From contig NZ_JAGBLU010000038.1 in the NCBI RefSeq assembly GCF_017635265.1, positions 1-64,000 on the forward strand: DNA of 64,000 bases. Direction: 5' to 3'. Made by a program: the position numbers and the translations under genes. This document shows positions 1 through 64,000 of this stretch, one piece after another; position 1 is the stretch's first letter; the number at the start of each line of letters is the position of its first letter. This DNA is from Butyrivibrio sp. (GTDB lineage Bacteria > Bacillota > Clostridia > Lachnospirales > Lachnospiraceae). The notes below the pieces were generated by a model. That model had not been told where the DNA came from. It saw only the letters and a list, made by a program, of their open reading frames with translations, and did no database searches.

Positions 1-31
1 AATAGGCCGCGAAGCGGCCGCAGATTTTGGA

Positions 32-55
32 GGGTTTGTCAACCCCTATTTTTAA
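32..55 (+). terminator. Possible terminator of an upstream gene
   Basis: A short hairpin (GGGTT, loop TGTC, AACCC) is followed by a T-rich run. A second GC-rich hairpin (GGCCGC, GAA, GCGGCC) lies just before it at 5-19. Together they look like the end of a transcript entering from the left edge, but no gene is visible to confirm it. Confidence 0.35.
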
Positions 56-85
56 AATTTTATGGGAAATTGGGGGGATTTGGAA

Positions 86-136
86 AAAAGAAAAAAAGAA
101 AAAGCCCTTGGAATCTGGGCTAGAGATTCCGAGAGC
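86..136 (-). terminator. Strong intrinsic terminator on the minus strand
   Basis: An imperfect 13-bp stem (104-116 with 124-136, core GGAATCT/AGATTCC) is followed, when read on the minus strand, by a long T/C-rich tract (the A-rich stretch 79-103 of the plus strand). This is a typical rho-independent terminator for leftward transcription. No minus-strand gene precedes it before the terminator at 1221-1260, so its transcript is unknown. Confidence 0.5.
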
Positions 137-174
137 CTATTAATCATTCGGGGGGGGTACACTATAAGGAGAAA

Positions 175-216
175 ATGCAGATGGATAGGGCACTTTGGGA
201 GTTCTTCTTTGCTTGA
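175..216 (+). CDS. Possible 13-residue leader peptide
   Basis: A 13-codon open frame (MQMDRALWEFFFA) has a good ribosome binding site, AAGGAG at 167-172, two bases before its ATG. It ends 28 bases before the next gene. A G8 run sits just upstream (150-157). It may be a short leader peptide of the secreted protein gene or chance; there is no conservation evidence. Confidence 0.2.
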   Translation: MQMDRALWEFFFA

Positions 217-244
217 TTCTGACACAATATAAGGAGGTCATTAC

Positions 245-1195
245 ATGATTTTAGGTAAGAAGGTATTTAAGCATTTTGCAGCTATTATGTTGGCAGGAGC
301 TGTTCTTGGGACTCCGGTGATTTCTTTTGCAGGAGCAGATGATACGTTTCAGTATCTGATCACAACCCAGGAAAGCGATGAGGAGTGGGACGGCACATCA
401 GGAACAGTGAAAACAACTGATGACTTGGAGCAGGAAAAAAAAGACGAGGAGGCACATCTTGCAGAATATAATGAACGGAAGGCTGCGTGGGATGCGACAG
501 AAGCTGCAAAGGTTATAGCGGCACAAGCGGAGGGTGAGACCTATATTCCTAGTGATTTTTACGAAGAATATATGTCATTATATAAAATCAATGGAGTTGC
601 TGCCAATGATTCGAATGTTACAGTTCCATTAGGTGCTACAATAGTTGATGAAGAAAATGGTAGTTCATCTGCTTACATATTGCGAGAGGGTGTAACAACT
701 CAAATTGATATATACAACATCACCCGAACCTTTTATACCGGAGCACCTTCCTCAGATTCAAGCTCTTCCTCCGAAAGCGCAGCTATCAACACCTCTGACT
801 CATCAGATTCAAGTGATGATGATAACGATAATGATGAAAACAGAGCAGAAACAACCTTTGAAGAAAAGGCAGAGGCAAGAGCCAGGAGAATGGCTTTCTA
901 TACTGTAAATAAAAGTGCAGAAGCAGCGATTTTAGCGGCAGGAAGTGGAATGGCCGTAAACATAAATACAGGTAATTACTACAGCTTCCACAGGTCAGTA
1001 TACGAAGCCCTCGCTCAAAGACCCGACGTCACACTTATCGTAGATTACAAATACAAGGGAAAAGCCTATGAACTCACCATCCCTGCCGGGGCAGTCACAA
1101 CAGACGGAACAGTAACACCCGATACCTTATGTGGAGATACAGACTATGCAGGCTTTTTGTATGTAGGGACATTCTTTGAAAATAAGGAAAGATAA
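245..1195 (+). CDS. Secreted protein of unknown function with Ser/Asp-rich linker
   Basis: This is a 316-residue protein I do not recognise. Residues 1-30 form a Sec signal peptide: basic KK, a hydrophobic core, and an Ala-rich end near SFAGA with no lipobox cysteine. The mature part starts with a charged, probably helical region. A low-complexity Ser/Asp/Asn/Glu tract at about 170-200 reads like a flexible surface linker. The C-terminal ~110 residues look globular, alternating beta-like strands with Tyr-rich turns. No LPXTG motif or membrane anchor follows. The start has AAGGAGG 8 bases upstream. The gene stands alone, with a terminator directly after it. Export is well supported; function is unknown. 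Confidence 0.75.
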   Translation: MILGKKVFKHFAAIMLAGAVLGTPVISFAGADDTFQYLITTQESDEEWDGTSGTVKTTDDLEQEKKDEEAHLAEYNERKAAWDATEAAKVIAAQAEGETYIPSDFYEEYMSLYKINGVAANDSNVTVPLGATIVDEENGSSSAYILREGVTTQIDIYNITRTFYTGAPSSDSSSSSESAAINTSDSSDSSDDDNDNDENRAETTFEEKAEARARRMAFYTVNKSAEAAILAAGSGMAVNINTGNYYSFHRSVYEALAQRPDVTLIVDYKYKGKAYELTIPAGAVTTDGTVTPDTLCGDTDYAGFLYVGTFFENKER

Positions 1196-1220
1196 ATAAA
1201 GATAGTTAAAGACAAAAAGA

Positions 1221-1260
1221 AGCAGGAGAGTGTAAATAGTACATTCTCCTGCTGTTTTTA
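1221..1260. terminator. Bidirectional terminator
   Basis: A perfect stem, AGCAGGAGA with TCTCCTGCT, is followed by TTTTT on the plus strand and preceded by an A-run that gives CTTTTTG on the minus strand. It lies between convergent genes (the secreted protein and the DegV gene) and probably ends both transcripts. Confidence 0.8.
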
Positions 1261-2094
1261 AAATGTCACCACAATTCCGCCATCTCCTGCATAGGTGGTG
1301 GCAACACCTGCGGCGTCCACAATTATGGCATCCTTAAAAGGAACTTTCTTTAGTATCAGATCGCGCACGACACAGGCTCTTTCGTAGCAGTTTACATGGG
1401 TAATCATAAGGCGCTTTTCCTGTGAATTTTTTATTTCGGAAGCTACAATGTCAGTCATTTTGACAAGAGCCTTTCTTATACCGATGCCTTGGCTTTTCTG
1501 AAGGATTTCTCCCTTTGAGCCGATACATACAGGCTTAATATTCAGTGTGGTTGCCACAAGAGCCTTCATACCTGATAGACGACCGTTTTTTCTAAGGGTT
1601 TCAAGAGAATCAAGTACAAAATATGTAGCCATTTCGTCGCGGTATTTTTCTACTTCCTCAACTACTTTTTCAAAAGAAAGACCGGACTCTGCAAGCTCCA
1701 TTGCCTTGAGGGCTATATTTGTTTCTCCGCAGCAGGCAGAAAGTGAATCAAATATATGTATGTTCTTTTCGCCTTTTTCTTCATGGTAAAGATCTTTGCC
1801 TAAAAGTGCGCTGTTGTAGCTGCCGCTGAGCTTGGATGAGAGTGTGACAACATAAACATCATCGGCCTGGCAATCATAAGCCTCCATGTAAAGTTCAGGT
1901 GAAGGGCATGCTGTTTTGGCACAGGACTTAGAAGCAGCAACCTTGGCTAAATAATCTGCCTGGTCAAAAGTATCGTCATCTACAATTACATTATCGTCAA
2001 TCTGTAAAATAAGAGGAACTACCTCAAAGTTTGGATTTTTTCTATATTCAACCGGCAGGTCGCAACAACTATCCACTACAATTTTATAACTCAT
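1258..2094 (-). CDS. DegV family fatty-acid-binding protein
   Basis: A 278-residue protein of the DegV family (usual length about 280). Known members are two-domain cytosolic proteins that bind a fatty acid; in several Firmicutes they act as the FakB subunit, presenting fatty acid to the kinase FakA. Family signs seen here are the N-terminal strand KIVVDSCCDLP, the ligand-loop region TACPSPE, the SSKLSGSYNSA motif, LDSLETLRKNGRLSG in the middle and KPV in the second domain. The start is supported by GGAGG about 5 bases upstream. No fakA-like gene is nearby, so the partner is not known. It is monocistronic, with an 8-bp inverted repeat upstream. Confidence 0.9.
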   Translation of the reverse strand: MSYKIVVDSCCDLPVEYRKNPNFEVVPLILQIDDNVIVDDDTFDQADYLAKVAASKSCAKTACPSPELYMEAYDCQADDVYVVTLSSKLSGSYNSALLGKDLYHEEKGEKNIHIFDSLSACCGETNIALKAMELAESGLSFEKVVEEVEKYRDEMATYFVLDSLETLRKNGRLSGMKALVATTLNIKPVCIGSKGEILQKSQGIGIRKALVKMTDIVASEIKNSQEKRLMITHVNCYERACVVRDLILKKVPFKDAIIVDAAGVATTYAGDGGIVVTF

Positions 2095-2123
2095 ATAACC
2101 TCCAAAAAATGTTCATAATACAA

Positions 2124-2146
2124 TATGTAGTTTTTATTACTACATA
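2124..2146. promoter_or_regulatory. Inverted repeat upstream of the DegV gene
   Basis: Perfect 8-bp arms TATGTAGT and ACTACATA flank a 7-base T-rich loop, between the end of the LytTR regulator gene and the DegV start. It could be an operator for the DegV gene or a weak terminator for the regulator; the following T-run on the minus strand is poor. Confidence 0.4.
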
Positions 2147-2187
2147 ATGATGATACCACGTGCTGCCTTGCCAGTAAATAAACGGAT

Positions 2188-2931
2188 TTAAAACTTGTTT
2201 TCTTTTGACAATCGATCACATATTTCTCTTGCCTGCTTAATGGCATTTATGTAGGTGAAAGAAATAGGAAAAGAATTACCGGTATCCATAGTCACTCTTT
2301 TAAATGATGTCCTGGAAATGTGGTTTATATTAATAAGTGTAGTATCGGTAATTGGGCATATTTGTGGAAAAATAGCACACTGATCATAAAAATTGTAAAT
2401 ATCATCCATTATGACCTGAATGCGGCCATCAGCCAAATATATGCTAAGCTCGGCACCCTTTTTTAGTACATAAACAATATCGTCGCCTTTGGCGTAGATT
2501 GTTCCATGTTGTCCCCGTAACTCCAAAGTCTGAATCGGATCACCCATGAAGCGTTTTATTTCATCCATAATAGCTGTGAGATCCGCTACTTTAATTGGTT
2601 TATCAAGGAAAAGAATATTTGGCTCATTCAGGCCTTCTTCACTTATTCTTTTTCTGTAGTCGATAGAAGAAGAGCAGAGAATTATAGGACTGGTTACGCC
2701 GTCTGCTATGAGCATTTTTGCCAGCTGACATCCATCAACATCTCCGCTTACCATATCGACAAATAAGCCGTGATACATCTGCGGATGCTGCATAAATGCA
2801 TCTATGTTTCCAAAGGAATCTATATACAGCCTTTCTCCGATTTCTTTAAAAAATCTGTCTGATTGGCGACCAAGAAGCCTTTCTGTCTGCTTTCTGTCCG
2901 CAATGTTGTCGTCACATACTGCTATATGCAT
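2188..2931 (-). CDS. LytTR-type response regulator
   Basis: A 247-residue regulator with an N-terminal receiver domain and a C-terminal LytTR-like DNA-binding domain. In the receiver, the acidic pair D7-D8, the phosphoacceptor D59 (in LFVDM) and K111 (in FLDKP) are in place. Residues from about 135 on resemble LytTR: a strand-rich GTIYAKGDDIVYVLKKG segment, then DTTLININHI. No sensor kinase lies beside it. It is the last gene of the argG-DUF1294 transcript, with 26 bases between genes and a GGGGAGG site before the ATG. LytTR proteins often control cell-surface or peptide-signalling genes; the target here is unknown. Confidence 0.8.
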   Translation of the reverse strand: MHIAVCDDNIADRKQTERLLGRQSDRFFKEIGERLYIDSFGNIDAFMQHPQMYHGLFVDMVSGDVDGCQLAKMLIADGVTSPIILCSSSIDYRKRISEEGLNEPNILFLDKPIKVADLTAIMDEIKRFMGDPIQTLELRGQHGTIYAKGDDIVYVLKKGAELSIYLADGRIQVIMDDIYNFYDQCAIFPQICPITDTTLININHISRTSFKRVTMDTGNSFPISFTYINAIKQAREICDRLSKENKF

Positions 2932-2957
2932 TTTTGCCTCCCCATACCCCGAAAAAA

Positions 2958-3251
2958 TTAAATGAAATCTATCCCAATAGGACCTACAACTAACAATACC
3001 GCAATCAATACCTGAAGAATAAAAATAACAGGCATACCGATTTTAAATGAGAGATGCTTGGTTTTGTGTCTGAATAACTGCATACCAAGTATAGAACCAA
3101 GGCTTCCGCCTATTACAGCAACCGAAAAAAGGGTTGCCTCAGGAATACGAAAGGCGTTTTTACGCGCCTTTCGTTTATCTATTCCCATTAAGGCAAACCC
3201 TAATATGTTTACTAATATGATATAACAGATCAAAATGCTAAATGAGTTCAT
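2958..3251 (-). CDS. DUF1294 family membrane protein
   Basis: A 97-residue integral membrane protein of the DUF1294 family. The characteristic segment MGIDKRKARKNAFRIPE lies after the first helix and GGSLGS in the second; a third hydrophobic helix closes the protein. Its start codon overlaps the argG stop (TAATG), so the two genes are translationally coupled. The biochemical role of the family is not established, and its link to arginine synthesis here is positional only. Confidence 0.85.
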   Translation of the reverse strand: MNSFSILICYIILVNILGFALMGIDKRKARKNAFRIPEATLFSVAVIGGSLGSILGMQLFRHKTKHLSFKIGMPVIFILQVLIAVLLVVGPIGIDFI

Positions 3252-4477
3252 TAATTTTTATTTTTTTCGGCTTCCTGCATCTTCATGGCACGAACCTTTG
3301 AAGAAAGACCAAACAGGTTTATGAAGCCTTCTGCATCGTGATGATCATAGAGATCACCTGTCTTAAATGATGCAATGCTCTCATTGTAAAGTGAGTATGG
3401 CGAAGTTGTTCCTGCCTTTATGATATTGCCTTTATAAAGCTTAAAAGTAACCTCACCTGTAACATATTTCTGAGTGGATTCAATAAATGCCTGTTCAGCT
3501 TCACGAAGAGGAGTAAACCATTTCCCTTCATAAACTATATCAGCAAACTTGTTGCCCATATCTTTCTTCATTGTATAGGTATCGCGATCTAAAATCAACT
3601 CCTCAAGCTGTTGGTGTGCTTCATAAAGAATTGTTCCGCCAGGTGTCTCATATACGCCACGGGACTTCATTCCAACTACACGGTTCTCAACAATATCAAC
3701 GATTCCGATACCGTTTTCTCCGCCAAGCTTGTTGAGAGTGCGGATGATGTCTGAAACCTTCATTTCTTTTCCGTTAACAGACTTTGGAACACCTGCTTCA
3801 AATGTCATTGTTACAGTTGTTGGTGTGTCGGGAGCCTCTTCAGGAGTTTTGCCGAGTACTAAGAGATGCTTGTAGTTTGGCTCTAAAGAAGGATCTTCGA
3901 GTTCAAGACCTTCGTGTGAAATGTGCCAGAGGTTTCTGTCACGGCTGTAGCTTGAATCTGCAGAGAATGGAAGATTGATGCCATGAGCTTTGCAGTATTC
4001 AATCTCAGATTCACGTGAATCCATTGTCCACTTATCATTTCTCCAGGCTGCGATGATCTTTATATCAGGAGCAAGAGCCTTTATTCCCAATTCAAAACGA
4101 ATCTGGTCATTGCCCTTTCCTGTTGCTCCGTGGCAGATAGCTACAGCGCCTTCCTTTCTTGCTACTTCAACGAGCTTTTTAGCAATGAGAGGACGAGCCA
4201 TTGATGTGCCAAGAAGGTACTTGTTCTCATAAACTGCGTGAGCCATTACACATGGAACTATGTACTCATCACAAAATTCATCAACAACATCTAATATATA
4301 GAGTTTGCTTGCTCCGCAACTTAAAGCTCTTTCATTCAGACCATCAAGTTCCTCTTCCTGACCGCAATCTATGCAGACGCATACAACTTCATAATCGAAG
4401 TTTTCCTTAAGCCAGGGTATGATAGCAGTAGTGTCCAAACCGCCTGAATATGCAAGAATAACCTTTTCTTTTGCCAT
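3251..4477 (-). CDS. argG: Argininosuccinate synthase
   Basis: A 408-residue enzyme joining citrulline and aspartate with ATP hydrolysis to AMP, the penultimate step of arginine synthesis. The N-terminal N-type ATP pyrophosphatase loop is AYSGGLDTT at residues 9-17. Further family motifs are CHGATGKGNDQIRFE, SADSSYSRDRNLWHISHEG and the YEAHQQLEEL helix. Length is normal (about 400). The start is preceded by GGAGAG. The gene is divergent from argC and has its own promoter in the shared intergenic region. argH (the next step) and argF are not in the window. Confidence 0.97.
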   Translation of the reverse strand: MAKEKVILAYSGGLDTTAIIPWLKENFDYEVVCVCIDCGQEEELDGLNERALSCGASKLYILDVVDEFCDEYIVPCVMAHAVYENKYLLGTSMARPLIAKKLVEVARKEGAVAICHGATGKGNDQIRFELGIKALAPDIKIIAAWRNDKWTMDSRESEIEYCKAHGINLPFSADSSYSRDRNLWHISHEGLELEDPSLEPNYKHLLVLGKTPEEAPDTPTTVTMTFEAGVPKSVNGKEMKVSDIIRTLNKLGGENGIGIVDIVENRVVGMKSRGVYETPGGTILYEAHQQLEELILDRDTYTMKKDMGNKFADIVYEGKWFTPLREAEQAFIESTQKYVTGEVTFKLYKGNIIKAGTTSPYSLYNESIASFKTGDLYDHHDAEGFINLFGLSSKVRAMKMQEAEKNKN

Positions 4478-4527
4478 TTTTTCTCTCCTCGTCTTTCTTT
4501 TATGTTTTCACGAATTTGTTTTATCAT

Positions 4528-4556
4528 AATATAAACCCTTTATGCACAAAATGCAA
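4528..4556 (-). promoter_or_regulatory. argG promoter
   Basis: On the minus strand TTGCAT (4551-4556), a 17-base spacer and TATATT (4528-4533) give a good sigma-A promoter, about 50 bases before the argG start. Confidence 0.65.
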
Positions 4557-4562
4557 CCAAAA

Positions 4563-4608
4563 ATGTATAAATATTTAAAAATAATTAAAAATATGCATAA
4601 ATATTTAT
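4563..4608. promoter_or_regulatory. Candidate ArgR operator between argG and argC
   Basis: Two near-identical AT-rich direct repeats, TGTATAAATATTTA (4564-4577) and TGCATAAATATTTA (4594-4607), lie 30 bp apart between the divergent argG and argC promoters. Length, AT-richness and position fit paired ARG boxes bound by ArgR/AhrC with arginine. The exact consensus for this organism is unknown, so this is inference. Confidence 0.5.
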
Positions 4609-4616
4609 ATTTTCTG

Positions 4617-4645
4617 TTGCATATTTTTTTTATAGGTCGTATACT
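4617..4645 (+). promoter_or_regulatory. argC promoter
   Basis: TTGCAT (4617-4622), a 17-base spacer and TATACT (4640-4645) form a good sigma-A promoter 30 bases before the argC start. Its -35 is the same TTGCAT as that of the divergent argG promoter. The candidate ARG boxes lie between the two. Confidence 0.7.
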
Positions 4646-4674
4646 GAAAAAAGTTTATAGGAGGTTTCAAGAAG

Positions 4675-5727
4675 ATGATAAAAGTAGGAATCATTGGTGC
4701 AACCGGATATGCAGGCGCAGAAATTGTGAGATTACTGCAGGGACATCCTGAAGCAGAAGTTGTTTGGTATGGGTCCAGAAGCTACATAGATGAGAAGTAC
4801 AGTAGTATATATGGAAACCTTTTTAAATTGGTAGATGCAAAATGCATGGACGACAACATGGATAAGCTTTCAGATGAGGTGGATGTTATTTTCACAGCAA
4901 CTCCTCAGGGGCTTTGTGCATCACTGATCAATGAAACTATATTAAATAAGGTGAAGGTAATAGATCTGTCAGCTGATTTCAGGTTAAAAGATGTATCTAT
5001 ATATGAGAAATGGTACAAGATAGAACATAAAGCTCCTGAATATATAAATGAAGCTGTATATGGTCTGTGCGAAATAAATCGGGATAAGATAAAAAATGCA
5101 AGGATAATTGCAAATCCGGGATGCTATACGACCTGTTCGATCCTTACAGCATATCCTCTTATTAAAGAAGGACTTATTGATCCGGATTCTCTGATAATTG
5201 ATGCCTTAAGTGGAGTTTCTGGAGCTGGAAGGGGCGCTAAGGTTGCAAATCTCTACTGTGAAGCCAATGAGAGCTGCAAGCCATATGGAGTTGCTACTCA
5301 CAGACATACTCCTGAGATAGAAGAGCAGTTGGGATACGCTGCGGGAAAAGAGCTTGTGTTAAACTTCACACCTCACCTTGTTCCTATGAACAGAGGAATA
5401 CTTGCAACAGAGTACGCATCTCTTATAAAGAAGGACGGCAAGCTTCCAAGCGCTATGGATATTAGAGCTGCATATGAAAAGTATTATAAAGATGAGTATT
5501 TTATAAGACTTCTTGAGGATGGCGTTTATCCTGAAACAAGATGGGTAGAATGCAGTAATTTTGTAGATATTGGATTTAAGATCGATGAGCGCACCGGAAG
5601 AATAATCATGATGGGGGCCATCGACAACCTTGTAAAGGGTGCTGCAGGGCAGGCAGTTCAGAATATGAATATTGCCTTTGGTCTTAAAGAAAGTATGGGA
5701 CTTGAGATTGTTCCCTGCTTCCCATAA
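4675..5727 (+). CDS. argC: N-acetyl-gamma-glutamyl-phosphate reductase
   Basis: A 350-residue NADPH-dependent reductase for the third step from glutamate to ornithine. The Rossmann motif GATGYAGAEIVRLL is at residues 9-22. The catalytic cysteine is in NPGCYTT (about residue 150), and the GVSGAGRGAK and HRHTPEIEEQL segments follow. Length matches the family (about 345). AGGAGG precedes the start. It opens the plus-strand operon argC-GNAT-argJ-argB-argD. Confidence 0.97.
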   Translation: MIKVGIIGATGYAGAEIVRLLQGHPEAEVVWYGSRSYIDEKYSSIYGNLFKLVDAKCMDDNMDKLSDEVDVIFTATPQGLCASLINETILNKVKVIDLSADFRLKDVSIYEKWYKIEHKAPEYINEAVYGLCEINRDKIKNARIIANPGCYTTCSILTAYPLIKEGLIDPDSLIIDALSGVSGAGRGAKVANLYCEANESCKPYGVATHRHTPEIEEQLGYAAGKELVLNFTPHLVPMNRGILATEYASLIKKDGKLPSAMDIRAAYEKYYKDEYFIRLLEDGVYPETRWVECSNFVDIGFKIDERTGRIIMMGAIDNLVKGAAGQAVQNMNIAFGLKESMGLEIVPCFP

Positions 5728-5754
5728 TAAATAAAAAGAAAAGCTGGTGAAACT

Positions 5755-6198
5755 ATGGTTCGTACAATGACGATTGATGATTACGATGAAGTATACGCGC
5801 TCTGGATGTCGATACATGGTTTTGGTATCCGTTCAATTGACGATACTAAAGAAGGCGTAGAGATGTTTTTAAAAAGAAATCCCACCACAAGCGCAGTTGA
5901 TGTGGAGGATGGAAAGATAGTCGGTGCTATTTTATGTGGACATGATGGAAGAAGGGCCTGTCTTTATCATGTATGCGTAAGTGAAGAGTACAGAATGCAT
6001 GGAATCGGCAAAAAGATGGTTGAATTTTGCTGTGAGCAGCTAAAAAAAGAAAAGATCAATAAGGTCTGCCTGAATGCTTTTGTTACAAATACAGTCGGCA
6101 ATAAGTTCTGGCAGAAAATGGGATGGACATTCAGAACTGATCTCAATTATTACGATTTTGCTTTAAATGAAGGTAATCTGACTATATTTAATAAATGA
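5755..6198 (+). CDS. GNAT family N-acetyltransferase in the arginine operon
   Basis: A 147-residue single-domain GNAT protein. Motif A, which binds acetyl-CoA, is CVSEEYRMHGIGKKM at about residues 76-90 (RxxGxG). A C-terminal segment GNKFWQKMGW is typical of the fold. It lies 27 bases after argC and directly before argJ, so it is co-transcribed with arginine synthesis. Stand-alone GNATs can act as N-acetylglutamate synthases (ArgA role), which would top up the acetylated cycle, but sequence alone does not show this. Other acetyltransferase roles remain open. Confidence 0.8.
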   Translation: MVRTMTIDDYDEVYALWMSIHGFGIRSIDDTKEGVEMFLKRNPTTSAVDVEDGKIVGAILCGHDGRRACLYHVCVSEEYRMHGIGKKMVEFCCEQLKKEKINKVCLNAFVTNTVGNKFWQKMGWTFRTDLNYYDFALNEGNLTIFNK

Positions 6199-6291
6199 GC
6201 TGGTTACCGTTAGCGACCGTATTTTGGTCGGTTACGGTATCCGCATCCGAGCAGATATAGTCAGATAATAAAATATCGTTATTAGAGGTGG
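6197..6291 (+). ncRNA. Structured 5' leader motif, copy A (before argJ)
   Basis: First of three copies. GCTGG (6199-6203) is followed by a hairpin of TACCG (6205-6209) with CGGTA (6235-6239), enclosing CGACC/GGTCG. Next is the conserved GCATCCG (6243-6249). A second hairpin, TAATAA (6266-6271) with TTATTA (6279-6284), abuts the argJ ribosome binding site GAGGTGG. The copies at 18366 and 57165 share the order, the conserved bases and the distance from GCATCCG to the binding site (35, 34 and 35 bases). A TATATT at 6183-6188, inside the end of the upstream gene, would start a transcript at about 6195. It is probably a cis-regulatory RNA acting on translation initiation. Confidence 0.65.
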
Positions 6292-6300
6292 AGCAGATAT

Positions 6301-7524
6301 ATGAAAGAGATAACAGGTGGTATTACAGCAGCAAAAGGATTTAAGGCGGCAAGCTGCGAAGCAGGTATCAAGTATAAAGACAGGACTGATATGGCACTTA
6401 TATATTCCACAGAGCCCTGTGTGTGTGCAGGAACCTTTACTTCCAATGTAGTAAAGGCTGCATGTGTCCAGTGGGATAAAAAAATAGTTGAATCCGGTAG
6501 TACAATGCAGGCAGTTGTGATCAATTCAGGAATTGCCAATGCATGTACGGGAAAAGAGGGATTTGACGCATGCGAGGCAGTGGCAAAGGCAGTGGAAAAG
6601 AGCCTTGGAGTTGCTTATTTGTCAGTTGGCGTCGCATCTACCGGTGTAATTGGAATGCAGCTTCCTGTAGATAAGATGACACTTGGCGTATCTAAGATGA
6701 GTGAAAGCCTTGATGACAGTATTGAAGCAGGGACAGCAGCTTCAAAGGCCATTATGACAACTGATACGGTTAACAAAGAGATTGCCGTAACCTTTGATAT
6801 TGATGGAAAAGAGATCACTCTTGGAGGCATGAGCAAGGGCTCAGGAATGATCCATCCTAATATGTGCACCATGCTTGCTTTTTTATCTACCGATCTTAAG
6901 ATTGAGAAATCTCTGCTTCAGGAAGCGGTAAAAGACGTAGTAGCAGACTCTTTTAATATGATAACAGTTGATGGTGATACCTCAACCAACGATACTCTCT
7001 TGTGTATGGCAAATGGTCTTGCAGGAAATGACTGCATTAGCGAGAAAAACGATAATTATAAAAAGTTTAAAGAAGCTCTTTCCTACGTTTGCACATTTCT
7101 TGCCAAGAAGATGGCTTCCGATGGCGAGGGAGCAACAAAGCTTTTTGAAGCAAAAGTTGTAAATGCAAAAAGTAAAGCAGACGCAAGAACTCTTTCGAGA
7201 GCAATTGTTGGATCAAATCTTTCAAAAGCAGCTATCTACGGCTGCGACGCCAATTTCGGAAGATTTCTTTGTGCCATGGGATATTCCGGCGCTATCTTTG
7301 ATCAGAACGATGTGGAACTTTTCTTTGAAAGCGCAAATGGCAAGATAGAAGTTTTCCATATGGGAACACCTCTTGATTTTGATGAGGCTAAGGCACTTGA
7401 AATAATGAAGGCAGATGCTGTAACAGTACTTGTGGACATGCATGAGGGCGATGAGTCGGCGACAGCATGGGGATGTGATCTTACATATGACTATGTGAAG
7501 ATTAATGCTGATTACAGGTCATGA
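6301..7524 (+). CDS. argJ: Bifunctional glutamate N-acetyltransferase/amino-acid acetyltransferase
   Basis: A 407-residue ArgJ (usual length about 400). It transfers acetyl from N-acetylornithine to glutamate, recycling the acetyl group, and in many Firmicutes also uses acetyl-CoA. The precursor self-cleaves into alpha and beta chains at a Thr. Here that Thr is T190 in [11 protein letters not shown], preceded by KGSGMIHPN, so the usual Ala before the Thr is Cys. DGDTSTNDT and the C-terminal [20 protein letters not shown] match the family. The start is preceded by GAGGTGG directly after leader copy A, which suggests control separate from argC. Confidence 0.96.
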
Positions 7525-7543
7525 TTGGAAGAGGAGGTCTATT

Positions 7544-8434
7544 ATGGATAAGGATATGGAAAGTGTGTTAAAAAAAGCAGAGGTTCTGGTTGAGGCTCTT
7601 CCGTACATTCAGAAATTCAACAAAAAGGTTATTGTGGTTAAATATGGCGGAAGTGCCATGAGTAACGAAGAACTTCAAAAAAGTGTAATAACGGACGTTA
7701 CTCTTTTGAAACTTGTAGGACTTAAACCAATAATTGTTCATGGTGGCGGAAAAGCTATCAGCTCATGGGTCTCAAAGGTCGGAAAAGAGGCAGAGTTTGT
7801 AAACGGGCTTAGGGTAACAGATGCTGAGACTATGGAAATTGCAGAAATGGTCCTCGGAAGGGTTAATAAGCAGCTTGTTACAATGGTTCAGGAGCTTGGG
7901 GTAAAAGCTGTAGGAATCAGCGGAAAAGATTCAGGCCTTTTGCATGTTAAAAAGAAGTTTTCAGACGGTAAAGATATAGGATACGTTGGGGAAATTGATA
8001 AGGTGGATCCAAAGGTGTTGTTTGACCTTATTGATAATGACTATCTTCCTGTGATAGCGCCTGTAGGATTTGATGATAATTTTGATACATATAATATCAA
8101 TGCAGATGATGCGGCTTGTGCAATAGCCAAGGCTGTTGGTGCAGATAAGCTGGCTTTTTTGACGGATATTGAAGGCGTTTATAAGGATATAAATGATCCA
8201 TCTTCCTTCCTTTCAAAGCTTACATGTTCAGAAGCACAAGAGCTTATTGACAGCGGAAATATAGGTGGTGGAATGCTTCCCAAGCTTGGAAATTGTATTG
8301 ACGCCATAAAAGAAGGTGTTAACAGTGTCCATATTCTGGATGGAAGAATAGCACATTGTCTGCTTTTGGAAATCTTTACCAACAAGGGTGTTGGAACCAT
8401 GTTTACAGCAGATGACGAAAACGAAGCAGTATAA
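7544..8434 (+). CDS. argB: Acetylglutamate kinase, probably arginine-sensitive
   Basis: A 296-residue amino-acid kinase that phosphorylates N-acetylglutamate. VVKYGGSAM (phosphate loop) and [11 protein letters not shown] are at the N-terminus and [14 protein letters not shown] in the second half. I chose the ATG at 7544 because GAGGAGG lies 7 bases upstream. The protein keeps a ~25-residue N-terminal helical extension ([16 protein letters not shown]). It also keeps the C-terminal [24 protein letters not shown] region. Both are features of arginine-inhibited acetylglutamate kinases, as expected when the acetyl group is recycled by ArgJ. Confidence 0.96.
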
Positions 8435-8464
8435 ACAGTACATTTACAGAGGAGAATTATTGTC

Positions 8465-9664
8465 ATGAGCGAGATGATGGAGACTTATATCAAGGAAGCG
8501 GAAAATGCTCTTTTGCACACATACAACAGATACCAGATTGTTCTTGATAAAGGAGACGGAGTTTATTTATATGATATAGACGGAAAAGAGTATCTGGATT
8601 TTGTTGCCGGTATTGCGGTGTTTGCCCTTGGATATAATAACAAGGAATATAATGATGCACTTAAAGCACAGATAGATAAAGTACTTCATACATCCAACTA
8701 CTATTATAATGTTCCGGCCATCGAAGCTGCCAAAAAGATTAAAGAAGTCTCAGGTATGGACAGAGTCTTTTTTACCAACAGCGGTGCCGAGGCTATAGAG
8801 GGGGCTCTTAAAGCAGCCAGAAAATACGCCTTCCTTAAAGACGGGAAGACTGACCATGAAATAATTGCGATGAATCATTCCTTCCACGGAAGAACTTTCG
8901 GAGCTCTTTCGGTTACAGGCAATCCTCATTACAGAGAAGCCTTTGGACCAATGATAGGAAATATCAGATTTGCAGATTTAAATGATTTTGAAAGTGTTCT
9001 TTCTCAGGTTAATGAAAAAACATGTGCTATCATAATGGAAACAGTGCAGGGTGAAGGCGGAATTTTTCCTGCAGAAAAGGAGTTTCTTGAACAGATCAGA
9101 AAGCTCTGTGATGAAAGAGATATTCTTCTTATTTTGGACGAGATACAATGCGGAATGGGGCGCTGCGGTGCTATGTTTGCCTGGCAGAAATACGGCGTAA
9201 AGCCGGATATAATGACAACAGCAAAGGCTCTTGGCTGCGGAGTTCCTGTAGGAGCATTTCTTTTAAATGAAAAAGTGGCTGCAAATTCCCTTGTTGCCGG
9301 AGATCATGGCACTACATACGGAGGCAATCCTTTGGCGTGTGCGGCAATTAACAAAGTTCTTGATTTATTTAAGCAGGACAATATAATAGAGAATGTGAAT
9401 GAGGTGGCACCTTATTTAGAGGAACGCTTAAACGAGCTTGTAGAGCGTTATGACTTCATTTTATTCAGAAGAGGAATGGGACTGATGCAGGGACTTGTTT
9501 TTGACAGGCCGGTCGCAGAGGTCATTAACAAGGCACTTGACAAGGGACTTATTTTGATCAATGCAGGCTCTGATATAATCCGCTTTGTACCTCCTCTTGT
9601 TATAACCAGGAAGAATGTGGATGACATGATCAGTATACTTGATTCGTGTCTAGGGAGTTTATGA
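8465..9664 (+). CDS. argD: Acetylornithine aminotransferase
   Basis: A 399-residue class III PLP aminotransferase that makes N-acetylornithine from the semialdehyde and glutamate. It shows NSGAEAIEGALKAARK, the SFHGRT motif, ILDEIQCGMGR and the PLP lysine in TTAKALGCG, about residue 250. The C-terminal FVPPLVITRKNVD is typical. GAGGAG precedes the start by about 10 bases. Its stop codon overlaps the next start (ATGA). Confidence 0.96.
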   Translation: MSEMMETYIKEAENALLHTYNRYQIVLDKGDGVYLYDIDGKEYLDFVAGIAVFALGYNNKEYNDALKAQIDKVLHTSNYYYNVPAIEAAKKIKEVSGMDRVFFTNSGAEAIEGALKAARKYAFLKDGKTDHEIIAMNHSFHGRTFGALSVTGNPHYREAFGPMIGNIRFADLNDFESVLSQVNEKTCAIIMETVQGEGGIFPAEKEFLEQIRKLCDERDILLILDEIQCGMGRCGAMFAWQKYGVKPDIMTTAKALGCGVPVGAFLLNEKVAANSLVAGDHGTTYGGNPLACAAINKVLDLFKQDNIIENVNEVAPYLEERLNELVERYDFILFRRGMGLMQGLVFDRPVAEVINKALDKGLILINAGSDIIRFVPPLVITRKNVDDMISILDSCLGSL

Positions 9665-11031
9665 GACTGAGAATTAAAATTTTTTCTATCCTTTTAGTAT
9701 TATGCATGTTATCAGGGACGATTCTTTATGCGCAGTCTAAACAGAGCGCTTTTGAGGATCGTTCCCTCTTTTCGTTAAATAAGACCACAGTTAGAATATG
9801 GTATACGGATGATGCCCTTACTCCTTATCTACAGAACAAGGCAGTAGCCTTTTCAGAGTCAAGGAACAGGATACGTATTGAGCCGGTTCTGGTGTCAGGT
9901 CTTGAATATCTCGAAGCAATTAACAAAGCTTCTCTTGAAGAAGACAATTATCCCGACCTGTATATAATAACAAATGATTCGCTTGAAAAGGCTTATCTTG
10001 CTGGACTTGCGCTTGAAATAGACAATGGGGTTGACTTTCTTGATGAGGAAACTTTCCCTGCCTCAGCCATCAATTCAGTAACTTACAATGACAGACTGGT
10101 TGCTTATCCTTTTTACTATGAGACCAGTTCTCTTATATATAACAAGACTTATCTTGAAAATATGATAGCTGACGAGGAGCTTGACATAGAAGTAGAAGAC
10201 CTTATTCCTCATACAATTGCTGATATTCTGAAATTCGCTCAAAGTTACAATGCTCCCGATCAGGTTGAAGCTGTATTCAAGTGGGATGTAACTGATATTT
10301 TTTACAATTATTTCTTTGTGGGAAATTACATGAATGTAGGCGGTAAGGCCGGAGATGATGTTAGTCTTATCGATATTTATAACTCAGACACCATCAGCTG
10401 TATGAAGATATATCAGCAGCTTAATCAGTTTTTTGCCATTGATGCCAAGGAAATTGATTACGACAGCGTGGTACAGGACTTTATTGACGGAAAAATAGTA
10501 TTTACAGTAGCTACGACTGATGTTCTTTCCAAGATTGAGGCTGCAAAAGCGGCAGGTGAATGCGACTATGAGTTTGCGGTAGCTGATATTCCCGATATCA
10601 CTCAGAATTATAAAACAAGAACAATGTCTGTAACTGATTGTATTGTAGTTAACGGTTACAGCGAGCATATTTCTGAAGCTAATTCTTTTGCCCGGTATCT
10701 TCTTAATGATAACTCCGGTGATATCTATAGCTTAAGCGGTAAAATGGCTGCTCATTTTGGAGTAAACTACGGAAACAGCAATCTGGATACTTTTACTGAT
10801 GTATATGCGGATTCTGTTCCGATGCCCAAAACTATTGAGACAAGTAATCTATGGATGGAGCTTGAAATAGCATTTACCAGGATTTGGAACGGAGAAGATT
10901 GTAATACAACACTCAAAAATGTTTCTGAGAGTATTATGACGCAGGTTACGGGAGAGGCTTTTGAAGAAGAGACTATTCCTGATCCTACAGATTTGGATAT
11001 TACGGATGGGCTTACGGAAGACAGTGATTAA
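9661..11031 (+). CDS. Extracellular solute-binding protein coupled to argD
   Basis: A 456-residue protein with an N-terminal signal or anchor sequence (residues 4-24). Its organisation resembles carbohydrate-type (family 1) ABC solute-binding proteins: TVRIWYTDDALTPYLQNKA, the mid-protein YPFYYETSSLIYNKTYLE strand pair, and the late ARYLLNDNSG helix. No lipobox cysteine follows the hydrophobic core, so the protein may stay anchored by that helix or be released. The start ATG overlaps the argD stop (ATGA) with AGGGAG upstream. No permease or ATPase lies beside it, so it is an orphan binding protein. Its ligand is unknown, and a link to arginine metabolism rests only on coupling. Confidence 0.7.
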   Translation: MRLRIKIFSILLVLCMLSGTILYAQSKQSAFEDRSLFSLNKTTVRIWYTDDALTPYLQNKAVAFSESRNRIRIEPVLVSGLEYLEAINKASLEEDNYPDLYIITNDSLEKAYLAGLALEIDNGVDFLDEETFPASAINSVTYNDRLVAYPFYYETSSLIYNKTYLENMIADEELDIEVEDLIPHTIADILKFAQSYNAPDQVEAVFKWDVTDIFYNYFFVGNYMNVGGKAGDDVSLIDIYNSDTISCMKIYQQLNQFFAIDAKEIDYDSVVQDFIDGKIVFTVATTDVLSKIEAAKAAGECDYEFAVADIPDITQNYKTRTMSVTDCIVVNGYSEHISEANSFARYLLNDNSGDIYSLSGKMAAHFGVNYGNSNLDTFTDVYADSVPMPKTIETSNLWMELEIAFTRIWNGEDCNTTLKNVSESIMTQVTGEAFEEETIPDPTDLDITDGLTEDSD

Positions 11032-11035
11032 TTGT

Positions 11036-11071
11036 TACTGCCAGGTTTACGACCTGCAATGATTATTTTTC
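11036..11071 (+). terminator. Weak terminator at the end of the arg operon
   Basis: A small hairpin, CAGGT/ACCTG with a five-base loop (11042-11056), is followed after a few bases by ATTATTTTT. It lies between the binding-protein gene and the comEA promoter. Confidence 0.4.
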
Positions 11072-11081
11072 TATTTCCGGC

Positions 11082-11110
11082 TTGCGTAAATTTTTTTTAT
11101 CGACTAGAAT
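11082..11110 (+). promoter_or_regulatory. comEA promoter
   Basis: TTGCGT (11082-11087), a 17-base spacer and TAGAAT (11105-11110) form a fair sigma-A promoter about 35 bases before the comEA start. Confidence 0.55.
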
Positions 11111-11146
11111 AAGAAAGCATGGCGGGGTTCCTCTTTGGAGGAAAAC

Positions 11147-11764
11147 ATGCGTAAGATATTATTTCTTTTTTGTTGTCTGATGGGAGTTTTTCTGGCAGGG
11201 TGTACCAATGTCGGATCTGATTCAGATATTGTTCTAAATGATACTTTGGATGTTGAGGGGTCTAAAGGTATTTCTGATGAGAATTGTAGCACGGGGTATG
11301 ACATCACAACCGCTTTGCCCGAGCAGGAAAATGTTGTGGTGTATGTTTGTGGTGCAGTTGTATGTCCGGGTGTTTATGAACTACCTCCCTCTTCGCGAGT
11401 GGGTGATGCGGTAGATGCGGCTGGTGGTTTTGCTGAAGGCGCAGATGAAACTTTTGTAAATCTGGCTGCCAAAGCTGAAGATGGCACCAAACTCATGATT
11501 CCAACAAAAGATGAAGTTATGAATGGCATTGCAGATGAGTTTAGTGGCGCTGCAGCCGGCTCTTCGGGTAATGGCCTGGTCAATATTAATACTGCCACAA
11601 AGGAGGAACTTAAGACTATTCCGGGGATTGGGGAGAAAGTTGCTGGAAAGATCGTGGATTTCCGAACACAAAATGGTAAGTTTACTTGTATTGAAGATAT
11701 TATGAAAGTGTCGGGAATTAAGGATAAGCTCTTTTCCAAGATTAAGGAATTTATTACAGTTTAA
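11147..11764 (+). CDS. comEA: ComEA-type DNA-binding protein, lipoprotein form
   Basis: A 205-residue protein that receives extracellular DNA during uptake in ComEA-based systems. An SLBB-like domain (VVYVCGAVVCPGVYELPPSSRVGDA) is at about residues 65-130. A C-terminal helix-hairpin-helix pair (NINTATKEELKTIPGIGEKVAGKI) at about 142-205 binds DNA. Standard Firmicute ComEA has a membrane anchor; here the N-terminus ends in a lipobox, FLAGC, so it is probably lipid-anchored. I chose the ATG at 11147, with GGAGG 5 bases upstream, rather than the TTG at 11135. comEC lies 3 kb downstream on the same strand, separated by a two-component system. Confidence 0.88.
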   Translation: MRKILFLFCCLMGVFLAGCTNVGSDSDIVLNDTLDVEGSKGISDENCSTGYDITTALPEQENVVVYVCGAVVCPGVYELPPSSRVGDAVDAAGGFAEGADETFVNLAAKAEDGTKLMIPTKDEVMNGIADEFSGAAAGSSGNGLVNINTATKEELKTIPGIGEKVAGKIVDFRTQNGKFTCIEDIMKVSGIKDKLFSKIKEFITV

Positions 11765-11787
11765 TAGTTTTAGAAAGCGGAGAAGTA

Positions 11788-12468
11788 ATGAGTAAAAAAG
11801 CACTTGTAGTAGACGATGAAAAAGCAATAGTTAAAGGAATTAAGTTTAGTCTGGAGCAGGATGACATAGTTTGTGACTGTGCATATGATGGACAGACTGC
11901 TCTTGATATGGCTAAGGCAGGTGACTATGACATTATTTTACTTGATGTGATGCTTCCGGGACTTAATGGTTTTGAGGTTTGTCAGCAGATTCGTGAGTTT
12001 TCCAATGTTCCTATCATTATGCTTACAGCTAAAGGTGATGATATGGATAAGATTCTCGGACTGGAATATGGCGCAGATGATTATATGACCAAGCCTTTTA
12101 ATATTTTGGAGGTCAAGGCCAGAATCAAAGCGATTATACGAAGAACCAGCAGAACAACAACTACTGAGAGAACGCTTTCTTTCGGAGAGCTGAAGCTTAA
12201 TGAGGCTTATAGAAGAGTGTTTGTAAAAGATAGGGAAATAAATGTTACCAGCAGGGAATATGAACTGCTGGAACTGCTCGCATCCAACGCCGGCAGGGTT
12301 TATTCCAGAGAAGAGCTTTTGCATACGATATGGGGGACAGATTATCCGGGTGATGAAAGGACAGTTGATGTTCACATCAGAAGACTTCGTGAAAAGCTTG
12401 AGAGTAACCCTAGTGAGCCAAGATATGTAAGAACCAAATGGGGCAGTGGCTATTATTTCCAAGGATAA
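11788..12468 (+). CDS. OmpR/PhoB family response regulator
   Basis: A 226-residue regulator. In the receiver, D9-D10 and E11, the phosphoacceptor D53 (LLDVMLPG) and K102 (MTKPF) are all present. A C-terminal winged helix (about residues 130-225) shows REYELLELLASNAGRVYSREELL and the recognition region DERTVDVHIRRLREKLE. It is followed 15 bases later by its kinase. The pair plus the GerMN lipoprotein resembles envelope-stress systems of clostridia; the actual signal is unknown. Confidence 0.93.
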   Translation: MSKKALVVDDEKAIVKGIKFSLEQDDIVCDCAYDGQTALDMAKAGDYDIILLDVMLPGLNGFEVCQQIREFSNVPIIMLTAKGDDMDKILGLEYGADDYMTKPFNILEVKARIKAIIRRTSRTTTTERTLSFGELKLNEAYRRVFVKDREINVTSREYELLELLASNAGRVYSREELLHTIWGTDYPGDERTVDVHIRRLREKLESNPSEPRYVRTKWGSGYYFQG

Positions 12469-12483
12469 AATAAAAAGTATAAT

Positions 12484-13998
12484 ATGAACCTTTTTGTATC
12501 AAAAATAAGAGATTTAGCTATTCAGCTAAAAATAAGAAATATATTCAAAAGTCTAAGAGTACGATTTTTCATAGTTGTTTCTGTTACGGGACTCCTTTCC
12601 TGTCTGGTTATGCATGCCCTGATTTTGCAAAGCTATGAAGATCGTGCTGTCAACGTTAAATCAACGGAAGTTCAGACTCAGCTAAGGATATTGGCCAATC
12701 ACCTGATAACATATAATTATTTGCAGGATACCTCTTCGGAGCTTATCAACGCAGAAATTGATATGTTGGCAAATCTTTATGACGGTCGTGTTATGGTCAT
12801 AAATGATGATTTGAAAGTTGTAAAAGATACCTACAACATTAGTCAGGGAAAGACAATTATTTCCGAAGAAGTTGTCAATTGTCTAAAGACCGGATCAAAG
12901 GGCGCTATATCAAAATATGACAGTGCAAATGGATATATTGAAATGATAACCCCCATTGTTACGTCGGAAGTAATCGAGGAGGGCGACATCTCAATGGGGA
13001 GGAATTCCAATGAAGTTGTCAGGGGAGTTCTTTTGACAAGCGTTTCGACGGAGACTATTGATAATACACTTGATATTCTAAGTCAGAGAGCTACAACTTT
13101 AGAAACTCTTATTGTACTTATCATTCTTGTTTTTGCAGCATTGGTTTCATATGCACTTCTTAAGCCATTTGACAGGATTACATCTGCTATAAATGATGTT
13201 AAAGAGGGATATACCGATAAACCGGTTGTTGGTCCGAATTATCTGGAAACCGAGCAGATCATAAATGCCTTTAATGCTCTTTTGAGACGAATGAAGGTAC
13301 TTGATGACTCAAGACAGGAATTTGTTTCCAATGTGTCACATGAACTTAAAACTCCTATCACATCAATCAAGGTTCTGGCTGATTCACTGCTGTCTCAGGA
13401 AGATGTACCTAATGAAGTGTACAGAGAGTTTATGACAGACATTGGTGAAGAAATAGACAGAGAGGATAAGATTATCAATGACCTTCTGGCTCTTGTTAAG
13501 ATGGATAAAAAAGCTTCCGGACTTACAATCACTTCTGTAGATGTTGTTAGTCTTACCGAAGTGGTACTTAAGAGAATGAGACCGATTGCCAGAAAGCATA
13601 ACATTGACCTTACACTTGAAAGTAACAGAGCGATTACAGCCGAAATTGATGAGGTTAAAATATCACTTGTGATCATGAACCTTGTTGAGAATGCCATTAA
13701 GTATAACAAGGAAAATGGTACTGTCAAAGTTGAACTTGATGCGGATCATCAGTACTTCTCCATAAAAGTTATTGATACCGGAATAGGTATTCCGCAGGAT
13801 AGTCTTGATCATATATATGAGAGGTTTTACAGAGTCGATAAGTCAAGATCACGTGAAATAGGTGGTACAGGGCTAGGTCTTTCTATTGCGAGAAATGCAG
13901 TGCTTATGCACAGAGGATCAATAGATGTTCAGAGCACCTTGGGAGAAGGTACGATTTTTACGGTCAGAATTCCACTTATCAGTATAGGTACAAAATGA
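12484..13998 (+). CDS. Membrane sensor histidine kinase
   Basis: A 504-residue kinase. Transmembrane helices at about 27-48 and 205-225 flank a ~155-residue extracellular sensor region. A HAMP-type linker follows (LLKPFDRITSAINDVKEGY). The phosphoacceptor is H286 in SNVSHELKTP. N, G1 and G2 boxes are NLVENAIKYN, DTGIGIP and GGTGLGLSI. It partners the regulator just upstream. Its stop overlaps the next start (ATGA), so the GerMN lipoprotein is made with it and may modulate it. Confidence 0.93.
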   Translation: MNLFVSKIRDLAIQLKIRNIFKSLRVRFFIVVSVTGLLSCLVMHALILQSYEDRAVNVKSTEVQTQLRILANHLITYNYLQDTSSELINAEIDMLANLYDGRVMVINDDLKVVKDTYNISQGKTIISEEVVNCLKTGSKGAISKYDSANGYIEMITPIVTSEVIEEGDISMGRNSNEVVRGVLLTSVSTETIDNTLDILSQRATTLETLIVLIILVFAALVSYALLKPFDRITSAINDVKEGYTDKPVVGPNYLETEQIINAFNALLRRMKVLDDSRQEFVSNVSHELKTPITSIKVLADSLLSQEDVPNEVYREFMTDIGEEIDREDKIINDLLALVKMDKKASGLTITSVDVVSLTEVVLKRMRPIARKHNIDLTLESNRAITAEIDEVKISLVIMNLVENAIKYNKENGTVKVELDADHQYFSIKVIDTGIGIPQDSLDHIYERFYRVDKSRSREIGGTGLGLSIARNAVLMHRGSIDVQSTLGEGTIFTVRIPLISIGTK

Positions 13999-14942
13999 TT
14001 AGAATTATTAAAAAAGTGTTATTGTTGAAAAATAGAATAATTCCGGTTTTATCGGTTTTACTGCTAATTGCTGCATTAGTGGGATGCGAAAAGAAATCTC
14101 AGGCTGATTCCGGTGCATTTAAGGTTTACTATGTAAATACTTCAGAAACCGGGATTATCTCAGAAAACTATGCTCTTGAGTCTGATTTATCGGATAGCAG
14201 AGCGGTAATAGATGAACTTTTACAGGTTCTTGCAACTATTCCCGACAGACTTCAGTATGAAGCTCCGATTGCCGGCGACATAAAGCTGCTGAATTATACG
14301 CTTAAGGATAAGCTGTTGACGCTTAACTTTGATGGCAAGTACAGTGAGCTTGGAAGGACGATAGAGATACTTGACAGAGCAGCTATCGTAAGGACATTTT
14401 CTCAGCTTGAAGATGTTGATTACGTTACTTTTCAGGTAGAAGGGGCACCGCTTACAGACCATTATGGAAATGTTATCGGTAATATGTCTGCAGATACTTT
14501 TATCTATAATGTCGGTAAAGAAATCAGTACATATGAAAAAATAGAGTTAAAGCTGTATTTTGCCAATGAAACCGGAGATAAGCTTATTCCTGTATACAGG
14601 TCAGTTGTTTATAACAGTAATATTTCAATGGAAAGGCTTGCGGTTGAACAGATAATAAGCGGACCAAATACGGACATTGCTTTTCCTACAATCAACAAGG
14701 ATACCAAGGTTAAAAGTGTGAATATTAAAGACGGGGTATGCTATGTTGATTTTGATCAGACTATTTTAAATCAGACGCAAAATGTTTCGGCTGAAGTTGC
14801 ACTTTACTCCATAGTAAACACTATTACCGAGTTTTCGGATGTAAATAAAGTAGTACTTTCGGTAGAGGGAGAGACTGCTTTTACATTTATGGATTTCGTA
14901 ATTTCAGGTTCTTACGAGAGAAATCTTGATATTATTGAATAA
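13995..14942 (+). CDS. GerMN-domain lipoprotein
   Basis: A 315-residue exported protein. The hydrophobic N-terminus ends in the lipobox AALVGC, giving a lipid-anchored protein outside the membrane. Two GerMN-like repeats follow: about 38-165 (FKVYYVNTSETGI ... KLLNYTLKDKLLTLNFDGKYSEL) and 170-305 (IELKLYFANETGDKLIPVYR ... VNIKDGVCYVDFDQTILNQ). GerMN domains occur in GerM of spore formers and in many envelope lipoproteins. Translational coupling to the kinase suggests a sensory or accessory role. Confidence 0.85.
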   Translation: MIRIIKKVLLLKNRIIPVLSVLLLIAALVGCEKKSQADSGAFKVYYVNTSETGIISENYALESDLSDSRAVIDELLQVLATIPDRLQYEAPIAGDIKLLNYTLKDKLLTLNFDGKYSELGRTIEILDRAAIVRTFSQLEDVDYVTFQVEGAPLTDHYGNVIGNMSADTFIYNVGKEISTYEKIELKLYFANETGDKLIPVYRSVVYNSNISMERLAVEQIISGPNTDIAFPTINKDTKVKSVNIKDGVCYVDFDQTILNQTQNVSAEVALYSIVNTITEFSDVNKVVLSVEGETAFTFMDFVISGSYERNLDIIE

Positions 14943-14959
14943 TAAGAGGAAATTATATT

Positions 14960-17248
14960 ATGAAGAGGCCGCTGTGTGTGTTAGCACTTTTTATGGCGGC
15001 GATTGTCTATATTTATCTGGAGTTTTTTTATTCTGAAATCATAGTATATGAGCCCGAAGAGAGTCCTAAGGAAGTTACTTCTGTTTTTGGAGTAGTGGTC
15101 CAAAAGGAACAAAAACAGAACTCTTTGGGCGAAGTATACACAGTTCTTTACCTTGTTCCCGGAAAGAAATTAAAAGGAAATTTTAAGTATATCGAATGTT
15201 ATTTATCTGCTGACTCATATGAGCCATCTATAGGTGAAACTATTCTTATTGCGGGGAAAACTGTTACTTTTTCAGCCCCCGGAAATCCCGGTGAATTTGA
15301 CTCTCGCTGCTATTATTCCACATTGAAAATTGCATATAGGTTAAAAAATGCTTCTGTCAAAAAAGCAGACGGAAAAACAGATTATTTCAAAGAGGGCTTA
15401 TATGACATAAAGTTTATTTTTGAAAAAAATCTTGATAAATGCATGCCTGAAGAAGACGCATCGATTATGAAAGCAATGCTTCTTGGGGATAAGTCCTTTA
15501 TGGATGAAGAAATAAAGGATCTGTATAAAGACTCCGGAATCATGCATATTCTCGCGGTGAGTGGGCTTCATATCTCTATAATTGGTATGGGGATTTATCG
15601 CTTGCTCAAAAAGGTAAGATTACCTGAAGTATTTATTGTGGCTGTTTGTATTGTTATTATGTTTAGCTATGGCGCAATGTGTGGCATGAACACATCTGCA
15701 TTTAGAGCTATCATGATGTTTACTTTAAGACTTATGGCTCCGGTGTTTGGAAGAACTTATGATATTTATACCGGGCTTTCTTTTGCTTTTATTCTTCTTT
15801 TGCCAGATCAGCCATTATATTTGTATAACAGCGGATTTTTGTTTTCTTTTGGAGCAATAGTTGGGATCACACTGCTTAAACCGAGCTTAAGGCCATTTTT
15901 TCTTAACTGCCGGAACTATGATATGAAGTTTGCAGATGAAAAGAAAGATAAAAATCTGTTAAGTGATGTGCTAAGGAAAAGTCTGGATTCCGTAATTACC
16001 TGTATTTCAATAATGATTATTACTCTTCCTGTGTATGCGTCATTTTACTATACTTATCCCCTTGGATCCATTATATTGAATCTTCTTGTATTACCACTCA
16101 TGGGAGTTCTTATGAGTGCAGGTGTTATCTGCATGTCCATGGGAACTGTTGGTATTATAGGGAAAAGCCTGGGGGCTTTTGTACACATTATTTTACTTTT
16201 TTATAAGCTGTCATGCGATGTTACAAAGTTTTCCGGGAGACTTACATGGTACATGGGGCATTCTTCGAAAATTCAGGTCTTTATATATGCAATCATGATT
16301 GCTGCTTTCATATCGGGGACTTATTATATTGGAGTATATATATCCGGTAAAAGAATTTCCCAAAACAAACTATTAAAGCTGGATGTTTTAAAATATCTTT
16401 TTATTGTTATTGCTGTGTTTGTTCTTACTTTCAGGATTTTGCCTGAACTTGAAATTAATATGATTGATGTGGGGCAGGGAGATGGCATCTTAATATCTTC
16501 AGGAAGAAACAATATTCTTATTGATGGCGGAAGCACCAGTAAGAAAAAGGTCGGAAAATATCAGATGATACCTTTTTTTAAATATAAAGGGGTTGGGACT
16601 TTAGATGTAGTAGTTCTTACTCATGAAGATACGGATCATATTAGCGGAATACTTGATATATTGGATGATATGGAAGATGGTGGCATCTTTATAAAAAAGA
16701 TGATACTTCCTGAAGTTGATCGCAGTTGCCGCGGGGATAACTACCGAAGATTGCAGGATAGGGCAGGGGAGCTTGGAATTCCCGTTTTTTATATAAATTC
16801 CGGTGAGTCATTCAGGGTTGGAGAAATAGAATTTTTTTGCCTTAATCCTGATTTGAATATGATTGTTGACGGAGCCAACGCGTATTCTACAGTTCTTTTT
16901 ATGAAATATAATGATTTCAAAGCTCTTTTTACCGGGGATGTAGAAAAAAACGGACAGGAAAACATAAAAGAAATAATGAAGCAAAGACCTGAGATCTTTG
17001 ACAATCTGACACTTCTTAAAGTTGCGCACCATGGTTCAATGTACACAACTGACATGGATTTTTTGAATATGATAAATCCTAAGATAGCTCTTATAAGCTG
17101 TGGCCTTGAAAACTCCTATGGACACCCGCATAAAGAGCTGTTAGAAAGACTTGATATAATTGGTGCGAAAACCTATAGAACAGATATATGCGGCGAAATC
17201 GGGGTGGAGCTTCATAAGGGCAGAATTTCGGTGCATAAATTCAGATGA
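14960..17248 (+). CDS. comEC: DNA-uptake channel ComEC/Rec2
   Basis: A 762-residue polytopic protein with the full ComEC layout. An N-terminal DUF4131 segment with GKTVTFSAPGNPGEFD comes first. The competence domain of many helices follows (about 160-490), opening with LLGDKSFMDEEIKDLYKDSG and HILAVSGLHISIIG. A C-terminal metallo-beta-lactamase-like domain (about 505-760) has DVGQGDGILI, the metal motif THEDTDHISG and KVAHHGS. It forms the channel and nuclease for incoming single-stranded DNA. Length is normal. Pili genes and comF are not in the window. Confidence 0.95.
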   Translation: MKRPLCVLALFMAAIVYIYLEFFYSEIIVYEPEESPKEVTSVFGVVVQKEQKQNSLGEVYTVLYLVPGKKLKGNFKYIECYLSADSYEPSIGETILIAGKTVTFSAPGNPGEFDSRCYYSTLKIAYRLKNASVKKADGKTDYFKEGLYDIKFIFEKNLDKCMPEEDASIMKAMLLGDKSFMDEEIKDLYKDSGIMHILAVSGLHISIIGMGIYRLLKKVRLPEVFIVAVCIVIMFSYGAMCGMNTSAFRAIMMFTLRLMAPVFGRTYDIYTGLSFAFILLLPDQPLYLYNSGFLFSFGAIVGITLLKPSLRPFFLNCRNYDMKFADEKKDKNLLSDVLRKSLDSVITCISIMIITLPVYASFYYTYPLGSIILNLLVLPLMGVLMSAGVICMSMGTVGIIGKSLGAFVHIILLFYKLSCDVTKFSGRLTWYMGHSSKIQVFIYAIMIAAFISGTYYIGVYISGKRISQNKLLKLDVLKYLFIVIAVFVLTFRILPELEINMIDVGQGDGILISSGRNNILIDGGSTSKKKVGKYQMIPFFKYKGVGTLDVVVLTHEDTDHISGILDILDDMEDGGIFIKKMILPEVDRSCRGDNYRRLQDRAGELGIPVFYINSGESFRVGEIEFFCLNPDLNMIVDGANAYSTVLFMKYNDFKALFTGDVEKNGQENIKEIMKQRPEIFDNLTLLKVAHHGSMYTTDMDFLNMINPKIALISCGLENSYGHPHKELLERLDIIGAKTYRTDICGEIGVELHKGRISVHKFR

Positions 17249-17308
17249 TCGGTGTGTTATGGCTTTTTTCAATAGCTTCTGATAGAATAAACTTCGGAGT
17301 GTGATTTT

Positions 17309-18322
17309 ATGGCAACAAAGACTACAGACTTTCCTGTTAAGCAGAGGCAACTTAATGATGATATAAAAAACGGAACCTTTAAACAGTGTTATCTGATTTA
17401 CGGGGATGAAGCTTATTTGAGACTTCAAAACAGAGACAAGCTTGTAAAGGCCCTTGGTGGTGATTCATCTTCCATGAATTTCACCAGGTACGAAGGTGAT
17501 CAGATAAATCCTGCTGAAGTTATAGATATGGCCGAAACGATGCCATTTTTGTCCGATAAGAGGGTGATTCTTATTGAAAACAGCGGCTTTTTTAAAAACG
17601 GCTGTCCGCTCCTTGCAGATTATTTAAAGTCAAAAATTGAGACTACTTACTTTATTTTTATAGAAAAAGAAGTAGATAAGAGAAAAGATATTTTTAAGGC
17701 TGTCAGTAAGATAGGTCTTGAAATGAACTGCGACACGCAGGATGAAGATACTTTAAAAAGATGGATAGCAGGTAAGCTTTCGGCTGAAGGAAAAAAAATA
17801 ACTTCAAGAGCTGCGACATTCTTTTTGGAGAGAGTCGGCACAGATATGTCCAATATCAGTACAGAGATTGAAAAACTTGTGTGCTATTGTATGGACAGAG
17901 AGGAAGTAACTGAAGAAGATATAAATGCTGTATGTGCAGGGTGGCTTACCAGCAGAATATTTGCCATGACGGATGCCATAGCTTCTCAGGAACAAAAAAA
18001 GGCCATTGATCTGTATTATGACCTTTTGGCATTAAAAGAGCCGCCTGCCAAGATACTTGCACTTATAACCAGACAGTTTAATATTATGCTTCAGGTCAAG
18101 GAAATGAGTTCCAACCATAAGGATAGAGCACAGATAGCTTCCGGAGCGGGTATAGCTCCGTTTTTGGTTGGCAAATATGAAAACTGGGCAAGGGGCTATA
18201 CTTTTGAGCAGCTGCGTGATGCGTTGGAACTGTGTGCATCCAATGACGAAGCTGTAAAAACAGGTAAACTTGACTATGTAATTAGTGTTGAAATGGTGAT
18301 CATAGGAACGACCAGAAAGTGA
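17309..18322 (+). CDS. holA: DNA polymerase III subunit delta
   Basis: A 337-residue clamp-loader subunit that opens the beta clamp. Family features are the N-terminal CYLIYGDEAYLRLQNRDKL, TMPFLSDKRVILIEN and the C-terminal helical domain with ALITRQFNIMLQVKE. holA after comEC is a widespread Firmicute order. It lies 60 bases after comEC and probably shares the transcript. Confidence 0.92.
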   Translation: MATKTTDFPVKQRQLNDDIKNGTFKQCYLIYGDEAYLRLQNRDKLVKALGGDSSSMNFTRYEGDQINPAEVIDMAETMPFLSDKRVILIENSGFFKNGCPLLADYLKSKIETTYFIFIEKEVDKRKDIFKAVSKIGLEMNCDTQDEDTLKRWIAGKLSAEGKKITSRAATFFLERVGTDMSNISTEIEKLVCYCMDREEVTEEDINAVCAGWLTSRIFAMTDAIASQEQKKAIDLYYDLLALKEPPAKILALITRQFNIMLQVKEMSSNHKDRAQIASGAGIAPFLVGKYENWARGYTFEQLRDALELCASNDEAVKTGKLDYVISVEMVIIGTTRK

Positions 18323-18326
18323 AAAT

Positions 18327-18355
18327 TTGAAAAAACAGGGTTTTCGGGTTATACT
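18327..18355 (+). promoter_or_regulatory. Promoter of the DUF1653 gene and leader copy C
   Basis: TTGAAA (18327-18332), a 17-base spacer and TATACT (18350-18355) form a strong sigma-A promoter. The expected transcript start, about 18362, is a few bases before leader motif copy C, so the motif forms the extreme 5' end of the RNA. Confidence 0.75.
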
Positions 18356-18365
18356 ATACAACATA

Positions 18366-18479
18366 TTGGCTGGATACAATACTGATAGGACTATATTTAG
18401 ATAATTGCTTTATGCATTTTATTGTATCGGCATCCGGGTGGTGCAGCCAGACAATAAAGTTTGTGTTGTCGGAGGAAAG
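18366..18479 (+). ncRNA. Structured 5' leader motif, copy C (before DUF1653 gene)
   Basis: GCTGG (18369-18373) overlaps a perfect 9-bp stem, GATACAATA (18373-18381) with TATTGTATC (18420-18428). GCATCCG follows at 18430-18436. A hairpin of GACAA (18450-18454) with TTGTC (18466-18470) sits directly against the binding site GGAGG (18471-18475). GGCTG (18368-18372) can also pair with CAGCC (18444-18448), closing the structure. Stems differ in sequence from copies A and B but pair in the same places. It is a probable cis-regulatory leader; its ligand or effector is unknown. Confidence 0.65.
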
Positions 18480-18484
18480 AGAGA

Positions 18485-19153
18485 ATGGATAGACAAAGAC
18501 CTGTGCCTTATGAGTTATTCAGGCATTTTAAGGGGAATATGTATCAGATTGTTTCTATAGCAATCCATTCTGAAACAAGGGAAGAGATGGTTGTCTATCA
18601 GGCTCTTTATGGTGATTATAAAGTATATGTAAGGCCGCTTGATATGTTTATGTCTGAGGTTGATCATGATAAATATCCTAATGTAAAGCAGAAGTACCGC
18701 TTTGAGAGAGTAAAAAAAGACTCAGAAAGTACAGAAGATAAAGTAGTAAGTTCTGAAAAGGTTGAAACTTCCGGTTTTTCAGATAAAAAGAATGAAGTAG
18801 TCCGAACTGAAGCAAAAGCTGAAAAGGAAACTACTAAAAGAGATGAAATCCGAAAACAGTTCAGGAGCGAACCATATAAGAGATCTGAAGTTATGGATAA
18901 ATCTATAGATTCCGAGGCAGAAGAGTTGAATCTTAATCCTCTTGTAATAGAGTTTATGGATGCAGATCTTGCAGTTGATAAAAATGACATTTTAACCAAA
19001 CTTCGTCCCGTGATAACAAATGATATGATTGACATCATGGCGATGTCACTTGGCGTAGTTGTTAAAGAGGGAGATGTTTATGACAGGTACAATGATCTTC
19101 GAACCTGTCTTACGACAATTGAAAAATTTGAGAGTACCAGATTAAGGAGTTAA
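18485..19153 (+). CDS. DUF1653 domain protein
   Basis: A 222-residue protein. The N-terminal ~65 residues match the DUF1653 family: PYELFRHFKGNMYQIVSIAIHSET ... VVYQALYGDYKVYVRPLDMFMSEV. The middle (about 70-135) is a Lys/Glu-rich linker. A C-terminal ~80-residue helical region is unrecognised. The ATG at 18485 is chosen because GGAGG precedes it, rather than the GTG-type start 24 bases earlier. It is controlled by its own promoter and leader motif copy C, and the glycosyltransferase starts 5 bases after it. Function unknown. Confidence 0.8.
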   Translation: MDRQRPVPYELFRHFKGNMYQIVSIAIHSETREEMVVYQALYGDYKVYVRPLDMFMSEVDHDKYPNVKQKYRFERVKKDSESTEDKVVSSEKVETSGFSDKKNEVVRTEAKAEKETTKRDEIRKQFRSEPYKRSEVMDKSIDSEAEELNLNPLVIEFMDADLAVDKNDILTKLRPVITNDMIDIMAMSLGVVVKEGDVYDRYNDLRTCLTTIEKFESTRLRS

Positions 19154-19158
19154 TAAAA

Positions 19159-20184
19159 ATGAAATTACTTTCTGTTGCAATTCCGTGCTACAATTCTGAA
19201 AACTATATGGACAAATGTATAGAATCCCTTCTTGTAGGCGGCGAAGATGTAGAAATTCTCATAGTAGATGACGGTTCTAAGGATAGAACAGCAGAGATTG
19301 CTGATGAATATGCCAAAAAGTATCCTACAATCTGTAAGGCTATTCACAAACCAAACGGTGGGCATGGCAGTGCCGTTAACGCAGGTCTGCAGGCTGCTAC
19401 AGGTCTTTTCTTCAAGGTAGTTGATTCAGATGACTGGGTAAAGGAAATTGCATATAGGAAAATTCTTTCTACTTTGGAGGAACTGGCAGGAGGAGACAGA
19501 CAGCTTGATCTTCTGATTAGTAACTTTGTCTATAACAAAGTCGGTGAAAAACGTCATAAAGTAATGCGCTATAATACAATGTTCCCTATTGAAGAGCTTT
19601 TTACATGGAAAGACATAAAGAGAACTCCCAAGGGACATTACCTTTTAATGCATTCTGTAATCTTTAGAACAAAACTATTGAAGGATTGTGGATTAAAGCT
19701 TCCGGAGCACACTTTTTATGTGGATAACATCTATGTGTTCAATCCGCTTCCTTTTGTTAAGACAATGTATTATCTTGACATCAATTTCTATTATTACTAT
19801 ATTGGCAGAGAGGATCAGTCTGTAAATCAGAAGATAATGCTTTCGCGTATCGATCAGCAGCTTCGTGTGAATAAGCTAATGATAGATTATTACGTAGAAA
19901 ACTATGGAATGATCCGTTCTCAAAGAGAAAGACATAAATATATGTTCAATTATCTTGAGATTGTTACAGCTATTTCATCTGTTCTTCTTATAACCGAAGA
20001 TACTAAAGAGAATCTGGCCAAGAGAAAAGAACTGCTTGAATATATCAAAGAAAAGAACTTCTGGCTGTATTTAAAGATCAGGTACAGCATTGAGGGAACA
20101 TATATTTATCTTCCGGGAAAAGGTGGGAGAAAGATTACTCTGGCAGGGTACAGACTTTTGCAGAAAATATTCCATTTCAATTAA
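19159..20184 (+). CDS. Family 2 glycosyltransferase
   Basis: A 341-residue GT-A fold transferase. SVAIPCYNSENYMDKCIESLL and VEILIVDDGSKDRTAEIADEY give the nucleotide-binding part (DDGS). KVVDSDDWV carries the metal-binding DxD-like motif at about residues 92-96. The C-terminal part is long and aromatic, without clear membrane helices. It lies 5 bases after the DUF1653 gene and is co-transcribed. Donor and acceptor are unknown; a cell-surface glycan is likely. Confidence 0.88.
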   Translation: MKLLSVAIPCYNSENYMDKCIESLLVGGEDVEILIVDDGSKDRTAEIADEYAKKYPTICKAIHKPNGGHGSAVNAGLQAATGLFFKVVDSDDWVKEIAYRKILSTLEELAGGDRQLDLLISNFVYNKVGEKRHKVMRYNTMFPIEELFTWKDIKRTPKGHYLLMHSVIFRTKLLKDCGLKLPEHTFYVDNIYVFNPLPFVKTMYYLDINFYYYYIGREDQSVNQKIMLSRIDQQLRVNKLMIDYYVENYGMIRSQRERHKYMFNYLEIVTAISSVLLITEDTKENLAKRKELLEYIKEKNFWLYLKIRYSIEGTYIYLPGKGGRKITLAGYRLLQKIFHFN

Positions 20185-20255
20185 TTTGATGAGCTTTTTA
20201 TCGCCGGGAAACAAACAGTAGTATGACTTAACAGATTCTTTATAATTTGTTCGGC

Positions 20256-20283
20256 TTGTAATACAGAAATAAAGTGATACAAT
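20256..20283 (+). promoter_or_regulatory. Promoter of the PAP2 gene
   Basis: TTGTAA (20256-20261), a 16-base spacer and TACAAT (20278-20283) lie 46 bases before the start codon, a fair sigma-A promoter. Confidence 0.5.
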
Positions 20284-20329
20284 AATACGGTGTCGAAGGT
20301 TTTTTCTATTTTGAGGAGTTTATGAAAAC

Positions 20330-21040
20330 ATGAAAGAAAAGTTCGAAAAGTGGGTAGGAAGGCCGCTGAACAGGGATTATTGGCGCGATATGCTGAAGCT
20401 TTCAACGCCGATTTTAGTTTATGGGCCGATATATCTGCTGTGGTTTATCTGCATTGAGAAGCATAGATTTTCCCATTATGCGGTTATCCATACTGCAATA
20501 GATGATGTAATTCCTTTTGTTGAAGCTTTTGTTATTCCGTATTATATGTGGTTTTTGTATGTGTCACTTACGCTTTTGTTCTTCATGTTTTCTTACGAAG
20601 TAGAGGACTACTACAAAAATTTTGCTTTTTTAGCAACCGGAATGACCATATTTCTTATTATTTCAACTTTGTTTCCGAATATGCATCAGCTCAGACCTGC
20701 TGTTATGCCAAGGGATAATGTTTTTACACATTTAGTGGCTATTATATACAGGAGTGATACATCTGCCAATTTATGGCCGAGTATTCATGTATATAATTCA
20801 ATCGGATCTATGATAGCAATCCATCGCAGCAGACGCTTTAATAAGACAGGGAAAACAGTCAGTGATATCATTGGTGTTTCGATAATCCTTTCTACTTTGT
20901 TTATCAAGCAGCATTCTATGTATGATGTTATAACTGCTTTTATTATGGCTATTATTTTTTATCTTGTTGTGTATCATACTTCCATATTGGAAGCCTTTTG
21001 TAAAAGACGAGAAGAAGAACTGGCCGTCAGATATAATTAA
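20330..21040 (+). CDS. PAP2-family membrane phosphatase
   Basis: A 236-residue membrane protein with about five to six helices. PAP2-type active-site pieces are HQLRPAVMP (motif 1 area), LWPSIHVYNS (PSxH motif 2) and the late KQHSMYDVI (motif 3, His before a helix). Spacing is as in the phosphatidic-acid/inositol-phosphoryl branch of the family. It may dephosphorylate a lipid phosphate or pyrophosphate at the membrane; the substrate is not evident. It has its own promoter and a strong terminator. Confidence 0.82.
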   Translation: MKEKFEKWVGRPLNRDYWRDMLKLSTPILVYGPIYLLWFICIEKHRFSHYAVIHTAIDDVIPFVEAFVIPYYMWFLYVSLTLLFFMFSYEVEDYYKNFAFLATGMTIFLIISTLFPNMHQLRPAVMPRDNVFTHLVAIIYRSDTSANLWPSIHVYNSIGSMIAIHRSRRFNKTGKTVSDIIGVSIILSTLFIKQHSMYDVITAFIMAIIFYLVVYHTSILEAFCKRREEELAVRYN

Positions 21041-21045
21041 AATTT

Positions 21046-21088
21046 GACCTCAATTTCCAAAAATGTGTTGGTAATTGAGGTCTTTTTT
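21046..21088 (+). terminator. Terminator after the PAP2 gene
   Basis: A 10-bp stem, GACCTCAATT with AATTGAGGTC, is followed by TTTTTT: a strong intrinsic terminator. Confidence 0.85.
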
Positions 21089-21112
21089 AAATAATGTGTT
21101 GGGAGGCAAAAA

Positions 21113-23101
21113 ATGATTTTTACTGATGAAAATGGGGCATTAGTGGCAAAAAGGCAAGGGGAAACGCTTAAGATTGAAGGATGGGGAAAAGATGCTTTTA
21201 GAGTAAGAAGCACAATGTATCCGGATTTCACAGGTAATGACTGGGCATTGGAGAAAAAAGAGACAAAGTCAGTGGTTGTCATTTCTGAAAGAGATGGTTG
21301 TCCCTTTGCGTCAATCACAAATGGTCGTATTAAGGCAACAGTAAATTTTGCCGGTGTGATCACCTTTTATAGAGATGATTCCATGATTCTTAGGGAGTAC
21401 TTTAGATTTTATGGTGGAACAGAGTCCAAAGAGTCCAGGTGCCTAAAATATGCAAATCGTGATTACAGACCAATTGTTGGCGGCGATTATCATCTTGCAA
21501 TTAAGTTTGAAAGCAATGACAATGAAAAAATATTTGGTATGGGACAGTACCAGCATCCTTATACCAATTTAAAGGGATGTATCCTTAATTTGGAACAGAG
21601 AAATTCTCAGGTTTCTGTGCCGTTTGAAGTTTCAAGTCTTGGCTACGGTTTTTTGTGGAATAATCCGGCTGTGGGAAGAGCAACTTTCGGGATGAACTAT
21701 ACTGAATGGGTTGCTGAAGCTACAAAGGAAATGGATTATTGGATAACTGTTTCTGATACTCCTAAGGGCCTTATTGAAAATTACACCTCGGTGACCGGAA
21801 GAAGTCCGCAAATGCCCGAAGACCTTATGGGGCTTTGGCAGTGTAAGCTTCGCTACCGCACACAGAAGGAAGTCCTAGAGGTTGCTCATAAGTGTAAAGA
21901 TGAGGGTGTTCCTATAGATTGCATAGTTATCGACTTTTTCCATTGGACAGTGCAGGGGGATTGGAAATTTGACAAGACCTACTGGCCTGATCCTAAGGCT
22001 ATGATCGATGAACTTCATAGTATGGGAATAAAGGTTGTGGTTTCGGTATGGCCTACTGTAGATAAGAGAAGTGAGCATTTTTATGAAATGCAGGAGAGAG
22101 GTCTGTTTGTAAGAAATGAACGCGGCGGATTACAAAACTATGACTATCAGGGAGACTGCAGTGTTTTGGATGCAACAAATCCTGAAACCAGAGAGTATGT
22201 TTGGCAGGTTTGTAAAAAGAATTACTATGACCTTGGAATAGATATGTTCTGGCTTGATAATTCGGAACCGGATCTTGTTAAATATGATTTTGACAACTTG
22301 AGGTATTATCTGGGTCAGGGACTTGAGGTCAGCAATATTTATCCTCAGTATTATAGCAGGCTCTTTTATGAAAACATGAGAAAAGAGCAGGATAAACCTG
22401 TGGTAAATCTTTTGAGGTCAGCCTGGGCAGGAAGCCAAAAATATGGAAACGTAGTATGGTCCGGGGATGTTCCGAGCACATTTGAATCTCTGAAAGATCA
22501 GATTGCTGCAGGACTTAATATGGGGCTTTGCGGAATATCATGGTGGACCACAGATATTGGCGGCTTTATGACTGATGATGCAAGTGATCCTGATTTTAAA
22601 CAGCTTTTGGTAAGGTGGTTTGAATTTGCAGTTTTCTCCCCTGTCCTTCGAATGCATGGCGACAGAGGACCATACGATACAGAGCCTCTTGATAACAGAG
22701 ACTTTGGTGGTGGGTATATGCATACAGGGTATCCTAATGAATTGTGGAGCTATGGACAGGAAGTATATGAAATCCTGAAAAAACAGCTTCGCCTTCGTCT
22801 TGAACTTAAGCCTTATATCAGGGAATTATATGAAGAAACAAGTAAAAACGGTTCGCCTCTTTTGAGGACTCTTTTTTATGAATTTCCAGAAGATGCAAAG
22901 TGCTGGGATACATATGACGAGTACATGTTTGGCTCCAGATATCTGGTGGCACCTGTAACGAATCTTAATCAATATGAAAGAGAAGTATATCTTCCGGAAG
23001 GTAAGTGGCGTGATATCCGCGATGATGTAGTTTATGATGGTGGTCAGGTGATAACTTCGAAAGCACCTATCGATTCAATCCCTGTGTTCTGCAAACTTTA
23101 A
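21113..23101 (+). CDS. Glycoside hydrolase family 31 (alpha-glucosidase/alpha-xylosidase type)
   Basis: A 662-residue cytosolic GH31 enzyme with no signal peptide. The N-terminal beta-sandwich runs to about residue 240, with the GMGQYQHPYTNLKG loop. The (beta/alpha)8 barrel follows, with PIDCIVIDFFHWTVQGDWKF. The nucleophile Asp is in FWLDNSEPD (about residue 380) and the likely acid/base Asp is in VVWSGDVPS. A C-terminal sandwich ends the protein. GH31 enzymes cleave alpha-linked glucose, xylose or related sugars from oligosaccharides. Absence of export implies use on imported sugars. Substrate cannot be fixed from sequence. Confidence 0.92.
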   Translation: MIFTDENGALVAKRQGETLKIEGWGKDAFRVRSTMYPDFTGNDWALEKKETKSVVVISERDGCPFASITNGRIKATVNFAGVITFYRDDSMILREYFRFYGGTESKESRCLKYANRDYRPIVGGDYHLAIKFESNDNEKIFGMGQYQHPYTNLKGCILNLEQRNSQVSVPFEVSSLGYGFLWNNPAVGRATFGMNYTEWVAEATKEMDYWITVSDTPKGLIENYTSVTGRSPQMPEDLMGLWQCKLRYRTQKEVLEVAHKCKDEGVPIDCIVIDFFHWTVQGDWKFDKTYWPDPKAMIDELHSMGIKVVVSVWPTVDKRSEHFYEMQERGLFVRNERGGLQNYDYQGDCSVLDATNPETREYVWQVCKKNYYDLGIDMFWLDNSEPDLVKYDFDNLRYYLGQGLEVSNIYPQYYSRLFYENMRKEQDKPVVNLLRSAWAGSQKYGNVVWSGDVPSTFESLKDQIAAGLNMGLCGISWWTTDIGGFMTDDASDPDFKQLLVRWFEFAVFSPVLRMHGDRGPYDTEPLDNRDFGGGYMHTGYPNELWSYGQEVYEILKKQLRLRLELKPYIRELYEETSKNGSPLLRTLFYEFPEDAKCWDTYDEYMFGSRYLVAPVTNLNQYEREVYLPEGKWRDIRDDVVYDGGQVITSKAPIDSIPVFCKL

Positions 23102-23109
23102 TTTTCTGA

Positions 23110-23178
23110 AATCTATATAAAAACTTCCAATATGTGGTTATATGCCAGATATTGGAAGTTTTTTTATATAGATTTTTT
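23110..23178 (+). terminator. Long terminator between GH31 and glyA
   Basis: The inner stem ACTTCCAATAT with ATATTGGAAGT is followed by a T7 run. An outer AT-rich stem (AATCTATATAAA with the later TTATATAGATT) extends it. It is a very stable intrinsic terminator. Confidence 0.85.
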
Positions 23179-23255
23179 ATGGGTTATATGTTATGATATG
23201 CCATGTGTTTTGCTTTAACACATTAAATTGCAAAAATGTTTAGGAGGAGCGAAAA

Positions 23256-24494
23256 ATGTATTCACTGGAAGAAGTCAGAAAAGTTGACCCGGAGATTGCA
23301 TCACTCATTGAAAAAGAGGTTGCAAGACAGAATGATCACATTGAACTTATTGCGTCAGAAAACTGGACAAGCAAAGCTGTTATGGCAGCTATGGGTAGCC
23401 CGTTAACTAATAAATATGCTGAGGGACTTCCCGGAAAAAGATATTATGGTGGATGTTTTGTGGTAGATGAAGTAGAAAAGCTTGCAATTGAGAGAGCAAA
23501 AGAGCTTTTTGGGTGTGACTACGCAAATGTTCAGCCACATTCAGGTGCTCAGGCAAACCTTGCTGTTCAGTTTGCACTTTTACAGCCCGGTGACACTATC
23601 ATGGGAATGAACCTGAATCAGGGCGGACATCTCACACATGGTAGCCCGGCAAATATTTCCGGTACATATTTTAATGTTGTTCCTTATGGAGTTGATGAAA
23701 ACGGCTTCCTTGATTATGACCAGATGTACAAGCTCGCTGTAGAACATAAACCTAAACTTATTATAGCCGGAGCATCAGCATATTGCAGAACAATTGATTT
23801 TAAAAAGTTCAGAGAGGCTGCTGATGCATGTGGAGCAATTCTTATGGTTGATATGGCACATATTGCAGGTCTTGTTGCGGCAGGTGTTCATCCAAGTCCA
23901 TTCCCATATGCAGATGTTGTAACCACAACAACTCACAAGACACTTCGTGGACCAAGAGGCGGACTTATTCTCTGGAATCAGTCAGCTCAGGATAAGTTTA
24001 AGATCAACAAGGCTGTATTCCCTGGAATTCAGGGTGGCCCGCTTGAGCACGTTATTGCAGCTAAGGCAGTATGTTTTAAAGAAGCTCTTTCTCCTGAATT
24101 TAAGAAATATGCAACAGATGTAGTAGAAAACTGCAAGGCTCTTTGTGATGGACTTATGCAGAGAGGAATCAAGATTGTTTCAGGTGGAACAGACAATCAT
24201 CTTATGCTTGTTGACCTGACAAACTTTGGGCTTACAGGAAAAGAAGTTGAGACATGGCTTGATGATGCACATATAACAGCCAATAAAAATACCATTCCTA
24301 ACGAGCAGCAGTCTCCATTCGTAACAAGTGGTATTCGTTTAGGAACAGCCGCAGTTACTACAAGGGGAATGAACAAAGAGGATATGGATAAGATTGCTGA
24401 GGCTATCGCCATTGTTATTAAGAATAAGGGCGAAAAGAATGATGAAGCCAGAGCTATCATCAAGAGCCTTACTGACAAATATCCACTTGACTGA
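23256..24494 (+). CDS. glyA: Serine hydroxymethyltransferase
   Basis: A 412-residue PLP enzyme converting serine and tetrahydrofolate to glycine and methylene-THF. It shows [27 protein letters not shown], the PLP lysine in [14 protein letters not shown] (about residue 230) and the C-terminal [14 protein letters not shown]. Length is normal. AGGAGG lies about 9 bases before the ATG. It stands alone between strong hairpins. No glycine riboswitch is visible upstream. Confidence 0.97.
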
Positions 24495-24507
24495 TGTTAT
24501 AATGATG

Positions 24508-24584
24508 CATGAAGGGGATGGATTATGGAATAGATAAAGATAAAACGTTCAAATATCTATTCCTTAATCCATCCCCCTTCATGC
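24508..24584. terminator. 77-nt hairpin after glyA
   Basis: A long inverted repeat: GCATGAAGGGGATGGATTA, then TGGAATAGATA, pairs with its mirror ending in CCCCCTTCATGC, with single-base bulges. It sits between convergent glyA and the lipid-kinase gene. No clean T-run follows on either strand, so it may terminate, stabilise 3' ends or be a palindromic repeat. Confidence 0.6.
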
Positions 24585-24655
24585 TGTTCTATAAAAAAAC
24601 TATATTTACAGAGATAGAAGAATTCTTATAAAGTCTGCCCGGTGATTATGGGAAT

Positions 24656-25657
24656 TTAACACATAAGCTGCAGCTTTTCTTTCAGACATTCAAGAGTTAT
24701 GTTATCTGATTTTACAGACACTTCTCCGTCGGTGTGTACCCACATGGGGAGCATGGTTTTTATAGTTACTTTCCCGGCAACATGATGTCCTATGCCTTTT
24801 ATCCAATAGTAATTACCAAAGAAAGAGAAGGGGAGTGCAAATATCATTCGTAGTTTGGGCATATCACCGGCGTAGACAAGATCAAATTTTCCGTCACTTA
24901 AGTCTGCCTTTGGAGCAAAGTTAAAGCCTCCGCCTTCATAATGATGAATCATAGCGGCAATGAATATGAAATGTTTCAAATGAACTGTCTGACCGTTATC
25001 CAGCTCAATATCACAGGGAATTCTGTCAGCTTTAAGGAGCTGTCTTATAGCTATTAGACCATATGTAAGTTTCCCAAGTCCTATTTTGTTAAGAAAATTT
25101 TTTGTTCCTGATGATAATGCTTCTTCGCAAACTGCGGCATCAAATCCAATCCCACAGCTTACATCGAATATTCTTGTATTAGAAACTTCTGTTTCATGTA
25201 AACGTGACAAAGGCTTTGTCATGGTGTTAAAGGTGAGTTTTCCAAGGTCAAGTTTTCTGACTGTTTTGCCTTGTAAAACAGTATCAAGCAGAGTATCAGT
25301 GTCTTTGGGATATGAAAGGTCTCTGGCGAAATCATTGGAAGAGCCGATTGGAATATAACCTACCAGTGTTTTGTTAAAGTCCGCTATTCCGTTTATGACC
25401 TCATTTAATGTGCCATCTCCACCAAGAACAACAAGCTTTACAGGCGCATTACCTGCTGTACTTTTATCAGATTCAGATGAACTGTGTTTATTGTTATTTG
25501 AAGTTATTATATTCGCAATACTGGTTCCGTCCCCCGGTCCTTTAGTTAAATATGTCGTGTATTCGATACCTTTATTGAGGAACTTTTGTTCAAGCTTTTC
25601 CCATATCTCTTTTCCTTTGCCAGAACGGGCAGATGGATTAACTATGCAGTAATACAT
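24656..25657 (-). CDS. Diacylglycerol kinase family protein (YegS/DagK-like)
   Basis: A 333-residue lipid kinase-like protein. The N-terminal catalytic domain has YYCIVNPSARSGKGKEIW, the nucleotide loop VVLGGDGTLNEVING (about residues 76-90) and GYIPIGSSNDFARDL. The C-terminal beta-rich domain contains DLGKLTF, GIGFDAAVCE and the EGGGFNFAPKADLSDGKFDL motif. The usual SGN of the GTSNDFAR motif reads IGSSNDFAR, which is within family variation. A Ser/Asn/Lys-rich insert lies at about 55-70. AAGGAG precedes the start. It probably phosphorylates diacylglycerol or a related lipid at the inner membrane face. Confidence 0.88.
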   Translation of the reverse strand: MYYCIVNPSARSGKGKEIWEKLEQKFLNKGIEYTTYLTKGPGDGTSIANIITSNNNKHSSSESDKSTAGNAPVKLVVLGGDGTLNEVINGIADFNKTLVGYIPIGSSNDFARDLSYPKDTDTLLDTVLQGKTVRKLDLGKLTFNTMTKPLSRLHETEVSNTRIFDVSCGIGFDAAVCEEALSSGTKNFLNKIGLGKLTYGLIAIRQLLKADRIPCDIELDNGQTVHLKHFIFIAAMIHHYEGGGFNFAPKADLSDGKFDLVYAGDMPKLRMIFALPFSFFGNYYWIKGIGHHVAGKVTIKTMLPMWVHTDGEVSVKSDNITLECLKEKLQLMC

Positions 25658-25908
25658 ATCGGTCTCCTTGTTTAAAGATGATATATGTATTCTACTACAA
25701 TTAGGCTATAACCACACCATCTTCATATTCTATAGGTCTGCAGAGGAATGCTGATATAATCTTGATAAATAAATTGCGAAATATAGCAAACAAAGCTTTA
25801 ATCGGACAGTTAAATCTACTAGAATAAATACATAAACAAGTAATGAGACTATGCAATAATGCAAAAACGGATGTGTGAATTTATATTGTTTAATTTAGGA
25901 GGCACATA

Positions 25909-26493
25909 ATGATTCTATTCGTAAATGCTTGTGTAAGGGAGAATTCAAGAACCAAAAGAATTGCTGATAAGCTTATAGAAAAGCTTGGTAAAAAAGCATC
26001 TGAAGAAAATAAGGATGCTGAGATTTTGGAAGTGAAGCTTGAAGATATTCCTTTTCCTAAAACAGATGAGAAATTCCTTATATACAGAGACGATTGCATT
26101 GCAAGTTCCAACTTCCGGGATGAATATTTCAGCCTTGCCGGGAACTTTGCAAAGGCGGATATAATTGTGATTGCAGCTCCCTGCTATGACTTATCATTTC
26201 CGGCCTTACTTAAGCAGTATGTAGAGCATATCAATGTTAGAGGCATAACTTTTGAGTATACGGAAGAAGGATATCCCAGAGGGCTTTGTAATGCTCATAA
26301 GCTTTATTATGTTACAACAGCAGGAGGCGCCTTTGTACCTGAAGAACTTGGATATGGATACATTAAGGCTCTGGCCCAAAATTTCTATGGCATTTCGGAT
26401 TGCGAGAAGATTGAGGCAGTAGGACTTGACATAGTCGGAGCAGATATCGATGGTATTGTTAACGACTGCATAGATAAAATCACAGTTATGTAG
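25909..26493 (+). CDS. Flavodoxin-fold NAD(P)H oxidoreductase
   Basis: A 194-residue flavodoxin-like protein of the NADPH-dependent FMN reductase/quinone reductase group. ILFVNACVRENSRTKRIADKL forms the FMN phosphate-binding turn. ADIIVIAAPCYDLSFPALLKQYVEHI matches the NAD(P)H dehydrogenase segment, and YYVTTAGGAF follows. It is cytosolic and monocistronic, with AGGAGG before the ATG. It probably reduces flavin, quinone or azo compounds; the substrate is unknown. Confidence 0.85.
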   Translation: MILFVNACVRENSRTKRIADKLIEKLGKKASEENKDAEILEVKLEDIPFPKTDEKFLIYRDDCIASSNFRDEYFSLAGNFAKADIIVIAAPCYDLSFPALLKQYVEHINVRGITFEYTEEGYPRGLCNAHKLYYVTTAGGAFVPEELGYGYIKALAQNFYGISDCEKIEAVGLDIVGADIDGIVNDCIDKITVM

Positions 26494-26641
26494 TTTCAGA
26501 CCACAATATGTAGGTGTTCTTTGGTATAGGAGAGTAATGTGCAGAATTGTGTGAAAAGAATATACAATTACAATAATATGCAGAATAATTTACAATTATA
26601 AATGAAAATTCAAAATAAATAAAAGGTATTTGGAAAATGTA

Positions 26642-26670
26642 TTGACAAATTACGTGGGTATAAATATAAT
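26642..26670 (+). promoter_or_regulatory. Consensus promoter of the ~390-nt RNA
   Basis: TTGACA (26642-26647), a 17-base spacer and TATAAT (26665-26670) match the sigma-A consensus exactly. It is the best promoter in the window, yet no protein-coding gene follows for more than 500 bases. Confidence 0.85.
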
Positions 26671-26676
26671 AAAAGC

Positions 26677-27070
26677 ATGAAATGAAACATAAATAAATAC
26701 TTCTCCAATCAATATGTAGTCAGATCGTGATGGGGAGAAAGAAAGGCAGGTACGGTCCAAAGGGATAGTTAGTTAAAATATTCAGAGAAAGGATGGTACG
26801 GTCCACCAGCATACTAAGTTTAGTTTTTTAAAAAAAGTTTTAAGTTCGAAGTTCAAAGAAGTAAAAGTGACAGCAATTCAAGTACATGATTGGTGGTCAG
26901 GGCATATTTAAATTTTGCAACCACAGCATATGAATGCAAAAGTAAATGGAAAGATGAGCTGGGAATTGGAGGAAAGGTCCATTGGACGCAGAAAATTTTA
27001 ATTTAGATGATGAGTACTCGGTATGAGGGCAGAAGCAGGTAATAAGATGAAGCTTCTGCCCTTGATTTTT
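26677..27070 (+). ncRNA. Probable ~390-nt structured non-coding RNA
   Basis: This 696-bp gap (26494-27189) has no credible coding frame but holds a perfect promoter and a strong terminator about 390 bases apart. Within it, TTCTCC/GGAGAA with an inner ATCA/TGAT makes a 5' hairpin. GGTACGGTCCA occurs twice, near 26750 and 26793, and a related GGTCCA appears near 26976. GTGGT/ACCAC makes another hairpin near 26892-26930. I do not recognise it as tmRNA, RNase P, SRP or 6S RNA. A raiA-motif-like or other large clostridial RNA is possible but unproven. Confidence 0.65.
27026..27070 (+). terminator. Terminator of the ~390-nt RNA
   Basis: An 11-bp stem (GGGCAGAAGC with GCTTCTGCCC, plus an A-T pair) is followed by TTGATTTTT and a later T7 run. 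Confidence 0.85.
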
Positions 27071-27123
27071 ATGCTTTTTTTCTGAATTTTTTGTGAATAG
27101 TAGGACTCTGTAGGTATTAATTA

Positions 27124-27152
27124 TTCATTGGGAGTGCAAATTATGATAAAAT
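27124..27152 (+). promoter_or_regulatory. Promoter of the GH3-like/Pel operon
   Basis: TTCATT (27124-27129), a 17-base spacer and TAAAAT (27147-27152) lie 37 bases before the GH3-like start. It is a moderate sigma-A promoter and the only likely one before the 13-kb operon. Confidence 0.5.
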
Positions 27153-27189
27153 AGGGCATAGAAATAGTTTTGTATCATACGGGGAATAT

Positions 27190-28479
27190 ATGAGTAGATT
27201 AGATGAACAGGATTTTGATGAGAAGAGATTGGCTCGAAGAAACAGAAGGAAAAAGAGCCAGCTCATAGCATATATCTCACTGGCAGTTGCGATAATAGTA
27301 ATTGTAGTGGCAGTGGTTTTTGGAATTTTCTTTTTAAAGAGCTTATTTGGTGCAGGAAAGTCTGTTGAGACATCGGACGTGGAGTCAGAGGCGGCAACTC
27401 TTGAAAGTTCGCAGGAAATAGTTATCGAAACACCGGAAACAGTTGAAGAACCTGAAGAAATGACTGAAGAAGATATTCTGGATGAAGTTGTGTCCGGGGT
27501 TATTAATGAAATGCCTATAGAAGATAAAGTGGCAGCACTTTTTATCATTACACCGGAACAGCTTACAGGTGTGGAAACAGCCGTGAAGGCCGGGAGTGGT
27601 ACTCAGGATGCGCTTTCAAAATATGCGGTTGGCGGAATAGTTTATTCTGCCAAGAATATCAAGTCTGAAGATCAGATAACAGAGATGCTTTCAACCACTT
27701 CGTCCATGAGTAAGTATCCTGTTTTTACTGTTGTTTCTGAATGGGGCAAGGGATCAATCAGTTCTTCTATAGGGCTTGATGGGATAAAAGATTTTACGGA
27801 TTCTGAGTCGGCATCGGAAAATGGTGTGACTGTTGCCGGTACGTTATATAAATATGGTTTTAATTTTGATCTAACACCCAATATGGATATTTCAGAAAAC
27901 GGAATATTCGGAGCTGATATAGATGCGGCAAAAGAGATTGCATCTTCATTTACAGGAGCGCTTCAGGGTGAAGGAGTCCTTGCATGTGCGTATCCGTTTC
28001 CAAAACAAGGGGATACATCAAGTGGTATGGAACAGCTTGATGATACGGCAGAAACACTTGCAACCGGCGAATATTCTCTGTTTAAGACTGTAATTGATGA
28101 TGGAAACGTTACAGCAATCATGCTTTCCAATTCGTCATTTCCAAATGTAATTGGGGATAACACTCCTGCTTCTTTATCGTCGGTAATGATAGAAGATGAG
28201 CTTAGAGGAGTTCTTGGATTTGATGGAATTGTAATAACAGGTGCTCTTGATGATGGGGCTATTACAGAGTACTATACATCTGATCAGGCTGCCATAGAAG
28301 CTATAGAGGCCGGAGCAGATATGATTTATTTACCTGAAGACTTTGAAACTGCTTATAACGGTCTTTTAGAGGCTGTAAACAGCGGCGAAATATCTGAAGA
28401 CAGGATAGATGAATCTCTTTACAGAATTTGCAGAGTAAAATATGTAGACAGGGTTGAGGAGATAACAAAAGGCGAATAG
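27190..28479 (+). CDS. Membrane-anchored GH3-like protein, probably catalytically inactive
   Basis: A 429-residue protein with a basic cytosolic N-terminus, one helix at 24-48, an acidic linker (55-100) and a domain resembling family 3 beta-N-acetylhexosaminidases (about 105-420). Family landmarks are VAALFIITPEQL, YGFNFDLTPNMDI, GVLGFDGIVITGALDDGAI and AIEAGADMI. Key residues are changed. The KHFPGHGDT motif reads YPFPKQGDT (268-276), the DQEGG segment reads SEWGK, and the nucleophile Asp position is G351. It therefore probably binds glycan rather than cleaving it. It lies 37 bases before pelD and opens the exopolysaccharide operon. Confidence 0.82.
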   Translation: MSRLDEQDFDEKRLARRNRRKKSQLIAYISLAVAIIVIVVAVVFGIFFLKSLFGAGKSVETSDVESEAATLESSQEIVIETPETVEEPEEMTEEDILDEVVSGVINEMPIEDKVAALFIITPEQLTGVETAVKAGSGTQDALSKYAVGGIVYSAKNIKSEDQITEMLSTTSSMSKYPVFTVVSEWGKGSISSSIGLDGIKDFTDSESASENGVTVAGTLYKYGFNFDLTPNMDISENGIFGADIDAAKEIASSFTGALQGEGVLACAYPFPKQGDTSSGMEQLDDTAETLATGEYSLFKTVIDDGNVTAIMLSNSSFPNVIGDNTPASLSSVMIEDELRGVLGFDGIVITGALDDGAITEYYTSDQAAIEAIEAGADMIYLPEDFETAYNGLLEAVNSGEISEDRIDESLYRICRVKYVDRVEEITKGE

Positions 28480-28516
28480 TAGATTGGGAAAAGGTATTAT
28501 TAGGAGAAAAACCGTA

Positions 28517-30619
28517 ATGGATACGCTTGTAGTAGGCAGTAATGGTTATTTTTCAAAGGAATCCCTTGAACTTGCTTTTGGAAAAGACAATATAATACTA
28601 TGTGGCAATGATCTTGAGAGTAAGAAAGATGGTACTGTCAGGTGGTTTGGTAAATCTATAATCGGGGAAGAATTTAAGACGCTCTTTCTTACTTATGGTT
28701 TTGAGCGGGTAGTGTTTTTGTCACATTTCTTAAATAAAGATAGTTTTGATGTGGGAGAAATTGAGCAGCTTCGAAATGTTCTTTCTCTTTGCAGAAAAGC
28801 TAATGTCAGACAGTTTGTTTATATAACTTCAGATGAGGCGCTGCTTGATGTGGAAAACAGTGACTCTATCATATATCGTTCTGTGGAATCAATCTGCAGG
28901 TATTATGCAGAACATTATCAAATTTCAGTTAAAATTATATATTCTCCTCATTTGATAAGCGGACACTATAAAGAAGATTTCTGGTGTCGTGTTTTTGCTG
29001 CTTTTGAAAAGGGAGATGCTGTGGAAATAAAGGCTTCGGCTGATGAAATAGCGGATTTTTTATGTATTGAAGATCTTGCGGCGTTTTTAAGCAGAATGTT
29101 TGACTCCTGGAATGAAAATGATGCAGATGATTTTTACGAGACAATATACTTAAGGAGCGGAGCCAGGACAACCTATAAAGAGGCCTTTGAGATAATAAAA
29201 AAGATATATAAGAATTCCAAGGTATCATTTGCCGGATCTACTATAAAAGGGCGACCGGAATACGGACAGGATATTGCAAGAGAAAACTATGGATGGTTTG
29301 CCAAAAAGGATGCGGTTTCTGAAATTGACAGATATGTAGAGGAATATCAGTCTGTTTTCCATGTTAAAAGAAAAATATCAGATTTTTTAAGAGAAAAACT
29401 TAGGATAAACGGAAAAGTAATGATGGTAGTTGAACTCATATTAGGAGCATTTTTGGTTGAGGTATTCAACTACTATTCCAATGGCAGTGTTCAGTTCAGG
29501 ATGATTGACGCAAGACTTCTTTTTGTTGTACTCATGTCATCTGTTTATGGAACGGGAATTGGCGGAATTACTGCATTTATCGAGATAGTTTCACTTGTTG
29601 CGGCGTATTACAGGCAGGGGACCAATGGGATACTTTTGTTTTATGATCCAAGTAACTGGATTCCATTTATTCTTTTGATGGTTGCGGCAGCTGTTTGTGG
29701 GTACATTAAACAGAGTAAGGATGAAAATCTTGCATTTATTAACGATGAAAATAAGATTCTTAAGGAAGAGAAGAATTTTGTAAGCAGGCTCTATGAAGAA
29801 GCAATGGAATACAAAAATCAATACAAACAGGATCTTATTGGCAGCAGAGACGGCTTTGGAAGAATATTTGATGTCGTAAAGAAGCTCAGTACCACAGTTC
29901 CGGAGGAAATATTTGCAGAGTCTATTCCTGTAATGGAAGAAGTTCTCAATAACAAATCAATTGCTATTTATACGATAAATGATAAGGGCGCAAGATTTGC
30001 AAGACTTAACGTGGCATCGGAGCAGATTAGTAATTCTCTGAAAAAATCCATAAATCTGGATGATTACAGACAGGTGATAGAAACGGTATCGGATGGAGAA
30101 ATCTGGTTTAATAAAGATGTCAAAGAAGGTTTTCCTACCTATGTGGCAGGCATCAAATCAGATGGTGTTTTAAATGTTTTGATCATGATATATCACGTTG
30201 AATATATTCAGATAAGCACATACTATACAAACCTTATAAGAATCCTCAGCGGACTTATGGAAAACTTTATCATCAAAGCGTGGGAATATCAAAAGGCTGT
30301 TGCAGACAAAACCTATGTAAGCGGCACCCAGATTGCCAAAACAGAATATTTCCTTCAGCAATATGAGATTCAAAAAGAAATGGCGGAAAATAAGCTGACT
30401 GACTTTAGATTGTTCAGGATAATGCGCGATAACAGATCTTTGTCTGAACTTGATGAGATGCTTCAGACCAAAATTCGTAATAACGATATTATCGGTCTTG
30501 GAAGCGATGGCAATATATATCTTCTGGCATCTCAGGTGGATGAGAGCAGTGAATCCATAGTACTTAAGAGGTTTACCAATATGGGACTTAGGTGCGATAT
30601 AGTGGAGAATGTAGGATGA
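28517..30619 (+). CDS. pelD: PelD-like c-di-GMP receptor with N-terminal degenerate epimerase domain
   Basis: A 700-residue fusion. Residues 1-290 resemble an extended SDR/NAD-epimerase, but the glycine motif is GSNGYFS and the YxxxK site reads Y120-RSV-E124, so catalysis is doubtful. About four helices at 301-397 and a coiled coil lead to a GAF-like domain (about 440-590). The end is a degenerate GGDEF domain: the inhibitory RxxD site RNND (654-657) is intact, but GGDEF is replaced by SDGNI (663-667). This matches PelD, which binds c-di-GMP and switches on Pel polymerisation. I chose ATG 28517 (AGGAGA upstream) over the TTG at 28484. Its stop overlaps the pelE-like start. Confidence 0.82.
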   Translation: MDTLVVGSNGYFSKESLELAFGKDNIILCGNDLESKKDGTVRWFGKSIIGEEFKTLFLTYGFERVVFLSHFLNKDSFDVGEIEQLRNVLSLCRKANVRQFVYITSDEALLDVENSDSIIYRSVESICRYYAEHYQISVKIIYSPHLISGHYKEDFWCRVFAAFEKGDAVEIKASADEIADFLCIEDLAAFLSRMFDSWNENDADDFYETIYLRSGARTTYKEAFEIIKKIYKNSKVSFAGSTIKGRPEYGQDIARENYGWFAKKDAVSEIDRYVEEYQSVFHVKRKISDFLREKLRINGKVMMVVELILGAFLVEVFNYYSNGSVQFRMIDARLLFVVLMSSVYGTGIGGITAFIEIVSLVAAYYRQGTNGILLFYDPSNWIPFILLMVAAAVCGYIKQSKDENLAFINDENKILKEEKNFVSRLYEEAMEYKNQYKQDLIGSRDGFGRIFDVVKKLSTTVPEEIFAESIPVMEEVLNNKSIAIYTINDKGARFARLNVASEQISNSLKKSINLDDYRQVIETVSDGEIWFNKDVKEGFPTYVAGIKSDGVLNVLIMIYHVEYIQISTYYTNLIRILSGLMENFIIKAWEYQKAVADKTYVSGTQIAKTEYFLQQYEIQKEMAENKLTDFRLFRIMRDNRSLSELDEMLQTKIRNNDIIGLGSDGNIYLLASQVDESSESIVLKRFTNMGLRCDIVENVG

Positions 30620-31509
30620 TAGTACATGTTTTTCTGCTTATTCACTTAGCTGTTTGCCTGTTAGTCTTTATTCTTATGAAAATGGGCGTGCTTAAAGTGG
30701 ATAGTCTTATGATGATTATAGTAATATGCATTCCGTTATGGGGGGCTCTTTGTGCTGTCATTATAACTTTGATGATAAGACTGGGGAAAGATGGCAATAA
30801 AAATAGCGAATTGGAGCTTATGCGTAGTAATTTGCTTGATCAGTCTCTTTTGCCCAGACAGGAGGCGGAGTCCGAAAATATTGTTCCCCTTGAGGACGCA
30901 CTTATCATGAATGATCCAACCGTTAGGCGGTCAGTCATGATGGATGTTTTGATGACAGATGTAAAAAAATATATTCCTGTCATCAATCAGGCCAGAATGA
31001 ATGATGATGTGGAGGTTGTTCATTATGCAACAACTGCTATGGTGGAGTTGTCAAAAGAATATGAATTAAAGCTTCAGGAGTACAGCAGTGAATATGCAAG
31101 CAATCCGGGAAGAAAAGGGCTTCTTGATGAGTATACTTCTTTCCTTTCCCAGTACATATCAAGTGGAATGGTGCAGGGACAGCTTCTTGAGATACATAAA
31201 AATACCTACCATCAGCTTTTGATAACCAAGCTGACTCTTAATCCTAATATTGATGACTACGCAAGCCTTGTAAAGAGTCTTTTGGATTCCAAACTTTATA
31301 TAAGGGCAGATGTAGCACTTTCTACCATGGAAGAAAACTGGCCAACGGATGAAAGAAACTGGCTTCTTCGTTTCAGATATTATTATGAGACCGGTGCCGG
31401 CAGCAAAATAAAAGAGATGATAAAGACTACATCCGAGAGTGGAAGGTATTATTCAAGAGAAATCAGAGAGATAGTGGAAATGTGGGAAAAAGAGGAGATG
31501 GATGCATGA
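30616..31509 (+). CDS. pelE: PelE-like membrane protein with helical repeats
   Basis: A 297-residue protein with two N-terminal helices (about 1-22 and 28-52) and a cytosolic alpha-helical domain resembling tetratricopeptide repeats (about 95-290). The topology and position between PelD and the PelA-like gene match PelE, which bridges PelD and the glycosyltransferase PelF. Sequence similarity is weak by eye, so the name rests mainly on layout. ATG 30616 overlaps the pelD stop (ATGA), with GGAG 8 bases upstream. Its own stop overlaps the next start. Confidence 0.7.
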   Translation: MIVHVFLLIHLAVCLLVFILMKMGVLKVDSLMMIIVICIPLWGALCAVIITLMIRLGKDGNKNSELELMRSNLLDQSLLPRQEAESENIVPLEDALIMNDPTVRRSVMMDVLMTDVKKYIPVINQARMNDDVEVVHYATTAMVELSKEYELKLQEYSSEYASNPGRKGLLDEYTSFLSQYISSGMVQGQLLEIHKNTYHQLLITKLTLNPNIDDYASLVKSLLDSKLYIRADVALSTMEENWPTDERNWLLRFRYYYETGAGSKIKEMIKTTSESGRYYSREIREIVEMWEKEEMDA

Positions 31510-33329
31510 AAAAGAAACGCTTTTATGTATTGGGAAATGTTTCCATCGGTTTTTTAGCTGTTTTTCTGCTTCTGTTTATTGAAAGAGTGGGAATTCTATA
31601 CAAAGGGAGCGGGGATAATGTAACACTGCTTCCGGCTGATAATGTTGTCCATATGAAAGAGCTTTCTGATAATAAGAAATGTCTTTTGATATCAGATGAT
31701 GACAATGATACAAGCGCACTTGTGACTCCTGAGTATGAGCAGATACTTACCGACATGAGAGTAGCATATGATTTATTTGATATTTCTAAATATTCTACAG
31801 ACAGTCAGAACTTTGACCAATACCTCCAAAAATATGAAACAGCAATTATTGCTACAAATGACTATGATGTTTTTGGCGAAAATATTCTTAGTTTAACAAA
31901 TTGGGTTAAAAATGGAGGAAGACTTTTAATCGGTATAACACCTGTAAGATCAGAAAGCTTTGATCTTATATGTTCCAAGCTGGGCATTATGGAAATGGAC
32001 GATAGTTTTATTACTGTAGATGATTTTGTATCAGACGAAAACTATATGCTTGGAGCCGGCAAGACATACAAAATAGATGATCCCTATGAGTCTTCACTTG
32101 CAGTTCAGCTTGCTTCATCTGCAACCGTATTTGCACATACTTCAGATAATGCACCTTTAGTGTGGAGTCAGATATACGGAACCGGAAAGTTTGTTGTATG
32201 TAATTTCAGCTATGTTTCAAAGGCTTACAGAGGTATATATTCAAGTGCTTACACGCTTTTGGAAGATATTTTTGTATATCCTGTAATTAATGCTTCGGTT
32301 TTTTATCTGGATGACTTTCCGTCACCGACTCCTTCAGGGGACGGTAAATATATAAAAAGAGACTATGGAATGGGCATTGCTCAGTTTTACTCGGCTGTCT
32401 GGTGGCCCAAGGTTCTTTCATTGGGAGACAAACATAACATTCCGTTTACAGGTCTGATAATCGAGACATATGAAGATGATACAGGTGAAGATCTCCCCAC
32501 TAATAAAAGTACTGCGGATTATTACTATTATGGGAATATGCTTCTTAATAAGGGAGGTGAAATAGGCTACCACGGATATAATCATCAGCCCTTGTGCGGA
32601 CCTGACTATGTTTACCAGGAAGATCTGGGATATAAGGTTTGGGAAAGCTATGAAGCCATGTATAACTCTCTGGATGAGCTAACAAAGTTTTCTACCGGTA
32701 TTTTCTCAAATACCGAACTTTCAGTTTATGTACCTCCTTCGGATGTTTTGTCAAAAGAGGGAAGAGACCTTATTGGCGAGGAATTTCCTAATATAAAAAC
32801 AATTGCCAGTATTTATTTTGAAGGTCCTGATGCCTATTCTCAGGAATTTGAAGTATCCGGGGACGGAATTGTAGAGACACCCAGAATAGTATCGAGCTGT
32901 ATTATTGATGATTACATGAAGCTTGCGGCTTTTTCCGAGCTGAATTTTCACTTTGTTGCATCGCATTTCATGCATCCGGATGATCTTTTGGATGAAGATA
33001 GAGGAGCGGCTATCGGATGGGAGCAGCTTAGTAAAAATCTTGATGAGTACATGACATGGATTGATGATTCTGCACCTGATATAAGACACCTGACAGGTTC
33101 TGGAATGGCTGGAGCTGTACAGCGTTATGTCAATGTTATGCCGGATGCTTATGTTTCTGATTCGCAGCTTACAATCGAAACTGATGGGCTGATTGATGAG
33201 GCTTATTACTTTATAAGAGTCTCCGAGGGAGAGCTTGTAGATGTGAGCGGTGGGAAACTCACAAAACTCAATGAAACACTATATCTTCTAAAAGCGCAAA
33301 ATGACACAGTAACTATCACAAGGAAATAG
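31506..33329 (+). CDS. DUF2194 polysaccharide-deacetylase-like protein (PelA role)
   Basis: A 607-residue exported or anchored protein. One helix at about 10-27 is followed by a glutamine-amidotransferase-like flavodoxin region (about 50-250, ending with a GTGKFVVCNFS strand). A deacetylase-like domain comes next. YLDDFPSP (about 265-272) supplies the Asp pair, IGYHGYNH (about 353-360) the His motif and SHFMHPDD (about 485-492) a C-terminal catalytic-type motif. DUF2194 proteins occupy the place of the PelA deacetylase, which removes acetyl groups from the N-acetylgalactosamine-rich polymer. Start ATG overlaps the upstream stop (ATGA), with GAGGAG nearby. Confidence 0.78.
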   Translation: MKKKRFYVLGNVSIGFLAVFLLLFIERVGILYKGSGDNVTLLPADNVVHMKELSDNKKCLLISDDDNDTSALVTPEYEQILTDMRVAYDLFDISKYSTDSQNFDQYLQKYETAIIATNDYDVFGENILSLTNWVKNGGRLLIGITPVRSESFDLICSKLGIMEMDDSFITVDDFVSDENYMLGAGKTYKIDDPYESSLAVQLASSATVFAHTSDNAPLVWSQIYGTGKFVVCNFSYVSKAYRGIYSSAYTLLEDIFVYPVINASVFYLDDFPSPTPSGDGKYIKRDYGMGIAQFYSAVWWPKVLSLGDKHNIPFTGLIIETYEDDTGEDLPTNKSTADYYYYGNMLLNKGGEIGYHGYNHQPLCGPDYVYQEDLGYKVWESYEAMYNSLDELTKFSTGIFSNTELSVYVPPSDVLSKEGRDLIGEEFPNIKTIASIYFEGPDAYSQEFEVSGDGIVETPRIVSSCIIDDYMKLAAFSELNFHFVASHFMHPDDLLDEDRGAAIGWEQLSKNLDEYMTWIDDSAPDIRHLTGSGMAGAVQRYVNVMPDAYVSDSQLTIETDGLIDEAYYFIRVSEGELVDVSGGKLTKLNETLYLLKAQNDTVTITRK

Positions 33330-33332
33330 TAT

Positions 33333-34748
33333 ATGAAAATCTGTCTTATTCTTGAGGGAAGTTATCCTTACACATATGGAGGAGTTGCCACCTGGATGCA
33401 CGGTTACATCCAGGCTCTTCCTGAGCATACTTTTATTTTGTGGGTAATAGGTGCTCATGCCAGGGATAAGGGACACTACAAATATGAACTTCCGCCTAAT
33501 GTTGAAGAAGTTCATGAAGTTTTTTTGGATGATGCTTTAAAGGTAAGAGCCGGTAAAAAGGATAAGTTTAAGCTTACTGAGGATGAAAAAGAGACCATAG
33601 AAAGGCTGATTGACTGTGAAAGTCCAAACTGGGAAATACTTTTTGATATGTATCAGAGGCGCCGCTACAATCCTGCAAGCTTTCTTATGAGTGAGGAATT
33701 TCTTAATATACTTACCAGACTTTGTAAAGAGAAATATCCTTATGTGGCATTTGCGGAAACCTTTCACACTATCAGATCAATGCTTTTACCTGTGCTATAT
33801 CTGCTGGGAAGAGAAGTTCCCGAGGCTGATATATATCATACAATCTGCACAGGGTATGGAGGGCTTTTGGCGTCCCTTGCCAGTTACGTTACCGGACATC
33901 CTATAATGCTATCTGAACATGGTATTTATTCAAGAGAAAGAGAAGAGGAAATAATAAGAGCCCAGTGGGTTATTCCGGCATTTAAAAGACAGTGGATCAG
34001 GTTTTTTTACATGCTTTCCGATGCGGTGTATAAAAGGGCAACTTTTGTCACCTGTCTTTTTGAAAATGCCAATAAGATACAGATAGAATTGGGAGCAGAT
34101 CCTTCAAAGTGCAAGGTTATTCCAAATGGAATAAGATATGAGAGATTTTGTAATATTCCCTATAAAGAAGATGACGGATTTGTTGATATAGGCGCAGTTA
34201 TAAGACTTGCTCAGATAAAAGACGTAAAGACACTAATATACTCTTTTCATGAACTGACAGGAATGCGGGATAATGTGAGATTACATATTCTTGGAGGAGT
34301 TGATGATGAAGAGTATGCACAGGAGTGTTATCAGCTTGTTGAGAATCTTGATATAAAAGGAATTAAATTTGTAGGGCAGGTAGATGTGGTGAAATATATG
34401 GAAAAGCTTGATTTTACTATCCTTACAAGTATTTCTGAAGGTCAGCCCCTGTCTGTTTTGGAATCATTTGCGGCAGGAAGACCTGTTGTAACTACGGATG
34501 TTGGATGCTGCCGCGAACTTATTGAGGGTGCCAGCGGTGATTTTTTTGGAACCGCGGGGTATATTGCACCTCCTATGCATAGGGAAGGCCTTGCCAAGGC
34601 TATGAACAGGATGTGCAGCGACAGAAAAAAGCGTATTGAAATGGGACAAAACGGGAAAAGGAGAGTAGAAAAATTTTTTCGTCATCCGCAGATGATGAGT
34701 AGATATAATCAGTTGTACAATGAGATTTATTATGGAGTTAAGTGGTAA
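33333..34748 (+). CDS. pelF: PelF family glycosyltransferase
   Basis: A 471-residue GT4 (GT-B fold) enzyme. The N-terminal CLILEGSYPYTYGGVATWMHGYI and LSEHGIYSREREEEI (about 195-209) are hallmarks of PelF. VIPNGI, AVIRLAQIKDVKTLI, FVGQVDVVKYM and the nucleotide-sugar site SISEGQPLSVLESFAAGRPVV follow. It is cytosolic. PelF is the polymerising transferase of the Pel system and uses UDP-sugars. It lies 3 bases after the DUF2194 gene, and PelG starts directly after its stop. Confidence 0.93.
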   Translation: MKICLILEGSYPYTYGGVATWMHGYIQALPEHTFILWVIGAHARDKGHYKYELPPNVEEVHEVFLDDALKVRAGKKDKFKLTEDEKETIERLIDCESPNWEILFDMYQRRRYNPASFLMSEEFLNILTRLCKEKYPYVAFAETFHTIRSMLLPVLYLLGREVPEADIYHTICTGYGGLLASLASYVTGHPIMLSEHGIYSREREEEIIRAQWVIPAFKRQWIRFFYMLSDAVYKRATFVTCLFENANKIQIELGADPSKCKVIPNGIRYERFCNIPYKEDDGFVDIGAVIRLAQIKDVKTLIYSFHELTGMRDNVRLHILGGVDDEEYAQECYQLVENLDIKGIKFVGQVDVVKYMEKLDFTILTSISEGQPLSVLESFAAGRPVVTTDVGCCRELIEGASGDFFGTAGYIAPPMHREGLAKAMNRMCSDRKKRIEMGQNGKRRVEKFFRHPQMMSRYNQLYNEIYYGVKW

Positions 34749-36194
34749 ATGGCAGGTATAGGTTTTGAATTAAAAAAGCTCTTTAGAGCTACAGGCGTCC
34801 TGTCCATGTTGAAGGCCTATGGCTATACAGGCATGGTTACAGCAGGCCCCATGCTTCTTGGGGTGATTTTTCTTCTTAGTATCAATTACATAGGAAAAAT
34901 GGCAGGACTTAATAAGTCAGACCAGGATTTACTGGTGTGCATGATAACCTATTGCCTTTTGGGATCTATGATGTTAAACAGTATATTTTCCATGGTAATG
35001 ACAAGATATGTGGCAGATCTTTTGTATGAGGAAAAAGAAAAGGATGTAATTCCGTCTATGGAAGGAATTCTGGGAATTATGCTGCCATTGGGAGGTATAT
35101 TTTGGATAATCTTCCTTGGATTTGCCGGAATTGACCTCATGCTATGCATTCTCAATTTTATACTTTTTATGGAGCTTATTGTTGCATGGACACAGATGAA
35201 TTATCTTACGGCGGTAAAAGATTATAAAGGAATTCTTTTATCATATGTTTACGCAATTATTTTGTCGGTTCTGACAGCACTTTTTGGATGTGCTTATTTT
35301 GGAGCATCTTTGTATGTTCTCATGTTAAGTGTAAGCGCCGGATACGGAGTTATGATTGTTTATGACATGATCCTTTTGTATGAATATTTTCCCAATTCAA
35401 TGGAAAATCATTTTGCTTTCCTGCCGTGGTTTGATGAATATAGAGATCTTATGTTTATAGGCTTTTTTACTAATTTAGGTCTTTTTTCACACATAGTAAT
35501 TGCGTGGATGAGCGATGTCGGTGTCAATATAAAAGGGCTTTACTACGGAGCGCCGCAGCATGATGTTGCAGCACTTTTTGCCTTTATTACCATACTTATA
35601 ACAACTATAAATTTTGTGGCTTCAGTAGAAGTTAATTTCTATCCCAAATACAGGAAATATTATGATCTGTTCAACGGAACAGGTTCTATCATAGAGATTG
35701 AAGCAGCTGAAAATGAAATGATAACTGTGTTGGAGCATGAACTTGCATATACGGCCAGAATACAGTTCTATGCAACAGCGCTTATTTTATCAATCGGTCT
35801 GGTCTTTTTGGAAAGGCTTCCGTTGGGATTTGATTCATTGATGGAAGGGTATTTCAGAATACTTAGTGTTGGATATGGTGCATATGCTGTAGGAAATGTA
35901 TTAATGCTGATTTTGATGTATTTTACTGATTATGCGGATGCCAGAAGAAGCGCTTTTGTTTTTGGAACTCTTTCAACTGTTCTTAGTGCTGTTTCACTTA
36001 TGTTTGAATCAAAATATTACGGTTTTGCATTTGCCATAAGCAGTATTGTTTATCTTGTTTTTACATTAAGCAGACTTATGGACTACACAAAAAAGCTCCC
36101 TTATCATATATTGAGCTCTCAGCCTATTGTTGCAGAAAGAAAATATGGATTTGGAAGCAGACTTTACGAATTCATGGAAAAGCATGCTAAATAG
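34749..36194 (+). CDS. pelG: PelG polysaccharide export membrane protein
   Basis: A 481-residue polytopic protein with about 12 helices. It starts MAGIGFELKKLFRATGVLS, the typical PelG opening, and continues with YGYTGMVTAGPMLLG and the SRYVADLLYE-type segment TRYVADLLYEEKEKDV. PelG is a MOP/Wzx-like partner of PelF through which the polymer crosses the membrane. The ATG follows the PelF stop with no gap. Confidence 0.92.
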   Translation: MAGIGFELKKLFRATGVLSMLKAYGYTGMVTAGPMLLGVIFLLSINYIGKMAGLNKSDQDLLVCMITYCLLGSMMLNSIFSMVMTRYVADLLYEEKEKDVIPSMEGILGIMLPLGGIFWIIFLGFAGIDLMLCILNFILFMELIVAWTQMNYLTAVKDYKGILLSYVYAIILSVLTALFGCAYFGASLYVLMLSVSAGYGVMIVYDMILLYEYFPNSMENHFAFLPWFDEYRDLMFIGFFTNLGLFSHIVIAWMSDVGVNIKGLYYGAPQHDVAALFAFITILITTINFVASVEVNFYPKYRKYYDLFNGTGSIIEIEAAENEMITVLEHELAYTARIQFYATALILSIGLVFLERLPLGFDSLMEGYFRILSVGYGAYAVGNVLMLILMYFTDYADARRSAFVFGTLSTVLSAVSLMFESKYYGFAFAISSIVYLVFTLSRLMDYTKKLPYHILSSQPIVAERKYGFGSRLYEFMEKHAK

Positions 36195-36241
36195 CGTTGC
36201 ATCCTTCGTATTATAAATCTTCATAAGGAAGGTATTTATTT

Positions 36242-38035
36242 ATGAGAAAGAAAACAGGTATATGGATATTTGGGGCATTTATTCTGGCTATGGCTGCAAT
36301 TGCCGGAAGTAATTTGTACAATTATTATTTTGATGAGGATAATCAGGCGCAGACAGAAACAAATACGCTGATTCAGGTAATTGATAATAAGGTGACTTCT
36401 GAAGATGGAGCTGCCGGAAGTCATATTCGGGATATTGATGCACTTTATGAAGAGGACGGAATGGACGTTGTTACAATGTATCTTACTGTCAGGAAGGGGA
36501 ATTCGTCTGAAGGAACAGACCACACCTGGGAAGAGGTAAATACTCACTCTGCATATTATTATGATGAGCTTGGAATACCAAGGTATAAGGTGGAAGCTCT
36601 TTTGCAGGTGGGAAATGAAGAGGGAATCCCCGCAGGTAATCTGGGATATGGAAGGACTGCTCCCAATGCGACTGTTCAGATAAGAGGACAGACATCCAGC
36701 AGAAACTCTCAAAAGAACTATAAGATTGAACTAAAAGAAAATCAGGGGAATTGGAGAGGGCAAACCACTATTGCTCTTAACAAGCATCAGACTGATGGGC
36801 TTAGGTTTAGAAATAAACTTGGATTTGATATTCTGAAAAATGTTGATCAGCTGATGAGTCTAAGAACCCAGTTTGTTCATCTGTATGTTAATGATCTTAC
36901 CGATGGATATGATGACGGCTTTGAAGATTATGGTCTTTATACGCAGGTTGAACAGCTTAATAAGAAGGCATTAAGAGCCCATGGCCTAGATAGATATGGT
37001 CAGCTGTATAAAGTCAATTTTTTTGAATTTTACAGATATGAAGATGTAATTATGCCTGAGACTGATCCTGAATATGATGCTGCTAAATTTCAGCAGTATC
37101 TTGAAATTAAAGGTGACACTGACCATACGAAGCTTATAGATATGCTTGAGGATGTAAATGATTACAGCATTTCTATTGATGAGGTGCTGGATAAGCATTT
37201 TGACAGGGAAAACCTTACATATTGGCTCGCTTTTAATATTTTGACCGGAAACGTAGATACTCAGAGTAGAAATTGTTATCTTTACAGCCCCAAGAATGAG
37301 AATCTGTGGTATTTTATTAGTTGGGATCTGGATGGCTCTTTCAGAACCTATGAAAACGAAATTTTAAGCATTTCCGACTATAGCAGCTGGGAGTCCGGAG
37401 TCAGCAACTATTGGGGAAATGTATTATTCAAGAGATGTTTAAAGTCAGAGAGCTTTAGAAAAGAGCTTGATGATGCAATCATAGATCTTAAGGAAAATGT
37501 CCTGACTGTTGACAGGTTGACAGATATGGTATCGGGGTACAGTGAAGTGGTAGATAAGTATCTTTGGCAGGCACCTGATATCACTTATGAGCGTCTTACA
37601 CCTGATGAGTATGAGAGTGTGGCTTTGGAACTGCCGGAGCAGATTGAAGAAAACTATGAAAAGTATCTTAGTTCTCTGGAAAAGCCTTTACCGTTCTTTG
37701 TTGGAACACCGACAGTAGAAGATGGTAAACTCGTGATGGGATGGGATACTTCCTATGATTTTCAAAATGAAGATATTACTTACAAGGCTGTACTTTCCAA
37801 AAATGACGATGGGATAAACGTTGTGGATACCTATGAGGGAATATGGTCGCAGTTCAGCACGGATATGCCTGAACCGGGAAAATATTTTCTTGGGGTAGAG
37901 GCTTATGATGAAAGCGGCAATTCTCAAGATTGTTTTGATTATTACACAGATGATGCTTCGGGGAAAATTTATGGAGTGATGTGTTTTTATATTAACGAAG
38001 ATGGTACAATAGACGAGTATACTGTCGTAGAGTGA
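36242..38035 (+). CDS. CotH kinase-like exported protein
   Basis: A 597-residue protein with an N-terminal helix (about 7-27) and an extracellular CotH-like domain (about 75-430). CotH landmarks are IRGQTSSRNSQKNYKIELKE, LNKHQTDGLRFRNKLGFDIL, the DYGLYTQVEQLNKKAL motif and the metal-site-like FISWDLDGSF. A C-terminal beta-rich domain (about 485-597) resembles a fibronectin-like module. CotH of Bacillus spores is an atypical protein kinase. In non-spore loci with VTC-domain and DUF4956 proteins its target is unknown. It continues the Pel operon (47-bp gap). Confidence 0.85.
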   Translation: MRKKTGIWIFGAFILAMAAIAGSNLYNYYFDEDNQAQTETNTLIQVIDNKVTSEDGAAGSHIRDIDALYEEDGMDVVTMYLTVRKGNSSEGTDHTWEEVNTHSAYYYDELGIPRYKVEALLQVGNEEGIPAGNLGYGRTAPNATVQIRGQTSSRNSQKNYKIELKENQGNWRGQTTIALNKHQTDGLRFRNKLGFDILKNVDQLMSLRTQFVHLYVNDLTDGYDDGFEDYGLYTQVEQLNKKALRAHGLDRYGQLYKVNFFEFYRYEDVIMPETDPEYDAAKFQQYLEIKGDTDHTKLIDMLEDVNDYSISIDEVLDKHFDRENLTYWLAFNILTGNVDTQSRNCYLYSPKNENLWYFISWDLDGSFRTYENEILSISDYSSWESGVSNYWGNVLFKRCLKSESFRKELDDAIIDLKENVLTVDRLTDMVSGYSEVVDKYLWQAPDITYERLTPDEYESVALELPEQIEENYEKYLSSLEKPLPFFVGTPTVEDGKLVMGWDTSYDFQNEDITYKAVLSKNDDGINVVDTYEGIWSQFSTDMPEPGKYFLGVEAYDESGNSQDCFDYYTDDASGKIYGVMCFYINEDGTIDEYTVVE

Positions 38036-38058
38036 CCGGTATTAAAAGTGGTGTTTAT

Positions 38059-38787
38059 ATGAAAAAGAATTTTAGACATGAATGGAAGTATTTGATAAGC
38101 TACGGAGAATTTGAAGCTTTAAAGCCAAGGCTTCATCCGTATTTTAAGCTTGATTCCAATGCTGTAAACGGTGAGTACGTAATACGAAGCCTGTATTTTG
38201 ACGATTATTTTAACAGTGCCTATGAAGAAAAAGATATGGGTGTGTATTTTAGAAAAAAGTACAGAATCAGGATTTACAATTATTCTGACAGCAGTATTAA
38301 GCTTGAACGAAAAATAAAAAACGATAAATATATTTATAAAGAAGCTGCAGGCCTTACCAGAGATGAAGTGTATAAAATCCTTGAAGGTGACATAGACTTC
38401 CTTTTGCAAAAAGACAATAATCTTTTAAAGGAGTTCTATTTTGAGTGTGTGAGCAACGTGATGCGTCCCAGAGTTATTGTCGATTATGACAGAACCCCAT
38501 ACATCCTTGATGAAGGTACTGTAAGAGTTACCTTTGATAAAAAAGTAAGAGCGGCTGTAGGTGGCTTTGATATTTTTGACAAGGATCTGCCTATATTAAA
38601 TGCACTTCCTGCGGATAAACTTATAATGGAAGTTAAGTATACGGAGTTTTTGCCACAGCTTGTCAGGGATTTATGTCCGCCGGCTACAAGTGAGTTTACA
38701 GCGGCATCCAAATATGTTTTGTGTTGTGATAAGACCGCTTACCTTAACGGAAGCGATAATTATGTAGATGAGAGGTACATTATATGA
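38059..38787 (+). CDS. VTC-domain (polyphosphate-polymerase-like) protein
   Basis: A 242-residue protein of the VTC domain family, the triphosphate-tunnel fold that makes polyphosphate in yeast. It opens with FRHEWKYLIS (the tunnel E and K). Basic strands follow: YFRKKYRIRIYN, IKLERKIKNDKYIYKE, RPRVIVDYDRTPYI and RVTFDKKVRA, and then the acidic-basic LIMEVKYTEFLP. I chose ATG 38059 because the family starts just before FRHE; a GTG at 38032 is an alternative. It lies between the CotH-like and DUF4956 genes, a recurring trio in Firmicutes. Actual polyphosphate activity is unproven. Confidence 0.82.
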   Translation: MKKNFRHEWKYLISYGEFEALKPRLHPYFKLDSNAVNGEYVIRSLYFDDYFNSAYEEKDMGVYFRKKYRIRIYNYSDSSIKLERKIKNDKYIYKEAAGLTRDEVYKILEGDIDFLLQKDNNLLKEFYFECVSNVMRPRVIVDYDRTPYILDEGTVRVTFDKKVRAAVGGFDIFDKDLPILNALPADKLIMEVKYTEFLPQLVRDLCPPATSEFTAASKYVLCCDKTAYLNGSDNYVDERYII

Positions 38788-39455
38788 GCGTTAAAGACAT
38801 GATAAAAAAATCAATTTTAAATTCCGATGCGTATTCAACTTACGACGTTGGAAGCATTGCAATAGCACTTTTTATTGCACTTTTACTTGGAATTCTTATT
38901 TATCTTGTTTATAGAAGGTTTTATGCAGGTGTTATTTTTTCCAAGAGTTTTGCTGTTACATTAATTGGTATGTGTGTATTAACGTGCATGGTTACACTGG
39001 CAATCAGCACTAACGTGGTTATTTCTCTTGGTATGGTAGGTGCCCTTTCTATCGTGAGATTCAGAACTGCCGTAAAAGATCCGCTGGATCTGCTGTATTT
39101 GTTTTGGTCAATAACCACAGGTATTACAGCAGGTGCCGGAATGTATGCACTTACATTGGCAGCAGCTGTTATCATGATAATAATGATTGCTATTTTTTAT
39201 TCAAAATCATCAAATGGCAGGATTTACATTGCTGTTATTCATTATGAGGGAACAGAGGCCGGTGATGAAATTTTAAGAGCACTTGGTAAAAAGAAATACT
39301 TTGTTAAGTCAAAAACTATGAGAGGCGATGTGACAGAGCTTGCAGTTGAAGTTAATGTCAAAGGTGATGATTTCTTCTTTGAAGAGAAGATAAGAAATAT
39401 CGACAAAGTAAAAGATGTAACACTCATTCAGTATAATGGGGAATATAATGCGTAA
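38784..39455 (+). CDS. DUF4956 membrane protein
   Basis: A 223-residue protein with three to four helices (about 22-45, 52-72, 75-95 and 108-135) and a cytosolic C-terminal alpha/beta domain (about 145-223). The segment LGMVGALSIVRFRTAVKDPLDLLYLFWSI between helices is diagnostic of DUF4956, which is usually found beside VTC-domain proteins. Start overlaps the VTC stop (ATGA). The pair may form a membrane complex; function unknown. Confidence 0.85.
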   Translation: MSVKDMIKKSILNSDAYSTYDVGSIAIALFIALLLGILIYLVYRRFYAGVIFSKSFAVTLIGMCVLTCMVTLAISTNVVISLGMVGALSIVRFRTAVKDPLDLLYLFWSITTGITAGAGMYALTLAAAVIMIIMIAIFYSKSSNGRIYIAVIHYEGTEAGDEILRALGKKKYFVKSKTMRGDVTELAVEVNVKGDDFFFEEKIRNIDKVKDVTLIQYNGEYNA

Positions 39456-40818
39456 AATCAAGCTGATACCATTGCTGATTACACTATTGGCAGCGATGGT
39501 TTTAGTTGGAGCATGTTATATGTTCTTTTGTTTCGGAAAAGGAAAAGTTTATACATATAAGGCAGATGAAGGTGTATATCCCAACCCGTATGTGGGTTTT
39601 GCGCCTGATTGTGACAGTGTGCAATTATGCAGTGACAGCACGCTTGTTTACATGAACATCAAGTGGCGGGATCTTGAGCCTTTAGAAGGTGTCTATGACT
39701 GGGATAAAATAGAAAGTGAGGGACATCTGTATGACTACAGAGCTTTAGGCAAGCACCTTGTCCTTAGGTTTGTATGCGATTATCCCGGGGAAGAAGAGCA
39801 TATGGATATTCCGGACTGGCTCTATGAAAAAACAAGAGACGGTGAGTTTTATGAAATAGAGTATGGATGTGGTTACTGTCCTGATTATAACAATGAGGAT
39901 TTTATCAGTGCACATGAGAATGTGTTAAATGAGATAGGAAGACATTTTTCCGATGATGATTTTCTTTCTTATGTAGAACTTGGAAGCCTTGGACACTGGG
40001 GAGAATGGCATACTTATTATCCGGCGGGGATACCCAAAATGCCCCTTGAAGAAACAAGAAGAATTTATGTTAAGCAGTATGCAAAAGCTTTTCCCTATGC
40101 CAGACTTTTGATGAGAAGGCCTTTTGCTGAAATGCCGGAAGAGTTCGGTGTGTTCAATGATATGACCGGGGCAGAGGAAGATACTAATACATGGCTTGAA
40201 TGGATAGAACAGGGCGGCATCTACAATGAGACCAAGGAAGAAAACGGACTTAGAAGTGCTAAAGACATTTGGAATATAGCACCGGTTGGCGGCGAGTTTA
40301 CCAGTTCAATTCCTATGAGCACAATGCTTGGAAGTGATCTTGATAAAACACTTGAGCTATTGGAAAAATCTCATATGAGCTTTATTGGCCCTATGGTTCC
40401 TGAATGCAATAGGGCAGGAGATGTGACTGAAGGCATACAGGAAGTATTGAAAAGAGTGGGCTATAGATATAGAGTTAGCTCTTTTAGTATGAAAAATGCA
40501 GGTTTTGGAACTACTGAAATTACTGTGACTATGGTAAATGACGGTGTTGCTCCTGTGTATTTTGATCTGATGCCGTACATTTATATAGAAGATGAAAATG
40601 GCAATCTTTTGGAGAAACACTTAATCTCTATAGATTTAAAGAAGCTTTGTCAGGACCGGGAAGAGCAGTTTAGCGTAAAAATTTCCGGGGATATGCTAAA
40701 AGAAAGTGGAACAAAAATATATGTCGGAATAGAAGAGCCGGGGGAAGATGAACCATCGGTTTATCTGACAATGCAGGCTGAGAGGGAAGAAACCAAATCT
40801 CTTTTATGGAGTAAGTAA
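39448..40818 (+). CDS. DUF4832-type TIM-barrel protein, exported
   Basis: A 456-residue protein with an N-terminal anchor (about 5-27). A glycosidase-like barrel of the DUF4832/DUF4874 kind follows: GVYPNPYVGFAPDCDS, VYMNIKWRDLEPLEGVYDWDKI, the carboxylate-bearing SYVELGSLGHWGEWHTYYP (about 176-194) and a beta-sandwich C-terminus. It may trim or hydrolyse the exopolysaccharide, replacing the hydrolase domain of PelA, but this is inference. ATG 39448 (GGGGA upstream, overlapping the DUF4956 end) is preferred over 39436. It is the last gene of the operon, before a strong terminator. Confidence 0.78.
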   Translation: MRKIKLIPLLITLLAAMVLVGACYMFFCFGKGKVYTYKADEGVYPNPYVGFAPDCDSVQLCSDSTLVYMNIKWRDLEPLEGVYDWDKIESEGHLYDYRALGKHLVLRFVCDYPGEEEHMDIPDWLYEKTRDGEFYEIEYGCGYCPDYNNEDFISAHENVLNEIGRHFSDDDFLSYVELGSLGHWGEWHTYYPAGIPKMPLEETRRIYVKQYAKAFPYARLLMRRPFAEMPEEFGVFNDMTGAEEDTNTWLEWIEQGGIYNETKEENGLRSAKDIWNIAPVGGEFTSSIPMSTMLGSDLDKTLELLEKSHMSFIGPMVPECNRAGDVTEGIQEVLKRVGYRYRVSSFSMKNAGFGTTEITVTMVNDGVAPVYFDLMPYIYIEDENGNLLEKHLISIDLKKLCQDREEQFSVKISGDMLKESGTKIYVGIEEPGEDEPSVYLTMQAEREETKSLLWSK

Positions 40819-40821
40819 ATT

Positions 40822-40858
40822 AAAACAGCTCACATTTTTTCGTGTGAGCTGTTTTTTT
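40822..40858. terminator. Bidirectional terminator ending the Pel operon
   Basis: A stem AAAACAGCTCACA with TGTGAGCTGTTTT is followed by a T run. The AAAA on the other side gives T residues on the minus strand, so it also serves the convergent YitT gene. Confidence 0.88.
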
Positions 40859-41738
40859 AATCCCTTGGCCTCATATAGAAATTTCCCATTATTTCCTCTG
40901 TTCTTATGGAATTGATAAAGGCATTTGGATCAATTTCTTTTATTTTTGGAATGAGCTTTCTGGTATCAGATGCACTTACAATTGAATAAACAATTTTCTT
41001 GTTTTTGTGGGCATATGAGCCTTCACCATCAATAAGTGTTGCACCGTGACTACATGTTGCATAGATCATTGAACATACCTTATCAGGCATATCTGTTATG
41101 ATGAACAGTGTTCTTTGCTGATATGTTCTGTAAAGAACATGCAGTGTCTGAGTTGAAACATACTGGAAAATCATGGAATAAAGAGCTTTTTCCCATCCAA
41201 ACATAGCACCGGCTATAGTAAGAACAATAACGTTTCCCGCAAGGATAATGGGAAATGTGTCGATTCCTTTTCTCTGGGACAAAAATATAGAGATAAAGTC
41301 GGTTCCGCCGCTTGTAGCATCAACTTCAAGACACATTGTTATAGCAACGGCATTTAATATGCCGCCGAAAACAGCAACCAAAAGAGTATCATGAGTTACT
41401 GCATGAATTGGAATGAGATCTACAAATATACCGTTTGCAAGAACCATAACCATAGAGAACATGGTGAATTTTTTGCCTATAAAGCGGAATCCGATATAAA
41501 CAGGAATTGCATTTAAACAAATATTAATAGGAGTATAGGCAATCTGAAGATTAAAATACTTAATGGCAGCTCTCTGGATGACAATTGTAAGTCCCTGGGC
41601 GCCTCCCGGTATAAGCTCTCCTCCGTTGATGAAAGTCTGGATGTTTACAGCCATTAGAAATGCTGCAAGAAGCACCACAACAAGTCTGATAAAGTCCCAT
41701 TTTAAAGTGGAAACAATTTTCTTTTTTTTCTCTGCCAT
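40857..41738 (-). CDS. YitT family membrane protein (DUF161/DUF2179)
   Basis: A 293-residue protein with a membrane part of about five helices (residues 10-200) and a cytosolic C-terminal DUF2179 domain (about 210-290). Typical stretches are FINGGELIPGGAQGLTIVIQR, GFRFIGKKFTMFSM, CLEVDATSGGTDFISIFLSQR and VVSASDTRKLIPKIKEIDPNAFI. I chose the inner ATG 41738 (MAEKKKK), with AAAGGG upstream, over 41774. Function is not established for the family. It is not clearly linked to neighbours. Confidence 0.82.
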   Translation of the reverse strand: MAEKKKKIVSTLKWDFIRLVVVLLAAFLMAVNIQTFINGGELIPGGAQGLTIVIQRAAIKYFNLQIAYTPINICLNAIPVYIGFRFIGKKFTMFSMVMVLANGIFVDLIPIHAVTHDTLLVAVFGGILNAVAITMCLEVDATSGGTDFISIFLSQRKGIDTFPIILAGNVIVLTIAGAMFGWEKALYSMIFQYVSTQTLHVLYRTYQQRTLFIITDMPDKVCSMIYATCSHGATLIDGEGSYAHKNKKIVYSIVSASDTRKLIPKIKEIDPNAFINSIRTEEIMGNFYMRPRD

Positions 41739-41832
41739 GAAAGAAATCCCTTTACGTATATTATTATGTAGCAAAATAGATTTATGAATTTGGTTTACAT
41801 AACATTGCCATAGATAGTATATACATAAAAAT

Positions 41833-42810
41833 CTACGAGTTCAACCTGAAATCTCTTGGACTACACCCAAAATTTCTCCTAAAGAGCCTGTGAAAAAAAC
41901 TTGTGTTGTCATATCCGACCATTACTGAAATGTCCGCAATGGAAATATCGGTATTTTTTAAAAGCTCCTTTGCCTTATTTAATCTTTTTGATTGAAGAAG
42001 CTCTTTGAAAGTGCTCTCTGTGTTTTTCTTTATTATGCGGCTTAAAACATAAGGGTCTTCACCTACGGTTTTTGAAAATTTTGTCAGAGAAGCTTCCCTG
42101 TAATCTGTGTCGATATAGCTTAAGAGCCTGAACATTATTTCCTGATCGTAGGAACTTCTTGATACACCGATGGATTCAGTATGTTTTAGAAGATTTAAAA
42201 ACAAAAGACCGATAGTCACCTGATTGATATTTTGAAAATCAAGGCTGTCTGTTCTTAGCATGTTCCAAATCATGTTTTCCATTATATTCTGTATCTGAGG
42301 AATGTCGGATACTTTGAAATACAGAAAGTTGCCATCCATATCTTTTTTGGTAAGGCAGCTTATCAAAAAATCTCTTAAAGGACTTTTGCTTTGCTCCATC
42401 ATGGAAAAAGCAGTGGTGAAAAACTCAGGTAATATCATGAAGTTCACTGCTATATCATTCTCGCCGGCCGGAAGGATTTCCTGTCTGGCATGCTGGTTCA
42501 TGAAAAGGAGGTCTCCTTCTTTTAGGACAATTCGCTGACCGTCAATTATATGGGTTGTTTCACCCTGACACATATAAATAAATTCCACATAATTATGAGT
42601 GTGGAGCGGGAAATGAATAAAGCGCACATGAGGACGCATATCTATTAATTTTCCGTCCTGCAGAACTCTGGAGGAATCTATTTCGTTATGTGGGGAAGAA
42701 GTCTTTTCGTCGCTGTAATATAAATTGCGGTTGATATGCTCTTCACCGCTTAAAATAGCCTGCTCTTCTTCTGTTATCTTACTTAGGGTTTCAATCAGTT
42801 TTTTATCCAT
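41833..42810 (-). CDS. AraC family regulator of rhamnose genes (RhaR/RhaS-like)
   Basis: A 325-residue regulator. A cupin sugar-sensing domain (about 60-150) has HFPLHTHNYVEFIYMCQGE and LKEGDLLFMNQHARQE. A C-terminal double helix-turn-helix (about 225-322) has ISVMVGYDNTSFFHRLFRRNFGCSPRDFR. It is divergent from rhaA across 188 bp, the usual arrangement for a local activator responding to L-rhamnose or its intermediate. Assignment to rhamnose is from context. Confidence 0.88.
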   Translation of the reverse strand: MDKKLIETLSKITEEEQAILSGEEHINRNLYYSDEKTSSPHNEIDSSRVLQDGKLIDMRPHVRFIHFPLHTHNYVEFIYMCQGETTHIIDGQRIVLKEGDLLFMNQHARQEILPAGENDIAVNFMILPEFFTTAFSMMEQSKSPLRDFLISCLTKKDMDGNFLYFKVSDIPQIQNIMENMIWNMLRTDSLDFQNINQVTIGLLFLNLLKHTESIGVSRSSYDQEIMFRLLSYIDTDYREASLTKFSKTVGEDPYVLSRIIKKNTESTFKELLQSKRLNKAKELLKNTDISIADISVMVGYDNTSFFHRLFRRNFGCSPRDFRLNS

Positions 42811-42891
42811 AGTTACACTTTAAAACAAAAGACGGTTATTTGCAACAAAGGACGTATTTTTTGTTTTATGACGACCTTATTTTTAAAATGG

Positions 42892-42966
42892 ATTACGTGT
42901 ATCGTAATATTAGTGTAAATGTTGTGCTAAAGCGGTATTGAAACAATAAATTCAATATCGAAACAG
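42892..42966 (+). promoter_or_regulatory. Candidate control region of the rhamnose operon
   Basis: Direct repeats TATTGAAACAA (42936-42946) and TATCGAAACAG (42956-42966) are 20 bp apart, as for the two half-sites of an AraC-type dimer. A palindrome ATTACG-N5-CGTAAT lies at 42892-42908 and a TTCAAT mirror overlaps the first repeat. The position 30-100 bases before rhaA supports binding of the divergent AraC-type regulator, inferred from pattern only. Confidence 0.45.
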
Positions 42967-42998
42967 CACTTTTAAAAGAGCAAAAAGGAGAAGGGGAA

Positions 42999-44249
42999 AT
43001 GACAGTAAAAGAAAGATATGAAGAAGCAAAAATGCGCTATTCAAAAATTGGCGTGGATACAGAAAAAGCAATTGATGAGCTATCAAAGATAAAGCTTTCA
43101 ATGCACTGCTGGCAGGGAGATGATGTTATCGGTTTTGATCAGAAGGGACCTCTTACAGGAGGAATCCAGACAACAGGTAACTATCCTTACAAGGCAACAA
43201 CACCTGAGGAACTTATGGCTGATATAGACAAGACATTAAGCCTTGTTCCCGGTAAGCACAAGATTAATCTTCATGCTTCTTATGCAATTTTTGAAGACGG
43301 AGAGTGGGCTGACAGAGATGCTCTTGAACCAAAGCATTTCAAAAAATGGGCTGAATTTGCAAAAGAAAGAGGACTTGGAATTGACTTTAACCCAACATAT
43401 TTCAGTCATCCAAAGTCTGACAACGGAACACTTTCAGCTGCAGATGAGGACGTAAGAAAATTCTGGATAAGACACGGTCAGGCCTGCCTTAAGATTTCAG
43501 AGTATCTTGCTTCTGAAACCGGTCAGGTATGTATGATGAACATCTGGATTCCCGACGGACTTAAGGATGTTCCGGGAGACAGAAAAGCTCCAAGAGAAAG
43601 ACTTAAAGCATCTCTTGATGAAATCCTTGCAACACCATATGACAAGAATAAGGTCGCTGTTGCCGTTGAGTCAAAGGTGTTTGGAATTGGCGCAGAGTCC
43701 TATACAGTTGGAAGCCATGAATTCTATATGAATTATGCTGCCAAAAATAATGTAATGTGCCTTATTGATACAGGACATTTCCATCCGACAGAAAATGTAG
43801 CGGATAAGCTCAGCTCAATGCTTCTTTTCTATGATAAGATGGCTCTTCACGTATCACGTCCTGTTCGCTGGGATTCAGATCATGTAGTTATCTTCAATGA
43901 TGATGCAAGAGATCTTGCTCAGGAAATCGTAAGAAACGGTGCTGACAGATTCTACATCGGAATGGACTATTTTGATGCAAGCATTAACCGTATTTCTGCA
44001 TGGACAAATGGTATGAGAAACTTCCTGAAGGCACTTTTATATGCTGAACTTCAGCCAACGGAGAAGTTTACAGAACTTCAAAATGCCGGAAACTTCACAG
44101 AACTTATGTCTCTTACAGAGCAGATCAAGATGCTTCCTGTTGGCGATGTATGGAATTATTACTGCGAGAAAAACGGTGTGGCTCTTGAAGAAGACTGGTT
44201 TGAAGACTGCATGGAATATGAGAAAAATGTTCTTTCTAAGAGAGCATAA
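42999..44249 (+). CDS. rhaA: L-rhamnose isomerase
   Basis: A 416-residue isomerase of L-rhamnose to L-rhamnulose (usual length about 420). Typical segments are MHCWQGDDVIGFD near the N-terminus, HASYAIFEDGEWADRD, NIWIPDGLKD, the metal-site region CLIDTGHFHPTENVADK and HVSRPVRWDSDHVV. AGGAGAAGGGG precedes the start. It is first gene of rhaA-rhaD-rhaB. Confidence 0.97.
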   Translation: MTVKERYEEAKMRYSKIGVDTEKAIDELSKIKLSMHCWQGDDVIGFDQKGPLTGGIQTTGNYPYKATTPEELMADIDKTLSLVPGKHKINLHASYAIFEDGEWADRDALEPKHFKKWAEFAKERGLGIDFNPTYFSHPKSDNGTLSAADEDVRKFWIRHGQACLKISEYLASETGQVCMMNIWIPDGLKDVPGDRKAPRERLKASLDEILATPYDKNKVAVAVESKVFGIGAESYTVGSHEFYMNYAAKNNVMCLIDTGHFHPTENVADKLSSMLLFYDKMALHVSRPVRWDSDHVVIFNDDARDLAQEIVRNGADRFYIGMDYFDASINRISAWTNGMRNFLKALLYAELQPTEKFTELQNAGNFTELMSLTEQIKMLPVGDVWNYYCEKNGVALEEDWFEDCMEYEKNVLSKRA

Positions 44250-44279
44250 GTAAATATTTGAATTAAGGAGATTTTAGAA

Positions 44280-45128
44280 ATGAAAGTATTGGATGCTAAA
44301 TTTGCCAAAGGATTCTGCCGCATGTGCGTAGACGGTTTTTATCAGGGATGGCATGAGAGAAACGGCGGTAATTTAAGCTACAGAATCAAGGATGAAGAAA
44401 TTGAATCTGTAAAGGAAGAACTCGATGAGTCTTCAGAGTGGAAGCCTATCGGAACAACAGTAAAGGATCTTGCAGGTGAGTACTTCATGGTTACAGGATC
44501 AGGCAAGTATTTCAGAAATGTTGAGATTGATCCTGCAGCTAATGTTTGCATTATCAAGGTTGACGATAAGGGTGAGAATTACAAAATCCTGTGGGGACTT
44601 GTGGAAGGCGGAAGACCTACATCAGAGCTTCCTTCACATCTTATGAATCTGGAAGTATGCAAGAAAAGAAATCCTGAAATCAGAGTGGTATACCATTGCC
44701 ATCCTGCAAATACGATTGCACTTACATATGTACTTCCTCTCGATGGAAAAGTATTTACAAGAGAAATCTGGGAAATGGCAACCGAATGTCCGGTAGTATT
44801 CCCTGATGGAATCGGTGTTGTGCCGTGGATGGTTCCGGGCGGAAAAGAGATTGCCGTTGCAACTTCTGAGATCATGAAAAAGCAGGATGTTGCTATCTGG
44901 GCTCATCATGGAATGTTTGCCTGCGGAACAGATTTTGACATTGCCTTTGGACTTATGCACACAGTTGAAAAGGCTGCAGAGGTTCTTGTTAAAGTTATGT
45001 CCATGACAGATAAAAAGAGACAGACAATTGAACCTGATGATTTCAGAGCATTAAATGAACCCTTTGGAATCAAGGTTAATGAAGAATGTCTTTATACTAA
45101 AAAGAGCAATATAATCGGCGAAGTTTAA
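44280..45128 (+). CDS. rhaD: Rhamnulose-1-phosphate aldolase
   Basis: A 282-residue class II aldolase splitting rhamnulose-1-phosphate to dihydroxyacetone phosphate and L-lactaldehyde. WHERNGGNLSYR (phosphate site), VYHCHPANTIALTY (zinc His pair) and AIWAHHGMFACGTDF (further zinc His) are present. AAGGAG precedes the start; 30 bases after rhaA. Confidence 0.95.
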   Translation: MKVLDAKFAKGFCRMCVDGFYQGWHERNGGNLSYRIKDEEIESVKEELDESSEWKPIGTTVKDLAGEYFMVTGSGKYFRNVEIDPAANVCIIKVDDKGENYKILWGLVEGGRPTSELPSHLMNLEVCKKRNPEIRVVYHCHPANTIALTYVLPLDGKVFTREIWEMATECPVVFPDGIGVVPWMVPGGKEIAVATSEIMKKQDVAIWAHHGMFACGTDFDIAFGLMHTVEKAAEVLVKVMSMTDKKRQTIEPDDFRALNEPFGIKVNEECLYTKKSNIIGEV

Positions 45129-45140
45129 TGGAGACTTACT

Positions 45141-46568
45141 ATGAAATACTATTTAGCAGTTGATATCGGAGCGTCATCCGGAAGGCATATTCTGGCGCAC
45201 ATGGAAAACGGCAGGATAGTACTTGAAGAGGTGTACCGTTTTTACAATGGAATGGAAGATAAAAATGGTCATAAAGTCTGGAATGCGGAGAAATTGTTTG
45301 AAGACATTCTGGAGGGAATGAAGAAGTGTAAAGAAATCGGAAAGATTCCTGCAACTATGGGAATCGATACCTGGGGTGTGGATTTTTGTCTTTTGGATAA
45401 AGATGACAAAAGAATCGGAGACCTTGTAGCTTACCGTGATGACAGGACATCCGGAATGGATGAGGAAGTATACAAGATCATTTCAGAAGATGAGCTCTAT
45501 GAACGAACAGGAATTCAGAAAGCGATTTTCAACACTATCTACCAGCTGATGGCTATTAAGACCAAAGAGCCGGAAAAATTAAAAGAAGCAAGAACACTTC
45601 TGATGGTTCCTGATTATTTCCATTTCCTTTTGACAGGCGTAAGAAAACAGGAATATACCAATGCATCAACAACCCAGCTTCTTGATGCGACCACCGGTGA
45701 TTGGGATCATGACCTGATAAAAAAGCTTGGATTTCCCGATGAGCTTTTTGGAGAACTCTCAATGCCCGGAACAGTTGTAGGACCTCTGAAAAAAGATATT
45801 GCAGAAAAGGTGGGCTATGACCTTAAAGTAGTACTTCCTGCGACTCATGACACAGGATCCGCAGTAATGAGCGTTCCCTGCACAGAAGAGAATACTCTTT
45901 ATATTTCATCCGGAACATGGTCTCTTATGGGATGCGAACTTTCCAAGGCGAATTGTTCAAAAGAAGCCAAAGAAGCCAACTTTACCAATGAGGGTGGCTA
46001 TGAAAAAAGGTACAGATTCCTCAAAAACATCATGGGTCTTTGGATGATACAGTCTGTGAAAAAAGAGTTCGAAGCAGGATTCGAGTATCCGGGAAAGCAG
46101 CCGGATGATGATTACTCTTTTGCAAATCTTTGTGACAGAGCAAAAAATGAAAAGATATCATCACTTGTTCAGGCCAATGATAACAGGTTTTTAAATCCCG
46201 CTTCCATGACAGGCGAGATACAAAACGCCTGCAAAGAAGCCAATATGCAGGTTCCGCAGACTCCATGGGAGATAGCAAGAGTAATTTACAGAAGCCTTGC
46301 TGTTTGCTATAAAGAGACTACTGAAGAGATAGAAAAAATAACAGGTAAGAAATTTGAATCTGTAAATATAGTCGGAGGTGGATCCAATGCAGTTTATCTC
46401 AATGAACTTACAGCTGCAGAAACAGGGCGAAAGGTTAATGCCGGCCCCGGAGAAGCCACTGCTATAGGTAACATTGGTGCACAGATGCTTTCAGATGGTG
46501 TATTTACAAGCCTTTCAGAGTTTAGGAAGTGTGTATATCAGTCCTTTGGCGTAACTAAATATCAATGA
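45141..46568 (+). CDS. rhaB: Rhamnulokinase
   Basis: A 475-residue FGGY-family kinase that phosphorylates rhamnulose. LAVDIGASSGRHIL (phosphate 1), GIDTWGVDFCLLD, LPATHDTGSAVMSVP, YISSGTWSLMGCE and the adenosine-site NIVGGGSNAVYLNELTA are all present. It is last gene of the rhamnose operon, followed by a terminator. No lactaldehyde reductase or microcompartment genes are nearby. Confidence 0.96.
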   Translation: MKYYLAVDIGASSGRHILAHMENGRIVLEEVYRFYNGMEDKNGHKVWNAEKLFEDILEGMKKCKEIGKIPATMGIDTWGVDFCLLDKDDKRIGDLVAYRDDRTSGMDEEVYKIISEDELYERTGIQKAIFNTIYQLMAIKTKEPEKLKEARTLLMVPDYFHFLLTGVRKQEYTNASTTQLLDATTGDWDHDLIKKLGFPDELFGELSMPGTVVGPLKKDIAEKVGYDLKVVLPATHDTGSAVMSVPCTEENTLYISSGTWSLMGCELSKANCSKEAKEANFTNEGGYEKRYRFLKNIMGLWMIQSVKKEFEAGFEYPGKQPDDDYSFANLCDRAKNEKISSLVQANDNRFLNPASMTGEIQNACKEANMQVPQTPWEIARVIYRSLAVCYKETTEEIEKITGKKFESVNIVGGGSNAVYLNELTAAETGRKVNAGPGEATAIGNIGAQMLSDGVFTSLSEFRKCVYQSFGVTKYQ

Positions 46569-46580
46569 TCAATTTTTTTC

Positions 46581-46616
46581 AAAGCCCATCAGCTTTTATG
46601 ATGGGCTTTAAATTTG
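46581..46616 (+). terminator. Terminator of the rhamnose operon
   Basis: An 11-bp stem, AAAGCCCATCA with TGATGGGCTTT, is followed by AAATTT. The tail is short, so some read-through into the transporter genes is possible. Confidence 0.7.
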
Positions 46617-46724
46617 CCACTAAATATTTTTTTAATTTTTTATTAATAAAGTTTTTATTTTTATAGGTTTTAATGTATAATGAAAGGCTGCACTGTAAAT
46701 TTAGTTTAATTAGGGTAGGTAGAA

Positions 46725-47768
46725 ATGGATATTAGAATTGAAAACTTAACAAAAACATATGGCAACCTTAATGCTGTAGATCACATGAATTTAAGCATTA
46801 ATGACGGTGAACTCGTAGGTCTTTTAGGACCATCAGGCTGCGGTAAGTCAACAACTCTTTTCATGCTCTCCGGACTTACAACTCCAACAGAAGGAAAAAT
46901 ATATTTTGGTGATAAGGATGTTACATCAATTCCTCCGGAGGATCGTGAAATTGGTCTGGTGTTCCAGAACTATGCATTGTATCCGCATATGACAGTAGAG
47001 GATAATATCACATTTCCTTTAATAAACAGAGGCATGAAAAAAGCTCAGGCCCGCGAAGAGGCTTTTGAGATTGCCAAGGTTGTTAAAATTGAACAGTATA
47101 TGAAGAGACGTCCAAGTGAGCTTTCAGGTGGACAGCAGCAGAGAGTTGCTATTGCAAGAGCTCTTGTTAAGAAACCACAGGTTCTGCTTTTGGATGAGCC
47201 TTTATCCAATCTTGACGCTAAACTTCGTGTTGCTACCAGAGAAGAAATCAGACGTATTCAGCAGGAAGTTAAGATAACAACAATTTTCGTTACACATGAT
47301 CAGGAAGAGGCTATGAGTATTTCAGACCGTATTGCCGTTATGAAGGAAGGAGTCCTTCAGCAGTACGAAGTTCCTCAGACAATGTATTTAAATCCTGCTA
47401 ATACTTTTGTTGCTAATTTCCTTGGTATGCCTGAGATCAACAATATAGAGATTGATGTTAAGGGTGGAGTAATTTCAGCAGACGGAAATATTCTCAGAAA
47501 AGGTGCATCTTTAGCTGATGGGCATTACAAAGCAGGCATCAGACCTGAATCATTCTATGTAGATGAAAACGGAGCGGCGCTTGAAGTCAGCAACATTCGT
47601 ATGACAGGTCGTGATCTTCTTCTTTTTACAAAGCTTGGAAGCACAGATGTAAGAGTATTGGTGCATTCATATATGCAGATCGGTGTTGGTGATAAACTCG
47701 GTGTATCTGTTCGTGATGAGCATATCCTTGTATTTGACGATAAAGAAGTACTTATTGGCAGATTCTGA
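46725..47768 (+). CDS. Sugar ABC transporter ATP-binding protein (MsmK/UgpC type)
   Basis: A 347-residue ATPase. Walker A is GPSGCGKST (about 37-45), the Q-loop VFQNYALYPHM, the signature LSGGQQQRVAIARAL and Walker B LLLDEPLSNLDAKLR. The C-terminal regulatory OB domain (about 235-347), typical of carbohydrate importers, contains AGIRPESFYV. TATAAT at 46676-46681 is a likely -10 of its own promoter. It energises the two permeases that follow. Confidence 0.94.
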   Translation: MDIRIENLTKTYGNLNAVDHMNLSINDGELVGLLGPSGCGKSTTLFMLSGLTTPTEGKIYFGDKDVTSIPPEDREIGLVFQNYALYPHMTVEDNITFPLINRGMKKAQAREEAFEIAKVVKIEQYMKRRPSELSGGQQQRVAIARALVKKPQVLLLDEPLSNLDAKLRVATREEIRRIQQEVKITTIFVTHDQEEAMSISDRIAVMKEGVLQQYEVPQTMYLNPANTFVANFLGMPEINNIEIDVKGGVISADGNILRKGASLADGHYKAGIRPESFYVDENGAALEVSNIRMTGRDLLLFTKLGSTDVRVLVHSYMQIGVGDKLGVSVRDEHILVFDDKEVLIGRF

Positions 47769-47794
47769 TTTGGAGAAGGGAGAATATCAATATC

Positions 47795-48667
47795 ATGGAC
47801 AAAAAGAGTTTTAAGGGGTATCTCTATCTCCTTCCGTCAATAATCATTATGGTTTGCTTTACTTTATATCCATTGGTAAGAGCAATCATCATGAGCTTTT
47901 TGGGCGATTACAGTATTATTAATGACAGCTATAATTCAATTGGCTTTGAAAATTACAAGGCTCTGTTTTCAGATCCTGATTTTGGCAAGTCACTTATAAA
48001 TACAGCAATTTATGTTGTATGCGTAGTGCCTGCTTCAATTATTTTATCACTTCTTTTTGCAGTTCTTATTAACAGCTGTAAAAAGCTTAAGGCATTATTT
48101 CAGACTATCTATTTCCTTCCGTATGTTACAAGCGTTATTGCCATAGGTATTGTATGGAGATGGATGTTTAACAGTAACTACGGTCTTATCAATTATGTAC
48201 TTAGCATTTTTGGAGTTGAACCTATCCAATGGCTCAATCTTCCCGAATATGCGATGCCTGCCCTTATAATCTTTGCTATTTGGAAGAGCATGGCATTTAA
48301 CATTCTGATATTCCTTGCGGGGCTTCAGACAATTCCGGAAGATCTCTACAGGGCAGCCAGAATAGATTCAACACCACGTCTTCGTGTATTTACCAGAATT
48401 ACAGTTCCTTCACTTGCGCCTATGATCGTTTATTCAAGTGTTATTGGAATGATTGGTGCATTTAAAGTTTACAATGAAGTATTTTCACTCTTCCAGGGAA
48501 AAGCAGGTCCTGCGAACAGTGCGATGACAATTGTTTACTACATTTACGATAAGTTTTACAACAGCTATAAATATGGCGTTGCTGCCGCAGGTAGTGTTGT
48601 ATTGTTCCTGATAATACTTGCACTTACGCAGATCCAGCTCAAAGTAACCGGTGGACGTAAGAAATAA
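47795..48667 (+). CDS. Sugar ABC transporter permease 1
   Basis: A 290-residue inner-membrane permease with six helices of the MalF/UgpA group. It opens YLYLLPSIIIMVCFTLYPLV, and the EAA loop is ETIPEDLYRAARIDSTPRLRVFTRITVPSL-like, about residues 180-210. It pairs with the next gene to form the channel. Confidence 0.93.
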   Translation: MDKKSFKGYLYLLPSIIIMVCFTLYPLVRAIIMSFLGDYSIINDSYNSIGFENYKALFSDPDFGKSLINTAIYVVCVVPASIILSLLFAVLINSCKKLKALFQTIYFLPYVTSVIAIGIVWRWMFNSNYGLINYVLSIFGVEPIQWLNLPEYAMPALIIFAIWKSMAFNILIFLAGLQTIPEDLYRAARIDSTPRLRVFTRITVPSLAPMIVYSSVIGMIGAFKVYNEVFSLFQGKAGPANSAMTIVYYIYDKFYNSYKYGVAAAGSVVLFLIILALTQIQLKVTGGRKK

Positions 48668-48683
48668 TTTTAAGGAGGACGCC

Positions 48684-49523
48684 ATGAAGAGTAATAGAAA
48701 AATAGCAAATATAATAGCTGAAGTTCTTAAGTATGTAATCCTGATTGCCGGCTCGGTTTTTACAATTCTTCCATTCGTATGGATGATTTCATCATCACTT
48801 AAGACACCTGCTGAACTTGTTCAGGTTCCACCGGCTCTTTTCCCTGAGGTACCGCAGTGGCTTAACTATAAATCTGCCTGGGAAGCAGCACCATTTGCCA
48901 GATACCTTGTAAATACAATTATCGTTACAATCTGCACAACTGCGGGAGTACTTGTGACAACAGTTCTTTCTGCATTTGCATTTTCAAGACTTAATTTTCC
49001 GGGAAAGAAAACAGTATTTTCACTGTTTTTGGCTACACTTATGATTCCCGGTGAAATGCTTATTATCACAAACTACGAAACAATCATTAAACTTAAATGG
49101 ATTGATTCATACAGAGCGATGATAGTGCCTTGGATTTCAAGTGCTTTCTATATTTATCTGCTTACAAGATTCTTTATGCAGGTACCTGAATCACTTTATC
49201 TTGCAGCAAAGGTTGATAAGTGTTCAGATTTCAAATACATGATAAAGATTATGGTTCCTATGAACAAACAGGCGATTTTCTCTATTGCCATCCTTAATAT
49301 CATCAGTTCATGGAATGCATTTTTATGGCCACTGCTTGTAACTAACTCACAGGAAATGAGAGTCCTTTCCAATGGTCTTGTTCGTTTCCAGACTGAAGCA
49401 GGATCATCTACAGAGCTTATTATGGCAGCGTCATGTATTTTGGTAATGCCTATTATTATTATTTACCTGTTCCTTAGAAAGTACATTATCGAGGGCGTAA
49501 CTCGAAGCGGACTTAAGGGATAA
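48684..49523 (+). CDS. Sugar ABC transporter permease 2
   Basis: A 279-residue permease of the MalG/UgpE group: PFVWMISSSLKTPAELVQVPP near the N-terminus and an EAA loop QVPESLYLAAKVDKCSDF-like, about residue 175. ATG 48684 with AAGGAGG 8 bases upstream is preferred to the earlier in-frame start that would overlap permease 1. Confidence 0.93.
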   Translation: MKSNRKIANIIAEVLKYVILIAGSVFTILPFVWMISSSLKTPAELVQVPPALFPEVPQWLNYKSAWEAAPFARYLVNTIIVTICTTAGVLVTTVLSAFAFSRLNFPGKKTVFSLFLATLMIPGEMLIITNYETIIKLKWIDSYRAMIVPWISSAFYIYLLTRFFMQVPESLYLAAKVDKCSDFKYMIKIMVPMNKQAIFSIAILNIISSWNAFLWPLLVTNSQEMRVLSNGLVRFQTEAGSSTELIMAASCILVMPIIIIYLFLRKYIIEGVTRSGLKG

Positions 49524-49555
49524 AACCGGTCAACCTGGCAAAAGCCGTTGATGAT

Positions 49556-49583
49556 AACATTCTGAGTCAGGATTCAGAATGTT
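49556..49583 (+). promoter_or_regulatory. Intergenic hairpin before the binding-protein gene
   Basis: Perfect 10-bp arms AACATTCTGA and TCAGAATGTT, eight bases apart, are followed by an AT-rich stretch ending in TTTTT. Such hairpins between permease and binding-protein genes often protect or separate mRNA segments so that the binding protein is made in excess. Confidence 0.6.
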
Positions 49584-49631
49584 ACATATATTTTTAAGCG
49601 CCCGTATGGGCAAAGAAGGGAGAATTTTCTA

Positions 49632-50954
49632 ATGAAAATGAAAAAGTTAGGTGCAAGTATTCTTGCTACTATCATGGCAGCTTCAATGCTTGCTGGCTGC
49701 GGACAGAGCAGCAACCAGACAGCTGAAACTTCAGCAGATGCACAGGCTTCAGAGACTACAGAGGTAGCTGCTGATGCTTCTACAGCCGCTGGTGAAACAG
49801 CCGGCGAGAAGACAATTGAGCCTACAGAGATCACATTTTGGCATTACATGACAGGTAATCTGGAAGAGACTCTTACAGCTCTTACAGATGAGTTCAACTC
49901 TACAAATGAGTATGGCATCACAGTAACATTGGTAAATCAGGGATATGCAAGTGATCTTCAGACAAAGCTTCAGGCAAGTGCTGCAGCAGATGCACTTCCG
50001 GATCTTACACAGGCATATAACAACTGGCTTACACCATACCTTGATAAGATTGTTCACCTTGATGATTTTGTAGCAAATGATTTCGATAACTGGGATGACA
50101 TAGTAGAAGCATATCGTGGCGAGTGCTCAGAATTCGGATTCGTACATGCAGTACCTTTCAACAAGTCAACATATGTTCTTTTCTACAACAAGACTCTTTT
50201 CGATGAACTTGGAATCGAAGCTCCTAAGACATGGGCTGATGTAGAAGCAGACGCCAAGATTGTAAGCGATGCAAAGGGAATTGCTTTCATCGGATATGAT
50301 GACAGCACAGGTGCAATCGAAGCTACTCTTAAGCAGAATGGTGAGAGCTTTGTAGATGAGACAGGCGCTTTATTCGATACAGACGGTGGACGTGAGGCAT
50401 TTGAGTACCTTTCAAACCTTTACAGCAACGGCTACGCTCGTCTTGTTGGTGAGGACGGATATTTTTCAAATGTAATCAGCAACCAGAACATTGCCAGCTA
50501 CGTTGGATCTTCAGCAGGTGTTTCTTACATTACAGCTGAAGGCTGGGAACTTGGAGTTGCTCCACTTCCTGGAAACAAAGTAAATGCTGCAAACATGGCA
50601 GGAACAAACATTGTTATGTTCTCACAGGATACAAACAAGCAGCTTGCAGCTTGGGAATACCTCAAGTTCCTTACAAGCACAGAGTCAACATCAAAGTGGG
50701 CTGTTTCAACAGGATACCTTCCTGTAAGACAGTCAGCTTACGAGACAGCTGAGTACAAGGCTTACATGGAAGAAAATATCTGTGCTGCAGCTTGTTATGA
50801 GCAGTCTAAGGACTTCTTCTATTCACCTACATTTGATGCATCAAACGATATCAGAAACAGTGTTTCTCCTGCATTTGAGCAGCTTGTTCTTGATAAGGCC
50901 GATGCACAGACATGGTTTGACACAATCCTTAGCACAATCAACGCACAGTATTAA
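49632..50954 (+). CDS. Sugar-binding lipoprotein of the ABC transporter
   Basis: A 440-residue solute-binding protein. The signal peptide ends in lipobox MLAGC (Cys about 24), followed by an Ala/Thr/Glu-rich linker to about 60. The family 1 carbohydrate-binding fold follows: EITFWHYMTGNLEETLTALTDEFN, VPFNKSTYVLFYNKTLFDELG and AAWEYLKFLTS. Codon usage is strongly biased to a few codons, as in highly expressed genes. Proximity to rhaADB suggests rhamnose or a rhamnose-containing glycoside as ligand; this is inference. Confidence 0.92.
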   Translation: MKMKKLGASILATIMAASMLAGCGQSSNQTAETSADAQASETTEVAADASTAAGETAGEKTIEPTEITFWHYMTGNLEETLTALTDEFNSTNEYGITVTLVNQGYASDLQTKLQASAAADALPDLTQAYNNWLTPYLDKIVHLDDFVANDFDNWDDIVEAYRGECSEFGFVHAVPFNKSTYVLFYNKTLFDELGIEAPKTWADVEADAKIVSDAKGIAFIGYDDSTGAIEATLKQNGESFVDETGALFDTDGGREAFEYLSNLYSNGYARLVGEDGYFSNVISNQNIASYVGSSAGVSYITAEGWELGVAPLPGNKVNAANMAGTNIVMFSQDTNKQLAAWEYLKFLTSTESTSKWAVSTGYLPVRQSAYETAEYKAYMEENICAAACYEQSKDFFYSPTFDASNDIRNSVSPAFEQLVLDKADAQTWFDTILSTINAQY

Positions 50955-50961
50955 TGATATT

Positions 50962-51021
50962 TGGTCATAAGTCACAAGCGAGGCAAACTTGTTTGCTTTT
51001 CGCTTAGTGACTTCATGACCA
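50962..51021 (+). repeat. 60-nt near-perfect hairpin after the binding-protein gene
   Basis: Nested perfect arms TGGTCAT/ATGACCA, AGTCAC/GTGACT, AAGCGA/TCGCTT and GCAAAC/GTTTGC fold into one long stem. No T-run follows directly, so it is not a classical terminator. It starts 8 bases after the stop codon and could protect the mRNA 3' end. Confidence 0.65.
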
Positions 51022-51026
51022 TAACA

Positions 51027-51232
51027 AGAATGAGTAAAAAAGATATGCGAGCGGAGCGAGCATATCGATTTACGAATTCTTGTAGCCTTGGCGTTAGCCA
51101 AGGCGCATATCATTAATGGGATTGCCTGCAGAATGAGTAAAAAAGATATGCGAACGAAAGTGAGCATATCGATTTACGAATTCTTGTAGCCTTGGCGATA
51201 GCCAAGGCGCATATCATTAATGGGATTGCCTG
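51027..51232 (+). repeat. Tandem duplication of a ~102-bp structured element
   Basis: Unit 1 (51027-51128) and unit 2 (51130-51232) are almost identical. Each has hairpin 1 with arms GATATGC/GCATATC (51042-51066; 51145-51170) and hairpin 2 with arms GCCTTGGC/GCCAAGGC (51085-51104; 51189-51208). A second GCATATC follows after hairpin 2. Differences sit in loops, or change both sides of a pair in hairpin 1 (GC/GC to AC/GT), so pairing is kept. A one-base length difference breaks any shared reading frame. This points to an RNA or palindromic-repeat element rather than a peptide. No coding gene lies between 50955 and 51395. Confidence 0.75.
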
Positions 51233-51265
51233 GAAATAAATTGCAGATGATTACATGATCAACAA

Positions 51266-51298
51266 GGCCTTCTACTTTGTAGTAGGAGGCTTTTCTTA
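51266..51298 (+). terminator. Terminator downstream of the tandem element
   Basis: A stem GCCT-CTAC with GTAG-AGGC (one side bulged) is followed by TTTTCTT. It probably ends the transporter transcript after the structured elements. Confidence 0.6.
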
Positions 51299-51395
51299 TC
51301 TGATGGAATTGCTTCCACCGGGTAAGAAAGGCTTTCTTTAGAGAGCGCCTTCGTGGAGTATAAGCGCCATGTATAAAGGGTAAGGAGTAAGTGGT

Positions 51396-52706
51396 ATGAC
51401 GAAACTTAAGTTTTATAGCGGATTACGTGAGATAGGCGGTACTGTTGTTGCTGTTGAGACCAAAAAGGCAATTTGTATCTTTGATTTTGGTTATGCTCAT
51501 GCGGACAGAATAGATGACAAGGTTAAAGTCAGACCCGGAAAGGAAACTACTGATCTGGTAAACCTTGGGGTACTTGACAGAGTTGACGGAATATATGAAG
51601 AAAAAGATGCTCATGAACTGGGACTCAAAGCTTATGGGGAGACAGAAAGGGAAGTCTTTGTAATAATATCTCATATGCACATTGATCATATGGGCGGATT
51701 GGGGAGCCTTGCCAATAATCTTCCTGTTTATATGAGCAGAGAATCAAAGATACTTTACCATGAACTTGGTGTTATGGGAGAACTTGAACTCAGGGAACAT
51801 GAGAATGTACTTCCTATAGATTATGATGCCTCTGTAACAGTTGGAGACATTAAGGTTACATGCATTCAGGTTGACCATGACGTAAAAGGCGCATGTGGAT
51901 TTTTGATTGAAACCGAGGACGGAACTCTGTGCTATACAGGTGATTACAGGTATCATGGATATCACCCTGAAATAAGCAGGGAATTTGCAAGGAAATGCAA
52001 AGGCGCTGATTACATGATAACCGAAGGTGTTACCATAAGCTTTGGTGATGTAGATATGCTTTCTCTTGAGGGATCTGTAAGGGAAACAAGTGAATGGACA
52101 TTACTTGAGGACATGAAGATGCATGCTGCCGAGGAAGAGGGACTTATTGTAATCAATAATTACAACCGCAACGTGGAAAGAGTGCATCACATGATCACAG
52201 AGCTTAAAGACCGCGGTAGGACTCTTGCTCTTGAACCGGAGCAGGGAGACTATGTAGCTGCGTTTTATCCTGAAGATTATTTTGAAGTATATCTTCCTGA
52301 AGGCGGCGAGCTTAAAGCACCTTTATTAAAGGGGAAAAAGGTTGTTACCAGAAAAGAAATAAAGGAATCACCTAAAAAATATATTCTTCAGCAGGATTAT
52401 AAGAACGTATATGAACTTTTTGAGCTTAAAGAGTGCATTTCTTTATATCTGCATATGGATGGAGCACCACTTGGAGATTACGATCCTTCATTTAAAAAAT
52501 TCTATGATCTTTTATCTGTTCTTGGACTAAAAAGTATAAAGTGTGGTCTTGGTGGACATGCGGAGCCTTATTACCTTAGAAAAACTGTAGATGAGATTGC
52601 ACCAAAGACATTGATACCACTCCACAGCTTCAGACCTGAACAGTTTAAGTCAGCGAGTGTAGGACAGATTATACTTCCAAATGAAGGAGACACGATAGAA
52701 TTCTGA
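51396..52706 (+). CDS. MBL-fold hydrolase, RNase J-like
   Basis: A 436-residue metallo-beta-lactamase-fold protein. The metal motif SHMHIDHMGG is at about residues 91-100, further ligands are in VDHDVKGACGF and YTGDYRYHGY, and the C-terminal PLHSFRPEQF resembles beta-CASP/RNase J enzymes. GLREIGGTVVAVET is the usual start. It is shorter than true RNase J (about 555) and lacks its C-terminal domain. It may act on RNA or on a small phosphodiester or ester substrate. AAGGAG precedes the ATG. Confidence 0.82.
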   Translation: MTKLKFYSGLREIGGTVVAVETKKAICIFDFGYAHADRIDDKVKVRPGKETTDLVNLGVLDRVDGIYEEKDAHELGLKAYGETEREVFVIISHMHIDHMGGLGSLANNLPVYMSRESKILYHELGVMGELELREHENVLPIDYDASVTVGDIKVTCIQVDHDVKGACGFLIETEDGTLCYTGDYRYHGYHPEISREFARKCKGADYMITEGVTISFGDVDMLSLEGSVRETSEWTLLEDMKMHAAEEEGLIVINNYNRNVERVHHMITELKDRGRTLALEPEQGDYVAAFYPEDYFEVYLPEGGELKAPLLKGKKVVTRKEIKESPKKYILQQDYKNVYELFELKECISLYLHMDGAPLGDYDPSFKKFYDLLSVLGLKSIKCGLGGHAEPYYLRKTVDEIAPKTLIPLHSFRPEQFKSASVGQIILPNEGDTIEF

Positions 52707-52779
52707 CAATTTTGGAGTTATTATCAAAAACTTCCAGCTGGCTGTTTTGGGAGTAGTGCTCCCTACATGCTCCGGAAAG

Positions 52780-52822
52780 ATGGCGTAAGGAACTAATTTG
52801 TTTCCTTACGCCATGATTTTTG
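52780..52822. terminator. Terminator between convergent MBL and MATE genes
   Basis: A 13-bp stem ATGGCGTAAGGAA with TTCCTTACGCCAT is followed by GATTTTTG on the plus strand. Its right arm lies within the last codons of the MATE gene. Confidence 0.7.
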
Positions 52823-54160
52823 AGCTCTTTGTCTGTAACGTATGAATGCAGTTACACCAACAATAGTCCATGTAACACCTGTAGCAACCCATAGTCCCCA
52901 GGCTCCAAGAAATGGAAGGGAGCAAAACAAAGCAGGGAAAACAATTCGTCCGACCATTTCAGATATTCCTGAAATAAGTGGGAATTTGGCATCCCCTGTA
53001 CCGTTAAGTATTCCGCGGCAAACATATATAGTCCCAAGCGGAAGATAGAAACTTGAAAGAATCCTCATGGCTGTTTTTCCAAAGGCTATTACTTCAGGTT
53101 CATTGACAAAGACTCTCATCAGGAAATCTCCGAATATCCACATAAGAGGAATCATAAGAAGTGCATATACTCCCATCATGGTCATTCCGATTTTGTAGCC
53201 TTTTTTTACTCTGTCTACCTTTTGGGCGCCTATGTTCTGACCTGAGTAAGTTGACAGGGAATCTCCCAGAGCTTTAAATTGCATATTTACAAGGTTTTCA
53301 ATTTTACTGGTGGTAGTAAAGGCTGCGATAACAACTGCTCCAAAGGAGTTTATGACTCTTTGCAGGATAACGAAAGACAGTGCGATAAGTCCGCTTTGAA
53401 GCGCCATTGAACCGCCTAAAGTGTAGCATTTTATAATGATGTCTTTGTCCAATGTGAAATCTTTTTTCTCAAATTTAAAGACGGGATTTTTTAAAAGAGC
53501 ATATCCTATTGACAAAGCAGCAGATAAAGCCTGAGCTGTAATAGTTGCTATGGCGAGCCCTTTTACACCAAGATTAAAGTAAAGTACAAAAACAAGATCC
53601 ATGATTATATTAAGAAAACTTGAGATAATCAAAAAATACAAAGGGGTTTTGGAGTCACCAATCCCTCTCATAATATAAGAAATTGTATTGTAAAGTGCTG
53701 TTCCTATAAAGCCTATGCATGTTACAGACATGTAGACTACAGAATCTTCAAGAATCTCATCAGGTGTTTTCAACCCGTAAGCCAAAACCGGGCGGGATAA
53801 AAATGCACCAAGAAATCCTACAAAAAGAGAAGTTGCGCTTACCATGAAAAAAGCGTTGGTTATAGTCTTTCTCACTCCTTTGTGGTCTCCGGACCCAAAA
53901 AACTGAGAAACAATTATACCGATTCCTGTGGCCAGTCCGTTACCCAAGGCAAAAAATAAATTGGTAATATGTCCGGTTGAACCAACTGCGGCAAGGGCAT
54001 TGGCATCAATAAACTTACCGGCGATGATAGTATCTACAATGTTGTAAAACTGCTGAAAAATATTTCCTATCATCATTGGAATCATGAAGGTTATCAGAAG
54101 ACTAAAGGTATCGCCTGAAGTCATATCTTTTGCATACTTTTTAGAAATAGTCTGAGCCAT
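52793..54160 (-). CDS. MATE family efflux transporter
   Basis: A 455-residue membrane protein with 12 helices. MATE hallmarks are the opening LLITFMIPMMIGNIFQQFYNIVDTIIAGKFID, ALAAVGSTGHITNLF and GNGLATGIGIIVSQFFG in the first half, and FTTTSKIENLVNMQFKALGDSLSTYSGQNIGAQ in the second. It is a cation-coupled exporter of drugs or metabolites; substrate unknown. A short GGAAT/ATTCC hairpin (54189-54209) lies in its leader. Confidence 0.93.
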   Translation of the reverse strand: MAQTISKKYAKDMTSGDTFSLLITFMIPMMIGNIFQQFYNIVDTIIAGKFIDANALAAVGSTGHITNLFFALGNGLATGIGIIVSQFFGSGDHKGVRKTITNAFFMVSATSLFVGFLGAFLSRPVLAYGLKTPDEILEDSVVYMSVTCIGFIGTALYNTISYIMRGIGDSKTPLYFLIISSFLNIIMDLVFVLYFNLGVKGLAIATITAQALSAALSIGYALLKNPVFKFEKKDFTLDKDIIIKCYTLGGSMALQSGLIALSFVILQRVINSFGAVVIAAFTTTSKIENLVNMQFKALGDSLSTYSGQNIGAQKVDRVKKGYKIGMTMMGVYALLMIPLMWIFGDFLMRVFVNEPEVIAFGKTAMRILSSFYLPLGTIYVCRGILNGTGDAKFPLISGISEMVGRIVFPALFCSLPFLGAWGLWVATGVTWTIVGVTAFIRYRQRAQKSWRKETN

Positions 54161-54211
54161 TTATATGTACTCCCAAATTAAGTAAAACGGAATAAATTCT
54201 ACAAATTCCGG

Positions 54212-54257
54212 TGAGAAAACGCTGCCGTGGGGAAAGAAAGAAAAACCCAGGCAGCGT
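54212..54257 (-). terminator. Terminator of the AP2-like gene (minus strand)
   Basis: Arms ACGCTGCC and GGCAGCGT (54219-54257) with a CCCA/TGGG inner pairing are followed on the minus strand by TTTTCTC. It lies after the AP2-like gene and before the MATE start. Confidence 0.65.
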
Positions 54258-54368
54258 ATTTAGTATAGTAAAAGAATTGAAAGAAATCTACTTGAAATGT
54301 ACGAATTCTCAGCTGAAAATTATGATTTCTTGTGGTGCGGATAATATTTTACCAAGTGACAGTTTTTA

Positions 54369-55181
54369 TTACTTGCCTTTTTTTGAGGATTTTAACTGAT
54401 ATATCTTTGGCGCGATTTTTATCTTAATATAAAAATCGGCGTATTGCGAAGCACTTAAATCTTCAATGTAATTTTGTTGATAATTTTTATTTACTCCGTT
54501 CTTTTTCAGAATATCAGCTGCTTTATTATAGGCAATGGCAGCTTCAGCTTCGGAATCATATACACCCACAACGTAATTACTTTTTATATGAATATAGGTT
54601 TTGTATTTTATAAAGCCTTTATGGGCAAATTGTCTTACTCCGTGGTATCTGTTTAAAACAATAATGTTTTCATAACGAAGATCGTTTGGATCGTCATTGG
54701 CGAATCTATAGTCTCTTCCGGGGACAGCGTAGCTTTTAATCCCATATCTTTGGAGGACAGAAAGCTGACTTCCGTAATCTGCCACAAATAAATGACTTCC
54801 TCTTTGCATTATTTTATGAGAGGAGTAGTAAAATAAATCATCAATATCAAATTTAAGAATTTTGTCAGTGGATAAATAATACAGAAAGTATTTTTTTTCA
54901 AGATAAATAGGAGTAGGTATATATATGCCTTTATCCCTGAAATTTATGAGTATAACACATTTTTCAAAGGGGATATTCATTCCCTTTTTATATGATGTAA
55001 TAGAAAAATTATCACTGTGAAGAATGTAGTAGCTCTCATCATAAACTGCACTGGCTTTTTTTAGAGTGTCATAGGAACCAAGTGAGATATGTTTTCCATT
55101 GTAAACTATTGAAGTTCTGTAAGATATCGTGCCGTTTTTTAAAGCTGTTTTATACACTCCTGTGTGTGCTTCTTGCTTCAA
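54369..55181 (-). CDS. AP2-like/degenerate HNH protein
   Basis: A 270-residue protein. Two AP2-like DNA-binding segments (about 5-50: GVYKTALKNGTISYRTSIVYNGKHISLGSYDTLKKASAVYD-like; about 183-230: KYKTYIHIKSNYVVGVYDSEAEAAIAYN-like) flank a central region. Residues about 140-175 (YAVPGRDYRFANDDPNDLRYENIIVLN) resemble an HNH homing-endonuclease core, but the leading His is Tyr. It is probably a domesticated relative of AP2-HNH endonucleases acting as a DNA-binding protein. It is monocistronic with its own terminator; target unknown. Confidence 0.65.
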   Translation of the reverse strand: MKQEAHTGVYKTALKNGTISYRTSIVYNGKHISLGSYDTLKKASAVYDESYYILHSDNFSITSYKKGMNIPFEKCVILINFRDKGIYIPTPIYLEKKYFLYYLSTDKILKFDIDDLFYYSSHKIMQRGSHLFVADYGSQLSVLQRYGIKSYAVPGRDYRFANDDPNDLRYENIIVLNRYHGVRQFAHKGFIKYKTYIHIKSNYVVGVYDSEAEAAIAYNKAADILKKNGVNKNYQQNYIEDLSASQYADFYIKIKIAPKIYQLKSSKKGK

Positions 55182-55235
55182 AACTAGTCCCCCGCTATTT
55201 ACTTTACTAATTCAAAGTGTTAAATTACTATGGAT

Positions 55236-55260
55236 ATACTGTTTGGCAGTATGTTATACT
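55236..55260 (+). promoter_or_regulatory. thrC promoter with overlapping inverted repeat
   Basis: TGT-TATACT (52-60 of 55200s) is an extended -10 element. An inverted repeat ATACTG-TTTGG-CAGTAT (55236-55252) covers the spacer upstream of it, a natural place for a repressor. No clear -35 is visible. Confidence 0.5.
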
Positions 55261-55304
55261 ATAAATCACATAACTATTTTACCAACAATTAAGGAGTGAA
55301 GGCA

Positions 55305-56798
55305 ATGGCAAAGGAAGTTTTGTACAGTAGTACCAGGGGAGAGCAGGGGAATATTCACGCGTCTGAAGCAATCCTTAGAGGTCTTGCGGGTGATGGAGGT
55401 CTATATGTTCCGGATCATATTCCACATCTTGAAAAAACGCTTAGAGAAATCGCAGCATTAAGCTATCAGGAAACAGCTTATGAGGTAATGAAACTGTTTT
55501 TATCCGATTATTCAGAGGAAGAGCTTAAATATTGCATTTCACATGCATATGATTCTAAATTTGATACCGAAGAGATAGCTCCTTTATCTGAATCTGACGG
55601 GGCTTTTTATCTTGAGTTGTATCATGGCTCAACTATAGCATTTAAAGATATGGCGTTATCAATTTTACCTTATCTTATGGTAACAGCAGCCAAAAAGAAT
55701 AATGTCAAAAATGAGATCGTTATTCTTACAGCAACAAGTGGAGATACAGGTAAAGCAGCCCTTGCCGGATTTGCAGATGTTCCCGGTACAAAGATTATTG
55801 TTTTTTATCCTAAACATGGCGTAAGCCCTATTCAGGAAAAGCAGATGGTAACTCAAAAGGGTGCAAACACTTGTGTTATTGGTATTGAGGGTAACTTTGA
55901 CGATGCACAGACAGGCGTAAAAAAGATATTTACCGATCCTGAGCTTGCTAAAGTGATGGATGGAAAGGGATTTCAGTTTTCTTCAGCAAATTCTATCAAT
56001 ATTGGACGACTTGTTCCGCAGATTGTATATTATGTTTACTCATATGCAAAACTCCTTAAAGAGGGCAGAATTGCAGATGGTGACTGCATAAATGTAGTGG
56101 TTCCAACAGGTAACTTTGGAAATATCCTTGCTGCTTACTATGCTAAAAATATGGGTGTGCCGATTGCAAAACTGATATGTGCATCTAATTCAAATAAGGT
56201 ACTTTTCGATTTCTTTAAGACAGGTGAGTATGACAGAAATCGTGATTTTGTACTTACAGCTTCGCCTTCAATGGATATTCTTATTTCATCAAATTTGGAG
56301 AGACTTATCTATCATATTTCAGGTGATGATGCAGTAAAAGATGCAGAGTTTATGGACAGACTCTCAAAGGATGGAAAATATGATATAACTGATGAGATGA
56401 GAGACAGACTTGTAGATTTCTTTGGCGGATATGCAACAGAAGAAGAGACCTTTGAAACAATCAAAAATCTTTTTGATAAGACAGGATATCTCATTGATAC
56501 TCACACGGCAGTTGCAAGCTGTGTATATAATAAATATGTAAAGGAGACAGGAGATAAGACAGTTACAGTTATAGCTTCTACTGCCAGCCCTTACAAATTT
56601 ACCAGAAGTGTCATGAATGCTCTTTCTATGGGAGATGACAGCAAAGATGATTTTGAACTTGCAGATAAATTGTCTGAAGTATCTAAGGTAGAAATACCTG
56701 AAGCTGTTACATCCATCAGAACAGCAGAAGTTTTACATAATACAGTAGTAGACAAAACAGAAATGGAGAAGGCTGTAAAGGATTTCCTTGGCCTGTAA
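55305..56798 (+). CDS. thrC: Threonine synthase
   Basis: A 497-residue PLP enzyme making threonine from O-phosphohomoserine, of the long (~500-residue) class with the N-terminal LYSSTRGEQGNIHASEAILRGLAGDGGLYVP. The PLP lysine is in STIAFKDMAL (about residue 111). TATSGDTGKAAL and VPTGNFGNILAAYYAK bind cofactor and substrate. ATG 55305 has AAGGAG 8 bases upstream; a GTG 9 bases earlier is less likely. hom and thrB are not adjacent. Confidence 0.95.
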   Translation: MAKEVLYSSTRGEQGNIHASEAILRGLAGDGGLYVPDHIPHLEKTLREIAALSYQETAYEVMKLFLSDYSEEELKYCISHAYDSKFDTEEIAPLSESDGAFYLELYHGSTIAFKDMALSILPYLMVTAAKKNNVKNEIVILTATSGDTGKAALAGFADVPGTKIIVFYPKHGVSPIQEKQMVTQKGANTCVIGIEGNFDDAQTGVKKIFTDPELAKVMDGKGFQFSSANSINIGRLVPQIVYYVYSYAKLLKEGRIADGDCINVVVPTGNFGNILAAYYAKNMGVPIAKLICASNSNKVLFDFFKTGEYDRNRDFVLTASPSMDILISSNLERLIYHISGDDAVKDAEFMDRLSKDGKYDITDEMRDRLVDFFGGYATEEETFETIKNLFDKTGYLIDTHTAVASCVYNKYVKETGDKTVTVIASTASPYKFTRSVMNALSMGDDSKDDFELADKLSEVSKVEIPEAVTSIRTAEVLHNTVVDKTEMEKAVKDFLGL

Positions 56799-56802
56799 GA
56801 AA

Positions 56803-57144
56803 ATGGATTCATTTAGCAATATTTTTGATATTTTGATTATTTTTGGCGGGGCGATGATTATTTACTACGCTGAGCAGATGAGGGCCAATGATCTTATCAA
56901 AGTTGGGATAATGGTGCCACCTTCAGTTAATGTAAAGAAAATGAAGGATAGGGAAGGCTTTAAAAACTATGCTTTCCCAAGACATTTTTTGCAGGGACTT
57001 GTACTCGTTGTCCTTGGTATGGTTGGAATAGGGTGCGATCTGTATGGAAGAGCAGATCTTCATGCGATTGTTTACATCATTGTTCTCGCCTTTTATATCA
57101 TTGGTAATCTTTTCATTGAGAAAGGAAAAAAGAAATTTTATTAA
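56803..57144 (+). CDS. Small membrane protein of unknown function
   Basis: A 113-residue protein with three hydrophobic helices (about 6-23, 62-80 and 87-106), a short charged loop between helices 1 and 2 and a basic C-terminus. I do not recognise the family. It begins 4 bases after the thrC stop, so it is co-transcribed with thrC. An upstream in-frame TTG (56788) overlapping thrC is an alternative start. Confidence 0.65.
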   Translation: MDSFSNIFDILIIFGGAMIIYYAEQMRANDLIKVGIMVPPSVNVKKMKDREGFKNYAFPRHFLQGLVLVVLGMVGIGCDLYGRADLHAIVYIIVLAFYIIGNLFIEKGKKKFY

Positions 57145-57164
57145 AATAATTATATAATATAATA

Positions 57165-57260
57165 GGAGCTGGTTACCGCTTGAGCATGTATTTCTTGCCT
57201 TTGCGGTATCCGCATCCGACTAGAATAAGACAAATAATATAATTGCGTTATTAGAGGAGG
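57165..57260 (+). ncRNA. Structured 5' leader motif, copy B (before citrate synthase)
   Basis: GCTGG (57168-57172), a stem TACCGC (57174-57179) with GCGGTA (57203-57208), and GCATCCG (57212-57218). Next comes a hairpin AATAA (57233-57237) with TTATT (57248-57252) against the binding site GAGGAGG (57254-57260). The hairpin loop differs in sequence and length from copy A while the stem pairs are kept. A TATAAT at 57153-57158 places the transcript start about 57165, at the motif edge. The start region of the gene, TGCGGAT (57261-57267), can pair with ATCCGCA (57208-57214) in the motif, a possible off state. Confidence 0.65.
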
Positions 57261-57265
57261 TGCGG

Positions 57266-58639
57266 ATGGATTTAGGAAAAGGATATTACGCAGAAAACAC
57301 ACCGGAGATTATTGAATTATCTAAGCTTTCGAAAACAGCGGACATGATCGAGAATGATCTTTTCATCAAATATGATGTAAAAAGAGGCCTTCGAGATTTA
57401 AACGGAAAAGGCGTGCTTACCGGTCTTACACGAATTTCAGAGATTGTTGCCAAGGAGGTAGTAGATGGAAAAGAGGTTCCAAAAGACGGCGAGATTTATT
57501 TTAGAGGATATGATGTCCATGAACTGATAAATGCAGCAGTAAAAGAGAACAGATTTGCATTTGAGGAATGTACTTATCTGCTGCTTTTTGATAAGCTTCC
57601 GTCAGGAAAAGAGCTCTTTGAATTTGAAAAACTATTGGGAATATATAAGAGCCTTCCACCAAGCTTTGTTCGAGATGTCATAATGAAGGCGCCAAGCCGT
57701 GATATGATGAACACCCTTGCAAGAAGCGTTTTGACTTTGTATTCCTACGACGACCTTGCTGATGATGTATCACTTCCCAATGTGCTTAGGCAGTCACTTC
57801 AGCTGATCAGTATGTTCCCGCTTTTATCAATTTACGGGTATCATGCCTATAATCATTATCATGAGGGGAATTCCCTCATTATCCATCCGCCGAAGGAGGA
57901 ACTTTCTACTGCAGAGACGATCCTTTATCTCCTTAGACCTGACAGCAAGTATACAGAGCTTGAAGCAAAGCTTTTGGATATTTGTCTGGTGCTCCATATG
58001 GAGCATGGCGGTGGTAACAATTCATCTTTTACAACACACGTAGTGAGCTCAAGTCTTACAGATACTTACTCTGTTATTGCAGCTGCCATCGGTTCTTTAA
58101 AGGGACCTCGTCACGGCGGAGCTAATGTTAAGGTGGTTCATATGTTTGACGATATAGAGGCAAATGTTAAAGATTGGAAAGATGAAGAAGAGGTAGTAGC
58201 ATATCTTGATAAAATACTAAATAAAGAAGCTTTTGACAGATCGGGGCTTATTTATGGTATTGGACACGCTATCTATTCTAAGTCCGATCCGAGAGCCATG
58301 ATTCTAAAGGGCTTTGTTGAAAAACTTGCCGCTGAGAAGGGCAAAGAGGATGAGCTTGCTCTTTATGAAATGGTAGAACGTCTTGCACCAAGGATCATTA
58401 GTGGTGAGAGAACGATGTACAAGGGCGTAAGTGCCAATGTGGACTTTTATTCAGGCTTTGTATACAGAATGCTTGAGCTTCCGGAAGAACTTTATCCGAC
58501 AATTTTTGCCATTGCCAGAATTGTCGGTTGGAGCGCTCACAGAATGGAAGAGCTTGCCAATAACGGCAAGATAATCAGACCTGCCTACATGGCAATAGAA
58601 CCCCGAAAAGATTATGTTCCTATGTCTGAAAGAAAATAA
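57266..58639 (+). CDS. gltA: Citrate synthase
   Basis: A 457-residue citrate synthase condensing acetyl-CoA and oxaloacetate; in this setting it probably feeds 2-oxoglutarate and glutamate synthesis. GVLTGLTRISEIV and GEIYFRGYDVHELI start the enzyme. Catalytic His/Asp regions are LHMEHGGGNNSSFTTHVVSSS, KGPRHGGANVKVV and YGIGHAIYSKSDPRA. It is slightly longer than the E. coli type, as usual in clostridia. ATG 57266 follows GAGGAGG; the GTG at 57260 overlaps the binding site. It is controlled by leader motif copy B. Confidence 0.93.
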   Translation: MDLGKGYYAENTPEIIELSKLSKTADMIENDLFIKYDVKRGLRDLNGKGVLTGLTRISEIVAKEVVDGKEVPKDGEIYFRGYDVHELINAAVKENRFAFEECTYLLLFDKLPSGKELFEFEKLLGIYKSLPPSFVRDVIMKAPSRDMMNTLARSVLTLYSYDDLADDVSLPNVLRQSLQLISMFPLLSIYGYHAYNHYHEGNSLIIHPPKEELSTAETILYLLRPDSKYTELEAKLLDICLVLHMEHGGGNNSSFTTHVVSSSLTDTYSVIAAAIGSLKGPRHGGANVKVVHMFDDIEANVKDWKDEEEVVAYLDKILNKEAFDRSGLIYGIGHAIYSKSDPRAMILKGFVEKLAAEKGKEDELALYEMVERLAPRIISGERTMYKGVSANVDFYSGFVYRMLELPEELYPTIFAIARIVGWSAHRMEELANNGKIIRPAYMAIEPRKDYVPMSERK

Positions 58640-58665
58640 AGAGTCGCAAGCGACTCTTTATTTTT
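58638..58665. terminator. Bidirectional terminator between gltA and deoC
   Basis: Perfect arms AAAGAGTCGC and GCGACTCTTT around AA are followed by ATTTTT. It separates convergent genes. Confidence 0.85.
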
Positions 58666-58679
58666 ATGCTTAAAAAGTA

Positions 58680-59339
58680 TCAAAGACCATATTTTGCAGC
58701 AATCAGTGGAGCAACCTTTGAAGAACCGATACGGCTGCAACCGGCATTTGCATAAGCGAGGGCATCCTCTATTGTGCGGATTCCACCGGCAGCTTTTATC
58801 TTAACATCCGGACCAATGTGCTTTTTGAAGAGTTCAATGTCCTCAAGAGTAGCACCGGCGCTGCCAAAGCCTGTTGAAGTCTTGATGTAATCAGCCTTAA
58901 CTTCGGTAACAATCTTGCACAGCTCAATCTTTTCTTCCTCTGTGAGATAGCAGGTTTCGATGATAACCTTAAGGAGTTTGTCACCGCAAGCCTCACGAAT
59001 CATCTTAAGTTCTTTTCTTACTTCATCATATCTGTGATTTTTGACATCGCTGATATTAACAACGGTATCAATTTCCTCAGCTCCGTCTGCAATTGAATCT
59101 TTTGCTTCGACAACCTTGGAAGATGCTGAATTGTAGCCGAGAGGGAAACCTATAACTGTGCAAAGCTTAAGGCTTTCTCCATATTTTTCATGAACTCTCT
59201 TAAGATAAGTCTGCGGTATACATACGGTAGCAGTTCCGTATTTAACTGCCTCATCACAAAGCGAAACAATCTGTTCCCATGTGGCATCAGCCTGTAAAAG
59301 TGTGTGGTCAATAAGTTTTAATATATCCTTTTCTTCCAT
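58680..59339 (-). CDS. deoC: Deoxyribose-phosphate aldolase
   Basis: A 219-residue class I aldolase that splits deoxyribose-5-phosphate to glyceraldehyde-3-phosphate and acetaldehyde. LIDHTLLQADATWEQI opens the barrel. VIGFPLGYNSASSKV, KVIIETCYLT and the Schiff-base Lys in DYIKTSTGFG (about residue 153) follow, with the second Lys in VKIKAAGGIRT. ATG 59339 with AAAGGA upstream fits the family length of about 220. No other nucleoside catabolic genes are adjacent. Confidence 0.95.
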   Translation of the reverse strand: MEEKDILKLIDHTLLQADATWEQIVSLCDEAVKYGTATVCIPQTYLKRVHEKYGESLKLCTVIGFPLGYNSASSKVVEAKDSIADGAEEIDTVVNISDVKNHRYDEVRKELKMIREACGDKLLKVIIETCYLTEEEKIELCKIVTEVKADYIKTSTGFGSAGATLEDIELFKKHIGPDVKIKAAGGIRTIEDALAYANAGCSRIGSSKVAPLIAAKYGL

Positions 59340-59426
59340 AACAACATCCTTTCTCATTACTAAGTATTGATAATTATATACTTAAATCATAAAATATAAA
59401 ATAGTGTTTTGCAGGAGGATTTGTAT

Positions 59427-61250
59427 ATGACACAGGAAAATACAGTAATTAAGGAAAGACTTAAAAAATTGCGTAAAGCAATGTCTGAAAACGGCATTGA
59501 TTACTATATAATGCCTACTTCAGATTTTCATAATTCAGAGTATTCTGCAGACTTTTTTAAAGTCAGAGAATATTTTTGCGGATTTGACGGTTCTAACGGA
59601 ACTTTGGTAGTATCTAAAAATTTTGCGGGAATGTGGACAGACGGAAGATATTTCATTCAGGCTGAGAACCAGATGAAAGGCACCGGTGTAGAACTTTTTA
59701 AAATGTTAAATCCTGGAGTTCCTACAATTCCGGAGTTTTTATTTGATAATATGGCTGATGGTGAGACTTTAGGCTTTGATGGAAGGGTTATATCCACCAG
59801 CGTCGGAGAGAATATTGAAAATAAGCTTAGCGGAAAATTTGTAAAGTACAAAATTGACAAGGATCTTGCTGATCAGGTTTGGACAGACAGACCCAAGCTC
59901 CCTCTCAACGATATGTATGTTTTATCGGACGAGCTTTGCGGCAAATCTTTTAAAGAAAAATTATCACAGGTCAGAATCAAAATGAGAGAGTATGGAACAA
60001 CTGCTTATCTTTTGAGTAAGCTTGATGATATTATGTGGCTTACAAACCTTAGAGGAAGTGATGTTGAGTGCAATCCGGTAGCTCTTTCATATGCATATAT
60101 TACTCATGACAGTTTTGTTCTTTTTGTTCAGGAAAAAGAGGTCACAGATGAGGTAAGAGAATATTGTAACCGTCAGGGAATTGAACTTAAGGATTATAAT
60201 CAGCTCATGGAATTTATTGCAGATGTTAAGATAGATGGCAATGTTCTGTGTGATAAGAGAAATACTAATTTCCTTACCTACAAGACCTTACTTGATAAAA
60301 CGGCAGAAGCAGGTGTCCTGTTAAAAAATGAAAAAGATCCTACTGAGATCATGAAAGCTGTCAAAAATGATACTGAACTTAAAAATATCAGAGAAGTATA
60401 TTTGAGAGACAGTGTTGCTCTTACCAGGTTCATTTATTGGGTAAAAACAAACGTCGGTAAAATACCTATGACGGAATATACAGCTGCCCAAAAGCTTGAT
60501 GGAATGAGAGCGGCTCTTCCGGGATTTATTGAGCTTTCTTTCCCGACTATCAGCGCATATAAGGCCAATGCGGCAATGGCGCACTATGAAGCTACCAAAG
60601 ATAATGCAGCGGAAGTTAAAGCTGACGGAATGCTGCTGGTGGACTCTGGTGCGACATACATGGGCGGAACAACTGATGTTACCAGAACTATAGTTGTGGG
60701 AAAAATTTCTGATGAGATAAAAAAGCATTACACAGCAACTGTTATGGGAATGCTTAATCTGGCATCATCCAAGTTTATGGAAGGCTGCACAGGCAGAAAC
60801 GTAGATACTTTTGCCAGAATGGCTCTATGGGAAATGGGAATAGATTACAACCATGGAACAGGTCACGGCATTGGATATATGCTCAATGTTCATGAAGGAC
60901 CTCACAGCATCAGATGGAGATTTTCGGAAGGTATGCAGGAAGCTGTACTTCAGCCCGGAATGATAGTATCGGATGAACCCGGCGTGTATATAGAGGGAAG
61001 CCACGGAATTCGTATCGAGAATATTGTCGAAGTTGTTGAGAGAGAAAAAAATCAATATGGCAGATTCCTTGGATTTGAGCATCTTACTTATGCACCAATT
61101 GATCTTGAAGCAATAGACAAGCAATATATGCAGCCTAAAGATATTGAAAAACTCAATAATTATCACAAGATGGTATTTGACAAGGTGTCTCCTTTCATTG
61201 AGGATGAAGAGATACTTGCATGGCTAAAAGAGGCTACAAGAGCTATTTAA
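59427..61250 (+). CDS. Xaa-Pro aminopeptidase (M24B, long form)
   Basis: A 607-residue three-domain aminopeptidase P. It has two creatinase-like N-terminal domains (about 5-300, with YIMPTSDFHNSEYSADFF) and a pita-bread catalytic domain (about 315-540). The metal ligands lie in LLVDSGATYMGGTTDVTRT, HGTGHGIGYMLNVHEGPH, SDEPGVYIEGSHGIRIEN and the later Glu. A C-terminal extension carries FEHLTYAPIDLEAID, as in the cytosolic long forms. It removes N-terminal residues before proline. AGGAGG precedes ATG 59427. Confidence 0.93.
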   Translation: MTQENTVIKERLKKLRKAMSENGIDYYIMPTSDFHNSEYSADFFKVREYFCGFDGSNGTLVVSKNFAGMWTDGRYFIQAENQMKGTGVELFKMLNPGVPTIPEFLFDNMADGETLGFDGRVISTSVGENIENKLSGKFVKYKIDKDLADQVWTDRPKLPLNDMYVLSDELCGKSFKEKLSQVRIKMREYGTTAYLLSKLDDIMWLTNLRGSDVECNPVALSYAYITHDSFVLFVQEKEVTDEVREYCNRQGIELKDYNQLMEFIADVKIDGNVLCDKRNTNFLTYKTLLDKTAEAGVLLKNEKDPTEIMKAVKNDTELKNIREVYLRDSVALTRFIYWVKTNVGKIPMTEYTAAQKLDGMRAALPGFIELSFPTISAYKANAAMAHYEATKDNAAEVKADGMLLVDSGATYMGGTTDVTRTIVVGKISDEIKKHYTATVMGMLNLASSKFMEGCTGRNVDTFARMALWEMGIDYNHGTGHGIGYMLNVHEGPHSIRWRFSEGMQEAVLQPGMIVSDEPGVYIEGSHGIRIENIVEVVEREKNQYGRFLGFEHLTYAPIDLEAIDKQYMQPKDIEKLNNYHKMVFDKVSPFIEDEEILAWLKEATRAI

Positions 61251-61296
61251 TTTATTGAAGTTTTCATAAAATAACTGTAAAAAAAAGCGTTGACCC

Positions 61297-61324
61297 TTGA
61301 AAAATAAGGCACTTTGAATATAAT
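61297..61324 (+). promoter_or_regulatory. Promoter of 6S RNA
   Basis: TTGAAA (61297-61302), a 16-base spacer and TATAAT (61319-61324) put the transcript start at about 61331, just before the RNA. Confidence 0.7.
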
Positions 61325-61334
61325 AAGAATAGAA

Positions 61335-61530
61335 GTACATAAGTGCTTCTCCTGGGGTGTCCGACATCTCCTGTGTAATTTGAACCTACATTACTTTAAA
61401 CGGGACTCCTACATCACCATTTTTTATGTCACGCCTTCGGCTCTGCGCATGCGCAGGTTTAGCTTTGGGAGAGGAAGACAGAGATTGTGGTTGCGGTAAC
61501 CCACCTAGCGCTGTCTAGGAGTCAAATAAC
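61335..61530 (+). ncRNA. ssrS: 6S RNA
   Basis: A ~190-nt RNA fills the gap between the aminopeptidase gene and yihY. The closing stem pairs CTCCTGG (61349-61355) with CTAGGAG (61515-61521). The 5' side GGGGTGTCCG and the 3' side GGTTGCGGTAACCCACCTAGCGC resemble the conserved terminal regions of 6S RNA. The middle forms a large asymmetric region capped by a GCCTTCGGC hairpin near 61433-61441, as expected for the open-complex mimic. 6S RNA binds the sigma-A holoenzyme in stationary phase. Confidence 0.75.
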
Positions 61531-61562
61531 AGGAAACGGCATTTTGGGGTTTATTTGGAATC

Positions 61563-61592
61563 AAAAGCAGCCATGAAAATTGGCTGCTTTTT
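61563..61592 (+). terminator. Terminator after 6S RNA
   Basis: A stem AAAAGCAGCCA with TGGCTGCTTTTT and a 7-base loop: a clear intrinsic terminator 40 bases after the 6S closing stem. Confidence 0.8.
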
Positions 61593-61628
61593 CCATATGT
61601 GTATCATATTGGACTGGGAGTATAAGTT

Positions 61629-62546
61629 ATGAATGTAAAGGCTGCGCTTGTAGCAGTTGTCATGGATTTTGCTACGAAAATGCAAAAAAAGAATATTGCA
61701 GCATTTGCAAGTAGTGCAGCTTTTTTTCTTATTCTTTCAATCATTCCGTTGCTTCTTTTAATAACTTCAATTCTTCCATATACAACAGTTACAGAGGAGG
61801 ATCTTATCAGGGCGTTTGTCCAGACAACACCGGATTTTGCCAATGATATTATGATACGGCTTGTGGATGAGGCATATATGCAGTCGACTGCGATTTTGTC
61901 TTTTACAGCTGTAATTACCATATGGGCTGGATCACTTGGAATGTTGGCACTTATCAGAGGGCTTAACTGTATCTATGATATAGATGAGCGGAGAAACTAT
62001 TTTTATTTGCGCCTTATTGCATCGGCCTATACGGTTGTCATGATTATTATAATGTTTCTGATGCTGGTACTTATGGTTTTTGGTAATCTTATAGAAGGCT
62101 TTTTTATAAAAATGTATTCTCCGGCTTCATATATTTTTACTTTTTTGGTGAATTTTAGGTTTATACTTGTTATAGGCATAGCATTTCTTATGTTTGCCTT
62201 GATATATACATATGTTCCAAGTGGCAAATTTAAGTTTGTTTATCAGCTGCCCGGTGCTGTGTTCTCTGCTGTTGTATGGTATGTTTTTTCGTGGATATTT
62301 TCAATTTACGTGGAAAAGACTGATAACTACTCGCTTTATGGAAGCCTGGCAACACCTGTAATCATGATGTTTTGGTTATATTCATGTATGTACATATTTT
62401 TTATAGGGGCATTTATAAACAGATTTTTTCATCCTGCTGTAAAAGTGTTATATCAGGATCATCATAAAAAGACAGTTAGAAAAAACGCAAAAAGAAAAAG
62501 TACAAAGCGGTTAAGAAAACCCGGAAAATTCAATGAATTTGGCTGA
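61629..62546 (+). CDS. YihY/UPF0761 family membrane protein
   Basis: A 305-residue protein with six helices (from about 25 to 265) and a very basic C-terminal tail (about 275-300, Lys/Arg-rich). Family signs are NIAAFASSAAFFLILSIIPLLLL, the WAGSLGMLALIRGLNCIYD segment and SLYGSLATPVIMMFWLYSCMYIFFIGAFINR. Once called ribonuclease BN in error; the true function is unknown. GGAG lies about 9 bases before the ATG. The next gene follows by 23 bases. Confidence 0.88.
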   Translation: MNVKAALVAVVMDFATKMQKKNIAAFASSAAFFLILSIIPLLLLITSILPYTTVTEEDLIRAFVQTTPDFANDIMIRLVDEAYMQSTAILSFTAVITIWAGSLGMLALIRGLNCIYDIDERRNYFYLRLIASAYTVVMIIIMFLMLVLMVFGNLIEGFFIKMYSPASYIFTFLVNFRFILVIGIAFLMFALIYTYVPSGKFKFVYQLPGAVFSAVVWYVFSWIFSIYVEKTDNYSLYGSLATPVIMMFWLYSCMYIFFIGAFINRFFHPAVKVLYQDHHKKTVRKNAKRKSTKRLRKPGKFNEFG

Positions 62547-62569
62547 TATGTGCCTTTGAGGAGGTGTTT

Positions 62570-63742
62570 ATGAAGTTTAACAACAAATGGTTCAAAAAAA
62601 GATGGGTCTCTTATACGATTGCGACATGCTCAGCAGTTCTGTTCTATATGTTATTGTCGCATCTTCCGCAGATTTTGGGCGGATTTAGTACATTTTACGG
62701 CTTTATAAAGCCTGTGGTTGTGGGAGCGGTTATAGCATACATATTTGATCCATTGGCAAGAACCTTTAACAGCTCAGTGTTCAGGAAGATAAAAAACGAA
62801 AAAACGAAGTGGAAGCTATCTGTAGCAACCACTATAGTAGTAATATTAGCTGCAATAATTCTTTTATTCGTGGCGCTTATACCTCAGATTGTAGACAGTA
62901 TAACTACATTTGTATCTAATCTTGGTTCATATGTTGATTCATCTCAGGAACTGCTTGCAGGGTTTGAAACTCAGTCCGGAAACAAAATCTTTGGAATTGA
63001 CGTAAGCGGAATAGCAGATTTAGGCGAAAGGGCTTTGGATAATCTTAGCAGGACATTTACAGATAAAGAAAACGTGCAGAATATTTTAAGCGGTTCTGTA
63101 AGTGCGGGAAAAGGTGTTTTTGATATAGTCATAGCCTTTATTCTGGCAATATATCTTTTGCTTGACAAGCATAGACTGATAAACGGTGTTTCAAGACTTA
63201 TGAGTCTTATTTTAAAAGACAAGAACTACGTAAATGCGGGAGAATTCCTTTCAAAATGCAATCAGATACTTATCAGATATATAAGCTTTGATATTATTGA
63301 TGGTGTCATAGTCGGAGTTGTCAATTTCATTTTCATGTTGATTACAGATATGAATTATTCAGTACTTATTTCTGTGATAGTCGGAGTAACAAATCTGGCT
63401 CCGACATTTGGACCGATTGTGGGTGCTGTTATAGGAGGCTTTATCCTTGTGCTTGTAAAACCATGGCATGCGGTTTGGTTTTTGATATTTACGATTATCC
63501 TTCAGACTCTTGATGGATATGTTCTTAAACCCAAGCTTTTCGGAGAGAGTCTTGGAGTATCGCCGCTGATGATTCTTATCTCCATTATCTTGGGCGGCAG
63601 GCTCTTCGGAGTTGTAGGTATTCTTTTGGCGATCCCGTTTGCAGCAATTTGGGATTTTGTGTGGAAAGACTTTGTTCTTAAAAAACTTGAGGAAAGAAAA
63701 TTAAAGAGTTACAATAAAAGAGTAGAAGATAAAGATGTATAG
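62570..63742 (+). CDS. AI-2E (PerM) family transporter
   Basis: A 390-residue membrane protein of about eight helices. Typical stretches are KPVVVGAVIAYIFDPLARTF at the N-terminus, a soluble loop (about 115-190) and the conserved late core GVTNLAPTFGPIVGAVIGGF and LFGESLGVSPLMILISIILGGRLFGVVGILLAIPFAA. The family exports diverse small molecules, with AI-2 shown in only one case. ATG 62570 follows GAGGAGG; an earlier GTG overlaps that site. Confidence 0.9.
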   Translation: MKFNNKWFKKRWVSYTIATCSAVLFYMLLSHLPQILGGFSTFYGFIKPVVVGAVIAYIFDPLARTFNSSVFRKIKNEKTKWKLSVATTIVVILAAIILLFVALIPQIVDSITTFVSNLGSYVDSSQELLAGFETQSGNKIFGIDVSGIADLGERALDNLSRTFTDKENVQNILSGSVSAGKGVFDIVIAFILAIYLLLDKHRLINGVSRLMSLILKDKNYVNAGEFLSKCNQILIRYISFDIIDGVIVGVVNFIFMLITDMNYSVLISVIVGVTNLAPTFGPIVGAVIGGFILVLVKPWHAVWFLIFTIILQTLDGYVLKPKLFGESLGVSPLMILISIILGGRLFGVVGILLAIPFAAIWDFVWKDFVLKKLEERKLKSYNKRVEDKDV

Positions 63743-63752
63743 GAGGGGAACT

Positions 63753-63962
63753 ATGACAGAATTTCTGGATGCAGCTGTGACCTTTGCAAAGGAAAAAATT
63801 GATCGTGCAATGGAAATATGGGATAGCTTTGATGAAGAAAAAAAGAAAATGCTTATAGGCTGTGCTGCTGTGTGCGTGGGCGTTATAGTTCTGGCTTCGG
63901 TATTTTATGGACTCGGGAAAGCCAGAGGCAAAAAAATTGCCCTTATGGATGAAGATTTTTAA
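63753..63962 (+). CDS. Small single-helix membrane protein
   Basis: A 69-residue protein with an amphipathic, charged N-terminal part (about 1-34), one helix at about 36-56 and a short charged tail. ATG 63753 follows AGGAGGGG. It lies 10 bases after the AI-2E family gene and is probably co-transcribed. Family not recognised. Confidence 0.6.
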   Translation: MTEFLDAAVTFAKEKIDRAMEIWDSFDEEKKKMLIGCAAVCVGVIVLASVFYGLGKARGKKIALMDEDF

Positions 63963-64000
63963 AAAAGTGATTTGAGTAACTTCCGGTTGCCAGATATTTT

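Follow-up and report, generated by a model that had tools for sequence, protein, structure and literature searches.

A family of small, structured and probably mobile repeats that enters at Shine-Dalgarno sites in Butyrivibrio

Results

Related leaders precede three genes

By the window we mean the whole 64,000-nt stretch of Butyrivibrio sp. DNA analysed here. Three of its genes, encoding argJ, a DUF1653 protein and citrate synthase, are preceded by related leaders (hereafter copies A, B and C, respectively) that run up to the Shine-Dalgarno (SD) sequence (Table 1). A first-pass annotation, made from the sequence alone, had noticed shared leader sequences at 6197, about 18366 and 57165, and these are present as claimed. 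Pfam supports the target identities it gave (ArgJ, DUF1653 and citrate synthase), and its spacing of 35, 34 and 35 nt from GCATCCG to the SD is correct when counted on the three window copies. The exact string GTATCSGCATCCG occurs in the window at 6237, 18424 and 57206. The pattern GTATC(C/G)GCATCCG has three exact matches in the window and nine in the genome to which it belongs, compared with none for a reversed control; eight of these nine are the motif or part of it, and the other (L006) lacks the rest of the motif when judged by eye.

Table 1. Positions of the leader copies, their parts and their target genes in the window
Feature	Position	Strand	Remarks and basis
Copy A, left junction	6196..6199	+	TGAG, GGAG-like; overlaps stop codon of GNAT gene (5755-6198)
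Copy A, inserted unit 5′ of argJ	6200..6293	+	ends in SD (GAGGTGGAG)
Copy A, hairpin P2	6205..6239	+	covariation in 64 copies; fold
Copy A, outer stem P1, enclosing P2	6197..6248	+	family pairing of GGAGC..GG with CC..GCATCC
Copy A, 3′ module	6260..6293	+	GTCAGATA, weak hairpin P3, SD
argJ, target of copy A	6301..7524	+	Pfam PF01960
Copy B, weak and 5′-atypical, 5′ of DUF1653 gene	18424..18475	+	R2 21 bits; comparison with alleles without copy B
DUF1653 gene, target of copy B	18485..19153	+	Pfam PF07866
Copy C, left GGAG (SD of the target before insertion)	57165..57168	+	...GGAGGTGCGTATGG in alleles lacking the unit
Copy C, inserted unit of 91 nt, 5′ of citrate synthase	57169..57259	+	ends GAGGAG; joined flanks match G087 leader
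Citrate synthase, target of copy C	57266..58639	+	Pfam PF00285; GTG at 57260 a possible alternative start

We built two covariance models, R1 from 11 copies and R2 from 64; hairpin P3 is one column off in R1 and correct in R2. Copy A scores 115 bits with R1 and 102 with R2, and copy C 105 and 88 bits, both copies being among the rows of both models. Copy B, absent from the model rows, scores 16 bits with R1 (E 0.098) and 21 bits with R2 (E 0.004). The earlier picture of three equal copies thus holds for A and C, which are clear members, and fails for B. In relatives without the motif, the arm 'GCTGGATAC' of copy B is native upstream DNA. Because this native DNA reaches into the arm, the proposed stem 1 of copy B does not look homologous to that of A and C, and copy B appears to resemble the family only in its 3′ part, from GTATCGGCATCCG onward.

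At the place where copy A has TGAG, the consensus of the 64 copies is GGAG, and P1 is weaker in copy A because of this left end. The argJ leader of B. proteoclasticus P18 shares copy A, with 94% identity between its argJ and the window's; no empty site was scored for this argJ. A consensus scan found neither a promoter nor a terminator in copy A. The leader had been said not to resemble familiar riboswitch classes, and Rfam covariance models indeed gave no match to it at the gathering score. The sole such match in the window is a 6S RNA at 61346-61554 (+). The THF riboswitch contains GCATCCG, as the leader does; it was rejected, the leader being without any Rfam match.

The unit sits between two GGAGs and is missing from relatives

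To compare occupied and unoccupied leaders, we looked in eight genomes for 20 gene starts, 17 of them taken from the window's own genome and 3 from P18. Eighteen leaders aligned, the exceptions being those of a tRNA synthetase (L069) and a NifH-like gene (L073), and 16 were scored, with purE and DUF1653 left out as unclear, by joining the flanks around the two GGAGs and comparing them with relatives' leaders. In 13 of the 16 comparisons with a motif-free relative, joined flanks beat unjoined ones by at least 20 score units. The inserted length at these clean sites was 88–94 nt in 12 and 114 nt in argH. The unit sits between two GGAGs, that is, the SD itself: the citrate synthase leader reads ...AATAGGAG, then 91 nt, then GTGCGGATGG, versus ...CAGGAGGTGCGTATGG in relatives. 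Three leader pairs (obgE, C110 and aroK) were not clean. At C41 the left GGAG has decayed, and at C48 of P18 (G012) GGGGAA or GGGGTG stands in the alleles that lack the unit. The clean empty sites lead us to conclude that the motif arrives by insertion.

The unit has also multiplied. Eight copies at different genes are 82–98% identical within the element and 2–61% identical in their flanks (crude alignment), and the loops are near-identical between copies at unrelated genes. Across species, L018 of P18 and L019 of G059, which lie at different genes, are 98% identical within the element. Compared with the citrate synthase of the window, that of G059 is 72% identical and that of P18 94%, which makes a large distance between the two hosts probable, each having been compared with the window only. 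Tandem units of about 90 nt share a GGAG (L049-L051).

Copies supply the SD of a downstream gene

We read 158 copies from 31 genomes, comprising the R1 and R2 matches in fetched loci and the DUF1653 site; L109 (which coincides with L017), additional tandem units, copies of the 3′ part only and unfetched R1 matches lie outside this set. In 142 of the 158, the copy supplies the SD of a same-strand open reading frame (ORF) of at least 50 aa whose start lies 6–27 nt past the first SD base. Among the 16 that failed this test, L086, L233 and L065 have a start further downstream, the start of L230 was missed by the rule, L103 has an ATG with a short frame, and L005, L090, L062, L061 and L364 look degenerate or have no gene visible after the copy. 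Three of the 158 lie inside an open frame.

Orientation is equally constrained. On the opposite strand, 27 of the 158 copies have the start of an ORF of at least 50 aa no more than 40 nt from their left end, and an SD-like site for an ORF start at that other end was present in none of the 158. REP sequences moved by RAYT would be expected in both orientations relative to genes, which was not seen across these copies. For the background, a simple gene call placed 31 intergenic GGAGs of the window at SDs and 24 elsewhere, or 36 versus 24 once five SDs inside upstream genes are added. SD placement, seen in 90% of copies, is thus expected by chance in about 56–60%, although the models include the SD and so favour the recovery of SD-bearing copies. 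Predicted SD accessibility was 0.55 with the unit and 0.50 without it over 16 pairs (the start of C133 was placed 6 nt off), with no clear difference, and we rejected the idea that insertion improves it.

The outer hairpin covaries

A typical unit consists of a 5′ hairpin (P1/P2), in which GGAGC pairs with GCATCC, and a 3′ module made up of GTCAGATA, the weak hairpin P3 and the SD. Over the 64 aligned copies, 79.3% of cells in P1, P2 and P3 are paired, compared with 75.8% in shuffles and 32–44% when the pairing is slid. Cells changed on both sides number 60, compared with 29.5 in shuffles, of which 0 of 500 reach 60; further pair types number 49 (41.5 in shuffles, 5 of 500 as high); and the covariation score is 0.172 (0.125 in shuffles, 0 of 500 as high). 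Pairs with both sides changed number 15, which does not exceed the shuffled level (13.7; 169 of 500). Because the rows of the alignment are related, these shuffle figures are not probabilities. P1 pairs 7-60 to 14-53, with double changes at 10-56 (three cells), 13-54 (eight) and 14-53 (one). P3 is weak and its register varies; it has 2.35 pairs per segment versus 0.95 in shuffles, counted on 96 distinct segments among 116 found in the 158 copies. The first-pass annotation had seen a motif that abuts the SD and whose stems vary yet keep pairing. The first point holds in many copies, and in the larger set of 64 the second stands for P1/P2 and only weakly for P3.

Three orthologous copies carry one G-C/A-T double change, plus unpaired changes. 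The double change would speak for some constraint after insertion; in another orthologous group, one change breaks a pair. Five single folds gave z-scores of -1.9 to -4.25. In minimum free energy (MFE) folds, GCATCC pairs with the SD region in copies A and C and with the 5′ GGAGC in L043, L219 and L082. A strand test (92 G-T versus 60 A-C cells, uncorrected for relatedness among rows) mildly favours the mRNA-sense strand. An alternative pairing, CTGG/CCGG, with 74% of its cells paired and few double changes, may also form.

Target genes are unrelated and rarely shared

Pfam assigned 30 chosen targets, from the window's own genome (G000), the metagenome-assembled genome RUI181 (G085) and MC2013 (G020), to functionally unrelated families. 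These were class II tRNA synthetase, FGGY kinase, TrkA, FlgK, DNA ligase, MscL, NifH-like, Obg, argininosuccinate lyase, shikimate kinase, arabinose isomerase, a GTPase, DNA_processg_A, GMP synthase C-terminal, PTS EIIC, TPP enzyme, DnaJ, MinC, citrate synthase, Orn/Lys/Arg decarboxylase and others. DNA ligase, Obg and class II tRNA synthetase genes are expected to be essential. Among the 142 target ORFs, only six gene groups are shared between genomes: argJ (G000, G012 and G085), citrate synthase (G000 and G020), and groups in G052/G053/G005, G012/G047/G087, G019/G094 and G012/G054. Three further matches (L008-L379 and L076-L031, at 25–29% identity, and two starts of one gene at L050) are paralogy or the same gene.

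The same genes in relatives are mostly free of the motif. With R2 we found it in 0 of 23 relatives' citrate synthase loci (23 of 30 fetched, the window's own excluded and the G020 locus, which has a copy, not included) and in 2 of 20 relatives' argJ loci (20 of 80). The target set is not a conserved regulon. The earlier proposal of a regulon that senses a metabolite of the route from acetyl-CoA to glutamate and arginine is therefore not supported, since the targets are unrelated and hardly shared and the same genes in relatives mostly lack the motif.

Distribution is patchy

Searches with the covariance models found the motif in Butyrivibrio and a few other Lachnospiraceae. Of 79 genomes from the genus, 24 have an R1 match at E 0.001 and 55 have none. 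Carriers have from 1 to at least 49 matches: at least 49 in RUI181, a lower bound because the candidates scored there also numbered 49, 34 in MC2013, 19 in the window's own genome and 8 in P18. In the family, R2 found the motif in at least 8 of 397 genomes, in 8 of 334 genera (best 9 candidates per genome scored), and in the class in at least 2 of 391 genomes, both of the window's own genus (best 10 candidates scored). The 3′ module pattern, with up to two mismatches, occurs in 4 of the 397 family genomes, and its reversed control in none. Four same-strand copies lie within ~17 kb of a 51-kb contig, G011:C33 (L027, L363, L364). For carriage by phages or plasmids, blastn with one query copy, L043, gave no match; seven IMG/VR contigs with a 17-base pattern were rejected as carriers, none being an R2 match.

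Variant forms keep the SD end

In other genera the apical hairpin is swapped, and GGAGCC...GGCATCCGAC, GTCAGATA and GTTTATAGAGGAG are largely kept. Five copies (L009, L390 in the tpiA leader, L239, L422 and L434) consist of the 3′ part only; the 3′ module also occurs with unrelated upstream sequence, as at L390, and the 5′-incomplete DUF1653 copy has no left GGAG. Copies reduced to the 3′ module would be compatible both with selection for the SD end and with a copy mechanism that truncates at the 5′ side. Next to L390 (G000:C11), where the 3′ module stands alone, the opposite-strand neighbour, the aroK copy, has the full long form. In L075 (G000) and in L391, L394 and L395 (G333), which represent two genera, an extra hairpin lies between GCATCC and GAC, followed by CATACANNGTAGAC; no cargo ORF was seen between the ends of this form.

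Candidate mobilisers show no clear link to carriers

We found no autonomous copy and no mobilising enzyme. A Y1 transposase gene is present in 20 of 24 carriers and in 40 of 55 non-carriers, and the four carriers without one are 66–97% complete. Searching 30 of more than 150 Y1 loci with R2 yielded no TnpA-encoding full-length relative with the same ends and a single copy, L327, part of the leader of a gene next door; the IS200 beside L327 was rejected as a source, being a mere neighbour. At L019 (G059:C1), the top-scoring R1 copy lies in the leader of a Y1/RAYT-like gene of 246 aa (761-1501 (-), PF01797), which has other inverted repeats, with GGGGACGTTTC in them, on its flanks. Because of these other flanking repeats, and because Y1 genes show no clear link to carriers, we provisionally set RAYT aside as the mobiliser. 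The hallmarks of DDE transposition, terminal inverted repeats and target duplication, are absent: by eye, in the copies read, the ends are GGAGC... and ...GAGGAG, and only GGAG is repeated.

Discussion

We consider it probable, at roughly 0.78, that these leaders belong to a family of small structured repeats which move, insert at the SD and carry a replacement SD with them. As in small interspersed mobile repeats, loci with no relation to one another hold near-identical copies and empty sites are precise; as in elements derived from IS200/IS605, the unit lies 3′ of a short invariant target in a single orientation and has subterminal hairpins. Insertion at GGAG, its orientation, multiplication at unrelated genes, patchy distribution and the P1/P2 pairing are established at the level of sequence comparison. 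The members would be non-autonomous elements of rumen bacteria, about 85–95 nt long, with longer forms too, from Butyrivibrio and a few other Lachnospiraceae. A unit would enter directly 3′ of a GGAG that is nearly always the SD of a gene. The GAGGAG at its 3′ end would then provide the gene with a normally spaced SD, and the unit would serve as the 5′ leader. HUH (Y1) transposases of IS200/IS605 and REP recognise a hairpin together with a tetranucleotide, both on a single DNA strand, and an enzyme that recognises the hairpin and GGAG in this manner may mobilise the unit in trans. Copies elsewhere may be rare because they are harmful there or because such sites are not targeted.

Translation is probably affected only mildly, because the element occurs before genes expected to be essential, and modest attenuation is possible because GCATCC can pair with either the 5′ GGAGC or the SD. 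Two distant species carry a copy at citrate synthase, and three genomes one at argJ, a recurrence that random insertion need not give. It is possible, though we incline against it, that the machinery specifically reads SD sites (a sense GGAG before a start), and that an element carrying its own SD thereby settles in front of essential genes that go on being translated, leaving a structured RNA in each mRNA. Such machinery might act on RNA, or on single-stranded DNA exposed at the SD.

Structured leaders near the SD, compensatory changes in them, pairing of GCATCC with the 3′ SD region in the MFE folds of copies A and C, and hits on citrate synthase and argJ in more than one species are also what a metabolite-sensing riboswitch, or another cis-regulator with a defined regulon, would offer. 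This is very improbable given targets that are unrelated and barely shared (142 ORFs; Pfam of 30), clean empty sites, loops near-identical between copies at unrelated genes, and 55 of 79 genomes of the genus without a match at E 0.001. Alternatively, the elements could be mobile and yet kept as useful RNAs, with a trans factor (an RNA-binding protein or small RNA) tuning the translation of all carriers together and selection accounting for the SD placement. The excess at SDs (90% of copies, versus about 56–60% of intergenic GGAGs), the structure kept in diverged copies, the 3′ module joined to unrelated upstream sequence and the compensatory pair in orthologs are consistent with this view; we nonetheless find it unlikely, as there is no consistent target set, close relatives lack the element at the same genes and predicted SD accessibility hardly differs (0.55 versus 0.50, 16 pairs).

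The remaining alternatives concern how copies spread. If a transcribed leader were reverse-transcribed and inserted at GGAG, both the sense orientation at the SD and the 5′-incomplete copies would be explained, including those of the 3′ part alone (L009, L390, L239, L422, L434). Loss of the 5′ part is, however, also expected if selection acts on the SD end alone, and the 5′-incomplete DUF1653 copy is missing the left GGAG; an RNA intermediate thus seems less likely again. Spread from one SD region to another by homologous recombination or gene conversion alone is hardly credible: GGAG is indeed the only sequence shared at the ends, but homologous recombination needs more than four bases and the flanks are otherwise dissimilar.

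Read as a mobile element that enters at the SD, the family resembles in kind, by analogy, BOX, REP and MITE repeats. MITE-like derivatives of IS200/IS605 have asymmetric hairpin ends, insert in one orientation 3′ of a short target and make no classical duplication. Hairpin ends, a fixed short target, one orientation and the lack of classical target duplication are common to both; here, by contrast, no transposase-bearing copy was found and the target is the GGAG at SDs. REP sequences and BIMEs, with their RAYT (TnpA-REP), share hairpins, extragenic position and many copies. In the text available of the respective papers, GTAG-tagged REPs have a fixed tetranucleotide at one end and, unlike the present element, REPs are 20–40 bp long (PMC3733652) and alternate in orientation within BIMEs (PMC2817692). 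A term search for GGAG and Shine-Dalgarno in the available text of three REP/HUH papers returned neither (PMC2817692, PMC6006769, PMC3733652). The BOX, RUP and SPRITE repeats of Streptococcus pneumoniae are likewise small, structured, non-autonomous repeats in transcribed leaders, with tandem modules in BOX; by contrast they are modular and over-represented between convergent genes, and the part of their description available mentions no SD insertion (PMC3049150). BOX is reported there 16 times between convergent CDSs and 70 times upstream of at least one CDS (PMC3049150, available text). Rickettsia palindromic elements, too, are small mobile repeats that enter genes without destroying their use; according to the text available, nearly half enter reading frames and are translatable, whereas the Butyrivibrio element enters the SD (PMC10969869). 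In the open-licence literature we found no report of a repeat inserted at SD sites, nor of the motif in Butyrivibrio.

Structured, covarying leaders in many copies are the usual signature by which riboswitches are nominated, and the same signature here comes from what is probably a mobile element; empty sites distinguish the two. If SD targeting is true, a mobile element would be living in the handful of bases under the tightest constraint in a bacterial gene and would be a natural source of new mRNA leaders. The enzyme, once identified, could become a tool for inserting short sequences at ribosome-binding sites.

Several copies are associated with other repeats. A separate repeat (TTTGATGTCCTCAAAG...CCCCCGATTAGAAATCGGGGG) is nested in the long copy L436 at about 897-983 (G146), and thirteen further partial matches to it occur in the same genome. 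In MC2013, L059 and L378 have the same further repeat, GGAACCATCATGACGAAGTCATGATT(C/T)GGAATGGTTCC, between the element's SD and the gene. At L366 (G005), the element's SD is followed by the complementary CTCCTACTCT, and the resulting hairpin could close this SD ahead of a second SD-like site and start.
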